A stretch of 64,000 nt of DNA from Bacillota bacterium (GTDB lineage: Bacteria; Bacillota; Sulfobacillia; JAIMAT01). The stretch covers positions 1 through 64,000 of the forward strand of contig JASBVM010000002.1 in assembly GCA_029961055.1 (NCBI GenBank), written 5' to 3'. Both the position numbers and the translations under genes were made by a program. Under the pieces are notes generated by a model. That model made no database searches. It saw only the letters and a list, made by a program, of their open reading frames with translations, and was not told where the DNA came from. Shown piece by piece: positions 1 through 64,000 of the stretch (position 1 is its first letter; every line of letters begins with the position of its first letter).

Positions 1-627
1 CTCGCCCTCTCCGACGCCGTTCTGCGCCCGGTCGCCCGCTCCGTCGGTTGGGACCGCCCCTACGGCGACCTTGCCAAGAGCTTCGAGAGCCAGGCGGACG
101 CCAACGGCGGCACCCTGACGGTCACCGCCAGGGCTCGGAGCGCCCAGGAAGCCTACCGGCTGGCCCAAGCCTGGCGCGACGCCTTCCGCGCGGCCACGCT
201 CGACCTGGCGCGCCAGCAGCTGGACGCCCAGATCCAGGCGGCCGGGCGGAGGGTTGCCGCCGAGCAGGCGGCGCTCGACACCCTGAAGGCAACGCTGGAC
301 AAGGCTCCCGGCGGGCCGGCGACCTCGACGGTGGTCTCCGCCCTGGCCGTCGGCCAGCAGCTGGCCCAGGCCCAGGGCGACCGCGACCGCCTGTTGGCCC
401 TGCGGCAGTCGCTCGATGCGGTGGCCGCGCCTCTGGTCCTGGAGGACCCGCGCCTGCCCGAGGCCCCGGTGGCGCCGCGCAAGGCGCTCAACCTGGCGGT
501 GGCGCTCGTCCTGGGGCTGATGGCGGGCGTCTTCGCCGCCCTCCTGGCCGATTTCTGGGCGCGGGGGCGCGGGGGCGCAGCTGCGCCGGCGGAGGCGCCG
601 GCGGCACCGTCCTCGGAACGGGCCTGA
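1..627 (+). CDS. Wzz-type polysaccharide chain-length determinant, C-terminal part (5' end outside window)
   Basis: The frame is open from the first base and ends at TGA 625-627, giving 208 residues of a protein whose start lies upstream of the window. The visible part is an Ala/Gln/Leu-rich helical stretch (about residues 45-140, probably coiled coil), then the sequence LPEAPVAPRKALN and one hydrophobic segment (about residues 162-186), then a short Ala/Pro-rich cytoplasmic tail. A proline-rich linker entering a last membrane helix is the C-terminal plan of Wzz/BcsA-type co-polymerases, which set chain length of exported polysaccharide. The glycosyltransferases and deacetylases that follow fit an envelope-polysaccharide locus. 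The family call rests on architecture only, because the N-terminal Wzz domain is not visible. Confidence 0.6.
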   Translation, partial: LALSDAVLRPVARSVGWDRPYGDLAKSFESQADANGGTLTVTARARSAQEAYRLAQAWRDAFRAATLDLARQQLDAQIQAAGRRVAAEQAALDTLKATLDKAPGGPATSTVVSALAVGQQLAQAQGDRDRLLALRQSLDAVAAPLVLEDPRLPEAPVAPRKALNLAVALVLGLMAGVFAALLADFWARGRGGAAAPAEAPAAPSSERA

Positions 628-628
628 A

Positions 629-646
629 GCGGGGAAGGATCCCCGC
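629..646 (+). terminator. Short GC hairpin after the Wzz-type gene
   Basis: Directly after the stop codon, GCGGGGA (629-635) and TCCCCGC (640-646) form a perfect 7-bp stem with a 4-base loop. No T tract follows, so it is at best a weak terminator or an RNA-stabilising hairpin. The remaining bases to 739 show no clear promoter. Confidence 0.3.
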
Positions 647-739
647 GCCGGTTCCGTCCGGCCTCTGGGAGCGCCTGTAATCGCCGCGTAACAAACGTCG
701 ACAGGAGACGGGCCTTTTCGAGTGGAAGCCCGTCCCGCC

Positions 740-2056
740 ATGAAAGACAGGAAGACCGCTCGTTGGGCGGCGTCCGCGCTCGTCGCCTGGCTCGCGGTGA
801 GCGGGCTCGGCCTTCCCGCCCGGGCCGCCCGCGCACCCGACCCCGGCGCCATCGAGCGGCAGATGAACGCCGCGCAGGATCAGCTCCGCGCCCACCAGGC
901 CCAGGCCGCCCAGACCAGGAACGAACTGGCCACGGTGCAGTCGCAGGCGGCCAGCGCCCAGGCCAAGCTCCACGCGTTGTCCTCGCAGCTCCGCGCCGCC
1001 CGGTCCGAGCTGGGCCGGCGGCAGCGAGAGCTCGCCGAGGCGCAGGGCCGGCTGCGCCAGCTGCAAGCCGAGCTGGCCGCCAACAAGGCCCGCCTCGCCC
1101 GGCAGCAGGAGCAGCTCGGTGCGGGCCTCCGGCTCACCTACGAGCAGGGCGTGGTCTCCTGGCTGGACGTGCTCCTGGGCGCGCGCGACTTCCGCGACTT
1201 TGTGACGCGCTTCCAGGAGCTCTCCCAGATCGTCCGGGAGAACGTCCGCCTGCTCCGGCGGGTACAGGCCGAGCGGCGGCTGATCGCACGGCAGGCGGCG
1301 GCGCAGGAGCGGCAGGTGGCGGTGGTGGCGCGGCTCACGCGGCAGGTGGCCGCGGTCGAGCAGGTCCTCGCCACCCGGACCGCACAGCAGCACGTGGTCT
1401 ACGCCAGTTACCGGCAGGCGGCCTCGCAGCTGCAGGCGGCCTACGACCAGGAGCAGCAGGCGAGCCAGCAGATCCAGGCGCAGCTGGCACGGCTCCAGCG
1501 CCAGTACGAGGCGGCGCGGGCCGCCCAGCTGGCCGCGCTCCGGGCCCAGGCGGCCGCCGCGGCGTCGGCCCGTGGGCAGGCGGGCGCCGGCGGGGGAGGC
1601 GGGAGCGACGGTGCCGGGAGCTCCGGGGGTGGCGGCGGGTGGAGCCCGGGTGCCGCCAACCCGCGCACGGGGCTCGCGTGGCCGCTCTCTTCCTTCGTGG
1701 TGACGCGCCCGTTCGGGGAGAACTACGACCCCGTGCTGAAGCAGGTTCGGATGCACACCGGCATCGACCTGGCGGCGCCGGAGGGGACGCCGGTCCACGC
1801 GGCCGGGCCGGGGATCGTCTTCTACGCCGGATGGCAGAACGGCTACGGCAACACCGTCATCCTCGTCCACGGCAACGGGCTCTCCACGCTCTACGCCCAT
1901 CTCTCGGCCATCCTGGTCTCGCAGGGCCAGGCGGTGGAGGCCGGCCAGGTGATCGGACGCGTCGGCGAGACGGGTTGGGCGACCGGGCCGCACCTTCACT
2001 TCGAGGTCCGCGTCGACGGGGCGCCCGTCTCACCCGGCAACTACGTCGGCGGGTGA
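740..2056 (+). CDS. Secreted coiled-coil M23 (LytM) peptidase, EnvC/PcsB-like murein hydrolase or activator
   Basis: From ATG 740 the product is 438 residues. It opens with a signal peptide (MKDRK, then a hydrophobic core ending near PARAARA). A GTG at 722 in the same frame would add six residues, but the signal peptide fits ATG 740 better. Residues about 35-280 are Gln/Ala/Arg-rich coiled coil, and 285-310 a Gly/Ser-rich linker. The last 120 residues are an M23 domain with zinc motifs MHTGIDLA and HLHFEV and the core YGNTVILVHGNG. This is the EnvC/PcsB plan: coiled coil for docking to the division machinery, LytM domain for cleaving or activating cleavage of peptide cross-links. All expected zinc ligands are present, so it may be an active endopeptidase. 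Its 3' end is overlapped by the opposing deacetylase gene. Confidence 0.88.
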   Translation: MKDRKTARWAASALVAWLAVSGLGLPARAARAPDPGAIERQMNAAQDQLRAHQAQAAQTRNELATVQSQAASAQAKLHALSSQLRAARSELGRRQRELAEAQGRLRQLQAELAANKARLARQQEQLGAGLRLTYEQGVVSWLDVLLGARDFRDFVTRFQELSQIVRENVRLLRRVQAERRLIARQAAAQERQVAVVARLTRQVAAVEQVLATRTAQQHVVYASYRQAASQLQAAYDQEQQASQQIQAQLARLQRQYEAARAAQLAALRAQAAAAASARGQAGAGGGGGSDGAGSSGGGGGWSPGAANPRTGLAWPLSSFVVTRPFGENYDPVLKQVRMHTGIDLAAPEGTPVHAAGPGIVFYAGWQNGYGNTVILVHGNGLSTLYAHLSAILVSQGQAVEAGQVIGRVGETGWATGPHLHFEVRVDGAPVSPGNYVGG

Positions 2057-3200
2057 CGACCGGGCTCCGGAGCCGCCCGGAACCCTGTGACGCGCCGGTC
2101 GGACTCTCAGGGTGCGACGGAGAGGCGCCGGGCGGCGGGGATGTGCCCGGCGCCGGCGAGGGCGCGGCGGCCGGCGCGGGGGAGGACGTGGCGGGGGCGG
2201 AGGGCGCAGGGCCGGAGGAGGCGGGCGCCGCCGGCGCGGGAGCCGCTGGCCAGCCGCCGGCGGGCAGTGCCGCCGGCAGGTAGCCGCGTGCCTCGACCCT
2301 CCGCAGCAGGTCGGGCAGGGCCGCCAGGGTGAACGGGTTCTCGTGCAGGTCGACCACCGCCCCCGGGCGGAGGCCTGCGAGGGTGCGGGTGACCAGGGTC
2401 TCCTCGGCGGCCGCCTGCCGCGGCGTCCCCAGGGCGGAGGCCAGCTCCCAGTCCCGGGGATCCACGTTCCAGAGCGCGAGCCGCAGGCGGAGGCCGGCCG
2501 CCGCCCTGCACGTGCCCGCGTCGAAGAGCTCGTAGGGCGGGCGGACCAGCCCGGGCGTCACGCCCAGGAGGGTATGGAAGGCTTCCTGGGTGCGCCGGAG
2601 CTGGTCGAACTGTGCAGCCTCGTCCAGACCGGTCAGCTGCGGGTGCGACCAGGTGTGGTCGCCCACCGCCATGCCCAGGGCGAGGGCGCGCCGGGCCTGG
2701 GCCAGCTGGCCGGCCGGGCGCCGGCCGACCCGGAAGAAGGAGGCGCGGGCGTGACCCGCCTCCAGCGCGTCGAGGAAGCGTCCGGTGTAGGGCGAGGGCC
2801 CGTCGTCGAAGGTGAGATAGACCAGCGGCATCCCCGTCGCCGGGTCGGTGGCGGGGCCATGCCAGAGGAGGAGCCCGGCGCAGGCCTTGGCCCGCGCCGC
2901 CGACGCCGCCGGATCCGGCGCGGAGCGGCCGGAAGACGGGGCCGCGACGCCCGCAGGCCGCGAGGGGCCGGGCCGGACCGTGCCTACGGCGCGCGCAGCC
3001 GCCCTGGGCGGCCGCATGCGCAACGCGTCCGGCGCCCATGCCGCCGCCCCGCCCGGGCGACGCAGGAGGGCCGGCCCTGCGGGGGCCGCGGGCGTCGCGA
3101 CCGGGCCCGGATCGCGCGGGATGTCCTCCCGCCAAAGAGAGGCCGCCAGGCCGGTCGCCACCACCGAAGCGAGGAGCACCCATCTCCAGACCCGCCGCAT
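1857..3200 (-). CDS. Exported NodB-family polysaccharide deacetylase with a long low-complexity tail
   Basis: The product is 447 residues from ATG 3200, which has GGAAGGCGAGAGGG just upstream. An N-terminal signal or anchor (MRRVWRWVLLASVVATGLAA) is followed by an Ala/Pro/Arg linker. The NodB domain (about residues 120-310) contains YLTFDDGPS, DHTWSHP (zinc His pair) and RPPYE, as in peptidoglycan or chitin deacetylases of carbohydrate esterase family 4. After the domain the protein runs about 130 residues through Pro/Ala/Ser and then Arg-rich sequence that is antisense to the end of the M23 gene, a 200-base tail-to-tail overlap. The tail has no recognisable fold and probably arose by loss of an earlier stop codon. 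An N-acetyl group on peptidoglycan or exopolysaccharide is the likely substrate. Confidence 0.85.
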   Translation of the reverse strand: MRRVWRWVLLASVVATGLAASLWREDIPRDPGPVATPAAPAGPALLRRPGGAAAWAPDALRMRPPRAAARAVGTVRPGPSRPAGVAAPSSGRSAPDPAASAARAKACAGLLLWHGPATDPATGMPLVYLTFDDGPSPYTGRFLDALEAGHARASFFRVGRRPAGQLAQARRALALGMAVGDHTWSHPQLTGLDEAAQFDQLRRTQEAFHTLLGVTPGLVRPPYELFDAGTCRAAAGLRLRLALWNVDPRDWELASALGTPRQAAAEETLVTRTLAGLRPGAVVDLHENPFTLAALPDLLRRVEARGYLPAALPAGGWPAAPAPAAPASSGPAPSAPATSSPAPAAAPSPAPGTSPPPGASPSHPESPTGASQGSGRLRSPVVTRRRSCRVRRAPRRRGPRSEGAARSPNPSRRRVRSPGRPPPPGPARPGWPRDGRRAWRARCRGRG

Positions 3201-3385
3201 CCCTCTCGCCTTCCCCGGGGAGCCGCCCTTCGGGCGAAAGCGGGCGGGCGCCCGCCCCCCGAACTCCGATGCGTCCGCCCCTGCCCCTGCATGATCGACG
3301 CGGGCGCGAGGGCGGCGGTTCCACCGGCCCCCGCCCTCGCCCGCTCCGCGCCCCTGCCGCGCCCCGGGGTGCGAGCCGGTGCCGG

Positions 3386-4636
3386 TCAGGGCCGGCGGGA
3401 GCCCGCCAGGCGGTGGAAGAGGGCGAGGAGGGTGGAGGCCGCCCGCTCCATGGTGAACTCCTCCAGCCGGAGGGTGCGCGCGTGCAGGGTCAGATCGCCG
3501 AGCCGGGCGACGGCGTCCGCCAGGGTGGCCTCGACCGCGGCCGGGTCGCGGACGTCCGCCCAGGGGAAGCCGAGGCGGGCGAGGAGGAGGGCGGCGGGGC
3601 TTCCTGGCACCGTCAGGCCGACGACGGGCCGGCGCGCGCCCAGGTAGTCGATCAGCTTGGACGGCAGGAAGGGCGCCCGCTCCAACGGAGCCTCCACCAC
3701 CACCAGAAGGTCCGCCTCCACCATCTCGCGCAGGCTCTCCAGGTAGCCCACCGGGCCGATGTGCGCGGCGTCGCCGGCGGGGAAGGAGCGGGCGACGCGG
3801 CCGACCAGCCGGAGCTCCAACCCTCCCGGGAGCCGCGGCCGGAGGGCGCGGGCCGCCTCCAGCAGCGGGCGGGGCGAGCGGAGGCCGTAGAAGTCGCCGA
3901 CGTGGACCAGGCGGAGCGGGCCGGAGGAGGCGCCCGGCTCGGGCCGGCGGCGGGGCGGATAGAGCGAGGGATCGAAGCCGTGGGGGAGGACGGTGGAGCG
4001 GGCGGCGACGCCGAGCGCGGGGTAGGCGCGGTCGTAGAGGTCGCGCAGCGCCTCGCTGGGGAAGACGAGGGCGTCGGCCTCGGCGAGGACCGCTTCCTCG
4101 CGGCGGCGCCAGCCGGGCGGCACGTAGGGCCGGTAGGGGTTGAGCGCCCAGGGGTCGCTGAACTGGGCCACCCAGGGGAGGCGTCCCATCCCCAGCCTCC
4201 GCGCCCGCCGCCGGATGGCGCGGGCGGCGGTGTGGCTCGCGCCCGGCTCGGAGCGGGACCAGAGGAGGTCGAAGGCGTCGCCGGCCCGGGGCTCGCGGCG
4301 CCCCGCGCGCACCGTCCAGGGCAGGAAGTCCTCGCCCCAGACCCGGACCGCCAGCCGTCGCCAGGCGGAGCGTGCCCGGCCGCGCAGCGCCCGCGGCCAG
4401 TTGCCGTGGCGGCGGACCTCGGCGCCGCGGAGCCAGGCCTCCAGGTCGGGATCGAGCCGGTGGAGCGGGTCGGGAAGCGCCGTCACGCAGGTCAGGGCGA
4501 GCCGTTCCCCGCCCCCGCCCCCGTCCCCGTCCCCGGAGCCGGCGGCGGAGAGCAGGGAGCGGACGGTCTTGCCGGCCAGGATCGACTCGGCCGTCAGGGC
4601 GGGCGGCATCTCGTAGGCGACCAGAAGAACGCGCAC
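3386..4636 (-). CDS. GT4-like glycosyltransferase
   Basis: The product is 416 residues from GTG 4636 (MRVLLVAYEMPPALTAESI). The N-terminal beta strand MRVLLVAYEMPP, the mid-protein QFSDPWALNPY segment, the second Rossmann domain opening LRLVHVGDFYG and the C-terminal FLPSKLIDYLGARRPVVGL motif are typical of GT-B fold family 4 enzymes that use nucleotide sugars. A short Gly/Asp repeat near residue 33 is a low-complexity insertion. It diverges from the glycosyltransferase/ATP-grasp fusion across only 41 bases, so both probably build the same surface glycan. Donor and acceptor cannot be predicted. Confidence 0.8.
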   Translation of the reverse strand: MRVLLVAYEMPPALTAESILAGKTVRSLLSAAGSGDGDGGGGGERLALTCVTALPDPLHRLDPDLEAWLRGAEVRRHGNWPRALRGRARSAWRRLAVRVWGEDFLPWTVRAGRREPRAGDAFDLLWSRSEPGASHTAARAIRRRARRLGMGRLPWVAQFSDPWALNPYRPYVPPGWRRREEAVLAEADALVFPSEALRDLYDRAYPALGVAARSTVLPHGFDPSLYPPRRRPEPGASSGPLRLVHVGDFYGLRSPRPLLEAARALRPRLPGGLELRLVGRVARSFPAGDAAHIGPVGYLESLREMVEADLLVVVEAPLERAPFLPSKLIDYLGARRPVVGLTVPGSPAALLLARLGFPWADVRDPAAVEATLADAVARLGDLTLHARTLRLEEFTMERAASTLLALFHRLAGSRRP

Positions 4637-4642
4637 GGCGTT

Positions 4643-4652
4643 ATGCTAGCAT
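4643..4652. promoter_or_regulatory. Perfect palindrome in the 41-bp divergent gap between two glycosyltransferase genes
   Basis: ATGCTAGCAT is a perfect 10-bp palindrome in the AT-richest part of the gap. TATGCT on the plus strand and GCATAA on the minus strand could each serve as a weak -10 element. There is no convincing -35 for either. It may be a shared operator, but a 10-bp palindrome alone is thin evidence. Confidence 0.25.
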
Positions 4653-4677
4653 GCCGCCTGGGGTGAACGGGCGCGCC

Positions 4678-7131
4678 ATGCGGATCCTCTTCTATGCGAA
4701 GCACGTCGACCGGGACGGCATCGGCTACCACACGCTGGCGCTGGCCCGCTGGCTCCGCGGCCGCGGGCACGAGGTGGCCGTGGTGGCCGACGGCGGCGAG
4801 CTGGCGCCCGCCCTGGCCGAGGCCGGCGTCCGGCTCTACCGCGCCCCCTACCGCCGGCGGCTCGCCTTCGGCGCCGCGCGGGAGGCGACCCTGGCCGCCG
4901 TGCGGGAGTTCCGCCCCGACGCCGGCCACTGCCAGTGGCGCATCTGTTCCCCCCACGCCGAAGCCGCCAGGAAGCGGTACGGCGTCCCCTTCCTCCACGT
5001 GCTCCACTCGACGCGGACGCGGGTGGCCGCCCCCCTCACGTACTGGGGCGGGGTGGCGGTGGCCGTCTCGGCGGAGACGGAGCGGGAGCTCCTGGAGCGC
5101 TGGCGTCTTCCGCCCGGGCGCGTCCGCCGCATCCCCGACGGGGTGGACACCGGCCGCCTGCGGCCGCCCACGGCGGAGGAGCGGGAGGCGGCCCGGCGGA
5201 GCCTCGGCCTGCCCGCCGGCGCCTGGGTCGTCCTCTGGGCGGGGCGGATGGTACCGGTCAAGCGGGTCGACGACCTGATCGCCGCCGTGGGCCGGCTCCA
5301 GCCGGCGGAGGGCCGCTCGCCGCTCCTGCTGCTCGCCGGCGACGGGCCGCTCCGGCGGGCGCTGGAGGCGGAGGCGGCGCGGAGGGCACCGGGGAGGGTC
5401 CGCTTCCTGGGGTGGCTCGACGACCTGCGGCCGGCCTTCTGGGCGGCCGATCTCTTCGCCCTTCCCAGCGCCCGGGAGGGCTTCGCGCAGGCGGCGGCCG
5501 AGGCGATGGCCTGCGGGCTGCCGCTGGTGCGGACGGCGGGCGGGGGCGCCGAGGAGCAGGCCGGGGCGGCGCTGGAGGTGCCGCCGGGCGACGTGGGCGC
5601 CCTGACGGCGGCGCTGGAGCGGCTGCGGCGCGACGAGGAGGAGCGGGCGCGGCGCGCCGAGGCCGCGCGGCGACTGGCCGAGGGGCGCTACTCGCTGGAG
5701 GCCATGGGCGAGGCCTACGAGCGGCTCTATCGGGAGCTCCGCCAGGCCGCCCTGCCGGCGGCCGTCCGCTTCCCGGGCCGCTCCCCGGAGCGCGCGCCCG
5801 CGACGGCCTGGGGTCAGGGGCTGGCGGGTGCGCCCGGGGCGCCGGGCGGCACGGCGCTGGTCACCGACGCCCGCTACCGGACCGCCCTGGCCATGGTCCG
5901 GAGCCTGGGCCGGAGCGGCGTCCGCGTCCTGGCGGCGGAGAGCGGGCGGGCCGGGGAGGGCGGCCCGGAGCCGGAGCCGCTCGCCTTCGCCTCCCGCTAC
6001 GTGGCGGGACGCTTCCGCCTCCCCGACGCCCGCCGCGAGCCCGAGGCCTTCGTCGAGGCGGTGGTCCGGCTGGCGGGTGAGCAGGGGGTCGACGCGCTGC
6101 TTCCGGCGGGGGCCGCCAGCCTGGCGGCGCTCAGCCGGGCACGGGAGCGGGTGGCGGCCGCGGTCGGGCTGCTCGTGCCGCCGGCGGAGAAACTGGAGCT
6201 GGCCAATGACAAGGCGCGGCTCCTGGAGCTGGCCGCCCGCGCCGGCGTGCCGGTGCCGCGCGCCTGGCAGCCGGAGGCGGGGGAGCCCCTCGACCGCTTC
6301 GCCGCCCGCGTGGAGTACCCGTGCGTGGTCAAGTTCCGCTTCGGGGAGGGGCTCGGCCTGCCCGCCGCCCGCCGCTACCGGATCTGCCGCGGCCCCGGGG
6401 AGCTGGTGGCCGCCTGGCGCTCGATGGACGCGCTGCAGAGGGGACCGCTGGTGGAGGAGTACCTGCCCGGGCCGGGCTTCGGCCTCTCCGCCCTCTACGA
6501 CCAGGAAGCCCGCCCCGTGGCGCTCTTCGCCCACCGTCGCCTGCGCGAGTACCCGCTCAGCGGCGGGCCCAGCGCCCTGGCCGAGTCCTGCTGGGAGCCG
6601 GAGCTCGCCCGGCTCGGCCTGCGGCTCCTGGACGCGCTGGAGTGGCAGGGGGTGGCCATGGTCGAGTTCCGCCTCGACGCCCGGGGACGGTACCGGCTGC
6701 TGGAGGTGAACCCGCGCCCCTGGGGCAGCCTGCCGCTGGCGGTGGCGGCGGCGGGGCCCGGCGCCGCCATCCCCACGCTCTGGTACCGGCTGGCGCGGGG
6801 GGAGCGGCTCGACCCGATCCCCCGCGCCGTGCTCGGGGCGCCGCTCCCCCCGGTCTCGCCCTCGCTGGGCCTGGCCAGCGGCTACCGGGTCGGCGTCCGC
6901 CTGCGCTTCGCCGCCCAGGACGCCCTGGCCAGCGCGGGTCTCCTCCGGCGGCTGCGCCGGCGGGGGGACGGCGCGGCGCTCCTCGCGGAGCTGGCGCGGG
7001 ACTGGCTCGACCCCCGCGTCCGCGACGGCGTCTTCGACGCGGGCGACCCGCGGCCGGGCTGGGTCTACCTGCGAAGGAGCCTGGCGCGGCTCGCCCGCCG
7101 CTCCGGCGGCGCGGAGGAGGAGCAGCCGTGA
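4678..7131 (+). CDS. Fusion protein: GT4 glycosyltransferase followed by an ATP-grasp ligase domain
   Basis: Starting at ATG 4678, 11 bases after GGGGTGA, the product is 817 residues. In-frame ATG 4651 and GTG 4663 lie upstream but have no Shine-Dalgarno sequence. Residues 1 to about 385 are a GT4 glycosyltransferase: MRILFYAKHVDRDGIGYHT, WAGRMVPVKRVDDLI, and the nucleotide-sugar motif PSAREGFAQAAAEAMACGLP. After a linker, residues about 390-800 resemble carboxylate-amine ligases of the ATP-grasp fold: a Rossmann-like start (TALVTDARYRTALAMVRSLG), ANDKARLLELAARAGVPVP, CVVKFRFGEG with the ATP-binding Lys, and LLEVNPRPWGS with the metal-binding Glu/Asn. Such a ligase could attach an amino acid or other carboxylate to a sugar. 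The stop codon overlaps the next start (GTGA), so the PHP protein is translationally coupled. Confidence 0.85.
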   Translation: MRILFYAKHVDRDGIGYHTLALARWLRGRGHEVAVVADGGELAPALAEAGVRLYRAPYRRRLAFGAAREATLAAVREFRPDAGHCQWRICSPHAEAARKRYGVPFLHVLHSTRTRVAAPLTYWGGVAVAVSAETERELLERWRLPPGRVRRIPDGVDTGRLRPPTAEEREAARRSLGLPAGAWVVLWAGRMVPVKRVDDLIAAVGRLQPAEGRSPLLLLAGDGPLRRALEAEAARRAPGRVRFLGWLDDLRPAFWAADLFALPSAREGFAQAAAEAMACGLPLVRTAGGGAEEQAGAALEVPPGDVGALTAALERLRRDEEERARRAEAARRLAEGRYSLEAMGEAYERLYRELRQAALPAAVRFPGRSPERAPATAWGQGLAGAPGAPGGTALVTDARYRTALAMVRSLGRSGVRVLAAESGRAGEGGPEPEPLAFASRYVAGRFRLPDARREPEAFVEAVVRLAGEQGVDALLPAGAASLAALSRARERVAAAVGLLVPPAEKLELANDKARLLELAARAGVPVPRAWQPEAGEPLDRFAARVEYPCVVKFRFGEGLGLPAARRYRICRGPGELVAAWRSMDALQRGPLVEEYLPGPGFGLSALYDQEARPVALFAHRRLREYPLSGGPSALAESCWEPELARLGLRLLDALEWQGVAMVEFRLDARGRYRLLEVNPRPWGSLPLAVAAAGPGAAIPTLWYRLARGERLDPIPRAVLGAPLPPVSPSLGLASGYRVGVRLRFAAQDALASAGLLRRLRRRGDGAALLAELARDWLDPRVRDGVFDAGDPRPGWVYLRRSLARLARRSGGAEEEQP

Positions 7132-7988
7132 GGCTGGCCCTCGACCTGCACGTCCACACCTCCTTCTCGCCCGACTCCGGCATGGCGCCGGAGACGGCGC
7201 TCCGCGCCGCCGCCCGGGCGGGGCTCGACGTGATCGCGGTCACCGACCACTTCACCCTCGAGGGCGCCCGGGCCGCCCAGCGCCTCGCCCGCGCCCGCTC
7301 CGCGCCGTCCGGCGCCGGCGCACGGCTGCCCCTGCCGGCGGTCATCGCGGGCGCCGAGTACGCCACCGAGGTGGGCCATGTGCTCGGGCTCTTCCTCCGC
7401 CAGGAGATCCGGCTCGGCCCGGCCGGCTACGGCGCCCGCTGGCCGGCGGCGGAGGTGGTGGCGGCCATCCACGAGCAGGGCGGGCTGGCGGTCTGGGCCC
7501 ACCCCTTCAAGCGCCGGCGCCCCGGCGACCCGCCCACCGCCGAGCGCGAGCTGATCGACCGGCTCGGCTTCGACCTGGTCGAGGTGGCCAACCCGCGCGC
7601 GCTGCTGGGCGGGCGGGGCACGGCCAACGAGGAGGCGGAGAGGCTGGCCGGGGTGGCCGGGCTGCCCGCCTCGGCCGGGAGCGACGCCCACTGGCCGGAG
7701 GAAGTGGGCCACGGCCGCCTCCTCCTCGCCCTGCCGGAGGGGGAGCCGTGGCGGGGCGGGGAGCCGCAGGAGGAGAGGCTGCGCAGCCTCGTGCTCTCCG
7801 CGCCACGCGAGACGCGGCTCCTGCCGACGCTCCCGCTGGCCGAGGCGAGGAGCCAGCTGCTGCGCAGCTGGCGGGAGCGGGCCTGGCGCCGGCTGCCGCG
7901 GGTCCTGGCCAAGGCGGCCCTGAGCGCCCTGGGCTCGGCGCCCGCGCTCCTCGGCCGCCCGCCCGTCCCCTTGCCGCGGCGGCGGTGA
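7128..7988 (+). CDS. PHP-domain metal-dependent phosphoesterase
   Basis: The GTG start at 7128 overlaps the preceding TGA and has GGAGGAG eight bases upstream, giving 286 residues. The PHP metal-binding motifs are in order: LDLHVHTSFSPDS (residues about 4-16), AVTDHFTLEGA, IAGAEYATEVGHVLGLF, WAHPFKRR and SAGSDAHWPEEVGHG. These are the ligands of a trinuclear metal site. The family includes histidinol phosphatase HisK, polymerase-associated proofreading domains, and many small phosphoesterases and tyrosine phosphatases such as CpsB that act in capsule regulation. Coupling to a glycosyltransferase/ATP-grasp gene favours a role in polysaccharide synthesis. The C-terminal 60 residues are Arg-rich and unassigned. 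Confidence 0.85.
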   Translation: MRLALDLHVHTSFSPDSGMAPETALRAAARAGLDVIAVTDHFTLEGARAAQRLARARSAPSGAGARLPLPAVIAGAEYATEVGHVLGLFLRQEIRLGPAGYGARWPAAEVVAAIHEQGGLAVWAHPFKRRRPGDPPTAERELIDRLGFDLVEVANPRALLGGRGTANEEAERLAGVAGLPASAGSDAHWPEEVGHGRLLLALPEGEPWRGGEPQEERLRSLVLSAPRETRLLPTLPLAEARSQLLRSWRERAWRRLPRVLAKAALSALGSAPALLGRPPVPLPRRR

Positions 7989-8043
7989 GCGCCTAGCATC
8001 GTGCCGTGCCGGTCGCGGGAGATGCGGGGGAGGGGGAGGGGAG

Positions 8044-9405
8044 ATGGCGGGGTCCGGCTTCCTGGGAGCGTTGCGGCCGCTGGCGCGGTCGCTCATCCAG
8101 CCGCTGCGCAGCCTCAGGAAGGAGCGGCAGCGCGCGGAGGCGCGCCGCTTCCTGAGCGCCGTGCGGCGGATCGAGCGGGTGGCGCCGCCGCGGGGCCGCC
8201 GGGTGGTGGCCATGACCTTCGACGACGGCCCGGCCGCCACGCCCGCCGTCCCCGGCGACGGCACCCCGCTGACGGAGGCGATCCTCCGCGTTCTCGAACG
8301 CTACGGGGCGCGCGGCACCTTCGACGTGATCGGCTCCACCGCCGCCGGCTACCCCGACGAGCAGGGCGCGCCGGGCACGGTCTACTGGAGCGGGGTCCGC
8401 TACGACCACTACCCCGCCTTCGGCCGCGACGCCGAGGGCGGGGCGGAGGCGCAGCCGGGGCTGATCCGGCGCATCCTCGAGGCGGGCCACGAGCTGGCCA
8501 ACCACTCCTACAGCCACATCGCCTTCGGGCCGGCACGGCTGGTCTACGGGCGGCGGGCCTTCCTGCCCGGCTTCGACGCCTGCGTCGCCGACGTCCGCCG
8601 GCTTCACCAGCTGATCCTGGAGCGCCACGGCTACGCGATGCGCTTCGGCCGGCCGCCGCACTACATCGACCCCACCGCCGACGGGCGGACGGCCTACGAC
8701 GTCTACGCCGCGGTCGGCTACCAGTACCTGGCCGCCAGCTTCGACGGCGGCGGCTGGCTCCCGTCGACCGGGGACTACGCGCGCGACGTCCGGCGCATGG
8801 TGGAGCCGCTGGAGCGCGCGCTGGCCGCCGACCCCGAGGCGCTCAACGGCCGGATCATCTTCGAGAAGGACGGCTACGACCAGTCGCTCCAGAGCCCGGT
8901 GGCCGACGGGCTGCCCGCCCAGCTGGAGCTCCTCCGGCGCCACGGCTACGAGGTGATCCCGGTGCGCGAGCTCCTGGAGCTCTCCGCCTTCGCCGACGTG
9001 GCACCGGAGGAGCCGGTGGCCCGGGCGGCGCGGGCGCTTCTCGACGCGGGCCATCCCGTCGCCTACCGCGACAACTCCCTCCAGCCGGAGAGGAAGCTCT
9101 CCCTCGGCGAGCTCCTGCGCATGGCGGTCCCGCTCGCCCGTACCCCCGGGGCTCCGGCCACCGGCCCGGCCTTCTACGCGGCGGCCGCCCGGCAGGCGGA
9201 GGTGGCGGCGCCGGCGCGCCGGGCCTTCGGCGACCCCGCGCCCGGCGGCGAGTGGCCCTGGGAGCGGCGGGTGAGGCGGGGGGAGCTCTCCCGCTTCCTG
9301 GGGATCGCCCCGGAGGGCCTGCCCGGCTCGCCGGAGGAAGAGGTGACCCGCGGCGAGGCGCTCCTCGCCCTGGCGGCACGGCTGGCGCGCGGCGCGCAGC
9401 GGTGA
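8044..9405 (+). CDS. NodB-like polysaccharide deacetylase-fold protein with a C-terminal region reminiscent of SLH repeats
   Basis: The product is 453 residues from ATG 8044, preceded by GGGGGAGGGGGAGGGGAG. Residues about 55-330 have NodB hallmarks: VVAMTFDDGPA, GTFDVIGSTAAGYPDE, GHELANHSYSHIAFG and the late RIIFEKDGYDQS strand. There is no signal peptide; the N-terminus is basic and weakly hydrophobic (FLGALRPLARSLIQPLRSLRK). The last 120 residues contain two stretches, YRDNSLQPERKLSLGELLRMA and RGELSRFLGIAP followed by EVTRGEALLALAARLA, that resemble degenerate S-layer-homology segments, but I would not call an SLH domain. The DD and H-x3-H type metal ligands appear present. It ends the envelope region, 58 bases from the convergent ABC permease. 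Confidence 0.75.
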   Translation: MAGSGFLGALRPLARSLIQPLRSLRKERQRAEARRFLSAVRRIERVAPPRGRRVVAMTFDDGPAATPAVPGDGTPLTEAILRVLERYGARGTFDVIGSTAAGYPDEQGAPGTVYWSGVRYDHYPAFGRDAEGGAEAQPGLIRRILEAGHELANHSYSHIAFGPARLVYGRRAFLPGFDACVADVRRLHQLILERHGYAMRFGRPPHYIDPTADGRTAYDVYAAVGYQYLAASFDGGGWLPSTGDYARDVRRMVEPLERALAADPEALNGRIIFEKDGYDQSLQSPVADGLPAQLELLRRHGYEVIPVRELLELSAFADVAPEEPVARAARALLDAGHPVAYRDNSLQPERKLSLGELLRMAVPLARTPGAPATGPAFYAAAARQAEVAAPARRAFGDPAPGGEWPWERRVRRGELSRFLGIAPEGLPGSPEEEVTRGEALLALAARLARGAQR

Positions 9406-9463
9406 TCCCGGGCTTGCTCCCGCCGGGCGGCCGGCGGCGCGGCCCGACCCCCCCTGGCCACGG

Positions 9464-10249
9464 TCAGCCGTTCCGGTGGAGCCGCCCGGTCCTGAGCGCA
9501 TAGCGCTCGGCGGCGCGGAAGGCGGCGTAGCCGGCGGGGATGGTGACCAGGGCGAAGGCGACGAGGATGGCCAGGGTGGGCAGGAGCTGGACCAGGCCGG
9601 CACCGTGCAGGAGCGCGGCCCGCTCCGCCCGCAGCGTGTAGGTGGCCGGCGAGAGCCAGGAGAGCGGCTGGAGCCATGCGGGCAGCGCCGAGACCTCGTA
9701 GTAGACGCCGGAGACCAGGAGAAGCGCGCCCTGCACGATGTGCGTCGCCTGGGCGCCCCGCTCCGGCGACATGAGCGGCAGGATGGCGGCCACGAGGCCG
9801 ATGCCGACGAAGCTGGCGCTGGCCACCAGCAGGACCACCAGCGCGGCGCCCAGGTCGGCGGCGCGGAGCGGCACGCGGAAGAAGAGCGCCACCACCCCGA
9901 GCACCAGCGCCGTCCGCAGGGTGGCGTAGAGCACCGCCCAGCCGGAGACGCCCAGGAGGTAGGTGAGCCGCCGGATGGGCGCCATGAAGGTGTACTCGAT
10001 GGTCCCCTCCCAGCGCTCCCACTGGACCGAGTTGGCCACCTCGTTGAAGATGATGGACAGGAAGTTCCAGAGCAGCGCCCCCACCAGCAGGTAGAGCACC
10101 ATCGACGGCCCGGTGCGGACGCCGATCAGCGCGATGGTGACCGCGTTGACCACGTTGTAGAAGAAGTCCACCGCCTCCCAGCTCAGGTACCGGCGGACCA
10201 GGTTGAGGTTCCGCTCCACCAGCCCCCAGCCGGCGCTCAGCTCGTGCAT
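9464..10249 (-). CDS. ABC-2 type exporter permease
   Basis: ATG 10249 gives 261 residues with six hydrophobic segments. The segments are near VNAVTIALIGV, LVGALLWNFLSIIFNEV, YATLRTALVLGVVALFF, ALVVLLVASASFVGIGLVAAI, HIVQGALLLVSGVYY and LPTLAILVAFALVTIPAGY. This is the layout of DrrB/NodJ-like ABC-2 permeases. The gene overlaps the end of the ATPase gene by 13 bases, so the two are co-translated as one exporter. The substrate is unknown. The DrrAB family includes antibiotic, lipid and polysaccharide exporters, and the attenuator-like leader upstream of the ATPase favours drug export. Confidence 0.88.
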   Translation of the reverse strand: MHELSAGWGLVERNLNLVRRYLSWEAVDFFYNVVNAVTIALIGVRTGPSMVLYLLVGALLWNFLSIIFNEVANSVQWERWEGTIEYTFMAPIRRLTYLLGVSGWAVLYATLRTALVLGVVALFFRVPLRAADLGAALVVLLVASASFVGIGLVAAILPLMSPERGAQATHIVQGALLLVSGVYYEVSALPAWLQPLSWLSPATYTLRAERAALLHGAGLVQLLPTLAILVAFALVTIPAGYAAFRAAERYALRTGRLHRNG

Positions 10250-11130
10250 CGGAGAAAGACCTCCTCCATGCTGGCGTCCTCGCTCCCCGCGAAGCGGCGC
10301 TTCAGCTCCGCCGCCGTGCCCTCGGCGACGACGCGGCCGCGGTCCAGGATGGCGATCCGGTCGCAGAGTCGCTCCGCCTCGTCCATGTCGTGGGTGGTGA
10401 GGAGGATGGTGGTGCCGCTCTCGCGGTGGACCTCGCGCAGGAACTCCTGCACCTCCCGCTTGGAGCGGGGGTCGAGCCCCGTGGTCGGCTCGTCCAGGAG
10501 GAGCAGGTCGGGCGTGGTCAGGAGCGCCCGCGCCACCGCCACCTTCTGCTGCTGGCCGCGGGAGAGCGTCTCCACGCGGGCGCGCAGCTTCGGGCCGGGC
10601 AGGCCGAGCCGGTCGAGGACGGCCGCGCCGCGGCGGCGGGCCTCCTCGGGGTCGAGGGCATAGAGGCGGGCCGCGTAGAGGAGGTTCTCCCAGACGGTGA
10701 GCGACTTGAAGAAGGAAGCCTCCACCGAGACCCGGTTGATCCGCGCCCGGACCGCGGCCGCCTCGTGGACCACGTCGTGCCCGAAGACCTCGAGCCGCCC
10801 CTCGTCGGGGAGGAGGAGCGTGGCCAGGAGCCGGATCAGCGTCGACTTGCCGGACCCGTTGGCGCCGAGGACGCCGTAGATGCTGCCGGCGGGGACGGTC
10901 AGATCGACGCCGCGCAGCGCCTCGACGACGCGGCTCCGCCGCCGGAACCAGCCGAGGAGGCCGCCGGGGGAGTCGCCGCCTTCCTCCGGCTCCTCCTCCA
11001 GCGGTTCCTGGAAGCGCTTGATCACGCCGGTGCAGCGGACGGCCGGGCCTCCTGCCGGCCCCCGGGCGGGAGCAGCCGCCGGTGCCTCCGCCGGCGCGGG
11101 CGACCTGTGCGGCGGTGTGGAGGGGTCCAT
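10237..11130 (-). CDS. ABC exporter ATPase, DrrA/NodI-like
   Basis: ATG 11130 has GAGGAGG seven bases upstream, giving 297 residues. In-frame ATG 11145 and TTG 11148 lie on or before that ribosome site and are unlikely starts. An Ala/Pro-rich N-terminus and an acidic insertion (EPLEEEPEEGGDSPGG) precede the ATPase. Walker A is GANGSGKST, the signature is LSRGQQQKVAVARALL, Walker B is LLLLDEPTTGLDP and the switch His is in LLTTHDMDEAERLCDR. All catalytic residues are present. It powers the permease encoded immediately downstream. Its 5' leader contains the MRLRF peptide gene and two hairpins, suggesting expression is controlled by attenuation rather than only at the promoter. Confidence 0.92.
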   Translation of the reverse strand: MDPSTPPHRSPAPAEAPAAAPARGPAGGPAVRCTGVIKRFQEPLEEEPEEGGDSPGGLLGWFRRRSRVVEALRGVDLTVPAGSIYGVLGANGSGKSTLIRLLATLLLPDEGRLEVFGHDVVHEAAAVRARINRVSVEASFFKSLTVWENLLYAARLYALDPEEARRRGAAVLDRLGLPGPKLRARVETLSRGQQQKVAVARALLTTPDLLLLDEPTTGLDPRSKREVQEFLREVHRESGTTILLTTHDMDEAERLCDRIAILDRGRVVAEGTAAELKRRFAGSEDASMEEVFLRCTS

Positions 11131-11154
11131 GCTTCGCCTCCTCATCAAAGAACG

Positions 11155-11184
11155 GACGGTCCCGGTCAGGAGGCCGGGACCGTC
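11155..11184 (-). terminator. Terminator-like hairpin between leader peptide and ABC ATPase (putative attenuator)
   Basis: On the minus strand GACGGTCCCGG (11184-11174) and CCGGGACCGTC (11165-11155) form a perfect 11-bp stem around an 8-base loop. The sequence after it is CGTTCTTTGATG, a weak T-rich stretch. The loop reads CCTCCTGA on the minus strand and contains the complement of the AGGAGG of the ATPase ribosome site less than 20 bases further on. The element could therefore act on transcription, translation or both. Confidence 0.6.
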
Positions 11185-11206
11185 TGCAAGGCTCGTTCGG
11201 CTGGCC

Positions 11207-11235
11207 GACGGCGGTCCGATCCGCCGTCAGGACCG
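11207..11235 (-). promoter_or_regulatory. Mutually exclusive stems at the end of the leader peptide gene
   Basis: GACGGCGG (11207-11214 on the plus strand) and CCGCCGTC (11221-11228) form a perfect 8-bp stem with a 6-base loop, and the stem contains two bases of the leader stop codon. An alternative stem, CGGTCC (11212-11217) with GGACCG (11230-11235), uses part of the same bases, so only one can form. A ribosome that stalls early in the leader and one that reaches the stop codon would leave different structures free. This is the expected logic of attenuation, but the folding is inferred by eye. Confidence 0.45.
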
Positions 11236-11331
11236 ATGGGAACCGGGGTACCCGACCGTTCGCCTCCGGAGGCCGCAGAAAGGGCGCCGGAGAAGAGCGT
11301 TGGACTGGAGCAGGGAGAACCGGAGACGCAC
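11227..11331 (-). CDS. Leader peptide beginning MRLRF, putative macrolide-responsive attenuator peptide
   Basis: GTG 11331 is preceded by AGGAGGTGA with a five-base spacer, the best ribosome site in this part of the window. It opens a 34-codon frame that ends at TGA 11227. The peptide starts MRLRFSLLQSNALLRRPFCG and ends in GYPGSHRS. MRLR is the minimal sequence known to arrest ribosomes carrying erythromycin, and the ErmD leader contains MRLRFPTLNQ, so five leading residues match. The gene lies between a promoter at 11420-11450 and two hairpins ahead of an ABC exporter, the standard place for an induction leader. The frame, ribosome site and hairpins are seen directly; drug-dependent stalling is inference. 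The transcription start and the lack of other homologs are untested. Confidence 0.7.
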   Translation of the reverse strand: MRLRFSLLQSNALLRRPFCGLRRRTVGYPGSHRS

Positions 11332-11419
11332 GGGGGTCACCTCCTCGCACGCCCGCGGCCCAGGACGGACCGGCTCGGGCGCGAACGGCGCCGGCCGGAA
11401 GGCGGCCGGCAGCGCGCGG

Positions 11420-11450
11420 ATTATACCACGGCGGGCGGCGGTCCCGTCAA
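11420..11450 (-). promoter_or_regulatory. Sigma-A-like promoter for the leader peptide and ABC exporter
   Basis: On the minus strand TTGACG (11450-11445) is followed after 19 bases by TATAAT (11425-11420). TGG directly before the hexamer makes an extended -10 (TGNTATAAT), which can compensate for the long spacer. Transcription would start near 11413, about 80 bases before the leader GTG. Confidence 0.7.
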
Positions 11451-11550
11451 AGGGGCCGACGGCCATCTGGAAAACGGACCAAAAACGGCTTGAACTGATC
11501 GGAACCAGTGTGAAAACACGTTGCAGGCGACGATAAGAGTTGATCTCGCG

Positions 11551-11580
11551 TTGACCGTCCCTCCGCCCGCCCAGTATAAT
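11551..11580 (+). promoter_or_regulatory. Sigma-A-like promoter of gltB
   Basis: TTGACC (11551-11556), an 18-base spacer, and a consensus TATAAT (11575-11580). The start of transcription would be near 11587, leaving about 40 bases of leader before the GTG of gltB. This start excludes the upstream in-frame ATG at 11579 as initiator. The stretch 11346-11626 otherwise holds only this and the divergent promoter. Confidence 0.8.
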
Positions 11581-11626
11581 GCGCATCAACACCCCTGGGC
11601 CGCCAGGGTGGAGAGGGGGGCGGGGG

Positions 11627-14600
11627 GTGCCGGAGAGGATCCGAGGGATCGGGGACGAGAGCGATGCCTGTGCGCTGGTGCTGGTGGTGCGGCGGGAGGC
11701 GGCGCCTGCCCGCGACCCGCTGGAGACGGCGCTGGACGCCCTGGAGGCGATGGACCACCGGGCCGGCTGGGTGGGCGAGGGGGCGCTGCGGGAGGGGGAC
11801 GGCGCCGGCCTGATGGTCGACCTGCCCCGGGCCGTCTGGGCCAAGCGCCTGGCCGAGGCGGGCCTGGACCCGGGGCTGGTCCGGCGGGGCGACTTCGCCG
11901 TCGCCCACCTCTTCCTGCCGGGGGGCAGGGCGGCGGTGCACGAGACGGCGGCGCTGCGCGCCCGGGTCCGCGAGCGACTGGCGGTGGAGGGCTTCCGCCT
12001 GCTCGCCGAGGCGCTGGACCAGGTCGACGCCGCCGCGCTGGGTCCCAGGGGGCGCGCCGAGGAGCCGCTGTTCTGGCAGCTGGCCGGGCTTCTTCCCGGC
12101 GAGCGGGCGGGCGGCGAGCAGGGCTGCTGGCACCTGGCCAACCTGCTGGAGCGCCGCTTCGGGGCGGCCGGGCTGGAGGTGGTCTCCTTCAGCACCCGGG
12201 CGGCGGTGTACAAGGTACGGGGCGGTGCCGGGACGCTCCGCTCCTACCACGGGGACCTGCGCGATCCGGCCTTCGCCACCCGCTCGGCACTGGGTCACAG
12301 CCGCTACTCCACCAACACCACCAGCACCTTCGCCCGGGTCCAGCCCTTCTGGCAGCTGGGCCACAACGGGGAGATCAACACCATCGCCCGCCTCCGCGAG
12401 GAGGCGAGGCTGGTCGGCATCCAGCTGGCACGGGACGGGTCGGACTCCCAGGACCTGGACCGCGTCCTGGCGGCGCTCCTCCACCGCCACGGCTTCAGCC
12501 TCTGGGAGGCGGCCGAGCTCCTGCAGCCGCCGCTCCACAACGAGATCTTCACGCTGCCGCCGGCGCTCCAGGACCTCTACGCCTGGCACCGGCAGGCCTG
12601 GGGGCCCTACGCGCAGGGACCGGCCGCGCTCCTGGCGCGGGACGGCGACCGCTTCCTGGCCGCCGTGGACGCCCTGGGTCTCCGGCCGCTCTGGCGGCTG
12701 GAGACCCAGGCTTCGATCGTCTACGCCTCGGAGCCGCGCGTCCTCCCCTTCGCCGACCTCTCCGCCGAGCCGGTCCCGCTGGCGCCGGGGGAGAAGAACG
12801 GGATCCTCCTGGCCCCGGCGGGCGCGCGCTGGCTCGACCAGCCTGCGCTCCGCCGGGTGATCCTGGCCGAGCGCCGCAGGAAGGGCTTCCCCTCCGGTTT
12901 CCGCCGCGCCGCCCTGGAGGCGGGACTCCGCCCCCGGAGCCTCTCCGCCGGCCCGGTCCGCGCGCCGGAGCGGGCGGCGCCGGTCGAGGGCGCGGGAGCG
13001 GCCGCCGCGGCGGGCGACGGCCGGGACGGCCGGGCCGGCGGTCCGCCCAACGACCGGCCGCTGGAGGCGGGTCAGGGGATGCGCCTGCGGGACGCCTGGG
13101 CGCGGCGGCAGCCGCTCCTGGCGGCGCTGGGCTGGGGACCGGAGGACGTCCGCCTGGCGCTGGCCGAGGCGGGCAGCGGCGGTGAGCCGGTCGGGTCGCT
13201 CGGCTACGACGGGCCGCTGGCCGCACTCAGCCGGCAGCGGGTCAACCTGGCCGACTTCTTCCACGAGACGGTGGCGGTGGTGACCAACCCCGCCATCGAC
13301 CGGGAGCGGGAGGTGGAGCACTTCTCCACGCGAACGCTCCTGGGCCGCCGGCCGCGGCTCGACCACCCGGCCGACCGGGAGGCGCTGGAGCTGCGCCTGC
13401 CGCTCCTCCTGGGCGGCGCCGCCGGGGGGCGGAGCTGGCTTCCTCCCGAGCGGGAGGCGGCGGTGGCGGCCGACTTCGGCACCTGCCGGCTGGAGGACCT
13501 GCTGGCGACCTTCGCCCGCCGGGGCGAGCGGCTGCTGCGGCTGGAGCCTTCCTTCGGCGAGAGCGAGGGGCCCCGGCGGGCCGTGGAGCGGCTGGCGACG
13601 GCGGCGGTGGAGGGCGTCCGCGCCGGCGCCGCCGTCCTTCTCCTGGACGACCGCGGGCTCTTCGCCGACGGGGCGCTGCCCCTGGACATCCACCTCGCCC
13701 TGGCGGCGGTGGACCGGGCGCTCCGCCTCGCCGGGCGGCGGCGGGGGACCACGCTCCTGGTCCGCTCCGGCGCGCTGAGGAACCTGCATGACCTGATGCT
13801 GGCCATGGCGCTGGGCGGCGACGCGCTCAACCCCTACCGGCTCTTCGAGGTGGGGGCGCGGACGGCCGCCGACGCGGGCGCCGGCGGGGACGGCGCGGCG
13901 ACGCCCGAGGCGCTGGAGGCGGCGCTGAGGAAGCTCCTGCGCGCCCTGGCGGCCGGCATGGAGAAGGTGCTCTCCACCCTGGGCATCCACGAGCTGCGCG
14001 GGTACGGCCGGCTGATGAGCTCGGTGGGCCTGCCCGAGGAGCTGGTCGCCACCTTCGGCATGCCCGCCTTCGTGCCGGCGCCCGCCGGGGAGGGCTGGGC
14101 GCGGCTCGCCCAGGATGCGCTGGAACGCTACCGGATCGCCCGGGGCGAGGGCGACGACCGGCTCGCCCAGCCCCCGCGCTGGCTCGGCCAGGTCTGGCGG
14201 CTCGGTGGCGATCTGGCGCAGGGGCGGCTGGCACCCGGGGAGTACGAGGAGCGGCTCCAGGAGCTGGCGGAGAGGGAGCCCATCAGCCTCCGCCACGCGC
14301 TGGAGGTGGCGACGCCGCTGGAGGGGGTCGCGCCGGAGGAAGTGGACCTCTCGGTGGGGCCGCACGCGCTTCCTTTCGAGATCAGCTCCATGTCCTTCGG
14401 GAGCCAGGGCGAGACGGCCTACCGGGCCTACGCCGAGGCGGCGGCGCGCCTGAACATCGTCGCCCTCAACGGCGAGGGCGGCGAGATCCCCGATCTGGTC
14501 GGCCGCTACCCGATGAACCGGGGGATCCAGGTGGCCTCGGGCCGCTTCGGCGTCCACCGCGCGCTCCTGGAGGGCGCCTGGATGGCGGAGATCAAGATCG

Positions 14601-16360
14601 GCCAGGGCGCCAAGCCCGGCGAGGGCGGCCACCTCCCCGGCAGGAAGGTCTCCGAGCAGGTGGCGCGGGCGCGCAACGCCCGCCCGGGCGTCGACCTGAT
14701 CTCGCCGTCCAACAACCACGACCTCTACTCCATCGAGGACCTGGCCGAGCTGATCGCCACGCTGAAGCGGGTCCGGCCGGGGCTCCGCGTCGCCGTCAAG
14801 GTGCCGGTGGTGCCCAACATCGGCACCATCGGCGTCGGCATCGCCAAGGCGGGCGCCGACGTGATCACCGTCTCGGGCTTCGACGGCGGCACCGGCGCCG
14901 CCCGCCTCCACGCCATCCGCCGCGCCGGCCTGCCCGTGGAGATCGGCGTCAGCGAGGTCCACCGGGCCCTGGTCGAGGCCGGCCTCCGGCAGCGGGTGGA
15001 GATCTGGGCCGACGGCGGCGTCAAGTCGGCCGAGGACGTCCTCCGCCTGATGCTGCTCGGCGCCAACCGCTGCGGCTTCGGCACCATGGCCATGGTGGCG
15101 GTGGGCTGTACCGCCTGCCGCTCCTGCCAGACCGACACCTGCCACGTGGGCATCGCCACCCAGATCCGCGACCGGGCGGAGGCGCAGGCGCGCGGGCTGC
15201 GACGCTTCGACCCCCTGGACTACGAGGAAGCGGTCCGGCGCCTGGTCCGCTTCTTCACCGCGCTGGGCGAGGCGCTGCGCGCCCGGGTGGCGGAGCTCGG
15301 CGTCCGCCGCGCCCAGGAGCTGGTCGGCCAGAACTGGCGGCTGGTGGCGTCGCGGGAGCGGCAGCGCCTCGGCCTCGGCCACCTGCTCCGGCCGGCGGCC
15401 CCGCCGCCCGCCCCTTGCACCGGCGAGGGCCGCACCCCGCCGGAGAGCCCGGCGGCGGCGGGGTGCGGGACGGCGGCCGGCGCGCCGGGCGCCGGGCAGG
15501 CGGGCACGCGGGTGGTGGCGGCCGCGGGCGGGTCCGGGGCGCCCCTGGAGGAACCGGGGCGGCTCCTCATCCGGCAGGGGGAGGAGCCCGCGCCGGAGGG
15601 GGAGAGCGCCGTCGCGCCGCGTGACCTGCTCGAGGCCTTCGCGCCGCGCACCCGGGTGGAGGTGAGCGACGGCATCGCCGCCCAGGGCTTCGCCGCCTTC
15701 AGCCTCCGCGGCGAAAGCTGGCACGCCCGCGGCGGAGCCCAGGACGGCGCCGCCCGGACCGCCCTGGGCGGGCGCGTCGTCGTCCTCAAGCGGCCCAACG
15801 GTCGCGGCCGCTGGGTGGGGGGCCACGTGGGGAAGGGCTTCGCCTACGGTGCGCAACGCGGGCTCTTCCTGGTCCAGGGGAGCGCCGACGCCCGCTTCGG
15901 CATCCGCCTCTCCGGCGCCGACCTGGTCCTGGGCGGCGAGCCGGCGGGGCCGATCCGGGACGAGCTGGGCTGCATCGCCGCCCGCGCCCAGATCAAGGGC
16001 TTCGGCTTCGAATACATGACCGCCGGGCGCGCGGTGGTCCTGGGCGACCCGGGGCCGTGGCTCTGCTCGGGGATGACCGGCGGCGTCGTCTACCTCCGGC
16101 ACGAGCCCGCCTGGGGGCTGGACGAGGCGGCGCTCCGGCGGCGCATCGCCAAGGGGGCGCGCGTCCGCCTCCGGCCGCTGGGCGAGCAGGGGCTGTCCGA
16201 CGTGCGGGAGCTGCTGGGCGAGTACGCCCACGAGCTGGAGGCGTCGGGTCAGGAGGAGGAGGCCGCCCGGGTGCGGGGGCTGGCCGCCGCCGCGGGGGAG
16301 CACTTCCTGGCGCTTCTCCCGGAGGTGGAGCAGGTCGATCCGGCGATCTCCACGGAGTAG
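11627..16360 (+). CDS. gltB: Glutamate synthase large subunit
   Basis: GTG 11627 follows GGAGAGGGGGG and gives 1577 residues, close to the usual 1500. It makes glutamate from glutamine and 2-oxoglutarate. The N-terminal amidotransferase has its nucleophile in ESDAC (Cys15), normally exposed by processing, with HSRYSTNTTSTF near residue 223 and GHNGEINT. The FMN synthase domain starts near 914 (LPFEISSMSFGSQGE) and contains EIKIGQGAKPGEGGHLPG and SGFDGGTGAARL. The 3Fe-4S ligands are in GCTACRSCQTDTC near 1160. A Gly-rich C-terminal beta-helix begins near 1331. An Ala/Gly-rich insert at about 1255-1320 (PPAPCTGEGRTPPES onward) separates the last two domains. No gltD lies beside it, so electrons must come from a small subunit elsewhere or from ferredoxin. 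Confidence 0.95.
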   Translation: MPERIRGIGDESDACALVLVVRREAAPARDPLETALDALEAMDHRAGWVGEGALREGDGAGLMVDLPRAVWAKRLAEAGLDPGLVRRGDFAVAHLFLPGGRAAVHETAALRARVRERLAVEGFRLLAEALDQVDAAALGPRGRAEEPLFWQLAGLLPGERAGGEQGCWHLANLLERRFGAAGLEVVSFSTRAAVYKVRGGAGTLRSYHGDLRDPAFATRSALGHSRYSTNTTSTFARVQPFWQLGHNGEINTIARLREEARLVGIQLARDGSDSQDLDRVLAALLHRHGFSLWEAAELLQPPLHNEIFTLPPALQDLYAWHRQAWGPYAQGPAALLARDGDRFLAAVDALGLRPLWRLETQASIVYASEPRVLPFADLSAEPVPLAPGEKNGILLAPAGARWLDQPALRRVILAERRRKGFPSGFRRAALEAGLRPRSLSAGPVRAPERAAPVEGAGAAAAAGDGRDGRAGGPPNDRPLEAGQGMRLRDAWARRQPLLAALGWGPEDVRLALAEAGSGGEPVGSLGYDGPLAALSRQRVNLADFFHETVAVVTNPAIDREREVEHFSTRTLLGRRPRLDHPADREALELRLPLLLGGAAGGRSWLPPEREAAVAADFGTCRLEDLLATFARRGERLLRLEPSFGESEGPRRAVERLATAAVEGVRAGAAVLLLDDRGLFADGALPLDIHLALAAVDRALRLAGRRRGTTLLVRSGALRNLHDLMLAMALGGDALNPYRLFEVGARTAADAGAGGDGAATPEALEAALRKLLRALAAGMEKVLSTLGIHELRGYGRLMSSVGLPEELVATFGMPAFVPAPAGEGWARLAQDALERYRIARGEGDDRLAQPPRWLGQVWRLGGDLAQGRLAPGEYEERLQELAEREPISLRHALEVATPLEGVAPEEVDLSVGPHALPFEISSMSFGSQGETAYRAYAEAAARLNIVALNGEGGEIPDLVGRYPMNRGIQVASGRFGVHRALLEGAWMAEIKIGQGAKPGEGGHLPGRKVSEQVARARNARPGVDLISPSNNHDLYSIEDLAELIATLKRVRPGLRVAVKVPVVPNIGTIGVGIAKAGADVITVSGFDGGTGAARLHAIRRAGLPVEIGVSEVHRALVEAGLRQRVEIWADGGVKSAEDVLRLMLLGANRCGFGTMAMVAVGCTACRSCQTDTCHVGIATQIRDRAEAQARGLRRFDPLDYEEAVRRLVRFFTALGEALRARVAELGVRRAQELVGQNWRLVASRERQRLGLGHLLRPAAPPPAPCTGEGRTPPESPAAAGCGTAAGAPGAGQAGTRVVAAAGGSGAPLEEPGRLLIRQGEEPAPEGESAVAPRDLLEAFAPRTRVEVSDGIAAQGFAAFSLRGESWHARGGAQDGAARTALGGRVVVLKRPNGRGRWVGGHVGKGFAYGAQRGLFLVQGSADARFGIRLSGADLVLGGEPAGPIRDELGCIAARAQIKGFGFEYMTAGRAVVLGDPGPWLCSGMTGGVVYLRHEPAWGLDEAALRRRIAKGARVRLRPLGEQGLSDVRELLGEYAHELEASGQEEEAARVRGLAAAAGEHFLALLPEVEQVDPAISTE

Positions 16361-16429
16361 GCGGCAGGAGGCGGGCCGATGGGAGATGCCGCGCGGCCGC
16401 TCTGAAGGGCTCGCCGCCGCGGCCGACGA

Positions 16430-17482
16430 ATGGGAGGGGCGAGGAGGCGTTTCCCCGAGAGCATGTCCCGCACCGCGCGAACGTCGGAGCTGGGCGACTT
16501 CGTGACGGCGCTGGCGGGCGCCCGGGACTTCGTCCAGATACTGGGCCTGGTCCAGGAGATGCTGCTGGCGCCGCTGGGTTACGATCCGGCGGACGTCCTG
16601 GCCGGCAACCTGGTCGGCGACGAGCTCCCCGACCTGACCCTCTTCGACCGGGACGGGGTCCCGGTGGCCATGGTCGCCATCGGCGAGGAAGGCCGCCTGG
16701 AACCGCCGCCCCCGCTCTATGAGCGCTACGTCCGGGCTCTCGGTTCGGTCCAGCTGATGCTGACGGTGGCACCCGGCGGGCTGACGGGCTGGGAGCTCCC
16801 TCCCGGCCGCTGGAGGTGGAGCGACATCCGCCCCTCTCTCCGCCTGGATCTCTCCGCCGAGGGGATCGACCGGAACCGGCTCCAGATGCTGCAGAACTGG
16901 ATCGCCCTCCTCGACCAGGGCAGGCTGACCCGGAACAACCGGCAGCGTGTCCGGCGCCGGAGCCGCGGCGAGAACGGCTCGATCGCGGCGCGCGGGAACG
17001 GCGGCGAGAGACCCGCGGGGGCGGGGAGGAGGGAGGAGCCGCAGCCGGTCCGCGTCTGGACCGCCGAGGCGCTCCTCGCCCTGCCGGACGATGCGGCCGA
17101 GGAGACGCTCGGCTTGGTCGACTCCTCCAGCCTCAGCCGCTTCCTGGCGGAGGCGGAGCGACAGGGCCGGGGGGAGCGGGCGGGGTGGCGGAGGCGGCTG
17201 GTGACCGACGACCGCTTCGAGTTCCTGACGCCGCTTCTGACGCCGCTGGCCGACCGGGTCGCGGAGGCGAAGGCGGGACCCGGGGCGCCGCGCCTGGCCT
17301 TTCATCACCTGCTGGCCTTCTGCCTGGCCTGGGGCGTGGCCGACGAGTCGCCCCGGGGCGCGGAGCTGGTGGTCGGAGACGAGGATGCGCACCGGCTCCT
17401 GAGCGAGATGGGCCAGCGGCTGGGGTCCGGGATCAAGGCGGAACCGCGGCCCTTCGCGGTCCGCCTCCAGAGGGCCGCCTGA
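16430..17482 (+). CDS. Unrecognised protein of 350 residues
   Basis: I do not recognise this protein. The first ATG at 16430 lacks a ribosome site; ATG 16463 gives 339 residues and has GAGGAGG 16 bases upstream, so the start is uncertain. An N-terminal alpha/beta region (about residues 20-165) contains DLTLFDRDGVPVAMVAIG and WELPPGRWRWSDIRPSLRLDLS, reminiscent of a nuclease-like or restriction-subunit N-domain, but this is only an impression. A basic linker (RNNRQRVRRRSRGENG) leads to a helical C-terminal half with no membrane segment or Cys pairs. It follows gltB by 69 bases and ends at a strong terminator, so it may be co-transcribed with gltB. Confidence 0.6.
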   Translation: MGGARRRFPESMSRTARTSELGDFVTALAGARDFVQILGLVQEMLLAPLGYDPADVLAGNLVGDELPDLTLFDRDGVPVAMVAIGEEGRLEPPPPLYERYVRALGSVQLMLTVAPGGLTGWELPPGRWRWSDIRPSLRLDLSAEGIDRNRLQMLQNWIALLDQGRLTRNNRQRVRRRSRGENGSIAARGNGGERPAGAGRREEPQPVRVWTAEALLALPDDAAEETLGLVDSSSLSRFLAEAERQGRGERAGWRRRLVTDDRFEFLTPLLTPLADRVAEAKAGPGAPRLAFHHLLAFCLAWGVADESPRGAELVVGDEDAHRLLSEMGQRLGSGIKAEPRPFAVRLQRAA

Positions 17483-17506
17483 CCGGAGCGGCAGAAGACG
17501 GGTACG

Positions 17507-17543
17507 GAAGGGGTGGGCGCCGGCAGGCGCCCGCCCCTTCTTT
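17507..17543 (+). terminator. Intrinsic terminator after the 16430-17482 gene
   Basis: GAAGGGGTGGGCGCC (17507-17521) pairs with GGCGCCCGCCCCTTC (17526-17540) over 15 bases with one G-U pair and a GGCA loop, followed by TTT. It ends the gltB transcript. It also lies just beyond the stop of the opposing Cys-rich gene. Confidence 0.75.
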
Positions 17544-17557
17544 GCGGCGGCCGCGGC

Positions 17558-18223
17558 TCAAGGCGTCGGGCTCCCTGCGGCGGGCGGGACGGCGGGCGCG
17601 GCAGCGGTGGTCGGCGGCAGCTGGGGCGGGTAGGGCGGCGGGCAGGGCACCGGCGGGGTGGGCGAGACCACGCACTCGGCGGGCATGCAGAAGCCGTAGG
17701 TCGGCACGAGCAGCTTGACCCGCGCGGTCGACTCGATCAGCAGGCAGTAGCTGACGCTGCAGAAGATCTGCGTGGCCGTGGCGGTGCAGGGGCCGCAGCC
17801 CGCCGAGGTCACCTCGCAGTCGATGGTGGTGCCGGTGGGGGCGTAGAGCGTCACCGTCTTGGCGGCGGTGAAGCTGTCGCTGAAGGTGCAGCGCGTGGTG
17901 CCGTCCGGGTTGACGAGGGTGAAGGTGAGCGGGACCGTCACGACCACGGAGACGTTGACGAAGCCGGGGCGGGTGGGGATCGGCGCGGGTGTGCCCAGCG
18001 TACAGGTGGGTGTGCCCGCCGCGCACGTGACCGTGGTCCCCGCGGGCACGGGGGGCAGGCACGTCACCGGGATGGTGAAGGTGGCGTCGCGGCTGTCGGT
18101 CTCGGAGCAGAAGTCGTAGACCTTGTCCACCAGGATGCAGTCCACTTCCGTCGGCGTGGGCACGCCGCCGGGATAGGGGCCGGGCGTCACTTGCTGCGCT
18201 TCCAGCGGTTGCCGGTCCGCCAT
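17558..18223 (-). CDS. Cys-rich beta-strand protein, candidate spore-surface or extracellular structural protein
   Basis: ATG 18223 has AAGGAGGT nine bases upstream, giving 221 residues with no signal peptide or membrane segment. The protein has 14 cysteines, many in short spacings (DCILVDKVYDFC, TTVTCAAGTPTC, GCGPC). It also alternates Thr/Val strands such as TFTIPVTCLPP and VNVSVVVTVPLTFTL, and ends in a Pro/Ala/Thr tail. The N-terminal pattern around VDKVYDFC recalls uncharacterised Cys-rich proteins of spore formers, some of which are coat, exosporium or appendage subunits. A disulfide-linked surface assembly is inferred from composition only. It is monocistronic, with the terminator of the opposing gene next to its stop. 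Confidence 0.65.
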   Translation of the reverse strand: MADRQPLEAQQVTPGPYPGGVPTPTEVDCILVDKVYDFCSETDSRDATFTIPVTCLPPVPAGTTVTCAAGTPTCTLGTPAPIPTRPGFVNVSVVVTVPLTFTLVNPDGTTRCTFSDSFTAAKTVTLYAPTGTTIDCEVTSAGCGPCTATATQIFCSVSYCLLIESTARVKLLVPTYGFCMPAECVVSPTPPVPCPPPYPPQLPPTTAAAPAVPPAAGSPTP

Positions 18224-18282
18224 GGGGCATAGACCTCCTTCGGGTTTTCTCGATCTCAACCTATGAAGCGGGTGGACAACGG

Positions 18283-19386
18283 GTGATCCGGGATCGACGG
18301 AGCGCTTCGCCCGGCTCGCCTCCGCGGGCGCCCGGCGGGGCGGGGAGCGCGGGGGCCGGCGCCCGCACCGGGACGGGGCCGGAACCGGAGGGCCGCGAAG
18401 AGGTGCTCTACCCGTCGGCGGAGGGCCTCCGCCGGCTCTCGCCGCCCGCGGGTGCGGATCGCCTGCGGGTGGTCGGGGGGGAGGCGCCCCTCTTGCTCCT
18501 TCGCATCCGCCCGGCGGGTGCCGGGCAGCCGGGCTGGTGGGCCGCCCGCCGGCCGGAGGGTCCCTGGCGGGCCTTCCCGGCCGAGCCTGGGCAGGCGGGG
18601 GGCCCCGGGTCCGGGGAGGGCGGAGCGGTCGCCGAAGCCGTCCCGGTGGCGCTCCGCACGGGTACCCGGCGGGAAGGCGCCTTCCTCCTCCTCCGCGCGG
18701 GCGGGCGCCTGGAACTCCTCCGCCCGCCCGCCTGGCAGGAGGTCGCCGCCTTCCAGCTCACGGGGATCGGGGCCGCAGGCGGGACGCTCCGCCTGGAGGC
18801 CGCTGCGCTGGGCGACGAGGTGCTCTTCCTCCTCCGGCCCCTCTCCCCCGCCGCGGTGGGAAGCCCCGCCGCCGCAGCAGGCCCCCCGCTGCTGGGCGCG
18901 CTGGCGGCAGACGGGCGCCTGCGCCTGCCCGTGCGCCGGCTCGAGGGCTGCGAGGCGGCGCGGACGAGCCTGGCCGCCTGCGGGGAGCGCGCCTATCTGG
19001 CCCTGGGCCGGCCGGGCGAGCCGATCACGCTCCGCTCCCGGACCGCCGGGGCCTGGCCTCGCGCGGCCTGGGGGGAGGGGGCGGCCCTCCCCGGCTCGGC
19101 GCGGCTCCCGGCAGGCCGCCTGCATGTGGTCCGCGGGCGTTCGCCGGGCGGGCGCGAGGAGCTGCTGGCCGTCTGGCGGACCGGCGCGGGGGTCGTGGCC
19201 TGGCGGTTCGACCCGGGCGCGGGCGGATGGGAGCTCCGACCCGTGGACGGACTCCTGGCCGGGCGCTGGTGCCCGGTGGCCCCGCCGCTGTCGGGGCACG
19301 CCGGCTGGGAGGGCGGGTGGCTGCCGGCGCAGCTGGTCGACCCCATCCAGGAGTTGCCGCTGGTGGCGCCGTCAGGGAGGGATTAG
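18283..19386 (+). CDS. Unrecognised protein of 367 residues
   Basis: The frame from GTG 18283 to TAG 19386 has protein-like composition (regular Trp, Leu and Val spacing), while the opposite frames are Arg/Pro-rich shadows. I do not recognise the product. It has repeated short blocks such as GEAPLLLLRIRPAGAGQPGWWAA, REGAFLLLRAGGRLELL, and ERAYLALGRPGEPITLRSRT with Trp near block ends, suggesting an all-beta, propeller-like fold. No signal peptide is evident and no ribosome site precedes the GTG, so the true start may be further in. It lies between a Cys-rich protein (divergent) and a secreted CAP protein. Confidence 0.5.
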   Translation: MIRDRRSASPGSPPRAPGGAGSAGAGARTGTGPEPEGREEVLYPSAEGLRRLSPPAGADRLRVVGGEAPLLLLRIRPAGAGQPGWWAARRPEGPWRAFPAEPGQAGGPGSGEGGAVAEAVPVALRTGTRREGAFLLLRAGGRLELLRPPAWQEVAAFQLTGIGAAGGTLRLEAAALGDEVLFLLRPLSPAAVGSPAAAAGPPLLGALAADGRLRLPVRRLEGCEAARTSLAACGERAYLALGRPGEPITLRSRTAGAWPRAAWGEGAALPGSARLPAGRLHVVRGRSPGGREELLAVWRTGAGVVAWRFDPGAGGWELRPVDGLLAGRWCPVAPPLSGHAGWEGGWLPAQLVDPIQELPLVAPSGRD

Positions 19387-19428
19387 GCTGCTCTCGAGGG
19401 CCCCACTCTTTTCCTGGGAGGTGATGCC

Positions 19429-20058
19429 ATGAAGGAGAAGGCGAGAAGGAGGCGGGCGGGGCGCGGCCGGCGGCGGCTCGCAACCTGGATGGGGGCGCTC
19501 TCCGCCCTCCTTCTGCTCGGACTCGGGTTCTCGCCCACGGCCCAGGCCTCGTGGTACCTGGACGCCCAGGGGCGACTCCCGGCACGACTTCCACTGACCA
19601 CGACCTGGCATCCTGCGGGGCCGGCCGCCCCCGGTCGCGCGGCACCCCAGCCGGCCAGGCCGGCCAGCGGCGCGTTGAGGACGGACGAGGCGCGGCTCCT
19701 GGAGCTGATCAACCAGGCGCGGGTGCAGGCGGGGGTCCGGCCGCTGGCGGTCGACGCTGCGCTGGAGAGGCTGGCGGAGCAGAAGGCCGACGAGATGGCG
19801 GCGCTCGGCTACTTCGACCACCGCTCCCCCACCCGCGGCACGCCTCTGGAGATGGAGCGGGCGGCCGGGATCCGCGCCGCCTGGATGGGCGCGGAGAACA
19901 TCGCCCGTGCCCGGGACGTGGAGTTTGCCATGGCCATGTTCATGGGCAGCGCGCCCCACCGGGCCAACCTGCTCGACCCGCGCTTCGACACCGCGGGTGT
20001 GGGCGTCGCCCCGACGGCGCGCGGGGTGGCGGTCTCGGTCCTCTTCCTGGGGCACTGA
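19429..20058 (+). CDS. Secreted CAP/SCP-domain protein (YkwD-like)
   Basis: ATG 19429 follows GGGAGGTGATGCC, giving 209 residues. A very basic N-terminus and hydrophobic core (WMGALSALLLLGLGF, then AQA-S) form a signal peptide. After a Pro-rich linker, residues about 83-209 are a CAP domain. Its motifs are LLELINQARVQAGVRPLAVD, LAEQKADEMAALGYFDHRSP, GAENIAR, and the C-terminal MGSAPHRANLLDPRFDTAGVGV with the typical HRxNLLDP-type signature. Bacterial CAP proteins such as YkwD are secreted and common in spore formers, with roles in spore or wall biology still poorly defined. A strong hairpin follows the gene. Confidence 0.88.
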   Translation: MKEKARRRRAGRGRRRLATWMGALSALLLLGLGFSPTAQASWYLDAQGRLPARLPLTTTWHPAGPAAPGRAAPQPARPASGALRTDEARLLELINQARVQAGVRPLAVDAALERLAEQKADEMAALGYFDHRSPTRGTPLEMERAAGIRAAWMGAENIARARDVEFAMAMFMGSAPHRANLLDPRFDTAGVGVAPTARGVAVSVLFLGH

Positions 20059-20074
20059 CCTCCGCGGGGCCGGA

Positions 20075-20110
20075 GCGGGAGCGAGGCGAGCCAAGTCGCC
20101 TCGCTCCCGC
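20075..20110 (+). terminator. Perfect 15-bp hairpin after the CAP gene
   Basis: GCGGGAGCGAGGCGA (20075-20089) pairs without mismatch to TCGCCTCGCTCCCGC (20096-20110) around a 6-base loop. No T run follows. It is the longest perfect stem in the window and probably ends or stabilises the CAP transcript. Confidence 0.5.
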
Positions 20111-20135
20111 ATAGGCTGGGCGCCGGGGTGGGCGA

Positions 20136-21005
20136 ATGCCCGCGCTTCGGGAACTGATTCTGCCCGACGGCGAGCGGCTCGCGCTGCCGCCGGAGCTGGT
20201 GGAGGCCGTGGTCCCCCTCCTGGAGGGCTGCGGCCTGGCCCTGGAGACGGTCGGCCCGGCGGCGACGCGCCTGGAGCGGTCGCTGGCCGGCCTGGCCGTC
20301 GCGCTCGAGGCGGAAGGCGACTGGTCGGCGCTCCTGGCCGCCGAGCTCGGCCAGCGGCTCGGCTCGCTGGGTGCCGCCTGCACGGTGGGCGAGCCGCCGC
20401 TGCAGCGCGACCTGCTCCTGGCCCTGGACGTCGCCCGGACCCGGGAGGCAGGGGTGGTGGAGGTGGTCTACGGTCCGCTTCCTCTGGGTTGGGCGCGGCG
20501 GGTCGCCTCGCGCATGGTGGTCCACCTCCGGGCGGCCGGCCTCACGGCACGGCGGCGATGGCGGCCCCGGAGCGGAGGCGCCAAGGTCGCCTTCCGCGTG
20601 GCCGGCACGGTGGCGGAGTCGCGCGGCCTCGATCTGGTCCGCGCCCTGCTTCGCGCGCTGGCGGACGAGACGTCGCGGCCGCGTTTCGACTGGCCGCGGC
20701 TCCGGGAGGGGCTGGCGCGCCTGGCCGGCGCCTGGCCGGCAGCCGAGCCGGCGGCCCCGCCGCTGGAGCCGGGCACCCCGGGGGCGGAGGCGCCGGAACC
20801 CCTGCCGGCGGGACCCCGGCCCGACCTTTCGCAGGCTCTCTACACGAACGTTGCTGTCGAAGCGGAGGAGAACGTTCCGGACAAGGAGAACCCTCCAGGC
20901 GCTCGCCGGGCGCGGGTGACGGTCGGGGTGCCGCGGGGCGACCGGCCTCCGGAGGAAGCGGGTCGCGAGCTCACGGTCGTCCGCTACCGCCGGCCCGGCG
21001 GCTGA
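20136..21005 (+). CDS. Unrecognised protein of 289 residues
   Basis: ATG 20136 has GGGGTGGG upstream, giving 289 residues. I cannot assign a family. Residues 1-190 are Leu/Ala/Arg-rich and probably alpha/beta (LILPDGERLALPPELVEAVVPLL, VVEVVYGPLPLGWARRVASRMVVHLRAAG). A Pro/Ala-rich linker follows, then a charged tail with VAVEAEENVPDKENP and RARVTVGVPRGD. There is no signal peptide, membrane segment or Cys cluster. It is 51 bases before the BMP lipoprotein gene in the same direction, which could place both on one transcript. Confidence 0.55.
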   Translation: MPALRELILPDGERLALPPELVEAVVPLLEGCGLALETVGPAATRLERSLAGLAVALEAEGDWSALLAAELGQRLGSLGAACTVGEPPLQRDLLLALDVARTREAGVVEVVYGPLPLGWARRVASRMVVHLRAAGLTARRRWRPRSGGAKVAFRVAGTVAESRGLDLVRALLRALADETSRPRFDWPRLREGLARLAGAWPAAEPAAPPLEPGTPGAEAPEPLPAGPRPDLSQALYTNVAVEAEENVPDKENPPGARRARVTVGVPRGDRPPEEAGRELTVVRYRRPGG

Positions 21006-21056
21006 GGGTGAGCCGGTGGCCGGCGTGACCGGTCCGGCGACGGAGGGGAGAAGCGG

Positions 21057-22166
21057 GTGGAGAGCAGGAAGGACGAGCCTCGTAGCGGCGGTCTCCCGCG
21101 CTCCAGGAGGTGGCGCGCGGGGGCGGTCGCGCTGGCGCTGGCCCTGTCCGTGGGACTGGCCGGGTGCGGGGGAGCCTCCTCGGGCGCGGGGACGTCCCAG
21201 GCGCCGGCGGGCGGCGCCAGCGGCGGCGCTCCCGGCGCGAAGCCCTTCAAGGTGGGCCTGGTCACCGACGTGGGCGGCATCAACGACCGGGGCTTCAACC
21301 AGCTGGCCTACGAGGGGCTCCAGCGCGCGCAGCGGGAGCTGGGCGTCCAGGGGCGGGTGATCCAGTCCAAGCAGCAGACCGACTACATCCCCAACCTCTC
21401 GGGTCTGGCGCAGCAGGGCTACAACCTGGTGATCGCGGTCGGCTTCCTGATGCAGGACCAGGTCCAGCAGGTGGCCAAAGAGTACCCCAACACCCACTTC
21501 GCCATCATCGACGTGGGCATCGAGGGGATCCCGAACCTGGCCTCCGCGGTCTTCAAGTACCAGGAGGCGGGCTACCTGGCCGGCGCCATGGCCGGCCTGA
21601 TCGAGAAGGAGCGCGCGCTCCCGGGCATCAAGGGGACGAACAAGATCGGTGTCGTGGGCGGCATGAGCATCCCGCCGGTCAACGCCTACATCGCCGGCTT
21701 CGAGGCCGGCGTCCGGAAGGTGGCGCCGGAGGTGCAGGTGATCCTCCGTTACGCCAACGCCTTCGACGATCCGGCCGCCGGCCGCGAGCTGGCGCTGGCC
21801 GAGGCGGCGCAGGGGGCCGAGATCATCCAGCAGGCGGCCGGCAACACCGGCACCGGCGTCATCGAGGGGGCGAAGCAGGCGGGTGTCTACGCCATCGGCG
21901 TCGACATGGACCAGAACTACCTGGCCCCCCGGACGGTCATCTTCAGCGCTCTGAAGAGGGTGGACAACGTCACCTTCGACCTGATCAAGGCCGCCAAGGA
22001 AGGCCGCCTGCAGGGCGGGATCAACGTCTTCGACCTGAAGTCGGGCGGCGTCGGCGTCACCCGGCCGATCCAGGGGGTGCCCGCCGGCATCGTCCAGCGC
22101 GTGGACGAGCTCCGCCAGCAGATCGTCGACGGCAAGATCGTCCCGCCCGACCGCCTGCCCAAGTAG
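21057..22166 (+). CDS. BMP-family substrate-binding lipoprotein (PnrA/Med-like)
   Basis: GTG 21057 has GGAGGGGAGAAGCGG upstream, giving 369 residues. The lipobox LAGC (Cys37) after a hydrophobic stretch marks a lipoprotein signal. A Gly/Ala/Ser linker precedes the BMP domain, with KVGLVTDVGGINDRGFNQLAY, VIAVGFLMQDQ, GYLAGAMAGLIE, KIGVVGGMSIPPVNAY and VYAIGVDMDQNYLAPRTV. BMP proteins (PnrA, BmpA) bind purine nucleosides for ABC importers. The Med branch is a regulator instead, but the lipobox favours transport. No permease or ATPase gene is adjacent, so any partner is elsewhere. A hairpin follows the gene. Confidence 0.92.
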   Translation: MESRKDEPRSGGLPRSRRWRAGAVALALALSVGLAGCGGASSGAGTSQAPAGGASGGAPGAKPFKVGLVTDVGGINDRGFNQLAYEGLQRAQRELGVQGRVIQSKQQTDYIPNLSGLAQQGYNLVIAVGFLMQDQVQQVAKEYPNTHFAIIDVGIEGIPNLASAVFKYQEAGYLAGAMAGLIEKERALPGIKGTNKIGVVGGMSIPPVNAYIAGFEAGVRKVAPEVQVILRYANAFDDPAAGRELALAEAAQGAEIIQQAAGNTGTGVIEGAKQAGVYAIGVDMDQNYLAPRTVIFSALKRVDNVTFDLIKAAKEGRLQGGINVFDLKSGGVGVTRPIQGVPAGIVQRVDELRQQIVDGKIVPPDRLPK

Positions 22167-22220
22167 GCAGCCGGGCAGGGGGAGGCGGAGGGCGGGCGAC
22201 TCCCCCGGGCCGGGGGAGGA

Positions 22221-22252
22221 GGCGGCGGGCGGCCGGACGGTCGCCCGCCGCC
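22221..22252 (+). terminator. GC-rich hairpin between the BMP lipoprotein and yerC genes
   Basis: GGCGGCGGGCG (22221-22231) pairs perfectly with CGCCCGCCGCC (22242-22252) around a 10-base loop. A second small stem, TCCCCC/GGGGGA, precedes it at 22201-22217. The run after it is CGCCCGCTT, so it is terminator-like without a proper T tract. Confidence 0.45.
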
Positions 22253-22275
22253 CGCCCGCTTGGGGAGGTGAGGGC

Positions 22276-22626
22276 GTGGCCTACCAGAGCCCGCTCCGGA
22301 GCCCGGAGCTGGACCGTCTCTTCGAGGCGGTCCTCAGCCTGCGCGACCAGGAAGAGTGCTACCGGTTCTTCGCCGACCTCTGCACGGTGGGGGAGCTGCG
22401 CGCCATGGGACAGCGCCTCCGGGTGGCGGAGCTCCTCGCCGACGGCCTCACCTACGAGGAGATCGAGCGGCGGACCGGCATGAGCCCGGCCACCATCGCC
22501 CGTGTCAACCGCTTCCTGCAGTACGGGAACGACGGCTACCGGCGGGTGATCGCGCGGCTGCGGGCGGGCCGGGTGCGCGACGGGGACGCGGACGACGGGC
22601 CGCGCGACGACCGGGGCGAAGGGTAG
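22276..22626 (+). CDS. TrpR-like repressor of the YerC/YecD family, probable histidine regulator (HisR-type)
   Basis: GTG 22276 follows GGGGAGGTGAGGGC, giving 116 residues. Residues about 10-90 match the YerC/YecD family: LDRLFEAVLSLRDQEECYRFFADLCTVGEL, then the TrpR-type helix-turn-helix LADGLTYEEIERRTGMSPAT, then VNRFLQYGNDGY. The C-terminus is acidic and Arg/Asp-rich. In Bacillota this family has been proposed to regulate histidine genes. Here it lies 114 bases before hisZ, and a 20-bp palindrome sits in the hisZ leader. TrpR-fold repressors normally need a small co-repressor; histidine is the natural guess. The regulatory assignment combines family knowledge with this context. Confidence 0.85.
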   Translation: MAYQSPLRSPELDRLFEAVLSLRDQEECYRFFADLCTVGELRAMGQRLRVAELLADGLTYEEIERRTGMSPATIARVNRFLQYGNDGYRRVIARLRAGRVRDGDADDGPRDDRGEG

Positions 22627-22656
22627 GAGGCGGCAGGAGGCGGGGCCGCAGCACGG

Positions 22657-22685
22657 TTGACAGGGAGACCGTGCGGCGGTAAAGT
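22657..22685 (+). promoter_or_regulatory. Sigma-A-like promoter of the his operon
   Basis: A consensus TTGACA (22657-22662), a 17-base spacer and TAAAGT (22680-22685). Transcription would begin near 22692, just ahead of the palindrome at 22701-22720. The spacer includes CACGGTTG and CCGTGC, a small imperfect dyad. Confidence 0.75.
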
Positions 22686-22700
22686 TCAGCTCAGGTTGGC

Positions 22701-22720
22701 TACTTTAGCATGATAAAGTA
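22701..22720. promoter_or_regulatory. Near-perfect 20-bp palindrome in the his leader, candidate YerC/HisR operator
   Basis: TACTTTAGCATGATAAAGTA matches its own reverse complement at 18 of 20 positions (one mismatched pair). It is an AT-rich island in very GC-rich DNA, about 10-30 bases downstream of the predicted start of transcription and 20 bases before hisZ. A repressor bound here would block elongation or promoter escape. The adjacent TrpR-like gene is the obvious candidate. Confidence 0.7.
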
Positions 22721-22740
22721 ATGAAGCAAGGGGCGCTGGG

Positions 22741-23991
22741 ATGAGCGATCCGAACGGGGTGGATGGAGGCGCCGCCTCCGGCCTCCTCCGACACCATGTC
22801 GAGCGGGTGGTCCTGGAGGTCCTGGCCCGCTGGGGTTACCGCGAGGTGGAGACGCCGCTGCTGGAGCCGGTGGACGGGCCCCTGGCGGCCACGGGGGCGG
22901 GAGGGGCGACGGCCGAGGCCGGCCACCTGGGGGAGGAGGAGAGCTGGTTCGGCGCCGTCCGCCTGATGGACGGAGGGGGGCGCCCGTGGCGCCTCCGCTA
23001 CGACGCGACCGTCGCGCTCCTGCGGCGGTCGACCGAGCTCTCGTCCACCGGCGCCGGTCTCCGTCTCGCCTACGCCACCACCGTCGTCCGGCGGGACGAG
23101 GAGGGCGAGCCGGTGGCGCTCGGCCAGGCGGGAGCCGAGTACCTGGCGGCGCCGAGCCCGCTGGGGGAGGCGGAGGTGATCGGGGCGGCGGTGGAGGTGC
23201 TGCGCGAGCTGGGGGTGGGCCCGGTCCGGGTGGCGCTGGGCGACCCGGCCTGGGTGGCGGAGCTGGAGCGGGCCGCAGGACTCCCGGAGACAGGGGGGGA
23301 GAGCGTCGCGGCGCTCCTGGCCGCGCTCCGCGGGGGTGACCAGGTCGGGGCCGCCCGCCTGGACCGGGCCGGCCTGGGGGCCTTGGGGGGCGGGCTGGCG
23401 GAGGTGGCCCGGCGCCTCCGGGCGAGGAGCGCGGGGGGCGAGGAGGAGGCACGCTTCCTGGCGCTGCTGGAGCACCTGGCGGGCATGGGTCTGGACGAGC
23501 AGCTGGAAGTGGACCCGCAGCTGGTGGGGCGCTGGCCGTATTACTCCGGGCCGGTCTTCGAGCTGAGCGCCCCGGGACAGGGCCGGCCGCTCGGCTACGG
23601 GGGGCGCTACCGCCTCGACCTCGCCCCGCTGGAGGGAGCCGGCTTCGCGCTGGACGTCGACCGCCTGCTCGCCCTCCTCGCCGAGGCCCGCTCCCGGGCC
23701 GCGGAGGCCCTCCCCGACGTCGTCGCCTTTCCCGCGGCGACGCCGCCCGGGCGCCTCTGGGGCCGCCTGGCGGCGCTCCGGCGCGCCGGCTACCGGGTCG
23801 CGCTGGCGCCCGACGAGGTGACCGCCTACCGCTGGGCCCGGGAGGCGGTGGAGGCCGGCGGCGGGCCTCGCCTCCTGCGCCTGGAGGCGGGGGGCGAGCG
23901 CTGGCTGGGTCGGCCTTCCGCCTCCACGCCCACGCCGGCGCCGGCGGACGCGACGGAGGAAGGGGCGGGCGCATGGTCGCCGCGGCACTGA
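22741..23991 (+). CDS. hisZ: ATP phosphoribosyltransferase regulatory subunit (class II aaRS-like)
   Basis: ATG 22741 has AAGGGG nine bases upstream, giving 416 residues. HisZ is a catalytically dead histidyl-tRNA synthetase relative that binds short HisG and makes it active and histidine-sensitive. Motif 1 region GYREVETPLLEPVDG, the motif 2 region RLRYDATVALLRRST, and the YYSGPVFELSAPGQGRPLGYGGRYRL segment are as in HisZ. The C-terminal third (FALDVDRLLALL onward) is an anticodon-like fold with a tail. It is the first gene of the operon, behind the palindrome. It overlaps hisG by 19 bases. Confidence 0.92.
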   Translation: MSDPNGVDGGAASGLLRHHVERVVLEVLARWGYREVETPLLEPVDGPLAATGAGGATAEAGHLGEEESWFGAVRLMDGGGRPWRLRYDATVALLRRSTELSSTGAGLRLAYATTVVRRDEEGEPVALGQAGAEYLAAPSPLGEAEVIGAAVEVLRELGVGPVRVALGDPAWVAELERAAGLPETGGESVAALLAALRGGDQVGAARLDRAGLGALGGGLAEVARRLRARSAGGEEEARFLALLEHLAGMGLDEQLEVDPQLVGRWPYYSGPVFELSAPGQGRPLGYGGRYRLDLAPLEGAGFALDVDRLLALLAEARSRAAEALPDVVAFPAATPPGRLWGRLAALRRAGYRVALAPDEVTAYRWAREAVEAGGGPRLLRLEAGGERWLGRPSASTPTPAPADATEEGAGAWSPRH

Positions 23992-24689
23992 CGGCGGGCG
24001 GCAGGCCCGGCCCCTTCGCCCTCACCCTCGCCCTTCCCAAGGGGCGCCTGGCGCGGGAGGCGACCGGGGCGCTCCAGGCCGCCGGCCTCGAGCTCCCGGA
24101 GGAGGCGGGCGAGAAGGAGCTGGTCCAGCTGCTGCCGTGGCCGGCCCTCGGCGGCCGCCTCCGCCTCCTCTGGGTGCGTCCCGCCGACGCCCCCGCCTAC
24201 GTGCGGGAGGGGGCGGCCGACGCCGGGATCACGGGCAAGGACGCCCTGGCGGAGGAGCCGCAGGGCGTGCTGGAACGGCTCGATCTGGGCTTCGGGCGCT
24301 GCCGCATGGTGGTGGCCGTCCGGGGCGAGGAGGCGGGACGCTGGCCGGAGCTCCTGGCCCGGCGGGGCGACCAGCTGCTGGTGGCCACCAAGTACCCGCG
24401 GCTGGCGCGCCGCCACTTCCTGGCGCGCCACGGCCTCCGGCCGCGCGTCCTGGAGCTGCGGGGCTCGGTGGAGGTGGCGGCCACGGTGGGGATGGCGGCG
24501 GCCATCGTCGACCTGGTGGAGACCGGCGCCACCCTGCGGGCCAACGGCCTGGTCGCGGTGGAGGAAGTGCTCCCGGTCAGCGCCCGCTGGATCGTCAACC
24601 CGGTCAGCCTCCGCTGGAAGCGACCGCTCCTGGCCGAGCTGGAGCGGCGGCTGGCGGCCCGCTCCGCGCGGGAGGCGATCCGTCGGTGA
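23973..24689 (+). CDS. hisG: ATP phosphoribosyltransferase, short HisZ-dependent form
   Basis: ATG 23973 follows GGAGGAAGGGGCGGGCGC, giving 238 residues. It catalyses the first committed step, joining ATP and PRPP. The motifs are TLALPKGRLAREATGAL, VREGAADAGITGKDAL, LVATKYPRLARRHFLARHG, and the PRPP loop region GMAAAIVDLVETGATLRANGL. The regulatory C-terminal domain of long HisG is missing, consistent with the HisZ encoded just upstream. Its stop overlaps the hisD start (GTGA). Confidence 0.95.
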   Translation: MVAAALTAGGRPGPFALTLALPKGRLAREATGALQAAGLELPEEAGEKELVQLLPWPALGGRLRLLWVRPADAPAYVREGAADAGITGKDALAEEPQGVLERLDLGFGRCRMVVAVRGEEAGRWPELLARRGDQLLVATKYPRLARRHFLARHGLRPRVLELRGSVEVAATVGMAAAIVDLVETGATLRANGLVAVEEVLPVSARWIVNPVSLRWKRPLLAELERRLAARSAREAIRR

Positions 24690-26017
24690 GCGCCACCGTG
24701 ACCGTGCCGCCGGGGGAGGAGGAGCTCCGCCGGGCGGTCGCCCGCATCATCCGGGAGGTCCGCGCCGGCGGCGACGCGGCCCTCCGCCGCTGGGCCGACC
24801 GGCTGGACGACCTCGGCCAGGCACCCTTCGAGCTGAGCGAGGAAGAGCGCGCACGCGGCGAGCGGGAGGCGCCGCCCGAGGCGGTGGCGGCGCTGGAGCG
24901 GGCGGCGGAGCGGATCGAGGCGGGAGCCCGGGCCCAGCGCGAGGCGCTCCGCGACGCCGTCTGGGAGGACGGGGCGGGCAACCTCTGCCGCTTCCGCTGG
25001 GTGCCGGTGGAGCGCGCCGGCCTCTACGTCCCCGGCGGGCGGGCCCGTTACCCCTCCAGCGTGCTGATGGCCGCCATCCCCGCGCGGGTGGCGGGGGTGG
25101 AGGCCTGCTTCCTGACCACGCCGGTCCGCGGCGGCGGGCTGCCCGACCCGCTGGTGCTGGTGGCGGCGCGGCTGGCGGGCGTCGGGCGGGTCTTCCGACT
25201 GGGCGGGGCGCAGGCGGTGGCGGCGCTGGCGCTGGGTACCGAGAGCATCCCCCGGGTCGACCTCCTGGTGGGGCCGGGCAACGCCTGGGTGACCGAGGCG
25301 AAGCGGCAGCTCTTCGGCGAGGTCGGCCTGGACGGGCTGGCCGGACCCAGCGAGGTGCTGGTCCTGCTGGACCGCGCCGAGCGGGCGGAATGGGCGGCGC
25401 TGGAGCTGATCGCCCAGGCCGAGCACGATCCCGACGCCCGGGTCTACGCCTTGGCCGTGGGGGCGGGCGCCCGCCGGACCGCGGCCGCCGTCGGCCGGGC
25501 GCTGGCGGAGCGCCTGCCTTCGGTCGCCCGGCGGGAGGTGGTGGAGGCCGCGCTGAGCGGGTCGGCCGCCCGGCTCCCCTCGCTCCTGGAGGGGCTCCCG
25601 CCCGGGCCGCCGCGGCCGGCGGCCTCCGGCTGGCCGGTGGCCGCCCTGCCCGGGCGGGAGGCGGCGCTGGAGGCGGTGGGCCGGATCGCGCCGGAGCACC
25701 TGGTCCTCCTCCTGGACGAGGAAGAGGCCCGGGACTGGGCCGACCGCGTCCGGACCGCCGGCGCCGTCTTCGTCGGCCCCTGGGCGCCGGTGGCGGCGGG
25801 CGACTACAGCGCGGGCACCGACCACATCCTGCCCACCGGCGGCAGCGCGCGCTGGGCGAGCGGGGTGGGGGTGCACACCTTCCTGCGGCTGCAGCAGGAG
25901 TTCGTGGGCCGCCGCGAGGGGCTCCCCGCCTGGGCGGGGGCGGCGACCCGGCTGGCCCGGGCGGAGGGGCTGGAGAACCACGCCCGGAGCGTGGAGGCCC
26001 GCCTGCAGGCCCGCTAG
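24686..26017 (+). CDS. hisD: Histidinol dehydrogenase
   Basis: GTG 24686 overlaps the hisG stop and has GGGAGG upstream, giving 443 residues, the usual length. It performs the last two oxidations, histidinol to histidine, with zinc and NAD. The motifs are YVPGGRARYPSSVLM, FRLGGAQAVAALALGT, LLVGPGNAWVTEAKR, the GPSEVLVL loop, AQAEHDPDARV with a zinc-site Gln/His, APEHLVLLL, and GDYSAGTDHILPT. All expected active-site residues appear present. Confidence 0.96.
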   Translation: MSATVTVPPGEEELRRAVARIIREVRAGGDAALRRWADRLDDLGQAPFELSEEERARGEREAPPEAVAALERAAERIEAGARAQREALRDAVWEDGAGNLCRFRWVPVERAGLYVPGGRARYPSSVLMAAIPARVAGVEACFLTTPVRGGGLPDPLVLVAARLAGVGRVFRLGGAQAVAALALGTESIPRVDLLVGPGNAWVTEAKRQLFGEVGLDGLAGPSEVLVLLDRAERAEWAALELIAQAEHDPDARVYALAVGAGARRTAAAVGRALAERLPSVARREVVEAALSGSAARLPSLLEGLPPGPPRPAASGWPVAALPGREAALEAVGRIAPEHLVLLLDEEEARDWADRVRTAGAVFVGPWAPVAAGDYSAGTDHILPTGGSARWASGVGVHTFLRLQQEFVGRREGLPAWAGAATRLARAEGLENHARSVEARLQAR

Positions 26018-26062
26018 CCGGTGCCGCCGGGAGCGGCGGGTGGGCGGGAAGGGGAAGCGGGC

Positions 26063-27169
26063 GTGGAGGGAAGGAGAGCGACGGCGACGGAGAGGCTGGA
26101 GCTGGACCGGAACGAGAACCCCTACCCCTGGCCCCGGCCGTGGATCGAGGAACTGGCGGGACGCCTGGCCCGGCGCGGACCCGCGCGCTACCCGGGCGGG
26201 CGGGGGGCGCTGGAGGCGGAGCTGGTCCGCTACGCCCGCGAGTCGGCGGGCGCCGGCCCGGCGGGGGAGGCGCCCGCAGCGGAGCTGGCGGCGGTGGCCA
26301 CCAACGGCTCGGACGAGGCGCTCCAGGCGGCGGTCCTCGCCTTCACCCGGCCCGGAGAGGCCGTGGTCTACCTGGAGCCGGGATTCGGCATGTACCCGCG
26401 GGTGGCCGAGGTGACCGGGCGGCGCCCGCGGCCCGTCGCCCTGGGGCCGCGCTGGCAGGTGGACGGCGCCGCCCTCCGGGCCGCCCTGGAAGAGGAGCGG
26501 GCGGCGGGCAGGGAGGTGCTCGCCATCCTCTGCCGGCCCAACAACCCCACCGGGCACCTCTGGCCGCTGGAGGAGGTGGAGGCGGCGGCGGAGACCGGCG
26601 CCTGGGTTCTGGTGGACGAGGCCTACTTCGAGTTCGCGGGGGAGACCGCCCTGGGCCTGGTGGCCCGCCACCCGCGGCTCCTGGTCGCCCGCACCTTCTC
26701 CAAGGCCTTCGGAATGGCGGGCCTCCGCCTGGGCTACGTCCTGGGGAGGCCCGAGGCGGTCGACCGCCTGCGCGCGGTGCTGGCGCCCTACAGCGTCAAC
26801 ACCGTCGCCGTCGAGGCGGGGCGCATGCTCCTGGAGCCGGAGCGGCTCGCGCAGGTCCGCCGCTGGATTGCCGCCCTGGTGGCGGAAAGGGAGCGCCTGG
26901 CGGCGGAGCTGGAGCGGATCCCGGGGCTGGCGGTGGTGCCCAGCCGGACCAACTTCCTCCTGGTCGAGGTGAACCCGGCGGGGAGCGGCTGGGAGGCGGT
27001 GCGGCTCTGGCGGGCCCTGGCCGACCGGGGCGTGCTCCTGCGCTACCTGGGCGGCGAGGTGGAGCGGCTGCGCGCGGCGCTCCGCTGGAGCGTCGCCCGT
27101 CCGGAGGAGGACGAGCGGGCGCTGGAGGTGCTCCGCCGGCTGGTGGGGCTCCGGGAGGTGGCGGGATGA
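26063..27169 (+). CDS. hisC: Histidinol-phosphate aminotransferase
   Basis: GTG 26063 is preceded by GGAAGGGGAAG, giving 368 residues. A GTG at 26021 in frame lacks a ribosome site and would add 14 unconserved residues. It converts imidazole-acetol phosphate to histidinol phosphate using pyridoxal phosphate. The substrate segment LDRNENPYPWP, the fold motif CRPNNPTGHLW, VDEAYFEFAG and the cofactor Lys in RTFSKAFGMAGLRLGY are all present. ATGA overlap with hisB. Confidence 0.95.
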   Translation: MEGRRATATERLELDRNENPYPWPRPWIEELAGRLARRGPARYPGGRGALEAELVRYARESAGAGPAGEAPAAELAAVATNGSDEALQAAVLAFTRPGEAVVYLEPGFGMYPRVAEVTGRRPRPVALGPRWQVDGAALRAALEEERAAGREVLAILCRPNNPTGHLWPLEEVEAAAETGAWVLVDEAYFEFAGETALGLVARHPRLLVARTFSKAFGMAGLRLGYVLGRPEAVDRLRAVLAPYSVNTVAVEAGRMLLEPERLAQVRRWIAALVAERERLAAELERIPGLAVVPSRTNFLLVEVNPAGSGWEAVRLWRALADRGVLLRYLGGEVERLRAALRWSVARPEEDERALEVLRRLVGLREVAG

Positions 27170-27798
27170 GGCCGGAGGAGCCGGGGGCGCCGGGGGCCGG
27201 GGCGGCGCCGCGCAGGGCGACGGTGGAGCGGGTGACCCGGGAGACGCGCATCCGCCTGGCGCTGGACCTCGACGGGGAGGGCTCCGCCTCGCTCCGCACC
27301 GGCCTGCCCTTCTTCGAGCACCTGCTGGACGCATTCGCCCGCCACGGTCTCTTCGACCTGGAGGTGGAGGCGGAGGGCGACCTGGAGGTGGACGCCCACC
27401 ATACGGTGGAAGACGTCGGCCTCTGTCTGGGCCGGGCACTGGGGGAGGCGCTGGGCGACCACGCCGGCATCCGCCGCTTCGGCTGGGCGGCGCCGCCGAT
27501 GGACGAGACGCTGGTGCTGGCGGCCGTCGACCTCTCCGGCCGTCCCTTCCTCGACTGGGGGGTGGAGGTGGCACCGCGCGCCTTCGGCCTCTTCCACAGC
27601 GACCTGGCGGCGGAGTTCTGGCGCGCCTTCGCCGCCGAGGGGCGGATGACGCTCCACCTGCGGACGCTGGCCGGCGCGCAGCCCCACCACGTGCTGGAGG
27701 CCACCTGGAAGGCGGCCGCCCTGGCGCTCCGCCAGGCGGTGGAGCCGGACCCGCGCCGCCGGGGGGTCCCTTCCACCAAGGGCTGGATCGAACACTGA
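27166..27798 (+). CDS. hisB: Imidazoleglycerol-phosphate dehydratase
   Basis: ATG 27166 overlaps the hisC stop, giving 210 residues, the monofunctional form. The manganese-binding signatures are FFEHLLDAFARHG, DAHHTVEDVG, HSDLAAEFW and QPHHVLEATWKA. It converts imidazole glycerol phosphate to imidazole acetol phosphate. There is no fused histidinol phosphatase, and no separate hisN or hisK is in the operon, so that step must come from elsewhere. The N-terminal 18 residues (Pro/Gly/Ala) are an extension. Confidence 0.95.
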   Translation: MRPEEPGAPGAGAAPRRATVERVTRETRIRLALDLDGEGSASLRTGLPFFEHLLDAFARHGLFDLEVEAEGDLEVDAHHTVEDVGLCLGRALGEALGDHAGIRRFGWAAPPMDETLVLAAVDLSGRPFLDWGVEVAPRAFGLFHSDLAAEFWRAFAAEGRMTLHLRTLAGAQPHHVLEATWKAAALALRQAVEPDPRRRGVPSTKGWIEH

Positions 27799-27811
27799 GG
27801 AGGTGGCGGCG

Positions 27812-28474
27812 CTGTCTCTGGCCGTGATCGACGCCGGCGTCGGCAACCTGTTCAGCCTGGGCGCCGCGCTGGACGCGGTGGGCGCGTCCTGGCGCCTGGT
27901 CGGCGTGGACGAGGCGGGTGCGGGGGAGCGGCTCGCCGCCGCCGACGGCATCCTCCTCCCCGGCGTGGGCGCCTTCGCCCCCGCCATGGAGCGCCTCCGC
28001 CGGAGCGGCGTGGCGGAGAGCGTCCGGCGGCTGGCGGAGGAGGGGATGCCGGTGATGGGCATCTGCCTCGGCTTCCAGCTCCTCTTCCAGGGGTCGGAGG
28101 AAGGAGCTTCCGACCCCGGCCACCCCCTTCCCGGGCTCGGCCTCCTCCCCGGCGTGGTCCGTCGGCTTCCTCCCGGCGATCCCGTGCCCCACGTGGGTTG
28201 GAGCCCCGTCCACTGGGAGGGGGAGCCCCCTGCCCCGCTGGAGGGCACCGGGCGGGGCGAGCCCTTCTACTTCGTCCACAGCTACGCGGTCGCGGTCGAG
28301 GCGGCCGGCCCGCCCGCGGGCGACCTCCGCTGGGCCTGGGCGGAGTACAACGGCCTCCGCCTGGCGGCGGTCGCCGCCGGGGGCAACCTCTGGGGCAGCC
28401 AGTTCCACCCGGAGAAGAGCGGCCCGGCCGGGCTCGCCCTGCTGGGCCGGTTCGCGAGGCGGTGCGGATGCTGA
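27812..28474 (+). CDS. hisH: Imidazole glycerol phosphate synthase, glutaminase subunit (probable CTG start)
   Basis: It supplies ammonia to HisF. The Cys nucleophile is in [17 protein letters not shown] and the partner His/Glu in SQFHPEKSG. The nearest conventional start, GTG 27803, lies inside the ribosome site AGGAGGTGG, and no other ribosome site precedes it. CTG 27812 sits seven bases after that site and gives [16 protein letters not shown], which fits the family N-terminus exactly. The product is then 220 residues. If GTG 27803 is used, three residues are added. Overlaps hisA by seven bases. Confidence 0.92.
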
Positions 28475-29175
28475 TCGTGCCCGCCATCGATCTGCTGGAG
28501 GGGCGCGCGGTCCGCCTCCGGCAAGGCGACTTCGACCGGCCGCTCTTCGCCCTCGACCCGCTCGAGGCGGCGCGCCGCTGGCAGGCGGAAGGCGCCCCGC
28601 GCCTGCACGTGGTCGACCTGGAGGGCGCCCGGCTGGGCCGTCCCGCGCAGCTTCCCCTGGTGGAGCGGATCGCCGCGCTGGGCGTGCCCGTGGAGCTGGG
28701 CGGCGGCCTGCGGCGCCGGGAGGATCTCGAGGCCGCCTTCGCCGCCGGCGTCTCGCGGGTCATCCTGGGCACGGCCGCCGTCCGGGATCCCGAGCTGCTG
28801 GCGGCGGCGGTGGCCCGCTGGGGCGCGGAGCGCGTCACGGCCCAGCTCGACCTGCGCGCCGGCCGCCCGGCCACGGCCGCCTGGCTGCGGGAGGAAGCGC
28901 TGGAGCCCCGCGCCCTCCTCTCCCGGTGGCGGGAGGCGGGTCTCCGGGAGGTCCTGCTGAGCGACGTCTCCCGCGACGGGACGCTGGCCGGCTTCGACCC
29001 GGCGCCCTATCTGGAGGTGCTGCCCGGGGGCCTCGCCTGGTGGGCGGCAGGAGGCTTCGCCGGCCAGGAGGACGTCGAGCGGGCGGCCACGCTGGAGGAT
29101 CGCGGGCTGCGCGGGCTCGTCGTCGGCCGCGCCCTCTACGAAGGGCGCATCCGCCTGGGAGGTGGTCCGACGTGA
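28468..29175 (+). CDS. hisA: ProFAR isomerase (phosphoribosylformimino-5-aminoimidazole carboxamide ribotide isomerase)
   Basis: ATG 28468 overlaps hisH by seven bases, giving 235 residues. It is a TIM-barrel Amadori isomerase. The catalytic Asp residues are in [17 protein letters not shown] and near QLDLRAG. The phosphate-binding segments [25 protein letters not shown] and [13 protein letters not shown] are present, followed by [12 protein letters not shown]. It overlaps the next start (GTGA), so hisF translation is coupled. Confidence 0.95.
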
Positions 29176-30692
29176 CCTGGTACCGCCGCATCATTCCCTG
29201 CCTCGACGTCAGGGACGGGCGGGTGGTGAAGGGGATCCGCTTCGAGAACCTGCGCGACGCGGGCGATCCCGCCGAACTGGCCGCGCGCTACGGCGAGGAA
29301 GGTGCCGACGAGGTGGTCTTCCTCGACGTCAGCGCCTCCCGGGAGGGGCGCGGCCCCCTGCTGGACGCCGTCCGCCGCACCGCGCGCCGGCTCTTCGTCC
29401 CGCTCACCGTCGGCGGCGGGGTGCGGCGGCTGGAGGACGTGGAGGCGCTGCTCCGGGCCGGTGCGGACAAGGTCTCCGTCAACACCGCCGCCGTCCGCCG
29501 CCCCGAGCTGATCGAGGAGGCCGCCCGCCGCTTCGGCTCCCAGTGCGTGGTGGTGGCCATCGACGCCCGCCCGGCACCCGTCGGCGCCGGCTTCCGCTGG
29601 GAGGTGGTGGTGGAGGGCGGGCGCCAGGCGACCGGGCTGGACGCGGTCGCCTGGGCGGAGGAGGCGGTCCGCCGGGGCGCCGGCGAGATCCTGCTCACCT
29701 CGGTGGCCCGCGACGGGACCGGGCAGGGGTACGACCTGGAGCTGACCGCGGCCGTCGCAGACCGGGTCGAGGTGCCGGTGATCGCCTCCGGCGGCGCCGG
29801 GGAGGCCGACCACTTCGTCCAGCTCTTCCGCCGAACGCGCGCCGCGGCGGCGCTGGCCGCCTCCCGGTTCCACTTCGGCGAGATGGGCCTGGGTGAGCTG
29901 AAGGCGACGCTGGCGGCGGCGGGCGTCCCGGTCCGTCCGGCACCCGTCCGCCCCGCCTCCCGGAAGCCGGACCAGATGCCGCCGCGCCGGGCGCGGCCTG
30001 TCGACCCGGCGGCGGTCCGCTGGGACGAGCGCGGCCTCTGCCCGGTGGTGGTCCAGAACGCGGAGAGCGGGCAGCTCCTGATGCTCGCCTGGGCCGACCG
30101 GGTGGCGCTGGAGCGGACGCTCCGCGAGGGCCGCGCCTGGTTCTGGAGCCGGTCCCGGCAGCGGCTCTGGAGGAAGGGCGAGAGCTCGGGACACGGCCAG
30201 CGCGTCCTGGAGGTGTCGCTGGACTGCGACGGCGACGCGCTCCTCTACCGGGTCCTGCCCGAGGGGCCGGCCTGCCACCTGGGCACGGCCAGCTGCTGGG
30301 GGGACCCGCCCGCGGGCTTCCTCGACGAGCTGGAGCGGCTGGTCGACGAGCGGCTCCGGCAGATGCCCCCCGGCTCCTACGTGGCCGGGCTCGCCCGGCG
30401 CGGCGACGAGCGGCTCCGCCAGAAAGTGGGCGAGGAGGCGGTGGAGGTGGTCCTGGCGGCCGGCCAGGGCCGGCGGCGCCTGATCGAGGAGAGCGCCGAC
30501 CTCCTCTTCCACCTGCTCCTCCTCCTGCGCCGCGAGGGCGCGAGCTGGAGCGACCTCCTGGCCGAGCTCCGGGAGCGGCACGCGCTGCGCACGGCCGGCC
30601 CGATCGAGCGGGGACAGGGGGTGACCCGGCCGGGAGGTTCGCCGGAGCCGGGCGAGCGCCCGGGCCGTCTCCCCGCCTCGAGCGGGATATGA
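29172..30692 (+). CDS. hisF/hisIE: HisF-HisI-HisE triple fusion
   Basis: GTG 29172 overlaps the hisA stop. One uninterrupted frame encodes 506 residues. Residues 1 to about 255 are HisF, the cyclase: [18 protein letters not shown] with catalytic Asp, [28 protein letters not shown] with the second Asp, [11 protein letters not shown] and [11 protein letters not shown]. After a Pro/Arg linker, residues about 280-380 are HisI (AMP cyclohydrolase): [47 protein letters not shown] and [10 protein letters not shown], with zinc/metal ligands. Residues about 395-475 are HisE (pyrophosphohydrolase): [19 protein letters not shown] and [14 protein letters not shown]. HisIE fusions are common; a HisF-HisIE fusion is unusual. 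The tail is Pro/Gly-rich. ATGA overlap with the next gene. Confidence 0.93.
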
Positions 30693-31396
30693 TCGAAGAG
30701 AGGCGGGCGGGTGTTGGCGGGTCCCCCCGGCTGCGGTATCGTGGGTCCGAGCCGCGACCGGCGGTCGTGCGGGGTTGCCGCCATCGTGTCGCACCTGCGC
30801 GGCCGGCGTCGGGGGAGGGATCGGCTACGAGGGCGAGCGCGCTCAGTCTTTACGACCAGCTGAAGAACTGGGTCCTGGCCTCGGTCGAGGACCAGCTGAC
30901 CCTGAGTGGTCGCGTGATGGAGTCGATCGGCCTCGACACGTACGAGCGCGAGTTCGACTGCTACGTCCGTCTGCCTGGACAGCCCGAGGACGACTACACG
31001 CTCTCGGGCGAGATCCGCTTCTGGGTCAACGTCCTGGACGAGATGGCGGCGCAGGGCGAGGAAGAACCGCTGGAAGAGCAGCCCCTGGTCCTGGAGACGA
31101 CCATCACCATCTCGCAGGAGCGGCTGGGCCCCAGCGCGGTTTCCATGTGGGACCGCGTCTCCGCCGAGCTGAGCGCGGCCCATGCCGACCGGGCGCACCT
31201 CAGCCTGGTCCAGCGCTACGACGCGGGAAGCTTCGACCCCGCGGAGGCGGAGGCGCAGATCGTCGCCGAGTGGGTCCGGGACCCGGACTCGATCAACGAG
31301 ACGTACGTCCATGAAGTGATCAGCACCTTTGCCGAGATTCTCCGCATGCTGGACGAGGAGTTCCCTCTCCCCGAAGGGCAGGGGGACTCCGAATGA
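30689..31396 (+). CDS. Unrecognised acidic protein between his genes and lipB
   Basis: ATG 30689 overlaps the hisFIE stop (ATGA). The first 50 residues are Arg/Gly/Pro-rich and look unconserved. The acidic, folded-looking part begins near [19 protein letters not shown], with no ATG, GTG or TTG close to it, so the coupled ATG 30689 or GTG 30767 must be used. The remainder ([59 protein letters not shown]) suggests an alpha/beta soluble protein without Cys motifs or membrane segments. I do not recognise it. Tight coupling to hisFIE and lipB (ATGA both sides) places it in the operon. Confidence 0.7.
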
Positions 31397-32130
31397 GCGA
31401 CCCGCGGGAGGCCTGGTGGGTCAGGCTGCGGGAACCGCGGCCCTACCGGGCGGTGTGGGAGCTCCAGAAGCGGATCCACGCCGCCCGGGTGGCGGCCCGG
31501 GTGCCTGACGTGCTGCTGGTGCTCGAGCACCGGCCGGTGGTCACCCTGGGGCGGGCCGGCGGCAAGCAGCACCTCCTCCTCCCCCAGGAAGAGTTCCAGC
31601 GGCGGGGGGTGGAGCTGGTCGAGTCCGACCGCGGCGGGGACGTCACCTACCACGGACCGGGCCAGCTGGTCGCCTACTTCCTGGTGGGTCTGGAGACGGT
31701 GGACGGTGATGTGGCCCGCCTCGTCCGCCAGGTGGAAGAGGTCGCGATCCGCGTGGCGGACCGCTTCGGGGTCCGCTCGGGGCGTTGGGCCGGCTACCCG
31801 GGCGCCTGGTGCGGACCGGAGAAGCTGGCTGCGGTGGGCATGCGCATCCGGGAGGGCGTCAGCCTCCATGGCATGGCGCTCAACGTGGAGAACGATCTGG
31901 CGCCGTTCGGCTGGATCGTCCCCTGCGGCATCGAAGGCCACGGCGCCACCTCGCTCAGCCGGGAGGCGGGGCGGCGGATCCCCCTCGACCAGGTGGTGCC
32001 GGTCTTCGTGGAGGAGGCCGCCGCGGTCTTCGGATGGCGGCTCCGGCCGCTGGAGGAGGCGGACCTGGCCGCGCTCCTGGGCGCCGGGAGCGGATCCGAT
32101 GGACAGGCCGAGCGGGCGGTGTTAGACTGA
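31393..32130 (+). CDS. lipB: Octanoyl-[acyl carrier protein]:protein octanoyltransferase
   Basis: ATG 31393 overlaps the previous stop, giving 245 residues. It moves octanoyl groups from acyl carrier protein to lipoyl domains, the first step of lipoate assembly. The motifs are VVTLGRAGGKQHLL, ESDRGGDVTYHGPGQLVAYFL, the catalytic Lys in GPEKLAAVGMRI, SLHGMALNVENDL, and the nucleophile Cys in IVPCGIEGHGATSL. All catalytic residues are intact. No lipA lies nearby. It is the last gene of the his transcript and is followed by a terminator. Confidence 0.93.
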   Translation: MSDPREAWWVRLREPRPYRAVWELQKRIHAARVAARVPDVLLVLEHRPVVTLGRAGGKQHLLLPQEEFQRRGVELVESDRGGDVTYHGPGQLVAYFLVGLETVDGDVARLVRQVEEVAIRVADRFGVRSGRWAGYPGAWCGPEKLAAVGMRIREGVSLHGMALNVENDLAPFGWIVPCGIEGHGATSLSREAGRRIPLDQVVPVFVEEAAAVFGWRLRPLEEADLAALLGAGSGSDGQAERAVLD

Positions 32131-32202
32131 CCGCGAACGATCGACCATTAAATCGCTCCTGCGAGGGCGAAATGGGGGGATCCGGATGCGCGGAAGCTGA
32201 GG

Positions 32203-32229
32203 GCCCGGACGGAAGCGTCCGGGCTTTTT
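32203..32229 (+). terminator. Intrinsic terminator after lipB / in the uraA leader
   Basis: GCCCGGAC (32203-32210), loop GGAAGC, GTCCGGGC (32217-32224), then TTTTT. This is the cleanest intrinsic terminator in the window. It ends the his-lipB transcript. It also lies 45 bases before the UraA-type permease gene. Upstream, TCCGG at 32181-32185 is complementary to the CCGGA of the 5' stem, so an antiterminator for a separate uraA transcript is conceivable. No known riboswitch consensus is recognisable in 32131-32202. Confidence 0.85.
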
Positions 32230-32274
32230 GTCGCCTTCTCGCCTCGAGATCGCCTCCGGAGGAGGAGGGGAACG

Positions 32275-33666
32275 ATGAGTACGCGCAGGATCCTGATGCC
32301 CGAGGAGCACCCGCCCGTGGCGGAGGCCCTACCGCTCAGCCTCCAGCACATGTTCGCCATGTTCGGGGCGACCGTCCTGGTCCCCTACCTGGTGGGCCTC
32401 GATCCCAGCATCGCCCTGCTCGCCAGCGGGGTGGGCACCTGGATCTACATCCTGTCCACCCGCTTCCAGGTTCCGTCCTACCTGGGCTCCAGCTTCGCCT
32501 TCATCGCGCCCATGATCGCCGCCGCCAAGGCGTACGGCCTTCCGGCCGCCCTGGGCGGTGGCGTGGCGGCCGGGCTCGTCTACGTCGTCGTCGCCGCCCT
32601 GGTCTCCCGCCTGGGCAGCGACTGGATCCACACCCTGATGCCGCCCGCCTTCGTCGGCGCCATCGTCATCGTCATCGGCCTGGGGCTGGCGCCGACCGCC
32701 GTCCAGATGGCCATGCGGGACGCCCACGGCGCTCTGGTCCCGCAGCACGTGCTGGTGGCGGCGGTGACGTTGGGCGTCGCGCTGGCCGTGGCGGTCTTCG
32801 GGCGCGGCTTCCTCTCCGTCGTGCCGGTGCTCACCGGGGTGGTGGTCGGTTACGCCTTCGCCGCCACCCAGGGACTGGTCGACTGGAGCGCCGTCCGCAG
32901 CGCGCCCTGGATCGGGCTGCCCCACTTCACCACGCCTGCCTTCAACTGGGCCGCCATCGCGCTGGTGGCGCCGGTGGCGCTGGTGACGCTGACCGAGCAC
33001 ATCGGCCACCTCTTCGTGGCCAACTCCATCGTGGGCCGCGACTTCTTCCGGAAGCCGGGCCTCCACCGCTCGCTCCTCGGCGACGGCATCGCCACCGTCG
33101 TCGCCTCCTTCATGGGAGGCCCGCCCAGCACCACCTACGGCGAGAACCTGGGCGTGATGGCGATCACCCGCGTCTACAGCGTCTCGGTGATCGGCGGCGC
33201 CGGGCTCCTGGCCGCACTCCTCGCCTTCGTGCCCAAGCTGGGCGCCGCCATCCACGCCATCCCGCAGCCGGTGATGGGGGGCGTCTCGGTCCTCCTCTTC
33301 GGCACCATCGCCTCCTCGGGCCTGCGCATGCTGGTGGATGGCCGGGTGGATTATAGTAACCAGAAGAACCTGATGCTCTCCTCCGTCACCCTGGTGGTCG
33401 GCCTGGGCGGCACGGTGGTCGACTTGGGCCGCTTCCATCTGGAGGGGATGGCCCTGGCGACCGGGGTGGGCATTCTGCTCAACCTCGCCTTCCTGGCGGT
33501 GGAGAGGTGGGGCGGCCGGGCGGAGGCGGGCGCGGCGGCCGGTGCCCGCGAGCCGCGCGAAGCCGCGCGGCGGGGCCAGCCGGCTTCGGCTCCGCTCCCG
33601 GCGGCGGAAGGGGCCCCCGAGGCGACCGGCGACCTGCCGCTGGCCACGGGAGCGCCGCGGGGCTGA
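32275..33666 (+). CDS. NCS2-family uracil permease (UraA/PyrP-like)
   Basis: ATG 32275 follows GGAGGAGGAGGGGAACG, giving 463 residues with about 14 hydrophobic segments. It belongs to the NCS2 nucleobase transporters. The substrate-site pieces match UraA: SLQHMFAMFGATVLVPYLVG near the start, VTLTEHIGHL with the Glu/His pair, and GGPPSTTYGENLGVMAITRV with the second Glu. The NTTYGEN-type motif points to uracil rather than xanthine. The C-terminal 60 residues are an Ala/Pro/Arg-rich soluble tail. No pyr genes are nearby. Confidence 0.9.
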   Translation: MSTRRILMPEEHPPVAEALPLSLQHMFAMFGATVLVPYLVGLDPSIALLASGVGTWIYILSTRFQVPSYLGSSFAFIAPMIAAAKAYGLPAALGGGVAAGLVYVVVAALVSRLGSDWIHTLMPPAFVGAIVIVIGLGLAPTAVQMAMRDAHGALVPQHVLVAAVTLGVALAVAVFGRGFLSVVPVLTGVVVGYAFAATQGLVDWSAVRSAPWIGLPHFTTPAFNWAAIALVAPVALVTLTEHIGHLFVANSIVGRDFFRKPGLHRSLLGDGIATVVASFMGGPPSTTYGENLGVMAITRVYSVSVIGGAGLLAALLAFVPKLGAAIHAIPQPVMGGVSVLLFGTIASSGLRMLVDGRVDYSNQKNLMLSSVTLVVGLGGTVVDLGRFHLEGMALATGVGILLNLAFLAVERWGGRAEAGAAAGAREPREAARRGQPASAPLPAAEGAPEATGDLPLATGAPRG

Positions 33667-33720
33667 GGCCGGGGCGCCCCCACCCGAGCCTGCGCCCGCC
33701 GCCCGAGCCCGAACGGAGGC

Positions 33721-34614
33721 ATGGCGATGGCGACGGTGGTGCGCAACGGGAACGGCCACAGGCTTCGGCCCTGGCGGGGCTTCGAGCCGGATCAGCTGGA
33801 GACGTTTCGCGCGGACGACGGTACGGTGCTGGTCCTGCGCCGCTGGGAGGCGCGGGGACCCCGGCACGGCGACATCCTGGTCTTCCACGGCGCGGGCGCC
33901 CATGGCGGCCTCTACGAGCCCTTCGCCGCCGAGCTGGCCACCCGGGGATGGTCGGTCTGGGTCCCAGACCTTCGGGGGCATGGCGCCTCGGGCGGGCGCA
34001 AGGGGGACGTGGAGCGATTCGAACGCTATGCCCGTGATGCGGCTCCGCTGGCCGAACGGATGGCGGAGCCGCGCTTCCTCTGGGGCGAGAGCATGGGCGG
34101 GCTGGTGGCGCTGGAGCTGGCGCTGGAGCAGCCCGGCAGCTGGCAGGGGGTCGTGCTGAGCGCGCCGGCACTCTTGCTGGTCCGGGAGATGAGCCGCCCC
34201 GTCCGTCTCCTGGGGCGCGTCGCCTCCCGCCTGGTTCCGCGCCTGACGGCGCCGCTCCTCGGCCGGGGCGAGATGCCCGGCCTGCCCCCGGGGACGCTGG
34301 GGAGGGAGTTCACCGTGCGCTGGGGGATGGAGGTGGTCCGCGCCGGCGAGGCGCTGGCCGCCCGTGCCCCGGAGCTGCGCGTGCCCTCGCTCTGGCTCCT
34401 GCCCGGCGCCGACCCGCTGGTCGACGAGGAGCGGGTGGCGGCGCTGGCCCGGAGCGTGCCCGGCGCCACGATCCGGCTCTACCCCGGTTACCCGCACGCC
34501 ATCCTGACCGGGCCCGAGCCCGTCGCCGTGGTGGCCTCGAGCACCGCCTGGCTGGAGGCGCAGGGCCGCGAGGGATCGCCGGCCGGGGCGGCCGGGGGCG
34601 TCTCGCCCTCCTAG
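33721..34614 (+). CDS. Alpha/beta hydrolase, monoacylglycerol lipase-like
   Basis: ATG 33721 (ATG 33727 is also possible) gives 297 residues. The fold markers are DILVFHGAGAHGGLYEPFA (oxyanion region), VPDLRGHGASGGRKGD, the nucleophile elbow LWGESMGGLVALELAL with Ser, the acid in LLPGADPLVDEERV and the His in YPGYPHAIL. This is the lysophospholipase/monoacylglycerol lipase layout, with a lid region near RLVPRLTAPLL. It has no signal peptide, so a cytoplasmic lipid esterase is likely. Its stop overlaps the end of spoVR by four bases, tail to tail. Confidence 0.85.
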   Translation: MAMATVVRNGNGHRLRPWRGFEPDQLETFRADDGTVLVLRRWEARGPRHGDILVFHGAGAHGGLYEPFAAELATRGWSVWVPDLRGHGASGGRKGDVERFERYARDAAPLAERMAEPRFLWGESMGGLVALELALEQPGSWQGVVLSAPALLLVREMSRPVRLLGRVASRLVPRLTAPLLGRGEMPGLPPGTLGREFTVRWGMEVVRAGEALAARAPELRVPSLWLLPGADPLVDEERVAALARSVPGATIRLYPGYPHAILTGPEPVAVVASSTAWLEAQGREGSPAGAAGGVSPS

Positions 34615-35999
34615 CGCCGGCCGGGCCGGCCCTCGTGGCCGTCCCAGGCCAGTTCCAGCTCGCGCCCCTCGCCGTCCGTGGTGATCAGCCGGACCGGTCC
34701 CCGCCAGAGCTCGCCGATGTACTCCAGCGTCTTCTTGGCGTACTCCAGGTCGAGGCCCGAGATATGCCGGTCCAGCTGTTCGAGGTAGAGCTGGCCGTGC
34801 CGGACCTCGGTCACCGCCACCAGGGGCACGCCGTAGTTGTACCGGGGACGGCAGAGGAACTCGCGCACCTGGTCGATGTCGCGGCTCTTGATCTCCAGAT
34901 CCGGTCCCCGCCCGGCGGAGGCCATCCGGCCCCGCGGCCCGTAGGTGAAGAGCTCCATCTCCTCGGCCAGCTCGGGCGTGAGGAAGTTCTGGATGAGCGA
35001 GACGTCGTCGTCGCTGCTCCGGACCCGCCAGAGCTGCTCCATGCCGAGGCGCTCCTCGATGTCGCGCAGGATCCGGTAGCCCAGGTAGTAAGGGTTGATC
35101 TGGAGGCGCCCTCCGGGCTGGACCACCGCCGCGTGCAGACGGGCGTACTCCAGCGTCTCCTCCGCGCTCAGCGAGCGGAGCTCCTCCAGGATGCGGGCGT
35201 GCCAGAAGGTGGCCCAGCCTTCGTTCAGGATCTTGGTGGCGAACTGCGGATAGAAGTAGTAGGACTCCTCGCGCTGGATCTCCAGGATATCCCGCTCCCA
35301 CGGCGCCAGCGGCGCGTAGTTGGCCAGGAACCAGAGCAGGTCCCGCTCGGGGCGGGGAGGGAGCGGTGGCAGCGCCGCGACCTCTTCCCGGGGTGCGGGG
35401 CGCTCCTCCTCCGTGAAGAGCTCGTTGTACCGCTCCTCGGCGGGGTCGCGACGCGGGGCGGGCGGCTTCCTGCCGGGCGCCTCCTCCGCATAGCGGCGGC
35501 GATGGAGCCCCTGGGGGAAGTCGACGTGCTGCTCCAGCGCCATGGCGATGTCCATCACGTGCTCCACCCGCTCGTCGCCCACCTCCTCCCGGTAGCGGTC
35601 GATGCGCTGCGCGTGGTCGGCCGCCTCCGCCACCATGTGCCGGTTGCTTCCTTGAAAAAGGACGTTGTTCTTGAAGAAGTCGGCGTGGGCGGCGACGTGG
35701 GCGACCACCAGCAGGTTCTCCACCGGCCGGTTGGTGTCCAGCAGGAAGGCGTAGGCGGGGTCGTTGTTGAGCACGATCTCGTAAACGCGCGAGAGGCCCA
35801 TCTGCCCGAAGATCCGGTTGCGGTTGTAGACCTGGCCGTACGACCAGTGCTGGGCGCGGGTGGGCAGCCCGTAGGCGGCCAGCTCGGCCATGATCTCCTC
35901 CGGCACCACCTCGAAGCGCAGGTCGAAGAAGTCGAGCCCCAGCACCCTGGCCTGCTCCAGCACCTCCTCGAAACGCTCAGGAAGCGGTTCCAGCGGCAT
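34611..35999 (-). CDS. spoVR: SpoVR family protein
   Basis: ATG 35999 with GGGGTGAGG just upstream gives 462 residues; GTG 36008 in frame is an alternative. Family motifs include DFFDLRFEVVPEEIM, QHWSYGQVYNRNRIFGQMGL, YEIVLNNDPAYAFLLDTN, VVAHVAAHADFFKNN, and the HARILEELRSL and INPYYLGYRILRDIEERL segments. SpoVR is needed for spore cortex formation in Bacillus subtilis, while its relative YcgB in enteric bacteria is a stress protein. A Pro/Arg/Glu-rich insert (GRKPPAPRRDPAEERY) lies near residue 190. It overlaps yhbH by 23 bases and is the last gene of the prkA operon. Confidence 0.93.
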   Translation of the reverse strand: MPLEPLPERFEEVLEQARVLGLDFFDLRFEVVPEEIMAELAAYGLPTRAQHWSYGQVYNRNRIFGQMGLSRVYEIVLNNDPAYAFLLDTNRPVENLLVVAHVAAHADFFKNNVLFQGSNRHMVAEAADHAQRIDRYREEVGDERVEHVMDIAMALEQHVDFPQGLHRRRYAEEAPGRKPPAPRRDPAEERYNELFTEEERPAPREEVAALPPLPPRPERDLLWFLANYAPLAPWERDILEIQREESYYFYPQFATKILNEGWATFWHARILEELRSLSAEETLEYARLHAAVVQPGGRLQINPYYLGYRILRDIEERLGMEQLWRVRSSDDDVSLIQNFLTPELAEEMELFTYGPRGRMASAGRGPDLEIKSRDIDQVREFLCRPRYNYGVPLVAVTEVRHGQLYLEQLDRHISGLDLEYAKKTLEYIGELWRGPVRLITTDGEGRELELAWDGHEGRPGRR

Positions 36000-37188
36000 C
36001 GCCCTCACCCCCGTGGTCGGCCAGGAGAAAGGCTCGCAACGCGGCGTAGACGTCCTCCCGACGGTGGATGGCGACGGCCACGAAGTGCGGATCGTCGACC
36101 CTGGCCAGGGCCCGCCCGAAGAGGCTCTTCGGCCGCTCCAGCGTTCGCGCGCGGCCCTCCCGGCCGCGGGCGTCGCGCTCCAGGCCGCCGTAGAAGGAGG
36201 CGCCGGCCGCCTCCACGATCTCGCCGTAGCCCACCATCCGGCTCTCGGCCAGCAGCTCGCGGACGGCCTGGGCGGCGGCGGCGTTGTCCTCGGGGAAGTT
36301 GTCGCCGTCGGAGAAGTGGAAGACGTAGTTGTTCCACTGGCCGGCCGGGTGGTGGCGGCGGATGTGGTCCAGGGCCGCCCGGTAGGCGCTGGAGCAGATG
36401 GTCCCGCCCGCCGAGCCGATCCCGAAGAAGGTCCTCTCGTCCACCAGCCGCGCTTCGGCGTCGTGGGCGATGAAGACGATCTCCACCTTCTCGTAGCGGG
36501 TGCGGAGGAACTGGACCATCCAGAAGAAGAAGGCCTTGGCGATGTACTTCTTGTCGAGCGTCATGCTCGCCGAGCGGTCGAGCAGGAGGTAGGCGGCCGC
36601 CTGCATGCGGGGCCGCGGCTCCTCGCGCCAGCTGCGGTAGCGCAGATCGTCCTGCACGAACTCGCCCGGCCGGGGTTCTCCGCGCGCGGCCCTCCTCTTC
36701 AGGTTCTCGCGGAGCGTGCGGCGCTTGTCGACGTTGGCCAGCGAGCCCACCCGGCGCACCTCGTCGAAACGGAGCTCGTGGACCCGGGTCTGCCGTCCCT
36801 TGGGCTCCAGCCAGGGCAGGTCCAGGTCCTCCAGCATCATCCGCGCCAGCTCCTGGACGGTCAGGTCGGTCTCGAAGGTCAGCTCGCCCGGCGCGTCGCC
36901 GGCCTGGCCGGCTCCGCCGCCGGCCGCCGGCTCGACGAGACGGTCGCCCGGCTCGCCCTTTCCCTGCCCGACGCCCTGGTGCGACTGGGGGAGACCGTAC
37001 CGGAAATGGTAGCGGTCGAGGTAGCGGATCGGCACCCGCACCAGGCGCTGGCCATCGGAACCGATGATCGCCTCTTCGGTGACCAGGTGGCGGAGGTTCT
37101 CCCGGATCGCCTCGCGCACCCTCTGGTCGTGGCGCCGCGCGTCGCGGACCCCACGGCGGCGAAGTTCCCAAGGAAGCTCGTCAGGCAT
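35977..37188 (-). CDS. yhbH: UPF0229/YhbH family protein with a VWA-type domain
   Basis: ATG 37188 follows GAGGGGTGA, giving 403 residues. The N-terminal part (VREAIRENLRHLVTEEAIIG, RYLDRYHFRYG) and the C-terminal von Willebrand-like region are as in YhbH/YeaH (DUF444). That region has YLLLDRSASMTLDKKYIAKA carrying the DxSxS metal site, VEIVFIAHDAEARLVDE, GGTICSSAYRAAL and HFSDGDNFPEDN. In many bacteria it is encoded with the PrkA kinase and SpoVR/YcgB. The precise biochemical role is unknown. It lies 24 bases after prkA and overlaps spoVR. Confidence 0.92.
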   Translation of the reverse strand: MPDELPWELRRRGVRDARRHDQRVREAIRENLRHLVTEEAIIGSDGQRLVRVPIRYLDRYHFRYGLPQSHQGVGQGKGEPGDRLVEPAAGGGAGQAGDAPGELTFETDLTVQELARMMLEDLDLPWLEPKGRQTRVHELRFDEVRRVGSLANVDKRRTLRENLKRRAARGEPRPGEFVQDDLRYRSWREEPRPRMQAAAYLLLDRSASMTLDKKYIAKAFFFWMVQFLRTRYEKVEIVFIAHDAEARLVDERTFFGIGSAGGTICSSAYRAALDHIRRHHPAGQWNNYVFHFSDGDNFPEDNAAAAQAVRELLAESRMVGYGEIVEAAGASFYGGLERDARGREGRARTLERPKSLFGRALARVDDPHFVAVAIHRREDVYAALRAFLLADHGGEGDAAGTAS

Positions 37189-37212
37189 CCGTCACCCCTC
37201 CCGCGAAGCGGT

Positions 37213-39120
37213 TCACTTCTCGCGCGAGAGCAGCGAGGAGACGTACTTGAGGAGCTCGTTGGCGCAGGTGGCGCAGTACCCCTCGCGCTGGGTGAGTGTG
37301 TCCACCACCTGGTTGATCCGCTTCAGCTCTTCCTCGTCCGGGTTGCGGGAGGTGACCGTGAGGCGGATGGTATCCCGCCGCTCGTCGAAGAGCTGCCGCT
37401 CCAGAGCCGTGCGCAGCTTCTCGTGCGAGGTGTAGTCGAAGCGCTCGCCCCGGCGGTCGGCGATGGCCACCTTGCGCATGATCTCGTTGCGGAAGGCGTC
37501 CTTGCCGCTCTCGGAGACGGCCACCTTCTCCTCGATGGAGCGCATCAGCCGCTCGTCCGGCTCGCGCTCCTCGCCGGTGATGGGGTCGCTGATCCGCGCG
37601 TGCTCCAGGTAGGCCTCGACGTTGTCCAGGTAGTTGTCCAGGAGCGTCCGGATCTCGTCCTCGAAGGAGACGAAGAAGGCCTTCTGCACGTCGGTTCGCG
37701 CGATCTCGTCGTACTCCCGGCGGGCGTCGGCGATCAGCTGCTCGTACTCCTCCCGCTTCTCGCGGCCCAGCTCCGCCAGATCGTCCACGCCCTCCTTGAG
37801 CGAGAGGAGGATGTCGATGGGGTTGACGCAGGTGACCCCCGGCCGCGTGAAGGCGGCCGCGATGCGGTTCATCACGAAGCGGGGCGAGATCCCGAACATC
37901 CCCTCGTTCTCGCTCTCGGCCCGGATCTTCTTGACGTCCCGGCTGCTGTAGCCCTCCACCTCGTCGCCGTTGTAGAGGTGCATCTTCTTGACGCGGCTGA
38001 GGCCGGGCCGGTTCGAGTCCTCCAGGCGCGTCATGATGGCGAACATGGAGGCCACCTCGAGCGTGTGCGGGGCGATGTGGACGCCGTGGAGGTTGGACTG
38101 GGAGAGGAGCTTCCGGTAGATGCGCACTTCCTCCGAGAGCTTCAGGTTGTAGGGGAACCGGACGGCGATCATGCGGTCGCGGAGCGCCTGAGAGGTCTCG
38201 TCGCTCAGGAACTGCTGGTACTCCACCTCGTTGGTGTGGGCGACCACGCACTCGTCCGCGTAGATCAGCGGGAAGCGCCCGGTCTTGATGTTCCGCTCCT
38301 GGGCGAGGGTCAGGAGGACGTAGAGGAAGCGCGGGTCGGCCTTGAGCATCTCGATGAACTCCATCAGCCCGCGGTTGGCGATGTTCAGCTCGCCGTCGAA
38401 GCGGTAGGCGCGCGGATCCGATTCGGCGCCGTACTCTCCGATCCGGGCCAGGTCCAGCGAGCCCACCAGCTCGGAGATGTCCTGGCTCTTCGGATCCGAC
38501 GGGACGAAGGTGCCGATGCCGACCCGGTCCTTCTCCGAAAGGAAGATCCTCTGCACCGGGACGCGATAGATGTCGCCCTCGTAGCTCTCCTTCAGCTCCA
38601 GCGCGCAGCGGGGGCAGAGCTCGCCCTCGATGTCGATGCCGTACCGCTGCCGGAACTCCGGTCGCAGCCGGTGGGGGATCAGGTGGAGCGGATCCTCGTG
38701 CTGCGGGCAGTCGGCGATGGCGTAGATGGCGCCCTCGGCCGTCCGGGAGTACTCCTCCAGCCCGCGCTTGAGGAGGATGACCAGCTCGGACTTCCCGCTG
38801 GAGGGCGGGCCGTACAGGAGGAGGATGCGGCGCCGGACGTCGGAGCCCATGGCGGCGGCCTTGAAGTACTCCACCACCTGGGCGACCGCCTCGTCCACGC
38901 CGAAGAGATCGTCGCCGAAGAACCGGTACCGTTCCACCCCGGTCTGTTCGTCGACCTCCGAGCCGCGCTCGCGGATCATGTCCCATAGCCGCTCGTGGGC
39001 GCGACGGGCAAGACGGGGATTCTCGATGACCATGGGCAGGTAGTCGCGGAAGGTCCCGCTCCACGCTTCCTCGGCATGGGACCGACGGTACTCGTCGATC
39101 AACTCGAAGACATCGTCCAT
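37213..39120 (-). CDS. prkA: PrkA serine protein kinase / AAA+ protein
   Basis: ATG 39120 with GGAGGTG nine bases upstream gives 635 residues, the normal length. The AAA+ part has the P-loop LLLYGPPSSGKSELV, the Walker B-like region FPLIYADECVVAHTN, and two Cys pairs around IADCPQHEDP and GELCPRCALELK. The C-terminal kinase-like domain includes KAFFVSFEDEIRTLLDNYL, EYEQLIADARREYDEIA and NEIMRKVAIADRRGERFDY, and ends with a CATCANELL Cys pair. In Bacillus subtilis PrkA affects sporulation and has been reported as kinase and protease. The order prkA-yhbH-spoVR equals the yeaG-yeaH-ycgB set of enteric bacteria. Confidence 0.94.
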   Translation of the reverse strand: MDDVFELIDEYRRSHAEEAWSGTFRDYLPMVIENPRLARRAHERLWDMIRERGSEVDEQTGVERYRFFGDDLFGVDEAVAQVVEYFKAAAMGSDVRRRILLLYGPPSSGKSELVILLKRGLEEYSRTAEGAIYAIADCPQHEDPLHLIPHRLRPEFRQRYGIDIEGELCPRCALELKESYEGDIYRVPVQRIFLSEKDRVGIGTFVPSDPKSQDISELVGSLDLARIGEYGAESDPRAYRFDGELNIANRGLMEFIEMLKADPRFLYVLLTLAQERNIKTGRFPLIYADECVVAHTNEVEYQQFLSDETSQALRDRMIAVRFPYNLKLSEEVRIYRKLLSQSNLHGVHIAPHTLEVASMFAIMTRLEDSNRPGLSRVKKMHLYNGDEVEGYSSRDVKKIRAESENEGMFGISPRFVMNRIAAAFTRPGVTCVNPIDILLSLKEGVDDLAELGREKREEYEQLIADARREYDEIARTDVQKAFFVSFEDEIRTLLDNYLDNVEAYLEHARISDPITGEEREPDERLMRSIEEKVAVSESGKDAFRNEIMRKVAIADRRGERFDYTSHEKLRTALERQLFDERRDTIRLTVTSRNPDEEELKRINQVVDTLTQREGYCATCANELLKYVSSLLSREK

Positions 39121-39185
39121 GCCTGGTGCACCTCCGTTCCCCGGCCGCCCCCGCAGGGCGGCGGGGAGAGCGGTTGTGCTTCAGT

Positions 39186-39216
39186 ATTATAGGGCTCCGG
39201 GCGGTCTAAGGAGCCC
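39186..39216 (-). promoter_or_regulatory. Inverted repeat beside a TATAAT upstream of prkA
   Basis: On the minus strand a TATAAT (39191-39186) is immediately preceded by a 7-bp inverted repeat with an 11-base loop: GGGCTCC (39216-39210) and GGAGCCC (39198-39192). No -35 consensus is found at 16-18 bases, so activation or another sigma factor may be required. The repeat may be an operator or the terminator hairpin of the upstream small gene. The transcript would have a 60-base leader. Confidence 0.4.
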
Positions 39217-39328
39217 CAGAATCAGCATAATTCGGCAAAGCTGACGCTGAACATAATGGAAAGCAGGGAAAAAAGAGGGATCGTTGACGAGAATCCTGGC
39301 GCGATGACCGGGTGCCGAAGCCGGGTGC

Positions 39329-39511
39329 CTAGAGCGCTGCGAGAAGCAGGGAGAGGAGCCCCAGACCCGCGAAGAGGACGGCCAGCGGCCACCAGCTCGG
39401 CCCGGCGCCACCGCCGCGGATCACGCGCAAAGCCCGCTTCCGGATGGCTTCGCTCCGCTGCCGGCGCCAGCGCTCGCGCCGGTAAGCGTTCAGGTCGCGC
39501 ACCTTGCCCAA
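39329..39511 (-). CDS. Small basic membrane protein (60 residues)
   Basis: TTG 39511 is eight bases after GCGGAGGTG, giving 60 residues. The first half is strongly basic (MGKVRDLNAYRRERWRRQRS); the second half is one membrane segment (WWPLAVLFAGLGLLSLLLAA) reaching the C-terminus. This is a positively charged cytoplasmic head with a C-terminal anchor. I do not recognise a family. It lies 208 bases ahead of prkA in the same direction. An upstream ATG in the frame (39559) has no ribosome site. Confidence 0.6.
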   Translation of the reverse strand: MGKVRDLNAYRRERWRRQRSEAIRKRALRVIRGGGAGPSWWPLAVLFAGLGLLSLLLAAL

Positions 39512-39639
39512 GGGGTGGCACCTCCGCGAGAACCGTTCCCGATCAGTGTACACCCGCAACCCCGGGCGCGGACCCCCCTCGGCCGGAGGGGCGGCGGCCT
39601 CCGCTGCCGTTCTGTGGGGCCGCCTTCGCTTTCCACGCC

Positions 39640-39667
39640 TAAATCCGGCAGCGGTGGGCTTCGATGG
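39640..39667 (+). promoter_or_regulatory. Candidate sigma-D (sigma-28) promoter for the chemotaxis operon
   Basis: TAAA (39640-39643), 16 bases, then TTCGATGG (39660-39667). This resembles the flagellar/chemotaxis consensus TAAA-N15-GCCGATAA: the -35 core and CGAT of the -10 match, the flanks do not. It lies 108 bases ahead of the mcp start. The rest of 39512-39774 shows no other promoter-like pair. Confidence 0.4.
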
Positions 39668-39774
39668 TATCAGAGGAACGGTCTCGGCTCCACGGGCGAA
39701 CCGCCCGGGAGATCGCCCCGCCGCTCCAGCCGCATCCGAAGCCGAAGAGCGAGCCCGAATCGAGGGGATCTGCC

Positions 39775-41274
39775 ATGCTTCATCGTCTTCTCCGCGTCAG
39801 CCTGGCTGGAAAGATCCTGGGCGCCACCGCCGCCATGGCGGTGATCGTGCTGGCCAGCTCCGGGCTCGGGCTCTGGACCACCCGCCAGCTGGCGGCCGCC
39901 CGGCCGGGCGGTCCCTGGGAGCTGCTGGGCGACCTCTGGCTGGCGGCGGCGCTCCTGGTCTGCCTGGTCGGCTTCGCCGGCGCCTGGCTGATCGTCCGCG
40001 AGGTGGTCGACCCCGTCCGCCGGGTGGCCCAGGCGGCCGCCCTGCTGGGAGAGCAGGGGCGCCTGGATGTGCGTGTCACCGGCCCCCGCGCCGGGAGCGC
40101 CGAGCTGGCCGGACTGGCGGGCAGTTTCAATGCCATGGCCGACCGTCTCGCCGAGGCGGTGGCCGCCCTGGCCAAGACCGCTTCGCAGCTGGGAGGGGAT
40201 GCCCGCCGGCTGGCGGAGCGAGGCCGGTCGATCGCCGAGCTCCTCCAGAAGGGCCTGGCGGGGTTCGAGGCGGTCGACCGAGGCTCGGAGGCGCAGAGGC
40301 TGGCGGGCGAACAGATGAGCCACGCCCTGGCCGAGCTCCGGCAGGCCATCGAGCAGGTGGCCGGTGGCGCCGCGGACCAGGCCCGCGGGACCCAGGAACT
40401 CCACGTGCTGCTCAACCGCATGGCCGCCCGCGTCAGCGAGATCCGCCACGCCGCCGACGAGCTGGACCGCGCCTACGGCCGGATCGCGAGCGATGCGGCG
40501 CGCGGGCGGAGCGACCTGGAGTCGAGCCATGCCGGTATGGAGACGCTGCGGGCGGCCGTCCTGGCCACCGCCGAGCGGGTGGAAGCGCTGGGCAACGCCT
40601 CGCAGGAGATCGGGCGGATCGTGGAGAGCATCACCGAGATCGCCGACCAGACCAACCTGCTGGCGCTCAACGCCGCCATCGAGGCCGCCCGGGCGGGCGA
40701 GCACGGCCGCGGCTTCGCCGTGGTCGCCTCGGAGATCCGCCACCTGGCGGAACGGAGTGGCGAGGCCAGCCGCGACATCGCCCGGCGCGTCGAGGCGCTG
40801 CGGAGCGAGACCGACGCCGTGGTGGCGGCCATGCGCGCCAGCAGCGAGCAGGTGAACAGCGGCTCGACGGAGATCGAGCGGACGCTGGAGACGCTGGCGG
40901 GCATCTTCGAACAGGTGCAGCGGGTGAAGGAGCCGATCGGCGCCATCGCCGGCTCGGCCCAGGGCGCCGACGACGACGCCCAGCAGGCGGTCCGGGCGAT
41001 GGAGGGCGTGGCCGGCGTGGCCGAGGAGAACGCGGCCGCGGCCGAGCAGATGGCCGCCTCCAGCCGGCAGGTGCAGGAAGCGGTGGAGCAGACCGGCCGG
41101 CTGGTCGACGAGACGGTGGAGCGGGTGGCCGCGCTCCGCGACCTGCTCACCCGCGCGGGCGAGGCTGTGGAGGAGACGGAGGGGATGACGGCGCGGATGG
41201 AACAGCTGGCGAGCCGGCTGACGGGTGTCGTGGGGCGCTACCGCTGGGCGGGCAGGGAGGGGGAGGCCGCATGA
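39775..41274 (+). CDS. Methyl-accepting chemotaxis protein with almost no extracellular domain
   Basis: ATG 39775 follows GAGGGGATC, giving 499 residues; in-frame ATG 39664 lacks a ribosome site and adds unconserved sequence. Two membrane segments (about residues 10-34 and 51-72) are separated by only about 16 residues, so there is no ligand-binding ectodomain. A HAMP-like region (73-125, [10 protein letters not shown]) follows, then a long cytoplasmic coiled coil whose tip (about 287-315) reads [20 protein letters not shown] and [18 protein letters not shown]. Such receptors probably sense membrane, redox or internal signals. It heads the che operon and overlaps cheW (ATGA). Confidence 0.92.
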
Positions 41275-41768
41275 GCCAGCCGGAGACGGAGGCGGGCCGG
41301 GCTGCGGAGGGCCGGCAGGTCGTGGTGCTCGAGCTGGACGGGCAGGCGTACGGGGCCGACATCGGCAGCGTCCGCGAGGTGCTCGCCTTCCAGCCCGTCA
41401 CCCGGGTGCCGCAGGCGCCCTCCTTCGTGCTGGGCGTCATCAACTTGCGGGGACGGATCATCCCGGTGATCGACCTCCGGCGTCGCCTCGGGCTGGCCGC
41501 CGCCGAGCCGGGCCCCCTCTCCCGGATCGTGGTGGTGGAGGACGGCGACGAGTTGATCGGGATGCTGGTGGACGGCGTGAGCGAGGTGCTCCAGGTCCCC
41601 GCGGACCGGATCGATCCGCCGGGCGAGCTGGTGCGCGGGGAGGACGCCTCCTTCCTCCGCGGCGTGGCGCGCCTGGAGGACCGGTTGATCATCTTCCTGG
41701 CGCTGGAGAGGGTGCTGGACGCGCACCAGCGCTCCGCCGCCGTGAGCGCCGCCCGGCCGGGGGCCTAG
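41271..41768 (+). CDS. cheW: Chemotaxis coupling protein
   Basis: ATG 41271 overlaps the mcp stop and has GGGAGGGGGAGG upstream, giving 165 residues. It links receptors to CheA. The conserved core is present: [43 protein letters not shown] with the conserved NLRG turn, DLRRRLGL and the C-terminal [16 protein letters not shown]. The N- and C-terminal 15 residues are extensions. Confidence 0.95.
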
Positions 41769-41771
41769 GCG

Positions 41772-43748
41772 ATGGGCGTCCGCGGCCTCCAGCTGCCGGG
41801 GCTGAGCGAGGAGGAGAGCCGCCTCTTCCTCGAGGAGGCGGAGGAGCTTCTCGAAGCCCTGGAGGAGGGGCTGGTCGGCCTCGCGGGGGGGACCCCCTCT
41901 CCCGAGCAGGTGCAGTCTCTCTTCCGGGCGGCGCACACGTTGAAGGGGAACGCGGGTGCCGCCGGGCTGGACGGGGTGGCCGGCCGGGCCCATGCGCTGG
42001 AGAGCCGCCTGGAACCGCTCCGGCACGGGGCGGCGGCCCCCGGCCCGGACGAGATCGACCGCATGCTGGTCGAGGTGGATGCCATCCGGGCGGAGCTGGG
42101 CCTGGCAGCGGCCGCACCCGCCGCGGAGACGGAAGGGACAGCGGCGAGCGGAGGTGCGGCCGTCGGCCTCCTCGGCGAGGCGTCGACCGGCGAAGCCCCT
42201 GACGAGACCGAGGTCGAGATCCGCTTCGCCCGGGACTGCCCCTTTCTCTCCGTCCGCTCCTACCAGGTCCTCCAGGCGGTGCGCGACGCGGGCGGCCGCG
42301 TGGTGGCTTCGGAGCCGGACGAGGCGGCCATCGAGGCCGGGCAGGAGTTCGAGCGGCTCCGCCTCCGCTTCCGCGGGGAGAGCGAGGAGGTTCTGCGGGA
42401 GATCCGGGCGGTGCCCGACGTGGTCGCGGTGGAGCGGGTGGGCGGCGCAGCGCCGGTCGTGGCGGGGCCGGGTGCGGCTGCGCCCGCGCCTGGCCGGCAG
42501 CCCGCCCGCGCGCCGCGCCCCGAGGCGGCGCCGCGGGCGGCCGTGGCGGGCGTCGCCTCCCCGGAGGGGCCGGCCGAGACGCTGCGGGTGGAGGTGGGCC
42601 TCCTCGACCAGCTGATGAATCTGATCGGCGAGCTGGTGGTCGACCGGAACCGGCTGGGGGAGGCGGCCAGGCGGCTGGCGGCGGGCGGGGACGACACCTC
42701 GCTGGACGAGGTGGTGGAGCACCTGGCGCGGCTGAGCGAGGAGCTCCAGTCCACCGTGACGCGGGCGCGGATGCAGCCGCTCTCCTCGCTCTTCCGCCGC
42801 TTCCCGCGCATGATGCGGGAGCTGGCGCGGAGCACGGGCAAGGAGTTCGACTTCGTCATGGAGGGCGAGGCCACGGAACTGGACCGCTCCGTGGCGACGG
42901 GGATCGCCGATCCGCTGGTCCACCTGCTCCGGAACGCCGTCGACCACGGGGTGGAGCCGCCGGAAGAGCGGCGGCGGGCGGGGAAGCCGCAGCGGGCGCG
43001 GATCGAACTGGCCGCCTGGCGGGAGGAGAACACGATCCGCATCGCCGTCTCCGACGACGGCGCGGGCATCGATCCTGCGGCGCTGCGGCGCAAGGCGGTG
43101 GAGAAGGGCTTCCTGACGGCGGAGCAGGCGCGCCAGGTGAGCGACCGCGAGGCGGTGGAGCTGATCTTCCTGCCGGGCTTCTCCACCAGCGGCCGGGTGA
43201 CCGAGATCTCCGGCCGGGGCGTCGGCATGGACGTGGTTCGGCGGAACGTGGAGCGCATCGGCGGCCAGGTGGAGGTGGAGTCGAAGCCCGGTGAGGGCAC
43301 CCGCTTCGTCCTCCAGCTGCCGCTGACGGTGGCGATCCTGCGCGCGCTGCTCCTGGAGGTGGACGCGATCCCCGTCGCCATCCCCCTGGGCGCCATCGAC
43401 GAGGTGGTGGAGGTCCGGCCGGAGCGGGTGGAGCGGGTGGGCGGCGAGGCGGTCCTCCGCTGGCGGGAGCAGGTGCTGCCCCTGGGCTCGCTTCGCGTCG
43501 CGCTGGAGGGCGGGTGGCGCTGGGAGGCGGAGGGGCCCCAGCCCGCCGTCGTCGTCCACCACCAGGGGCGGCGCCAGGTCTGGGCGGCCGACCGCCTGCT
43601 GGGCGAGCAGGAAGTGGTGGTCAAGGGTCTGGGACGCTGGCTGGACGAGGTGAGGGGGTTGGCGGGAGCGGCGGTGCTGGGCGACGGCAGTGTGGCGCTG
43701 GTCCTGGACGTGGGCGGGGTCATGCTGGCGGCCCGGATGGAGGGATGA
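41772..43748 (+). CDS. cheA: Chemotaxis histidine kinase
   Basis: ATG 41772 is three bases after the cheW stop, giving 658 residues. The P1 HPt domain carries the phosphorylated His in FRAAHTLKGNAGAAG (about residue 58). A P2-like domain at about 138-225 (EVEIRFARDCPFLSVRSYQ) should bind CheY/CheB. P3 dimerisation begins at about 270 (TLRVEVGLLDQLMNLIGELV). The P4 ATPase has HLLRNAVDHGVEPPEER (N box), DDGAGIDPAALRRKA (G1) and GRGVGMDVVRRNVER (G2). The P5 CheW-like domain spans about 520-658. It is complete. ATGA overlap with cheC. Confidence 0.95.
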   Translation: MGVRGLQLPGLSEEESRLFLEEAEELLEALEEGLVGLAGGTPSPEQVQSLFRAAHTLKGNAGAAGLDGVAGRAHALESRLEPLRHGAAAPGPDEIDRMLVEVDAIRAELGLAAAAPAAETEGTAASGGAAVGLLGEASTGEAPDETEVEIRFARDCPFLSVRSYQVLQAVRDAGGRVVASEPDEAAIEAGQEFERLRLRFRGESEEVLREIRAVPDVVAVERVGGAAPVVAGPGAAAPAPGRQPARAPRPEAAPRAAVAGVASPEGPAETLRVEVGLLDQLMNLIGELVVDRNRLGEAARRLAAGGDDTSLDEVVEHLARLSEELQSTVTRARMQPLSSLFRRFPRMMRELARSTGKEFDFVMEGEATELDRSVATGIADPLVHLLRNAVDHGVEPPEERRRAGKPQRARIELAAWREENTIRIAVSDDGAGIDPAALRRKAVEKGFLTAEQARQVSDREAVELIFLPGFSTSGRVTEISGRGVGMDVVRRNVERIGGQVEVESKPGEGTRFVLQLPLTVAILRALLLEVDAIPVAIPLGAIDEVVEVRPERVERVGGEAVLRWREQVLPLGSLRVALEGGWRWEAEGPQPAVVVHHQGRRQVWAADRLLGEQEVVVKGLGRWLDEVRGLAGAAVLGDGSVALVLDVGGVMLAARMEG

Positions 43749-44329
43749 GCATGGGCATCGACGAGTTCGCGGTCGCGGTCGATGCGGGCCTGCGCCAGGC
43801 CGGCTCGGCGCTGTCGGCCATGCTGGGACAGCCGGTGGAGTGCCGCCCGGAGGCGGCCCGGCGCGTCGACGAGGAAGCGGTCCGGACGGCGCTGGGCCAC
43901 TGGGGGGATCCGGTGGACGCGGTCTGCATCGACGTGGACGGCGGCCCTGGCGGCACGGCGCTGCTCCTCTTCTCGGCCGACTCCTGCCGCGAGCTGATCG
44001 GGGCGCTCACCGGGGAGGCGGCGCCGCAGGAGCTGGGCGAGATGGAGCGCTCGGTGCTGGCGGAGGTGGGGAACGTGACCGTCACCTCCTTCCTCAACGT
44101 CCTGGGCGAGAAGGCGGGCAGCGTGACGGCCCCGTCGGTGCCGGCGGTGGTGGAGGCGCCGCTGGAGGTGGTGCTGAAGCGGGCGGAGGAGGCGCTGCAC
44201 GGGGACGGCGAGGCCGGTGGCCCGCCGTGGATCCTCTGCCAGGCCCACTTCGAGGCGGCGGGCCGGCGCGTGCTGGCCCACCTGGCGTACCTGCCCCAGC
44301 CGGCCCGGCTGGAGGGTGAGGCCGGATGA
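43745..44329 (+). CDS. cheC: CheC-type CheY-P phosphatase with one active site
   Basis: ATG 43745 overlaps the cheA stop, giving 194 residues. The Ser-x3-Glu-x2-Asn phosphatase motif is clear once, in MERSVLAEVGNVTVTSFLNVL (about residues 100-120). This matches the second site of CheC. The position of the first site (AVDAGLRQAGSALSAMLGQP) keeps the following helix but lacks the Glu and Asn, so only one site should work. CheC removes phosphate from CheY and normally works with the deamidase CheD, which is not present in this operon. ATGA overlap with cheY. Confidence 0.88.
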   Translation: MSMGIDEFAVAVDAGLRQAGSALSAMLGQPVECRPEAARRVDEEAVRTALGHWGDPVDAVCIDVDGGPGGTALLLFSADSCRELIGALTGEAAPQELGEMERSVLAEVGNVTVTSFLNVLGEKAGSVTAPSVPAVVEAPLEVVLKRAEEALHGDGEAGGPPWILCQAHFEAAGRRVLAHLAYLPQPARLEGEAG

Positions 44330-44688
44330 GCCGGGTGCTGGTGGTCGACGACTCGCAGTTCGTCCGCATGCGGACGGCCAAGCTCCTGCGCGAGAACGGA
44401 CACGAGGTGCTGGAGGCGGGCGACGGGCGGGAGGCGGTCGAGCTCTACCAGAGGGAGCGGCCGGACCTGGTCCTCCTGGACATCACCATGCCCCAGATGG
44501 ACGGTCTCTCCGCCCTCCGCCAGATCCTGTCGGAGGACCCGGGGGCGCGGGTGGTGATGTGCACCGCCCTGGCGCAGAAGGCGACGGTGCTGGAGGCGAT
44601 CAAGATCGGCGCCAAGGACTTCCTGGTCAAACCCTTTCAGCCGGACCGGCTCCTCCAGTCGGTGGAGCGCTGGGGGAGCCCGCGATGA
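44326..44688 (+). CDS. cheY: Chemotaxis response regulator
   Basis: ATG 44326 overlaps the cheC stop, giving 120 residues, a stand-alone receiver. Acidic pocket VVDDSQFVRMR, phospho-acceptor Asp in LVLLDITMPQMDGL, Thr in VVMCTALAQKATV, and Lys in FLVKPFQPDRLL are all present. It carries the signal from CheA to the flagellar switch and is a target of CheC. ATGA overlap with cheB. Confidence 0.95.
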   Translation: MSRVLVVDDSQFVRMRTAKLLRENGHEVLEAGDGREAVELYQRERPDLVLLDITMPQMDGLSALRQILSEDPGARVVMCTALAQKATVLEAIKIGAKDFLVKPFQPDRLLQSVERWGSPR

Positions 44689-45806
44689 GGACCGACCCGG
44701 AAGAGGCCGGCCGCCGCGAGCCCTTGCCCCCCCGCCAGGAGACGGGAGCCGGCGCGGGACGCCGTCCCGTGCGGGTGATCCTGGTCGACGACTCCCGTTT
44801 CTTCCGCGCCCGCGTCCGCCGGGCCCTGGAGGCGACCGGCCGGATCCGGGTGGTCGCCGAGGCGGGCGACGGCGACGAGGCGCTGGAGCGGGCGGCGGAC
44901 ACGGACGCGGACGTCCTCACGCTGGACATCGAGATGCCGCGCATGGACGGCCTGACCGCGCTGGCGCACCTGATGCGCCGGCACCCGCTGCCCGTGGTGA
45001 TGCTCTCCAGCCGGACCCGGATCGGCGCCGAGGCGACGGTCGAGGCGCTCCGCCTGGGTGCCATCGACTTCGTGGCCAAGCCCGACGGGCTGGAGCCCGA
45101 CGGCTTCCGGAACATGGTCGAGCAGCTGACCCGGCGGGTCCTCCTGGCGGCCACGGCCGGGCTCTCCCACGCCGCCCCCGCGCGGTCCGACGCCGCCCCG
45201 CAGGTGCCGCGACGACGGCTCGCGCCGGGAGGCCTGGCCGAACGCGTGGTGGTGATCGGCGCCTCCACCGGCGGTCCCCAGGCGCTCTACCGGATGATGC
45301 CGCTCTGGCCGGCGGAGCTGGACGCCGGCGTCATCCTGGTCCAGCACATGCCGCGCGGCTTCACCCGTTCGCTGGCCGCCGGGCTCGACCGCATCGCCCC
45401 CATCGCCGTGCGGGAGGCGGAGGAAGACGAACCGGTCCTCTCCCGGCAGGCGCTGGTGGCGCCGGCCGGTTACCACCTGCGCATCTCCCCTCGGCGCCGC
45501 GTCCGCCTGGGCGAGGACCCGCCCCAGCACGGGGTGCGTCCCAGCGTCGACCCGACGCTGGAAAGCGCCGCGGCCGTCTGGGGAGCCGGCCTGGTCAGCG
45601 TCATCCTGACCGGCATGGGCGCCGACGGAACCCGGGGCTCGGCGGCGGTGCGGGCGGCGGGCGGTCGCGTCATCGCCCAGTCGGAGGCGACGTGCGTCGT
45701 CTACGGCATGCCCAGGTCGGTGGTGACGGCGGGGCTGGCCGACCGGGTCCTGGATCTGGAGGCGATCCCGGCCGCGGTGGCCGAGATGCTGGGGAACGAG
45801 AGGTGA
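44685..45806 (+). CDS. cheB: Protein-glutamate methylesterase/glutaminase
   Basis: ATG 44685 overlaps the cheY stop, giving 373 residues. The receiver (about 28-145) has VILVDDSRFFRARV, the phospho-acceptor in VLTLDIEMPRMDGL, and VAKPDGLEPDG. The esterase domain (about 185-373) has the Ser in VIGASTGGPQAL, the His in LVQHMPRGFTRSLA, and the Asp in LTGMGADGTRGS. Receptor demethylation and deamidation are expected. GTGA overlap with cheR. Confidence 0.95.
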   Translation: MRTDPEEAGRREPLPPRQETGAGAGRRPVRVILVDDSRFFRARVRRALEATGRIRVVAEAGDGDEALERAADTDADVLTLDIEMPRMDGLTALAHLMRRHPLPVVMLSSRTRIGAEATVEALRLGAIDFVAKPDGLEPDGFRNMVEQLTRRVLLAATAGLSHAAPARSDAAPQVPRRRLAPGGLAERVVVIGASTGGPQALYRMMPLWPAELDAGVILVQHMPRGFTRSLAAGLDRIAPIAVREAEEDEPVLSRQALVAPAGYHLRISPRRRVRLGEDPPQHGVRPSVDPTLESAAAVWGAGLVSVILTGMGADGTRGSAAVRAAGGRVIAQSEATCVVYGMPRSVVTAGLADRVLDLEAIPAAVAEMLGNER

Positions 45807-46657
45807 GGGTGGGTCTGGATCGGGACGACTCGACGCGCAGCTTCGGCGACAGCGAGTGGTGGGGTTTCGTCAGCGCCTACCGGCGCCTGACCGGCCAGGA
45901 CCTGAGCGCCTACCGGCGCGAGCAGCTGGAACGGCGGCTGCGCGGCCTGGTGGCGCGCCTGGGCGTGGACGGCCTCGCCGAACTGTTGCGCCGCATGGAG
46001 CGTGAGGAAGCGGTCCGGCAGCAGGTGGTCAGCTTCCTGACGATCCACGTCTCGGAGTTCTTCCGCAACCCCGAACAGTTCGAGCGCCTCCGGCGGCACT
46101 GGCTGCCCCGGGTCCGGCGGCGCCGGTCGATCGCCCTCTGGTCGGCCGGCTGCTCGAATGGTCCGGAACCATACTCCCTGGCCATCCTTCTGGCGGAGGA
46201 AGGGATGCTGGAACGGGCGGAGATCCTGGCCACCGACGTGGACGACGTGGCGCTGGCGCAGGCGGCCTCGGGCGAGTACGAGGAAGAGGGCCTGGCCGGC
46301 CTCGACCCGGAGCGGCGGCGGCGCTGGCTGGAGCCCGTCGCGCCGGGACGGTGGCGGCTGCGCCAGGAGATCCGGGAGCGCGTCCGAGTCCGGCATCACG
46401 ATCTGCTCGTCGATCCTCCCCCCGGCCGTTTCGACCTGATCCTCTGCCGGAACGTCCTCATCTACTTCACGGCCGCGGGCAAGGAGCGTGCCCTGAAGGG
46501 CCTGGCGGAGGCGCTGGAGCCGGACGGGTGGCTCCTGCTGGGCAGCACCGAGAGCCTGAACGGGGCGGCGGCGCATGGACTGCGCCCGGTGGGACCCTTC
46601 CTGTACGAGGCGGGCGAGACTAAGCTGGGGCTGGACCGGCGAGGGAGGCGGGTCTGA
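45803..46657 (+). CDS. cheR: Chemotaxis protein methyltransferase
   Basis: GTG 45803 overlaps the cheB stop with GGGGAACGAGAG upstream, giving 284 residues. N-terminal four-helix domain (ERRLRGLVARLGVDGLAELL, FLTIHVSEFFRNPEQFERL), SAM-binding LWSAGCSNGPEPYSLAILL, ATDVDDVALAQAASGEY and the late DLILCRNVLIYFT. It methylates receptor glutamates, opposing CheB. The stop is immediately followed by the likely CTG start of the HD-GYP gene. Confidence 0.95.
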   Translation: MRVGLDRDDSTRSFGDSEWWGFVSAYRRLTGQDLSAYRREQLERRLRGLVARLGVDGLAELLRRMEREEAVRQQVVSFLTIHVSEFFRNPEQFERLRRHWLPRVRRRRSIALWSAGCSNGPEPYSLAILLAEEGMLERAEILATDVDDVALAQAASGEYEEEGLAGLDPERRRRWLEPVAPGRWRLRQEIRERVRVRHHDLLVDPPPGRFDLILCRNVLIYFTAAGKERALKGLAEALEPDGWLLLGSTESLNGAAAHGLRPVGPFLYEAGETKLGLDRRGRRV

Positions 46658-47686
46658 CTGTTACGTCTGCCGATCGACCAGGTGGAGGCTCCTGTCACCC
46701 TGTTGGAGCCTGTCTATGACGCGCGCGGGAGGCTCCTGGCCGCCCGCGGCGCCTCGCTGGACCGGGCCGGCGCCCTGCGCCTGGGCGACCACGGCGTCCG
46801 CCACGTCTACGTGGAGGCGCCGGGACTCGAGGACGTGCGCCCTCATGTCTCCCTCAGCCTCAAGCTGCAACAGCAGGTGCTCGACTGGCTCCACGACCTG
46901 GAGGAGCTGGCCGGGTCCGGAGGGCGCGCGGCGCCGTTGGGGCCCGGGCCCTCCCTGGCGCGGGCGATCGTCGAGGAGCTGGCCGGCGGCCAGCGCGGGA
47001 TCGCGATCTCCGACCCGGACGTCGCCGCCTCTCCGATCTCCCGGCGGGCGCTCCACACCGCCACCGGCGCGGCGATACTCGCCCTCGGCCGGCTGGGCGC
47101 CCGCGCCCGCGACGACCTGGTTCTGGCGGCGCTCGTCCATGACGTCGGCCTGGCCCGTTACCCGGCGGACGACCCGCGCCACGTGGAGGTGGCGATGGGC
47201 CTGATGGAGCCGCCGCTGGCCTGGCCGGCGCGCACGCGGGCGGCGGTGGCCCAGCACCACGAGCGGGTCGACGGGTCGGGCTTCCCGCGCGGGCTCCGGG
47301 GCGAGGCGATCGACCCCGGTGCGAGGCTCCTGGCCGTGATGGACACGTACGTCGACGCCGTGCATCCGTCCCGGGGAGTGGGCATGCCGCCGCACGAGGC
47401 GGTGGAGTACGTCTTGGCGGCGGCCGGGTACGATCTGGACGTGGAGGCGGCGTCCGCCTTCGCCGACCTGGTCGTTCCCTATCCGGAGGGAAGCCTGGTC
47501 CGCCTGGCGGACGGCCGGCACTGTGTCGTGGTCCGGGCGCCGCAGGGCGTCCACGCCCGGCCGGTCGTCCGGGAGATTCTCTGGAGGGATGGGCGGTGGC
47601 AGGGGCTGCCCGAGCGGACGTTCGACCTGGGCGAGCCGGGGCAGCGGACCGTGCTGATCGCAGGCTTCGTGGAGGAGCGGAGGTGA
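46658..47686 (+). CDS. HD-GYP domain protein, probable c-di-GMP phosphodiesterase (probable CTG start)
   Basis: GTG 46682 is the first conventional start but has no ribosome site and removes the conserved beginning of the family. CTG 46658, directly after the cheR stop and nine bases after GGGAGG, gives MLRLPIDQVEAPVTLLEPVYD, which resembles the usual N-terminus (MRL-P-D-L-G-V-A-PVYD). The product is then 342 residues. The HD-GYP part (about 130-270) has ALVHDVGLARYP, AVAQHHERVDGSGFPRG and AVMDTYVDAV. The usual HDxGK Lys is replaced by Leu and GYP is GFP, so activity is likely but not certain. The C-terminus (RLADGRHCVVVRAP) is the common extra domain. It closes the che operon. Confidence 0.85.
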   Translation: MLRLPIDQVEAPVTLLEPVYDARGRLLAARGASLDRAGALRLGDHGVRHVYVEAPGLEDVRPHVSLSLKLQQQVLDWLHDLEELAGSGGRAAPLGPGPSLARAIVEELAGGQRGIAISDPDVAASPISRRALHTATGAAILALGRLGARARDDLVLAALVHDVGLARYPADDPRHVEVAMGLMEPPLAWPARTRAAVAQHHERVDGSGFPRGLRGEAIDPGARLLAVMDTYVDAVHPSRGVGMPPHEAVEYVLAAAGYDLDVEAASAFADLVVPYPEGSLVRLADGRHCVVVRAPQGVHARPVVREILWRDGRWQGLPERTFDLGEPGQRTVLIAGFVEERR

Positions 47687-47689
47687 GGC

Positions 47690-48907
47690 ATGGCGACCCC
47701 CCGGTCGCAGGAGGCCGGCGGTAGGCGCGGCCGGCCGCTGGTGCGGATCTCGGGCGCCGCTTCGCAGGCCGTCCGGCAGGGGCGCGGCTGGGTCTACCGG
47801 GACGAGGTGGTGGAGGTGGACCCCGAGATCCGCCCGGGCCAGGTGGTCCGGGTCGAATCCAGGCGGGGCGGCGAGGTCGGCTGCGGCTTCTACAACCCGC
47901 GTTCCAAGCTGGCCGTCCGGATGCTCGATCCGGATCCCATGGCCCGCATCGATGCGGCCTGGTTCCGGGAGCGACTGGAGGAGGCTTGGCGCTACCGGCG
48001 GCAGCGGCTCGGCGATCCGGAGGCCTGCCGGGTCGTCTTCGCCGAGGCGGACGGCCTCCCGGGCCTGATCGTCGACCGCTACGGGCCGGTGGTGGTGGTC
48101 GGCTTCCTGGCGGCGGGGCTGGAGCCCTTCCGCGAGGTGATCCTGGACCAGCTGGAGACGATGCTGCGGCCCGAGGCGGTGGTGGAGCGGGACGAGGCGG
48201 AGGTCCGCCGGCACGAGGGCCTGGCCCCCCGCTCCGGTCTCCTGCGCGGCCGGCTGCCCGAGGAAGTCTGGATCCGGGAGGGAGGGGTCCGCTTCCTCGT
48301 CGACGTGCTGGGTGGGCAGAAGACCGGCTGGTTCCTGGACCAGCGCGAGAACCGGCTCCGCGCCGGCGAGCTGGCCGCCGGCCGGACCGTGCTCGACCTC
48401 TTCACCCACACGGGCGGCTTCGCCTTGCAGGCGGCGGCGGGCGGGGCGGAGCGCGTGGAGGCGTGGGACGCCTCGGTGCCCGCCCTGGAGCTGGCGCGGG
48501 TGCACGCGGAGAGGAACGGGCTGGCGCAGCGGGTCCGCTTCCGGGAGGGGGACGTCTTCCACGTCCTGCGCGAGAAGGTCCAGGCCGGCGCCCGCTACCA
48601 GATGATCATCCTGGATCCCCCCGCCTTCGCCCGCCGGGCGGCCGACCTCGACGGCGCCTACCGGGGCTACAGGGAGATCAACCGGCAGGCCATGCGCCTG
48701 CTGGAGCCGGGCGGCCTGCTGATCACCTGCAGCTGCTCGCAACCGGTCCGGCCCGAGATGTTCGAGCAGATGCTGGTGGATGCCGCCGCCGACGCGGGCG
48801 CGCGCTTCCGGATCCTGGAGCGGCGCGGCGCCTCGCCGGATCATCCGGTCCGGCTGGGCCATCCGCCTTCGGACTACCTGAAGTGCTGGATCCTGGAACG
48901 CATGTAG
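47690..48907 (+). CDS. Class I rRNA methyltransferase, RlmI-like (PUA plus Rossmann domain)
   Basis: ATG 47690 with GGAGGTGAGGC upstream gives 405 residues. The PUA-like N-terminus (AVRQGRGWVYRDEVVEVDPEI) is followed by the RlmI-type middle region (FAEADGLPGLIVDRYG, DVLGGQKTGWFLDQRENR), SAM motif VLDLFTHTGGFALQAAAGGA, and motif IV ILDPPAFARR with SDYLKC at the end. This family methylates cytosine C5 of 23S rRNA (position 1962 for E. coli RlmI). It is three bases after the HD-GYP stop and may be co-transcribed. Confidence 0.9.
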   Translation: MATPRSQEAGGRRGRPLVRISGAASQAVRQGRGWVYRDEVVEVDPEIRPGQVVRVESRRGGEVGCGFYNPRSKLAVRMLDPDPMARIDAAWFRERLEEAWRYRRQRLGDPEACRVVFAEADGLPGLIVDRYGPVVVVGFLAAGLEPFREVILDQLETMLRPEAVVERDEAEVRRHEGLAPRSGLLRGRLPEEVWIREGGVRFLVDVLGGQKTGWFLDQRENRLRAGELAAGRTVLDLFTHTGGFALQAAAGGAERVEAWDASVPALELARVHAERNGLAQRVRFREGDVFHVLREKVQAGARYQMIILDPPAFARRAADLDGAYRGYREINRQAMRLLEPGGLLITCSCSQPVRPEMFEQMLVDAAADAGARFRILERRGASPDHPVRLGHPPSDYLKCWILERM

Positions 48908-48973
48908 GCTTGGGGTGCGGGGCGGGCCTCCGGGTGATCCGGGTGACGCCCGCCGCGGAGAGGGGAAGGCGAC

Positions 48974-49669
48974 GTGCAGCTCTCGCCGAGGCTCCTGGCC
49001 ATCGCGCGGCAAGTGCCCCCCGAGCGGGTCGTAGCCGACGTCGGCACCGACCACGCGCTCCTGCCGATCTACCTGGTCTCCACCGGGATCACCCCGCGGG
49101 CCATCGCTGTCGAGCTGCGCCGGGGGCCGCTGGACCAGGCCCGGCACAACGTCCAGAGCTTCGGGCTGGGCGACCAGGTGGAGCTCCGGCAGGGTGACGG
49201 CCTGGAGGCGCTGGCGCCGGGCGAGGCCGAGGTGGTGGTGATCGCGGGGGTGGGCGGCGACCGGATCGTGGAGATCCTGGAGCGCCAGCCCGACGTCCGC
49301 GCCAGCGTCCTCTGCTGGATCTTCCAGCCGATGAGCCAGGCCGGCGGCCTTCGCCGCTGGCTGGTCGCCCACGGCTACAGGCTGGCCGACGAGGAGCTGG
49401 TGGCCGAGGGCGACCGGATCTACGAGGTGATCCGGGCGCAACCGGGCCGGGAGCCGCCGCAGGAGGCGCTGGTGATGGAGATCGGTCCCCGGCTCTGGGA
49501 ACGCCGCGAGCCGCTCCTGATCCCCCTCCTGCGGCGCAGGCTGGAAGAGGTCGAGGCGCGCCTCGCGCACCCCGCCCAGGCTCCCGGAGCCGGCGCCGGC
49601 GGGCGGAACGGGCTCGAGCGCCTGGCCGCGCGTCTCAACGAGATGCTGGCGGAGCTGGCCGGGCGGTAG
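48974..49669 (+). CDS. trmK: tRNA (adenine22-N1)-methyltransferase
   Basis: GTG 48974 follows GAGAGGGGAAGGCGAC, giving 231 residues. The TrmK family (COG2384) signature starts at LSPRLLAIARQVPPERVVADVGTDHA and is followed by LLPIYLVSTGITPRAIAVEL, VELRQGDGLEAL and VVIAGVGGDRIVEIL. The C-terminal coiled coil (LLRRRLEEVEARLAH) is also typical. It methylates A22 of tRNA in Gram-positive bacteria. Its 3' end overlaps the end of the opposing patatin gene by 35 bases. Confidence 0.92.
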   Translation: MQLSPRLLAIARQVPPERVVADVGTDHALLPIYLVSTGITPRAIAVELRRGPLDQARHNVQSFGLGDQVELRQGDGLEALAPGEAEVVVIAGVGGDRIVEILERQPDVRASVLCWIFQPMSQAGGLRRWLVAHGYRLADEELVAEGDRIYEVIRAQPGREPPQEALVMEIGPRLWERREPLLIPLLRRRLEEVEARLAHPAQAPGAGAGGRNGLERLAARLNEMLAELAGR

Positions 49670-50648
49670 GCCGTCCCGGGGAGGCCTCCTCCAGCGCCCG
49701 CCGGAGCGCCGGGAGCGCCGCCCGCCCCGCCTCGTAGCCGCGCGCCACCAGCTCGGGGGCTTCCCGGAAATCGACCAGGCTGACGTCCCGCACCTCCGGC
49801 CGGATCACCAGGGTCGCGTAGCGGTCGACCGTCAGCCGCGTGAGGGCGTCCCCCATCAGGTCCAAGGACTGGAGGCCGACCTCGATCGCGTTCCGGAGCG
49901 GCCGGCGCCGCCGATCGGCGAACCCCAGGTCGACGCCCACCGCCACCTCGACCCCCATGGCCCGGACCACGTCCACCGGCACCGCGTCCAGCACCCCGCC
50001 GTCCACCAGGAAGCGATCCCCGAGGCGAACGGGGGCGAAGAGCACCGGGATGGCGGTGCTGGCGCGGACCGCCTCGGGCACCGTCACCTCCGGCCCCTGG
50101 CGCGCTCTCTCGACGGCCTCCGCCAGGAGACGGGCGCGGGCGCCGGTGGAGAAGACGACGCGCTGGCCGCGGGTCAGGTCGGTGGCGACCACGGCCAGGG
50201 GGATCTTCAGCTCCTCGAAGCGGCGCTCGCCGATCCAGCGCTCCAGCTGCCGCTGGAGGCGGCGGCCCTGGATCAGCCCCAGCGGGTAGGGGGGCAGCCA
50301 GCCCTGGGGAAGTCCCAGCCAGGAGAGGAGCGCGCGCAGGAGCGCGGCCGCCAGGCGGAAGGGGTCCACCGGGTCGTAGAGGCGGCGGCCGTCCAGGGAG
50401 CGCCCCAGCGCCTCCATCTCCTGCGGCGTCCAGCCGGCGGCATAGAGGGCGGCCACCACCGCGCCGACGCTGGAGCCGGCCAGCGCGGCCGGGCGAAGGC
50501 CCGCCTCGAGCAGGGCCCGGAGCACGCCCACATGGGCGAAGCCGCGCAGCCCGCCCGCTCCCAGCGCCAGGCCGAAGGACGCAGCCCCTCCGCCGGGACC
50601 GGGCCGCCGGCCCGATGCCGGGTCGGCTCTCGCTTCGTTCATCGCCAT
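49635..50648 (-). CDS. Patatin-like phospholipase (RssA/YlbK type)
   Basis: ATG 50648 (or 50642) gives 337 residues. The serine hydrolase motifs are the oxyanion loop LGAGGLRGFAHVGVLRAL, the nucleophile elbow LAGSSVGAVVAAL, and the catalytic Asp in FLVDGGVLDAVPVDV. There is no signal peptide. Bacterial members cleave phospholipids or act on unknown esters. It is convergent with trmK and lies 45 bases from the next gene upstream, which runs the same way. Confidence 0.9.
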   Translation of the reverse strand: MAMNEARADPASGRRPGPGGGAASFGLALGAGGLRGFAHVGVLRALLEAGLRPAALAGSSVGAVVAALYAAGWTPQEMEALGRSLDGRRLYDPVDPFRLAAALLRALLSWLGLPQGWLPPYPLGLIQGRRLQRQLERWIGERRFEELKIPLAVVATDLTRGQRVVFSTGARARLLAEAVERARQGPEVTVPEAVRASTAIPVLFAPVRLGDRFLVDGGVLDAVPVDVVRAMGVEVAVGVDLGFADRRRRPLRNAIEVGLQSLDLMGDALTRLTVDRYATLVIRPEVRDVSLVDFREAPELVARGYEAGRAALPALRRALEEASPGRPTARPAPPASR

Positions 50649-50693
50649 TCCCCGGCACCAGGCTATGCGGGCTTCGCGCCGCGCCGCTCCCGT

Positions 50694-51983
50694 CTAGTAG
50701 ACGAACTCGCGGATGTCGTAGAGCGAACGGCGGGGCCCCCGCGGCCAGAGCGGCGCCCGGATGGCCTCGTCCAGGCGTTGGCGCTGCCGCTCCAGCTCCG
50801 ACGGCTCCAGACGCCGGATGCCCTCGGCGTCCATCGCCTTCTGGTAGGGGAGGCCGGGGATCTCGACGATGGGCGAGTAGTAGACCAGGTCGTCGGGTCC
50901 CAGCTCCATCTGGTTGAGGAGGTCGGCGGTGGCGCGGACGTGCTCCTCGTCGTAGGCGCTGCCGCCCGCGCCGAGGAGGAGGATGATGCCGACCGCCAGC
51001 CCGGCGCGGTGCAGGTTGGTCACCGCCTGGAGCGCCATGGAGGGGCGACCCGGCTTGTGCAGGAAGCGGCTCAGCGCCTCGCTCCCCGTCTCAAGCCCGA
51101 GGTAGACGCGGCGGAGGCCGCGCCCGGCGAGCGCCTGCAGCTCCGCCACCGACTTCTCGCGGGTGTGGAAGAGGTCCTGGAAGACGTAGAACCCCTCGTA
51201 GGTGCCCGGGTGCGACTCCACGTAGCGGAGCCTCTCGGCCGTGCTCCCGCCCGGGGCCAGCGGGAAGATCTCCGACGCCACCTCCAGCCAGCGGAGGAGC
51301 CGGTCGGTGGGGGCCATCAGCGCGTTCCCGTCGCCCAGGAAGAGCGTCCGCCGGCCCAGCGCGGTCTTCCCCAGGAAGTCGCGGACCGACTCGACGTGCC
51401 GGCGAAACTCCTCGACCGTCTTGACCGCGAAACGCCGGTCGCGGTAGAGGTCGCAGAAGGCGCACTTGTTGTACGAGCAGCCGTGGGTCGCCTGCAGGTA
51501 GATGGCGCGGTACTGGTCGGGCGGCAGGATCGTGATCGGCTGGTAGACCTCCAGGAAGCGCTCCGCGTCCTCCTCGAGCCGCTCTCCGTCCCAGGAGAGC
51601 GCCCGCTCGAGCCAGGGCTGTGCCAGCCGCTCCGGGGGGATCGAGGCATCCTCCAGGGCACGGGCCACCACCGGCGGGAGCTCCCAGCGGACGAGGCCGT
51701 CCCCCGCCTCCAGCTCCCGCAGCGCCTCCTGGGCCAGCTCCGCGGTGGTCTCGGCCAGGCGGGCCCGCTCCTCGGGAGCGAGCGGCCGCAACTCCTTGCG
51801 GGGACCCTCCGCCCCGGGGCGGAGGGAGCGCTGCAGCACCTGTCCCGAGAGCCCCCGCTGGTAGGTGACGCCGTCCAGGAAGATGGTGCTCCATCGCCCT
51901 TCGCGATCGAACGAGACGATGCGCCGGTGCTCCTGGCTGAGCGTGAGCGTGTCCGGTTTGATGCTGAACGTCCATTCCGCCAT
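50694..51983 (-). CDS. Radical SAM protein with CX4CX2C cluster motif
   Basis: ATG 51983 gives 429 residues; the preceding bases GGCGGTGGG act as ribosome site. Residues about 175-330 contain IYLQATHGCSYNKCAFCDLY, whose spacing CX4CX2C departs from the classic CX3CX2C. FLGDGNALMAPTDRLLRWLE and LGLETGSEALSRFL follow, as in HemN/Elp3-like radical SAM proteins. The N-terminal 170 residues are a separate domain beginning WTFSIKPDTLTLSQEHR. Clostridial proteins of this group are annotated only as Fe-S oxidoreductases; the reaction is unknown. A 66-residue gene lies 31 bases upstream in the same direction. Confidence 0.85.
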   Translation of the reverse strand: MAEWTFSIKPDTLTLSQEHRRIVSFDREGRWSTIFLDGVTYQRGLSGQVLQRSLRPGAEGPRKELRPLAPEERARLAETTAELAQEALRELEAGDGLVRWELPPVVARALEDASIPPERLAQPWLERALSWDGERLEEDAERFLEVYQPITILPPDQYRAIYLQATHGCSYNKCAFCDLYRDRRFAVKTVEEFRRHVESVRDFLGKTALGRRTLFLGDGNALMAPTDRLLRWLEVASEIFPLAPGGSTAERLRYVESHPGTYEGFYVFQDLFHTREKSVAELQALAGRGLRRVYLGLETGSEALSRFLHKPGRPSMALQAVTNLHRAGLAVGIILLLGAGGSAYDEEHVRATADLLNQMELGPDDLVYYSPIVEIPGLPYQKAMDAEGIRRLEPSELERQRQRLDEAIRAPLWPRGPRRSLYDIREFVY

Positions 51984-52014
51984 CGATCCCACCGCCTCGA
52001 AAGGGGGCCGGCTC

Positions 52015-52215
52015 TCAGCGGGCCGGCGCGCGGGCTTCCTCCTCCTCCAGTACGTTGAGGTCGGCGTCGAAGCGGACCGTCCTGCGCACCCCGTCGACGT
52101 CGTAGACGAGGGTGAACTCGCCGCCGCCCAGGTCACGCAGGTCGACCACCTCGCCGCGCCGCTTGAGGAGCATCAAGACGGTCTCCGGCTCGCAGTAGGC
52201 ATTGTGGATGAACAC
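52015..52215 (-). CDS. Small protein of 66 residues upstream of the radical SAM gene
   Basis: GTG 52215 gives 66 residues; GGAGGTGAGG lies 15 bases upstream, a long spacing. The sequence begins MFIHNAYCEPETVLMLL and continues with FTLVYDVDGVRRTVRFDAD, a small beta-rich acidic protein with one Cys. I do not recognise it. Its position 31 bases before the radical SAM gene suggests one transcript, but it has no core/leader pattern or repeated residues that would make it a convincing RiPP precursor. Confidence 0.6.
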   Translation of the reverse strand: MFIHNAYCEPETVLMLLKRRGEVVDLRDLGGGEFTLVYDVDGVRRTVRFDADLNVLEEEEARAPAR

Positions 52216-52320
52216 GCCGTTCAGCGCGCCTCACCTCCGGGGGAACTCACCCGGTTTCCATGATAACCCGGCCAACCCGCCACCGCGGCCACAGGCTGGT
52301 GGCCGCGGCGCCATCTGCCG

Positions 52321-52350
52321 TTGACGGGACCGAAGCGGCGGGGGAACATA
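52321..52350 (+). promoter_or_regulatory. Promoter of the RNase P RNA gene
   Basis: TTGACG (52321-52326), 18 bases, AACATA (52345-52350). The predicted start near 52355 coincides with the first base of the P1 helix. The stretch 52216-52320 shows nothing else. Confidence 0.55.
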
Positions 52351-52353
52351 GGG

Positions 52354-52720
52354 TGGCGAGTTGCCCAGACGGTCGCGCGCGCGGCTTCGCGCGTGAGGAA
52401 AGTCCGAGCAGCACAGGGCAGGGTGCCGGGTAACACCCGGTGAGGGCGACCTCAAGGAAAGTGCCACAGAGAGAAGACCGCCGACGCGGCGGGGACGGAT
52501 CGCCGGATCCGCCGCGGGCAAGGGTGAAAGGGTGCGGCAAGAGCGCACCGGGGCTTGGGCGACCGGCCCGTCATGGCAAACCCCACCCGCTGCAAGGCCG
52601 AATAGGGGAGGGATGATGCGGCCCGCGGACCTCCCGGGTTGGCCGCTCGAGGCGCCGGGCGACCGGCGCCCCAGATGGATGACCGTCCGCGACAGAACTC
52701 GGCTTACGGGCAACTCGCCC
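52354..52720 (+). ncRNA. rnpB: RNase P RNA, type A
   Basis: GAGGAAAGTCCGAGC near 52391 and GACAGAACTCGGCTTACGGG near 52691 are the universal P4 strands. P1 is a perfect 12-bp helix between GGCGAGTTGCCC (52355-52366) and GGGCAACTCGCC (52708-52719), which fixes both ends. AGTGCCACAGAGAG and GGCAAACCCCACC, the tRNA 3'-CCA-binding L15 loop, are also present. The length of about 366 bases and the P-helix order fit the ancestral A type, not the Bacillus B type. It processes the 5' ends of pre-tRNAs. Adjacent reading frames on both strands are shadows. Confidence 0.97.
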
Positions 52721-52746
52721 GCCTCACGTCCTGCGGGGCGGTCCGG

Positions 52747-52785
52747 CCTCCCCGGGTCGGCCTCCGTCCCCGGAGGACGGGGAGG
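52747..52785. terminator. Nested hairpin between rnpB and the opposing small gene
   Basis: CCTCCCCG (52747-52754) pairs with CGGGGAGG (52778-52785). Inside it CCTCC (52761-52765) pairs with GGAGG (52772-52776). On the plus strand CCCTTTG follows at a distance. It probably ends both converging transcripts. Confidence 0.4.
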
Positions 52786-52827
52786 ACGGCGTCGGGCTCC
52801 CTTTGTCCCATGGTTCCGTTTTCGCCG

Positions 52828-53109
52828 TCAGTCTTGGACCGCTCCGACCTCGCCGCGGACGGCCGCCCCGTCGGGTCGCTCGCCCTCGCCGCCGGCGGGG
52901 GCGGCCGCCTCCGGCAGGCAGTGGGGGCACGGCCGGAACTTCTCGTCCAGGGCGGCCTGCAGGCTGTCCGGGATGAAGCCGACGGCCTTCCCCTGGCGAA
53001 GGACCTCCAGAGCTCCGCAATCGGGCGTCTCGCGAAGAAGATCGTGAACAAGGCGGCTCCCCGTGTCGCCGAGGAAACGCTGGGTGGAACGACTCGGCAC
53101 GCCGTGCAT
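52828..53109 (-). CDS. Unrecognised small protein of 93 residues
   Basis: ATG 53109 is eight bases after GGAGGTGTCC, giving 93 residues beginning MHGVPSRSTQRFLGDTGSR. The middle (LVHDLLRETPDCGALEVL, VGFIPDSLQAALDEKFRPC) is helical and ends with a CPHC pair, then an Ala/Gly/Glu tail. The frame is distinct from the rnpB transcript and converges on it. I do not recognise it; a small metal or nucleic-acid binding role is only a guess from the Cys pair. Confidence 0.55.
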   Translation of the reverse strand: MHGVPSRSTQRFLGDTGSRLVHDLLRETPDCGALEVLRQGKAVGFIPDSLQAALDEKFRPCPHCLPEAAAPAGGEGERPDGAAVRGEVGAVQD

Positions 53110-53282
53110 CGTGGACACCTCCCTGGCCCGGGGCTCCGGCACGCCGCCGGGACCTCTTCCAGCCGTCACCCCGTCTCACTTTACCGCGCCTCCGCCCCTC
53201 CGGGCGCCACCGTTGGCGCCCGGCCGCGGACCGCCGGCACCCGGGGCGGTACAATGAGCCGGCGGGGAAGGGGGGTGGCCGC

Positions 53283-53810
53283 ATGATCCGGCCGGAGGAG
53301 AGACTGGACGGAGCCGCCATGCGGGCGCTGGCCGAGGCCTGGCTGGCACGGCGCGGGGTCGCGCTGGGAGCCATCGCCGAGCTGGTCTTCGAGCTCCAGA
53401 AGAAGTATGTCCCCGGTCTCACCCTGGAGGAGTGCCGGGAGAGCGTCGAGCGCGTCCTGGACAAGCGGGAGGTTCAGAATGCCATCTTCACCGGGATCGC
53501 CCTGGACGAGCTGGCCGAGCGGGGCCTGCTGGACCCGCCCCTGGGCGACATGCTCCGCCGGGACGACGCCCTCTATGGCATCGACGAGGTGCTGGCGCTC
53601 TCCATCACCAATGTCTACGGCTCCATCGGCCTGACCAACTTCGGCTTTCTCGACAAGACCAAGCCGGGCGTGATCGGGCGCATCGACCGTGAGGACGGCC
53701 ATGTCAACACCTTCCTGGACGACCTGGTCGCCGCGCTGGCGGCCGCGGCCGCAGCCCGCATCGCCCATGCGGCCCGCGACGGCGACATGCTGCCACCCGA
53801 ACCTGCCTGA
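53283..53810 (+). CDS. pgpA: Phosphatidylglycerophosphatase A-family protein (YutG-like)
   Basis: ATG 53283 follows GGGAAGGGGGGTGGCCGC, giving 175 residues. The PgpA/YutG (PF04608) features are AELVFELQKKYVPGLTLEEC, VQNAIFTGIALDELAERGLL, DALYGIDEVLALSITNVYGS and LTNFGFLDKTKPGVIG. The short Bacillus-type form lacks the long membrane segments of E. coli PgpA. It removes phosphate from phosphatidylglycerophosphate in this family, but YutG specificity is less certain. It converges with addA, 59 bases apart. Confidence 0.85.
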   Translation: MIRPEERLDGAAMRALAEAWLARRGVALGAIAELVFELQKKYVPGLTLEECRESVERVLDKREVQNAIFTGIALDELAERGLLDPPLGDMLRRDDALYGIDEVLALSITNVYGSIGLTNFGFLDKTKPGVIGRIDREDGHVNTFLDDLVAALAAAAAARIAHAARDGDMLPPEPA

Positions 53811-53869
53811 CGCCTGCCCGGTCTGTCGCGCCGCCCCGCCGTCCGGTGCGCTCGCCCTGCGCGGTGGGT

Positions 53870-56800
53870 CTACCGGGAGGCCACCGGGCAGACGGCGCGG
53901 AAGGTGCAGGCAGGGCAGGCCGCCGGTTCTCCCGGGTAGTCGTCGGCCGTGCGCGCCTCGGCCAGCCGGGCCAGCGCCTCCCGCAACGCCTCCCCGGCCC
54001 GGGAGAGCCCGGCCGATCCGGCCGGCAGCACCGTCCGCTCGCCCGTCGCCAGCCAGTCCAGCTCCACCCGCGCCAGGGGCGCCTGGAAGGCGGGCGGCGC
54101 CAGGCGCGCGTAGGCGGCCGCCTGGAGGAGGTAGCGCTCGGCCGCGCCGGCGCCCTGGCCAGGACCGACCCGATCGGTCTTGAAGTCGACGATGACCAGA
54201 CGGCCTTCGGCGTCCAGCCAGGCGCGGTCGAGGCGCCCGCTGAGCAGCCAGCCGTCCACCTCGCCGGCCAGCGGCAGCTCGCGCCAGAGGCGCCCGGCGC
54301 GGGCCGCCTCCAGCTGCTCGGACCAGACGGGGGAGGAGAGATACCGCCGCAGCTGCGCCACCAGTCGAGGAAGCGACCTCTCGACCCGCTCCTCCTCGTA
54401 CCCCAGCAGGGCGGCCCGGCGGCGGATCCGCCGAACCAGCCAGCCGTCCGCATCCTCCGGCCCGCCGGCCTCGCCCCGCCCGCCGTCGACCTCCGGCAGC
54501 TCCTCCAACACGGCGTGGGTGAGGCTGCCGCGCTCCCCGGCGGAGAGCCCGGCCGCCTCCTCCGTCCGGCCGACACCGTCACCGGCCGGTGCCGTGCCGG
54601 GCGTCGCCCCGGCCGGCCGGGGCTCGGGCCAGTGGCGGACGTGGAGGTAGTAGAAGAGGCGCGGGCAGCGCCGCCAGTCGTTGAGAGCGGTGACGGGCAG
54701 CGGCAGGCCGGCCTCGGGCCGCTCCGGCGCCGGCGGCGGCGCCGACCAGGCGGGAGCGGCGGCGGGTGCGGCGGCCGGAGCCGCGGGACCGGGTACCGCC
54801 TCTTCCTCCGGCCGCTCCGGCAGGGCACCGGCCTCCAGCTGCTCCACCCGGACGGGGACGGTCTCCCCGCTCTCCGGATCCTCCAGAACCCGCTCGGGAG
54901 GAAGCGACCCCCCGCCGTCCGGCTCCAGCGCCCACCAGACCCAGTCCAGCCAGCTCCGCATCTCCTCCGGGGCGCGCGAGACGTGGGGCGTGGACCCGTT
55001 CCGCGAGGGCGCGGCGCTCAGCCAGACGTACTCGCGGGCGCGGGTGAGCGCCACGTAGAGGAGCCGCTTCCGCTCCTCCACGTCGGCCCGCCGGTCCTCT
55101 TCCTTGAGCCGGTCGTAGAGCGAGCGCGGGGCCTGGGCGCCCTCCACCGGCACCACCAGGCCCAGCTCCCGCCGGAAGAGCGGTCGGGGATCGCTCTTTC
55201 CCAGGAAGGAGCGCTCGAGCCGGGGCAGGATCACCCAGGGGAACTCGAGGCCCTTGGCCGCGTGGACCGTGAGCAGGTGGACGGCGTCCTCCTCCTCCAC
55301 CTGAGGCGCCGGCTCGCCCTCGCGGTCGAGATCGAGCAGGGCTCTCAGCTCCTCGGCCACCTCGTCGGGGGTGACCAGGCCGCGCCGCTCGAGGCCGGCC
55401 ACGCGGACGAGGAACCTCTCCAGGTTGGCGAAGCGCCGTTCGCGGTCGGGAAAGCCCGCCAGGGCCGCGAGGTACCCCGACTCCACCAGCGCCTCCTCCA
55501 GCAGGGCCGAGAGCGGGCGCCGGGGGAGCCTGCGGAGCCACTGCCCGAGAAGCCGCTGGGCCTCGAGCAGGCCCTGGCGGTCGCCGCCGCTCAGGCCAGG
55601 GTCGCGCAGGACGCCTCCGCGCTCCAACGCGGTCCAGATCGTCGCCGCGGGCTCCGCCTCCTGGCGCAGGCGGTCGCGGGCGCGGACCAGCCAGGTGAGG
55701 CCGGGGTCGCTGACGGCGAAGAAGGGCGAGCGGAGGAGGCCGGCCAGGGCGAGCTCGTCGCCGGGCGCGCGCAGCCAGCGGATCAGCTGGAGCAGGTCGC
55801 GCACCTCCTCGCGGCGGAAGTAGCCGCGGCCGGCTCCGACCACGAAGGGGAGGCCGGCCCGGCGGAGCGCCTCCTGCCAGGGGAGGAGGTCGTCCAGGGC
55901 GCTCGCCAGGACGGCGAAGTCGCCGTAGCGGGGCGGGCGCCGGGCGGGGCTGCCGCCGGGAGGAAGGTCCGGATCGGGCACCAGCGGCCGGCCCGCCGCG
56001 ACCACCCGGCGGATGGCGTCGACCCCCAGCTCCGCCTCCCGGCGGCTCCGCTCCTGCTGGGTCACCGGCTCGGGCGGCGGCTCCAGGAGGGTGAGGCGGA
56101 CCCGGGGCGCCTGGTGGGACTCCTCCCCGGCCTCGTCGCGGCCCCGGCCCGGCCGGCTGGGCTCGAAGACGACCTCGCCCCGGTCGGGGAGGAGGCGGCG
56201 GAAGAGGTGGTTGACGAAGGCGATCAGCCTCGGTTCGCTGCGGAAGTTGTGCGGCAGCGTCAGGCGGCGGCCGCCGTGGACCTCCATCTCGCCGGAGGCC
56301 GCGGCGAAGAGGCCGACGTCGGCACCGCGGAAGCGGTAGATGGACTGCTTCGGGTCGCCCACCAGGTAGAGCCGGCCCTGTCCGGGCCATCCCACCAGCA
56401 GGCGGAAGAGCGACCACTGGAGCCCGTCGGTATCCTGGAACTCGTCCACCAGGAGGGCGCGGAAGGGCGGTCGCTCTCCCCGCGCCGCCCGCCGTTCCAG
56501 GAGCTGGCGCGCCCGGTGGATGAGGTCGTCGAAGTCGACCGCCTCGCGCGCCTCCTTCTCCCGCGCGTAGGCGCCCGCCACCGCCTCCAGGAGGCGCAGG
56601 AAGCCGGGCGCCCGGGCGCGCCAGTGGAGATCCCCCACCAGGCCCTGAAGCTCCTCCACCGCGGAGCGGAGCTCCGCCATGGCCGGTTGGACCGCCCTGG
56701 CCAGGGCACCGCCGGTCTGTGACCGGATCTTCGCCAGCACCTCCTCCGCCTCGGGCGCCAGCGCCTCGAGCCCATCGCCCAGATCCTCCAGGCAGGGCTG

Positions 56801-57490
56801 GAGCGCCTCCAGCTCCCCCAGGCGCCGGCGTGTGGCCGGGGCGATCCCCTCCCGGGGGATCCGCAGCAGCCGCTCCATCGCCTGCCGGAGCCGCGCCACC
56901 GCTCCCGGCAGGAGCCGGCGCCGCGCCTCCAGGGTGCTCGCCGTCCGCTCCGCCACCTCCTCCGGGGCTGCGCCCTCGCGGCGGAGCTGCTCCAGCGCAT
57001 CGAGAAGCCAGCGCCGCGCGCGCTCGGGCGCCAGCTCGGCCAGCACGGCGGCGGCTTCGGCGTCGGCGGCCGCCGTCTCGTGCAGGGCGCGGGCGGCCAC
57101 CGCCCGCATCAGGATGCGCGCATCGTCCTCTTCCAGCACCCGGAAGCCGGGAACCAGGCCGGCTTCCAGGGGCGCCTGCCGGAGCAGGCGGGCGGCCAGG
57201 CTGTGGATGGTCCCCACCCAGGCCTGCTCCCCCAGGCGTTCCAGCCAGCGGCGCGCACGCGCGTCGCCCCGGCTCTGCAGCTCCTGGCGGAGACGGAGGC
57301 GGAGCTCGGCGCCGGCCCGCTCGGTGAAGGTGACGGCGGCCACCTCCTCGGGCTCCAGCCCTTCCTCCAGGAGCCGGAGGAAGCGAGCCACCAGCACCGC
57401 CGTCTTCCCCGACCCGGCCGCGGCGCTGATGACGAGGCTCCCGGAGGCCTCCACCGCCGCGCGCTGCTCATCCGTCCACTGCAGGCCCAG
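53870..57490 (-). CDS. addA: ATP-dependent helicase/nuclease subunit A (probable CTG start)
   Basis: The first conventional start, GTG 57454, would remove the conserved Q-motif. CTG 57490, six bases after GGGGAGGTGG, gives MGLQWTDEQRAAVEAS, typical of AddA, and a 1206-residue protein. Helicase motifs: Walker A SAAAGSGKTAVL, Walker B LLVDEFQDTDGLQW near 350, VGDPKQSIYRFRGAD, and VHAAKGLEFPWVIL. The nuclease domain at the end has GSLTHAVLEELPEV, VIVDFKTDRV with catalytic Asp/Lys, and YLLQAAAYARL. With AddB it resects double-strand breaks until a Chi site. addB overlaps its start region. Confidence 0.95.
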   Translation of the reverse strand: MGLQWTDEQRAAVEASGSLVISAAAGSGKTAVLVARFLRLLEEGLEPEEVAAVTFTERAGAELRLRLRQELQSRGDARARRWLERLGEQAWVGTIHSLAARLLRQAPLEAGLVPGFRVLEEDDARILMRAVAARALHETAAADAEAAAVLAELAPERARRWLLDALEQLRREGAAPEEVAERTASTLEARRRLLPGAVARLRQAMERLLRIPREGIAPATRRRLGELEALQPCLEDLGDGLEALAPEAEEVLAKIRSQTGGALARAVQPAMAELRSAVEELQGLVGDLHWRARAPGFLRLLEAVAGAYAREKEAREAVDFDDLIHRARQLLERRAARGERPPFRALLVDEFQDTDGLQWSLFRLLVGWPGQGRLYLVGDPKQSIYRFRGADVGLFAAASGEMEVHGGRRLTLPHNFRSEPRLIAFVNHLFRRLLPDRGEVVFEPSRPGRGRDEAGEESHQAPRVRLTLLEPPPEPVTQQERSRREAELGVDAIRRVVAAGRPLVPDPDLPPGGSPARRPPRYGDFAVLASALDDLLPWQEALRRAGLPFVVGAGRGYFRREEVRDLLQLIRWLRAPGDELALAGLLRSPFFAVSDPGLTWLVRARDRLRQEAEPAATIWTALERGGVLRDPGLSGGDRQGLLEAQRLLGQWLRRLPRRPLSALLEEALVESGYLAALAGFPDRERRFANLERFLVRVAGLERRGLVTPDEVAEELRALLDLDREGEPAPQVEEEDAVHLLTVHAAKGLEFPWVILPRLERSFLGKSDPRPLFRRELGLVVPVEGAQAPRSLYDRLKEEDRRADVEERKRLLYVALTRAREYVWLSAAPSRNGSTPHVSRAPEEMRSWLDWVWWALEPDGGGSLPPERVLEDPESGETVPVRVEQLEAGALPERPEEEAVPGPAAPAAAPAAAPAWSAPPPAPERPEAGLPLPVTALNDWRRCPRLFYYLHVRHWPEPRPAGATPGTAPAGDGVGRTEEAAGLSAGERGSLTHAVLEELPEVDGGRGEAGGPEDADGWLVRRIRRRAALLGYEEERVERSLPRLVAQLRRYLSSPVWSEQLEAARAGRLWRELPLAGEVDGWLLSGRLDRAWLDAEGRLVIVDFKTDRVGPGQGAGAAERYLLQAAAYARLAPPAFQAPLARVELDWLATGERTVLPAGSAGLSRAGEALREALARLAEARTADDYPGEPAACPACTFRAVCPVASR

Positions 57491-60400
57491 CGGCCGCCAC
57501 CTCCCCTCGCGCCTCCCACCAGCGCCGCTTCGCCTGCAGCCGGGCCGGCTCCACCCGGCAGACCTCCCTGGCCGCGCAGTCGGGGGGGCAGTCCCGGGCG
57601 GGCAGGACCGGGAAACGACCGGCCTGGATCTCCCCGCCCACGTAGGCCAGCCGCTCCGGCAGCCGGTCCATCAGCTCCTGCCAGGCGGCCGGCTCGAGGT
57701 AGCCCGGCCTGGTCTGGCCCAGGTCGACCAGGGGCGCCGCCTCCTCGCGCCAGAGGCCGTGGCGCAGATCCAGGTCGCGCAGGTTGTACCAGGCGGCGCC
57801 CAGGACGGTGGCGCCGCGCTCGCGCTGCTGCCAGGCCAGGGCGTAGGCGGCCAGCTGGACGTCCTCCAGCTCCAGCGCCCGCCTCACGTCGCGCTGGGAG
57901 CGCTTGTAGTCGTAGATGACCACCCGGCCGTCCGCCGCGTCCACCCGGTCCGCGCGCCCCGGCAGCTGCCAGGTCGATCCGTCCGGCCCCGGGAAGCGGA
58001 GTTCCAGGTCCACCTCCACCGCCTCCGGCACCAGGTCGTAGCCCCGCCGGGCCCGCTCCGCCTCCGCCTGCAGCCAGTCGCGCAGTCGCCGCCGGAGCGT
58101 CTGCCGGGCTCCGGCGAGGACGGCGGGGGGCGGGAGCGCGCGCCGCTCCCACTCGTCCAGGAGCTCCTCCGCCCGCCGCTCGGCCTCCTCCCGTACCGCC
58201 CCGTCCGAGAGCGCGGAGAGGGGCTGGCCCAGCCGGGGCCGGAGCGTGGCGGCGAGGAGCCGGTGGAGCAGGTTTCCTTCCTCCAGGGGGGTGAAGGCCT
58301 GGTCCGGCTCGGGGAGGCTCCGGAGCCGCCACTCGTGGAGCACCAGGTATTGGAACGGGCAGACCAGGAAACTGTTGACGGCGGTCACGTCCAGGTGGGC
58401 GCCGCCGGCGTGGCGCGCGCCCAGGTAGCCGGCCAGCCTCGGGTCCCCGTCGAGCAGCCCCTGCCAGAGGTCCAGGCGGGCCGAGCGGCGACCCCTCTCG
58501 GCCGCCCGGCGCCGCGCCACGGAGGCTTCCCCCGGACCCAGGCCGCGGGCCACCACCGCCTGGAAGGGGGAGGGGAAGGGGAGGGGCCCGGGCGCGTGGG
58601 AGGCGCCGCCGCCCGCCACCCCGCCCCGCTCCGTCCCCTCCGCGGGCAGGAGGCTCGAGGGCTCCAGGAGATCCTTCCCCTCGAAGCGGGGCAGGCTGAG
58701 GCTGACCTCCTCGCCCGCCGCGGTCGCCAGCCGGAACAGGAAGCGCTCCCTGCGCCGCAGGCTCTCGCGGCTCTCCAGGCGGAGCCCGTGGCGTCGGAGC
58801 CGGGCGCGCACCGCCTCGCCCAGGAGGCCGTCGGGGTGGTACGCCTGGGGCCAGCCGCCCTCGTGCAGGCCCAGGAGAAGGACGTGGGGCGCCAGGAGCC
58901 CGCGCAGCTCCGAAGGGTGGAGGAGGCGCGGCGCGCCCGGCTCGGCCGGCCGCACCACCCGCTCCAGGGCGAGCGCCTGCCCCAGCCGCTCCAGGAAGCG
59001 CGGCCCGTCGACCCTCTCCGCCCCCTGCACCCGTTCCAGCTCGGCCTGGAGCGCCCGCAGCGCCTCCCACTCCCGGCGGCGCTCCGCCGCCTCCTCCGGC
59101 ACAGGGGCCGCCAGCCGGCCGGGCGCCCCCAGCTCCTCCGCCAGCGCCAGCAAGGCGGCCAGGAGCTCAGCCGGGCGGCCCTCCTCGGGCAGCGCGCCGG
59201 CGAGGCGACCGCGCAGCTGCCGCCAGCCCTCCAGCAGCTCCGTCCACGGAAGCAGGCGCAGCTCGGGATCGGCCTCGGCCGTCTCGGCACGCCGTTCCAG
59301 CCGCCCCTCCCAGTCGCCGTCCAGCGCCTCGCCGGTGGCCGCCAGCGCGGCCAGGAGAAGGGCGGGTTCGCCCGGCGGCGACCAGAGGCCGCTCCGGAGG
59401 AGCGCGGCCGCGACCGGGGCGCCGGGTGCCCAGCGCGCCCGGCCGAGGCCGAGGAGCGCCTGCCCGGAGGGCGTCAGGTCGAGCCGCTCCTGGCGCTCGG
59501 GCAGCGGCAGGCCCGAGGCGCGGCAGGCGCGGAGCAGCTCGTCGCCGTAGAGGTCGGGGTTCCGCGCCACCAGCAGCGTCTCGCGGCCGGAGACGGTCCA
59601 GGCGAGGGCTTCGGCCACTTCCTGGCGGCGGTCGAGGGGGTGCAGGAGGCGCCACGAGGGCGGCGCGGCCGGTTCGGCGGCAGCGAAGGAGCCCGCTCCC
59701 GCCTCCGCCAGCGGCCGGAAGCTCTCCAGCGCCGCGAGGTCGGCCTCGTCCGCGGGATCGCCGCACCAGAGCAGGAAGGCTTCCTCCGGTCGCTCCGCCC
59801 CCTCGCCCAGGACGGCGGCCAGGGCTTCCGCCTGGGCCGGCGTCAGGTCGTGGAAACCGTCGAGCACCAGGTGCCGCGGCGCCGGTCGCCCGCGCTCCCG
59901 CGCCGCCGGTCGCCCGCGCTCCCGCGCCGCCCGGGCGAGGAGAAGGTATTCGGCCGCGCCGTCGCGGAAGCCGCCGGCGGCCGCCTCGCGGCGATAACGG
60001 GCATAGAGGAGGGCGAGCACCTCGGGAGGAAGCGGGGCCCTTCCCGCCGCCTCCCGCTCGACCTCCGCCCCGACGCGGCGGAGCAGCCCCTCCAGTTCCT
60101 CCGGCTCCACCGCCGCCTCCTCCAGCTCGAGGAGGAGGCCGGCCAGGGCGACCGCCAGGCGGGAGCGCTCGCCACGGCCCGCCAGCGGCCCGGCCCGGCC
60201 CTCCGCCTCCAGCTCGCGGACCAGCCGGCCGACCAGCCAGGCCCGCGCTGCCTCCCCCAGCGGTCGCAGGGGCCTGCCCCGCAGGGCCAGCTCCTCCTCC
60301 GCCCACTGGTGGAGCGTCACCACCCTCCCGCGCAGGAAGAGGGCCGGCCGCCGCGCCCACCCTCGCTCCACCTCCCGGCGCAGCGTGGCGGTGGCCACGA

Positions 60401-60509
60401 GCCAGAGCCAGTCGCCCTCCGGGGCGGCGGCCTCCATCCGGTCGCACAGCTCCTCCACGGCCCGCTGCCGCCGACGGGGTTCCAGGGTGGCCTGAAAGTG
60501 CCAGTTCAC
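57468..60509 (-). CDS. addB: ATP-dependent nuclease subunit B
   Basis: GTG 60509, with GGAGGTG ten bases upstream, gives 1013 residues. It is the partner nuclease of AddA. The C-terminal nuclease has VVIYDYKRSQ with catalytic Asp/Lys near 865. The Fe-S cluster Cys are in FLVCPFQYL (near 716) and DCPPDCAAREVC (near 975); the last group has CX3CX5C spacing instead of the CX2CX5C I expect. The N-terminal helicase-like fold has no GxxGxGKT P-loop: the equivalent segment reads LVATATLRREVERG. So this AddB is not expected to bind ATP there, as in some RexB-like forms. A 24-bp tandem repeat lies inside. The stop lies within the start of addA. Confidence 0.93.
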   Translation of the reverse strand: MNWHFQATLEPRRRQRAVEELCDRMEAAAPEGDWLWLVATATLRREVERGWARRPALFLRGRVVTLHQWAEEELALRGRPLRPLGEAARAWLVGRLVRELEAEGRAGPLAGRGERSRLAVALAGLLLELEEAAVEPEELEGLLRRVGAEVEREAAGRAPLPPEVLALLYARYRREAAAGGFRDGAAEYLLLARAARERGRPAARERGRPAPRHLVLDGFHDLTPAQAEALAAVLGEGAERPEEAFLLWCGDPADEADLAALESFRPLAEAGAGSFAAAEPAAPPSWRLLHPLDRRQEVAEALAWTVSGRETLLVARNPDLYGDELLRACRASGLPLPERQERLDLTPSGQALLGLGRARWAPGAPVAAALLRSGLWSPPGEPALLLAALAATGEALDGDWEGRLERRAETAEADPELRLLPWTELLEGWRQLRGRLAGALPEEGRPAELLAALLALAEELGAPGRLAAPVPEEAAERRREWEALRALQAELERVQGAERVDGPRFLERLGQALALERVVRPAEPGAPRLLHPSELRGLLAPHVLLLGLHEGGWPQAYHPDGLLGEAVRARLRRHGLRLESRESLRRRERFLFRLATAAGEEVSLSLPRFEGKDLLEPSSLLPAEGTERGGVAGGGASHAPGPLPFPSPFQAVVARGLGPGEASVARRRAAERGRRSARLDLWQGLLDGDPRLAGYLGARHAGGAHLDVTAVNSFLVCPFQYLVLHEWRLRSLPEPDQAFTPLEEGNLLHRLLAATLRPRLGQPLSALSDGAVREEAERRAEELLDEWERRALPPPAVLAGARQTLRRRLRDWLQAEAERARRGYDLVPEAVEVDLELRFPGPDGSTWQLPGRADRVDAADGRVVIYDYKRSQRDVRRALELEDVQLAAYALAWQQRERGATVLGAAWYNLRDLDLRHGLWREEAAPLVDLGQTRPGYLEPAAWQELMDRLPERLAYVGGEIQAGRFPVLPARDCPPDCAAREVCRVEPARLQAKRRWWEARGEVAAAGPAVDG
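59881..59928. repeat. Perfect 24-bp tandem duplication inside addB
   Basis: Two identical 24-base units, 59881-59904 and 59905-59928, each starting GCCGGTCGCCCGCGC. They encode two copies of an Arg/Gly/Pro-rich octapeptide (ARERGRPA) in a loop, in frame. It looks like a recent slippage event. Confidence 0.85.
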
Positions 60510-60550
60510 GGGCAGGCCACACCTCCGGTCCACCCTTCGCTCCGGGACGG

Positions 60551-60578
60551 GGAACACCCTCTTGTCGCGGGTGTTACC
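60551..60578. promoter_or_regulatory. Inverted repeat in the divergent addBA / DUF309-TetR region
   Basis: GGAACACCC (60551-60559) and GGGTGTTACC (60569-60578) form an inverted repeat with one extra base, separated by nine bases. It lies between the divergent starts at 60509 and 60608. It could be an operator for the TetR regulator encoded second in the rightward operon. The promoters themselves are not clear. Confidence 0.4.
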
Positions 60579-60607
60579 ATCGGTCCATGGACGGGGGGCG
60601 ACCGGCG

Positions 60608-61009
60608 ATGCGGACCTGGCCCGAGGCCTACCGGCGCTTCGTGGAACTGTTCAACGAGGGGCGGTACTTCGAGAGCCACGAGGTCCTCGAGGACCTCTGG
60701 CGCGCTCGCGGGCACGACCCCTTCTACCAGGCGCTGATCATCGTCGCCGCCGCCCACGTCCACGCGGGGCGCGGCAATCCCCGCGGCTTCCGGCGCCACC
60801 TCCAGCAGGCGCTCCGCCTTTTGGCGCCCTACCCCGACCGTTTCCGCGGTCTGGACGTGGGGGCGCTCCGCGGCTGGATCCAGGAGACGCTGGAGCGCCA
60901 GGCCGCCGTGCCCGACGCGTTGCCCGGGCTGGGCCTGGCCCCCCTGCCACCGCTGGAGCTGGCGCCTCCGACCGGCGAGGCGGAGGCGGAGGAGGAGGGA
61001 TCGGGATGA
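60608..61009 (+). CDS. DUF309 family protein
   Basis: ATG 60608 with GGGGGGCGA upstream gives 133 residues; ATG 60587 in frame has no ribosome site. The DUF309 signature is FVELFNEGRYFESHEVLEDLW, RARGHDPFYQALIIVAAAHVH and GRGNPRGFRRHLQQAL, a four-helix bundle with conserved His/Glu that may bind metal. Its function is unknown. It is common in Bacillota and archaea. ATGA overlap with the TetR gene. Confidence 0.85.
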   Translation: MRTWPEAYRRFVELFNEGRYFESHEVLEDLWRARGHDPFYQALIIVAAAHVHAGRGNPRGFRRHLQQALRLLAPYPDRFRGLDVGALRGWIQETLERQAAVPDALPGLGLAPLPPLELAPPTGEAEAEEEGSG

Positions 61010-61692
61010 AGCTGTCGCTGCCGTCGCACGGAGCGCCCGACGAGGTCCGCGAGCGGATCTTCCGCAGCGCGACGCAGCTCTTCGCCCAGCAGGGCTTCGC
61101 CGGCACTTCCGTCCGCGCCATCGCCCAGGCCGCCAACACGACCAAGCCCATGATCTACTACTACTTCGGCAACAAGGAGCAGCTCTACCGCACGGTGGTC
61201 ACCGAGCACCTCGAGCGCCTGGCGCAGGCGACCGAGGCGGCCCTGGCCCGGGCGCGGACGCTGGAGGCCGGAATCCGGCGGTTCGTCGTCCTCTACCTGC
61301 GCTACTTCGCCGGCTACGGTCCCTCCATGCAGATCGTGGCCCGGGAGATGTTCGGCTTCGGCGAGCAGCCGCTCCGCGACGTCCGCCAGCTCTACTTCGG
61401 CCGGCTGGTCGGCTCGCTGAGCACCTTCATGCAGCGGTTCCTGCCGCGCCCGCGCGGGCGCGAGACGCGGGTGGGAGCGTTGACCGTCCTGGGGATCGTC
61501 AACATCTTCCTGGTCGAGCGCTTGGTGGAGCCCGGCAGCCACCTGGACGTGCGCCGGGTGCTGGAGCAGGTGCTCAAGTTCTACCTGCCCGGCTTCTCCG
61601 GCCGCCAGGACAAAGGCGCGGCCGGCGCCTCGCCCCCGGTCCCGGCGAGGGAACCGCTCCCCGGCGTGGATGCGGCGCTGGAGACCAGGTAG
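61006..61692 (+). CDS. TetR family transcriptional regulator
   Basis: ATG 61006 overlaps the DUF309 stop, giving 228 residues. The N-terminal helix-turn-helix region has RIFRSATQLFAQQGFAGTSV, AIAQAANTTKPMIYYYFGNK and EQLYRTVV, which are diagnostic of TetR. The ligand domain (about 75-200) is helical (IRRFVVLYLRYFAGYGPSM, IVAREMFGFGE). The last 25 residues (GASPPVPAREPLPGVD) are a Pro/Ala tail antisense to the end of yunC. The target genes are unknown; the inverted repeat at 60551-60578 is a candidate operator for autoregulation. Confidence 0.9.
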   Translation: MKLSLPSHGAPDEVRERIFRSATQLFAQQGFAGTSVRAIAQAANTTKPMIYYYFGNKEQLYRTVVTEHLERLAQATEAALARARTLEAGIRRFVVLYLRYFAGYGPSMQIVAREMFGFGEQPLRDVRQLYFGRLVGSLSTFMQRFLPRPRGRETRVGALTVLGIVNIFLVERLVEPGSHLDVRRVLEQVLKFYLPGFSGRQDKGAAGASPPVPAREPLPGVDAALETR

Positions 61693-61982
61693 GGGAGCGC
61701 CTCGCGGCCCAGCATCCCGGGTCGCAGGCCGAGGGCCGCCGCCTCACGGGTGACCGACTCCAGGGGAGCTTCCAGGAGCTCGGCCACGGTCCGGACCCCG
61801 ACGGCGCGGCCGGCCACGATGCGTCGGCTGCCCAGCCGGTCGTCCAGGAGGGCGACGTCCAGCGCCCCGCACATCAGGTAGCCTCGATCGCCGCTCACCA
61901 CGGCCAGGTGGGTGCGGGGCAGTTCGATCTCGATTCCGGTGGCGGTGACACCGTCGACGACGACGGGGAAGAGCCTGACCAC
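61581..61982 (-). CDS. yunC: YunC family protein (DUF1805)
   Basis: GTG 61982 follows GGAGGTGG with a six-base spacer, giving 133 residues. The family core is very clear: VVVDGVTATGIEIELPRTHL, AVVSGDRGYLMCGALDVALL, SRRIVAGRAVGVRTVAELL and APLESVTREAAALGLRPGM. The function is unknown. The family core is about 100 residues; the extra C-terminal 30 residues (TPGSGSLAGTGGEAPAAPL) overlap the TetR gene by 112 bases and probably reflect drift of the stop codon. Confidence 0.88.
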   Translation of the reverse strand: MVRLFPVVVDGVTATGIEIELPRTHLAVVSGDRGYLMCGALDVALLDDRLGSRRIVAGRAVGVRTVAELLEAPLESVTREAAALGLRPGMLGREALPYLVSSAASTPGSGSLAGTGGEAPAAPLSWRPEKPGR

Positions 61983-62086
61983 TTTGGTCCACCTCCGGCC
62001 TGAGTCGAGGGGGGCGTCCCCCGCGGCACGGTATATGTGCGGCCCGAGGACGAGGTGCGGAGGAGGCCGGGCGGGAGGGAGCGGAC

Positions 62087-63076
62087 GTGGCGGCACACGT
62101 GATCCTGGTCTTTGTCGACGGCGTGGGCGTGCCGTCGCACGCCCGGGGCAGCCCGTTCGACGACCCGGGCCTCCCCACTTGGCGCATCCTGGGGGGCGAC
62201 CTGCCTCCGGAAGGCCGCGAGCCCCGGGAGGGCAGGCTGGCCACGCTGGTTCCCGTCGACGCCGGCCTCGGTCTGCCCGGTCTTCCACAGAGCGCGACCG
62301 GGCAGACCGCCCTGCTCACCGGGGTGAACGCCGCGGCCCGCCTGGGACGCCACCGGAGCGGGCAGCCCACGCCGACCCTGATCCGCCTCCTGCGCGCGGA
62401 CAACCTGCTCCTCCGCCTCCGCGGAGCCGGCCTGCCGGTGGCCCTGGCCAACTCCCACAGCGACGGCTTCCTCCGGTGGTTCGCCCGGATGCGCGAACTC
62501 TGGCTGGCCCAGGAAGGCGCCCGGGGCCGCGTCGACCTCCACCTCCACCCGCCCGATCCGGGCCGCCCGGCTTGGCTCCGACCGCCCGCCAGCGCCTGGG
62601 CTGCGGACGTGGCCGGCGTCCCGCTCCGCGGCCCGAAGGAGCTGGAGCGCGGTCTCGCCGTTCCGCACGACCTGGGCCCCGACCCGGCCGAGGCGGGGCG
62701 GCGTCTGGCACAGTTGGGGCGGCTTCACGCCTTCACGCTCTTCGAGTACTGGCTGACCGACGAGGCGGGTCACCGCAGGGAAGCCTCCCTGATCCGCGCG
62801 CGGCTGCACGCCCTGGACTCCTTCCTGGGCGCGCTGCTGGAGGCGAGCGATCTCTCCGAGACGCTGCTGCTGGTGGCGAGCGACCATGGTAACGTGGAGG
62901 AGCCGGCGAGCCGGCGGCATACCACCAACCCGGCCTTCCTGGCGCTGGCGGGGGCGGGGCGGGAGAGGCTGGTGCCCCGCCTGCGCAGCCTGGTGGACGT
63001 GGCGGGAGCGGTGCAGGAGGCGCTGGGCGTATCCGCCCGCCAACCGATGGCGGCCGGGCCGGCGGCCCGGGGATGA
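62087..63076 (+). CDS. Alkaline-phosphatase/phosphoglycerate mutase superfamily metalloenzyme
   Basis: GTG 62087 with GGGAGGGAGCGGAC upstream gives 329 residues. The metal-binding motifs of the superfamily are VILVFVDGVGVPSH, QSATGQTALLTGVNAAA (nucleophile Ser/Thr region), FEYWLTDEAGH and LLLVASDHGNVEE followed by RRHTTNPAFL. These match cofactor-independent phosphoglycerate mutase-like or phosphopentomutase-like members but the protein is shorter than either. No signal peptide is present, so it should be cytoplasmic. The substrate cannot be named. Confidence 0.85.
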   Translation: MAAHVILVFVDGVGVPSHARGSPFDDPGLPTWRILGGDLPPEGREPREGRLATLVPVDAGLGLPGLPQSATGQTALLTGVNAAARLGRHRSGQPTPTLIRLLRADNLLLRLRGAGLPVALANSHSDGFLRWFARMRELWLAQEGARGRVDLHLHPPDPGRPAWLRPPASAWAADVAGVPLRGPKELERGLAVPHDLGPDPAEAGRRLAQLGRLHAFTLFEYWLTDEAGHRREASLIRARLHALDSFLGALLEASDLSETLLLVASDHGNVEEPASRRHTTNPAFLALAGAGRERLVPRLRSLVDVAGAVQEALGVSARQPMAAGPAARG

Positions 63077-63095
63077 TGGGATGGAGGCGATGGCG

Positions 63096-63731
63096 ATGCG
63101 GATCCGCGACCTGATGAGCCGTCCGGTGATCTCCGTCCCGCCGTCGATGAGCCTGCGCGACGCCTGGCAGATCGTCCGGGAGCACGGTTTCCGCCACCTT
63201 CCCGTGGCGGAGGGCGACAGGCTGGTGGGGATGATCTCCGACCGTGACCTGCGGGACGCCGCTCCCTCCTCGTTGGAGAGCCGGCCGGATACCACCGCCT
63301 TCGACCGGACGCCTGTCCGCTACGTGATGATCACGCCCGTGGAGACCATCGGACCCGACGAGCCGGTGGAAGAGGCGGCGGCGCTCATGCTGGACCGGAA
63401 GGTGAGCGCCCTCCCGGTGGTGGACGAGAGCGGTGCGCTGGTGGGCATCGTCAGCACCAGCGACCTCTTGCGCCACTTGGCCGTGCTGACCGGCGTGCTG
63501 GCGTCCGGGAGCTCGCGGATCGAGGTCCGGCTGCCCCACGACCCGGGGGCGCTGGGGCGGCTGGGGGGTGCGCTGCAGCAGGCAGGCCTCTGCGCGCTCA
63601 GCCTGCTCAGCCAGCCAGAAGGCGAAGGCTGCCGCCTCATCCTCCGGCTGGAGGGGATCGACCCTCGCCCTGCCGTGGAGAGCCTTCGGGCCGCGGGTTT
63701 CGAGGTGAGCTGGCCCGGGGAGGGCGACTGA
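63096..63731 (+). CDS. Tandem CBS domain plus ACT domain protein, AcuB-like
   Basis: ATG 63096 is eight bases after GGAGG; ATG 63081 and 63090 in the same frame are alternatives. It has 211 residues. CBS1 begins MRIRDLMSRPVISVPPSMSL and includes GFRHLPVAEGDRLVGMISDR; CBS2 includes VRYVMITPVETIGPDEPV and KVSALPVVDESGALVGIVS. The C-terminal 70 residues (IEVRLPHDPGALGRLGGALQ) are an ACT-like domain. This CBS-CBS-ACT plan is AcuB, an accessory protein of acetoin use in Bacillus. No acu genes are near, so it may be a general adenine-nucleotide sensor. Confidence 0.85.
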   Translation: MRIRDLMSRPVISVPPSMSLRDAWQIVREHGFRHLPVAEGDRLVGMISDRDLRDAAPSSLESRPDTTAFDRTPVRYVMITPVETIGPDEPVEEAAALMLDRKVSALPVVDESGALVGIVSTSDLLRHLAVLTGVLASGSSRIEVRLPHDPGALGRLGGALQQAGLCALSLLSQPEGEGCRLILRLEGIDPRPAVESLRAAGFEVSWPGEGD

Positions 63732-63803
63732 GCCACGGCAGCGAGGTGCAGAGCGGAATTCTAAGATATAGAGTTCAGAGGGTGGGAGAAAGGGGGAGCG
63801 CCC

Positions 63804-64000
63804 GTGTCCGTCTCTGCCTTGGATGGCGGTCAGGGGGCCGTCTGGGAGAACCCCGGCGACGAGATCCTCGCGGATCTCCTGCGCCGCGCGCGGACCGTGG
63901 CGGTGGTGGGGCTGTCGCCCCGGCCGGAGCGGCCCAGCCATGACGTGGCCCGCTATCTGCAGGAGCACGGCTACCGCATCGTGCCCGTCAACCCCGGCCA
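63804..64000 (+). CDS. CoA-binding domain protein (YccU-like), 5' part only
   Basis: GTG 63804 follows AGGGGGAGCG and the frame runs off the end of the window after 65 complete codons. The visible part contains ADLLRRARTVAVVGLSPRPE, RPSHDVARYLQEHGYRIV and PVNPG, the start of a Rossmann-type CoA-binding domain. These small proteins resemble the N-domain of succinyl-CoA synthetase alpha and are of unknown function. An AT-rich stretch at 63767-63778 (TTCTAAGATATA) may hold its promoter. Confidence 0.85.
   Translation, partial: MSVSALDGGQGAVWENPGDEILADLLRRARTVAVVGLSPRPERPSHDVARYLQEHGYRIVPVNPG

Follow-up and report, generated by a model that had tools for sequence, protein, structure and literature searches.

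A probable leader-peptide attenuator upstream of a DrrAB-like ABC-2 exporter and the recurrence of its layout before related exporters

With erythromycin, and above all with telithromycin, nascent peptides that carry Arg-X-Arg, RLR or +x+ motifs arrest ribosomes where the context allows it (PMC8298421). Attenuators driven by such leaders, of the RLR or RYR type, govern hflXr in Listeria monocytogenes (rli80) (PMC6310831) and tlrB (yxjB) in Bacillus subtilis (PMC6851288). Lincomycin, erythromycin and chloramphenicol all induce the bmrCD genes, whose basal level shifts with rare codons (PMC4191407).

A candidate attenuator and its exporter genes

The window analysed here is a stretch of 64,000 nucleotides from a Bacillota bacterium. 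An initial annotation of this DNA had described a promoter, a 34-codon ORF led by a Shine-Dalgarno sequence (SD) and encoding MRLRF at its start, two hairpins of which one is terminator-like, and a DrrA-like ATPase gene; all of these were found on the minus strand, as part of the following set of features.

11450-11420, minus strand: sigma-A type promoter with an extended -10 (TTGACG, 19-nt spacer, TGGTATAAT)
11345-11337, minus strand: perfect SD of the leader ORF, AGGAGGTGA
11331-11227, minus strand: leader ORF with a GTG start, 34 aa, MRLRFSLLQSNALLRRPFCGLRRRTVGYPGSHRS, with R2-L3-R4 as candidate arrest motif
11257-11247, minus strand: antiterminator 5' strand predicted by folding, leader codons 25-29, GGTCGGGTACC
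11228-11207, minus strand: hairpin across the leader stop codon from folding, GACGGCGG-ATCGGA-CCGCCGTC
11184-11155, minus strand: intrinsic-terminator-like hairpin, 11 bp, with a weak U-tract (CGTTCTTTG)
11130-10237, minus strand: DrrA-like ABC-2 exporter ATPase, 297 aa, ATG at 11130 (Pfam ABC_tran, 1.8e-32)
10249-9464, minus strand: ABC-2 permease, whose start overlaps the stop of the ATPase gene (Pfam ABC2_membrane, 1.2e-15)

Inspection of the sequence placed the TTGACG box at 11450-11445 and TGG-TATAAT with its TATAAT at 11425-11420; from this position, transcription of the leader is expected to start at about 11413. The short ORF, for which translation is predicted, sits with its perfect SD between promoter and terminator, as in ribosome-mediated attenuators. 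The terminator-like hairpin precedes the first structural gene, and its U-tract is poor here and good in one sister species. The leader from 11131 to 11412 folded better than all of 200 shuffles (z -3.4). No Rfam family matched the window leader or any of 20 related loci at gathering score, and a known riboswitch or other structured RNA was ruled out on this basis.

The ATPase scored 247.8 bits on the NCBIfam model drrA (TIGR01188), below the cut-off of 312.45; membership of the DrrA daunorubicin-resistance subfamily was rejected on this score, and the protein is referred to as DrrA-like only. Searches of PDB and PADLOC returned only generic ABC ATPase relatives for the ATPase and no match for the permease. 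Elsewhere in the window, a divergent glutamate synthase-like ORF occupies 11579-16360 on the plus strand, just after a near-consensus sigma-A promoter (TTGACC-18-TATAAT, 11/12) at 11551-11580 (+), and a bacterial RNase P class A RNA (273.6 bits) lies at 52357-52721 on the plus strand.

The MRLR start in the genome and in sister species

Sites with an SD followed by MRLR numbered four in the whole genome (three distinct sequences, the window locus included), while a reversed control pattern gave three. The five-residue MRLRF match alone therefore carries little weight, and MRLR was discarded as a rare signature, its frequency being at the level of chance. Another of the sites opened an ordinary-looking 113-aa ORF beginning MRLRTSDMRERD, and the remaining two were identical copies of one GC-rich 54-aa ORF. 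Identical pairs of matches lay on separate contigs (G000 C17:9949 and C49:33714; C11:48201 and C25:2230), which hints at duplicated segments or assembly redundancy.

In both sister species the ABC genes are still preceded by the promoter segment, an SD, an ORF with a GTG start and the terminator, though the leader sequences (MRVRVPSAVFIIQLRLRSPRIRRRTAGRPSRA and MPCRRPGSGSIFILRLRSRRSRGEAVGRPRRPWRRIR) diverge. The promoter segment TGGTATAATCCGC showed no difference in either species; their SDs (GGAGGTGG and GGGGGTGG) resemble AGGAGGTGA; the terminator (GCGGTCCCGGCC...GGGACCG) is kept in both, with TTTTT in one of them; and the stop-codon hairpin was also seen in their sequences. The expectation that homologous loci would conserve the MRLR start was not borne out, as one sister leader begins MRVR and the other MPCRR, the latter without an N-terminal +x+, while the ABC genes are kept. 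An N-terminal +x+ was thus present in two of the three genus members, and RLR occurred at codons 15-17 in both sisters. The arrangement is nevertheless more than chance, because both sister species, and many more distant orthologous loci, preserve the promoter, the SD and start, the terminator and the place of the ORF.

Leaders upstream of orthologous exporters

An ATPase ortholog at E<=1e-60 was present in 53 of 154 genomes of the class, and orthologs were also found in other Bacillota, in Chloroflexota and in further groups; a permease homolog lay immediately downstream of the ATPase gene in 129 of 131 orthologous loci. Among 146 distinct ortholog upstream regions, 76 from several bacterial groups satisfied a strict rule that asked for a short ORF with its SD and a terminator after it, and about half did not, some of the latter showing a leader by eye (L125, MAKKIRLTVAGLFAALVGSPPRA; L120, MTDFQKIRIFGGSGAPAPRPPNP). 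The proposal of a leader peptide with an attenuator is thus well supported, the leader-terminator layout recurring upstream of orthologs. In the open literature, which was the scope of the search, we found no description of a leader for this exporter family.

The N-termini of these leaders were compared with those of control short SD-led ORFs of equal Arg plus Lys content (0.153 versus 0.157). In residues 2-9, [RK]x[RK] was present in 18 of 42 non-redundant leaders and in 132 of 1,033 controls (12.8%; p=2.7e-6), and [RK][LIVM][RK] in 11 of 42 and 19 of 1,033 (1.8%; p=2.6e-9), these leaders and their start codons having been picked by rule, in a few cases by hand, with incomplete independence among related ones. 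Both enrichments exceeded those in within-peptide shuffles. The N-termini of ordinary long ORFs carried +x+ in 8.4% of cases, and a smaller, previous leader set had it in 14 of 32 compared with 3.5 expected from shuffling. The strong enrichment of +x+ as an arrest motif close to leader N-termini lends indirect support to a link with macrolides or ketolides. In one group (L158, L168, L159 and L167) the motif remains Lys-Val-Arg in spite of synonymous changes in its Lys and Val codons.

At the other end of the peptides, the smaller set showed an excess of proline, often as RP or PP, three to four residues ahead of the stop, which could stem from coding of the antiterminator strand, or mark a pausing site close to the stop or an additional site of arrest. 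Proline-rich ends include SPPPS (L117), SRPVPV (L153) and ARPDP (L158). The C-terminal GCGCGGCCTGACCCT of the L158 group (GCG CGG CCT GAC CCT) is near-invariant in nucleotides, and its codons are complementary to AGGGTCGTGGGCCGC in the terminator 5' arm. Leaders from Ktedonobacteria (L041, L048, L049, L054, L058, L061, L067, L079 and L097) share a SVPISxGxPP-like end, in whose codons GTGCCCA is the complement of a TGGGCAC within the 5' arm of the terminator. Two successive terminator-like hairpins were observed between leader ORF and ABC gene in many orthologs (L004, L007, L012, L036, L069, L158, L159 and L167).

When the whole leader was folded at equilibrium under ribosome masks, the terminator formed in every case, so that no switch could be seen, and folding truncated at the terminator 5' arm was used instead. 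With a ribosome on codon 3 of the window leader, the predicted optimum paired codons 25-29 with the terminator 5' arm over 10 bp. Taken by itself, this antiterminator is a predicted optimum without significance: complementarity between the uORF and the terminator arm at this locus was no better than in shuffles (p=0.35), and in truncated folding the position of the ribosome shifted pairing of the arm merely from 0.64 to 0.59. In both sister species, pairing with the terminator arm was possible at codons 24-31, with a predicted optimum that differs; with the ribosome on codon 16, none of the three genus members had pairing of codons 25-29 as its optimum. Across the family, the terminator 5' arm was predicted to be paired upstream more with a ribosome on +x+ than with one on the stop codon, with an increase at 37 loci and a decrease at 11, the mean difference being 0.23 versus 0.02-0.11 across 12 shuffle sets. 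The test of uORF and terminator-arm complementarity gave p<=0.05 in 11 of 61 loci, the window locus not being among them.

Interpretation and comparison with known leaders

The locus is probably a ribosome-mediated transcription attenuator of a DrrAB-like ABC-2 exporter that responds to exit-tunnel drugs of the macrolide or ketolide kind; here we infer the stalling, the drug class, the induction and the substrate of the exporter. Without drug, a ribosome reading the 34-codon leader to its stop would mask codons 25-29, which hold the antiterminator strand; the terminator hairpin would form, and transcription would end ahead of the ATPase gene. A macrolide- or ketolide-type drug in the exit tunnel would halt translation early, on the R2-L3-R4 motif with Leu3 positioned in the P site, leaving codons 25-29 free to pair with the terminator 5' arm, and polymerase would enter the exporter genes. 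Judged by sequence, the +x+ of the window leader (R2-L3-R4) is at a site that leaves the switch region free, as in RLR-class arrest leaders.

It is rather less likely, although far from negligible, that the leader senses a general slowdown of translation, caused by many 50S inhibitors or by slow Arg codons, in the way of bmrB-bmrCD and with no macrolide-specific arrest at MRLR. The response of bmrCD to lincomycin, erythromycin and chloramphenicol and the effect of rare codons on its basal level (PMC4191407) are consistent with such a sensor, as are the AGG-CGA and several Arg codons of the window leader and the variation of the exact leader N-terminus among relatives. However, general slowdown would not predict the family-wide enrichment of [RK][LIVM][RK] near the N-terminus.

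Two further explanations dispense with the ribosome as a regulator. The small ORF could be a product of chance or stand alone, with a hairpin that merely ends an upstream transcript and no regulation of the exporter; chance SD+MRLR sites do occur in the genome, the U-tract is weak and equilibrium folding gave no switch. This is improbable, since the upstream glutamate synthase-like gene is divergent (plus strand), so that there is no upstream transcript for the hairpin to stop, and since the set of promoter, leader and terminator is seen again ahead of orthologs. The strong structure (z -3.4) would also suit a ligand-binding riboswitch or a protein-binding leader in which the ORF is incidental, but this is very improbable given the lack of Rfam matches for the window leader and the 20 related loci, and the structured part differs between families while the positions of SD, ORF and terminator persist.

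A broader proposal, extending attenuation by drug-stalled ribosomes to the orthologs, is more tentative, its chances falling somewhat short of even: leaders that carry [RK]-[LIV]-R as arrest motif at the N-terminus and, at the C-terminus, an RP- or PP-coding stretch doubling as antiterminator strand may form a widespread, apparently undescribed family through which exit-tunnel drugs induce a single uncharacterised family of ABC-2 exporters in several bacterial groups, many of them uncultured. If so, drug-inducible exporters of environmental bacteria would be predictable in large numbers from sequence alone, exit-tunnel antibiotics would be implied as common signals for these bacteria, many natural +x+ variants would be available for the study of arrest context, and an unnamed exporter family would gain a hypothesis of function.

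Compared with described systems, the window leader resembles the ErmD/ErmK leader (MTHSMRLRFPTLNQ) and other RLR-class macrolide leaders in having Arg-Leu-Arg near the N-terminus of a short peptide, and shares the five residues MRLRF with ErmD/ErmK. Those leaders control rRNA methyltransferase genes, whereas the window leader precedes an ABC-2 exporter and, unlike ErmD/ErmK, opens directly with MRLR, a start that neither sister species shares. Membership of the ErmD/ErmK leaders was rejected, as the MRLRF core is not conserved in the sisters and the downstream genes encode an ABC exporter rather than an Erm protein. BmrCD is an ABC exporter of a different type from that in the window. The bmrB-bmrCD system of B. 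subtilis is similar in that a leader peptide controls an ABC multidrug exporter by transcription attenuation, but it has a 53-aa leader, a terminator within the ORF and general sensing of 50S inhibitors (PMC4191407). The hflXr/rli80 attenuator shares transcription attenuation, a short RLR-containing ORF and alternative terminator and antiterminator structures, and differs in its 14-aa leader and in the downstream gene, which encodes a ribosome-splitting factor (PMC6310831). For tlrB (yxjB), the likeness lies in macrolide-dependent stalling at R/K-X-R/K and in transcription attenuation; there, however, the motif is at the C-terminus of a 9-aa leader of a methyltransferase gene, translation attenuation operates too and no antiterminator was found (PMC6851288). 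The window locus combines features of the known RLR leaders and of exporter attenuators, and is best filed with them.
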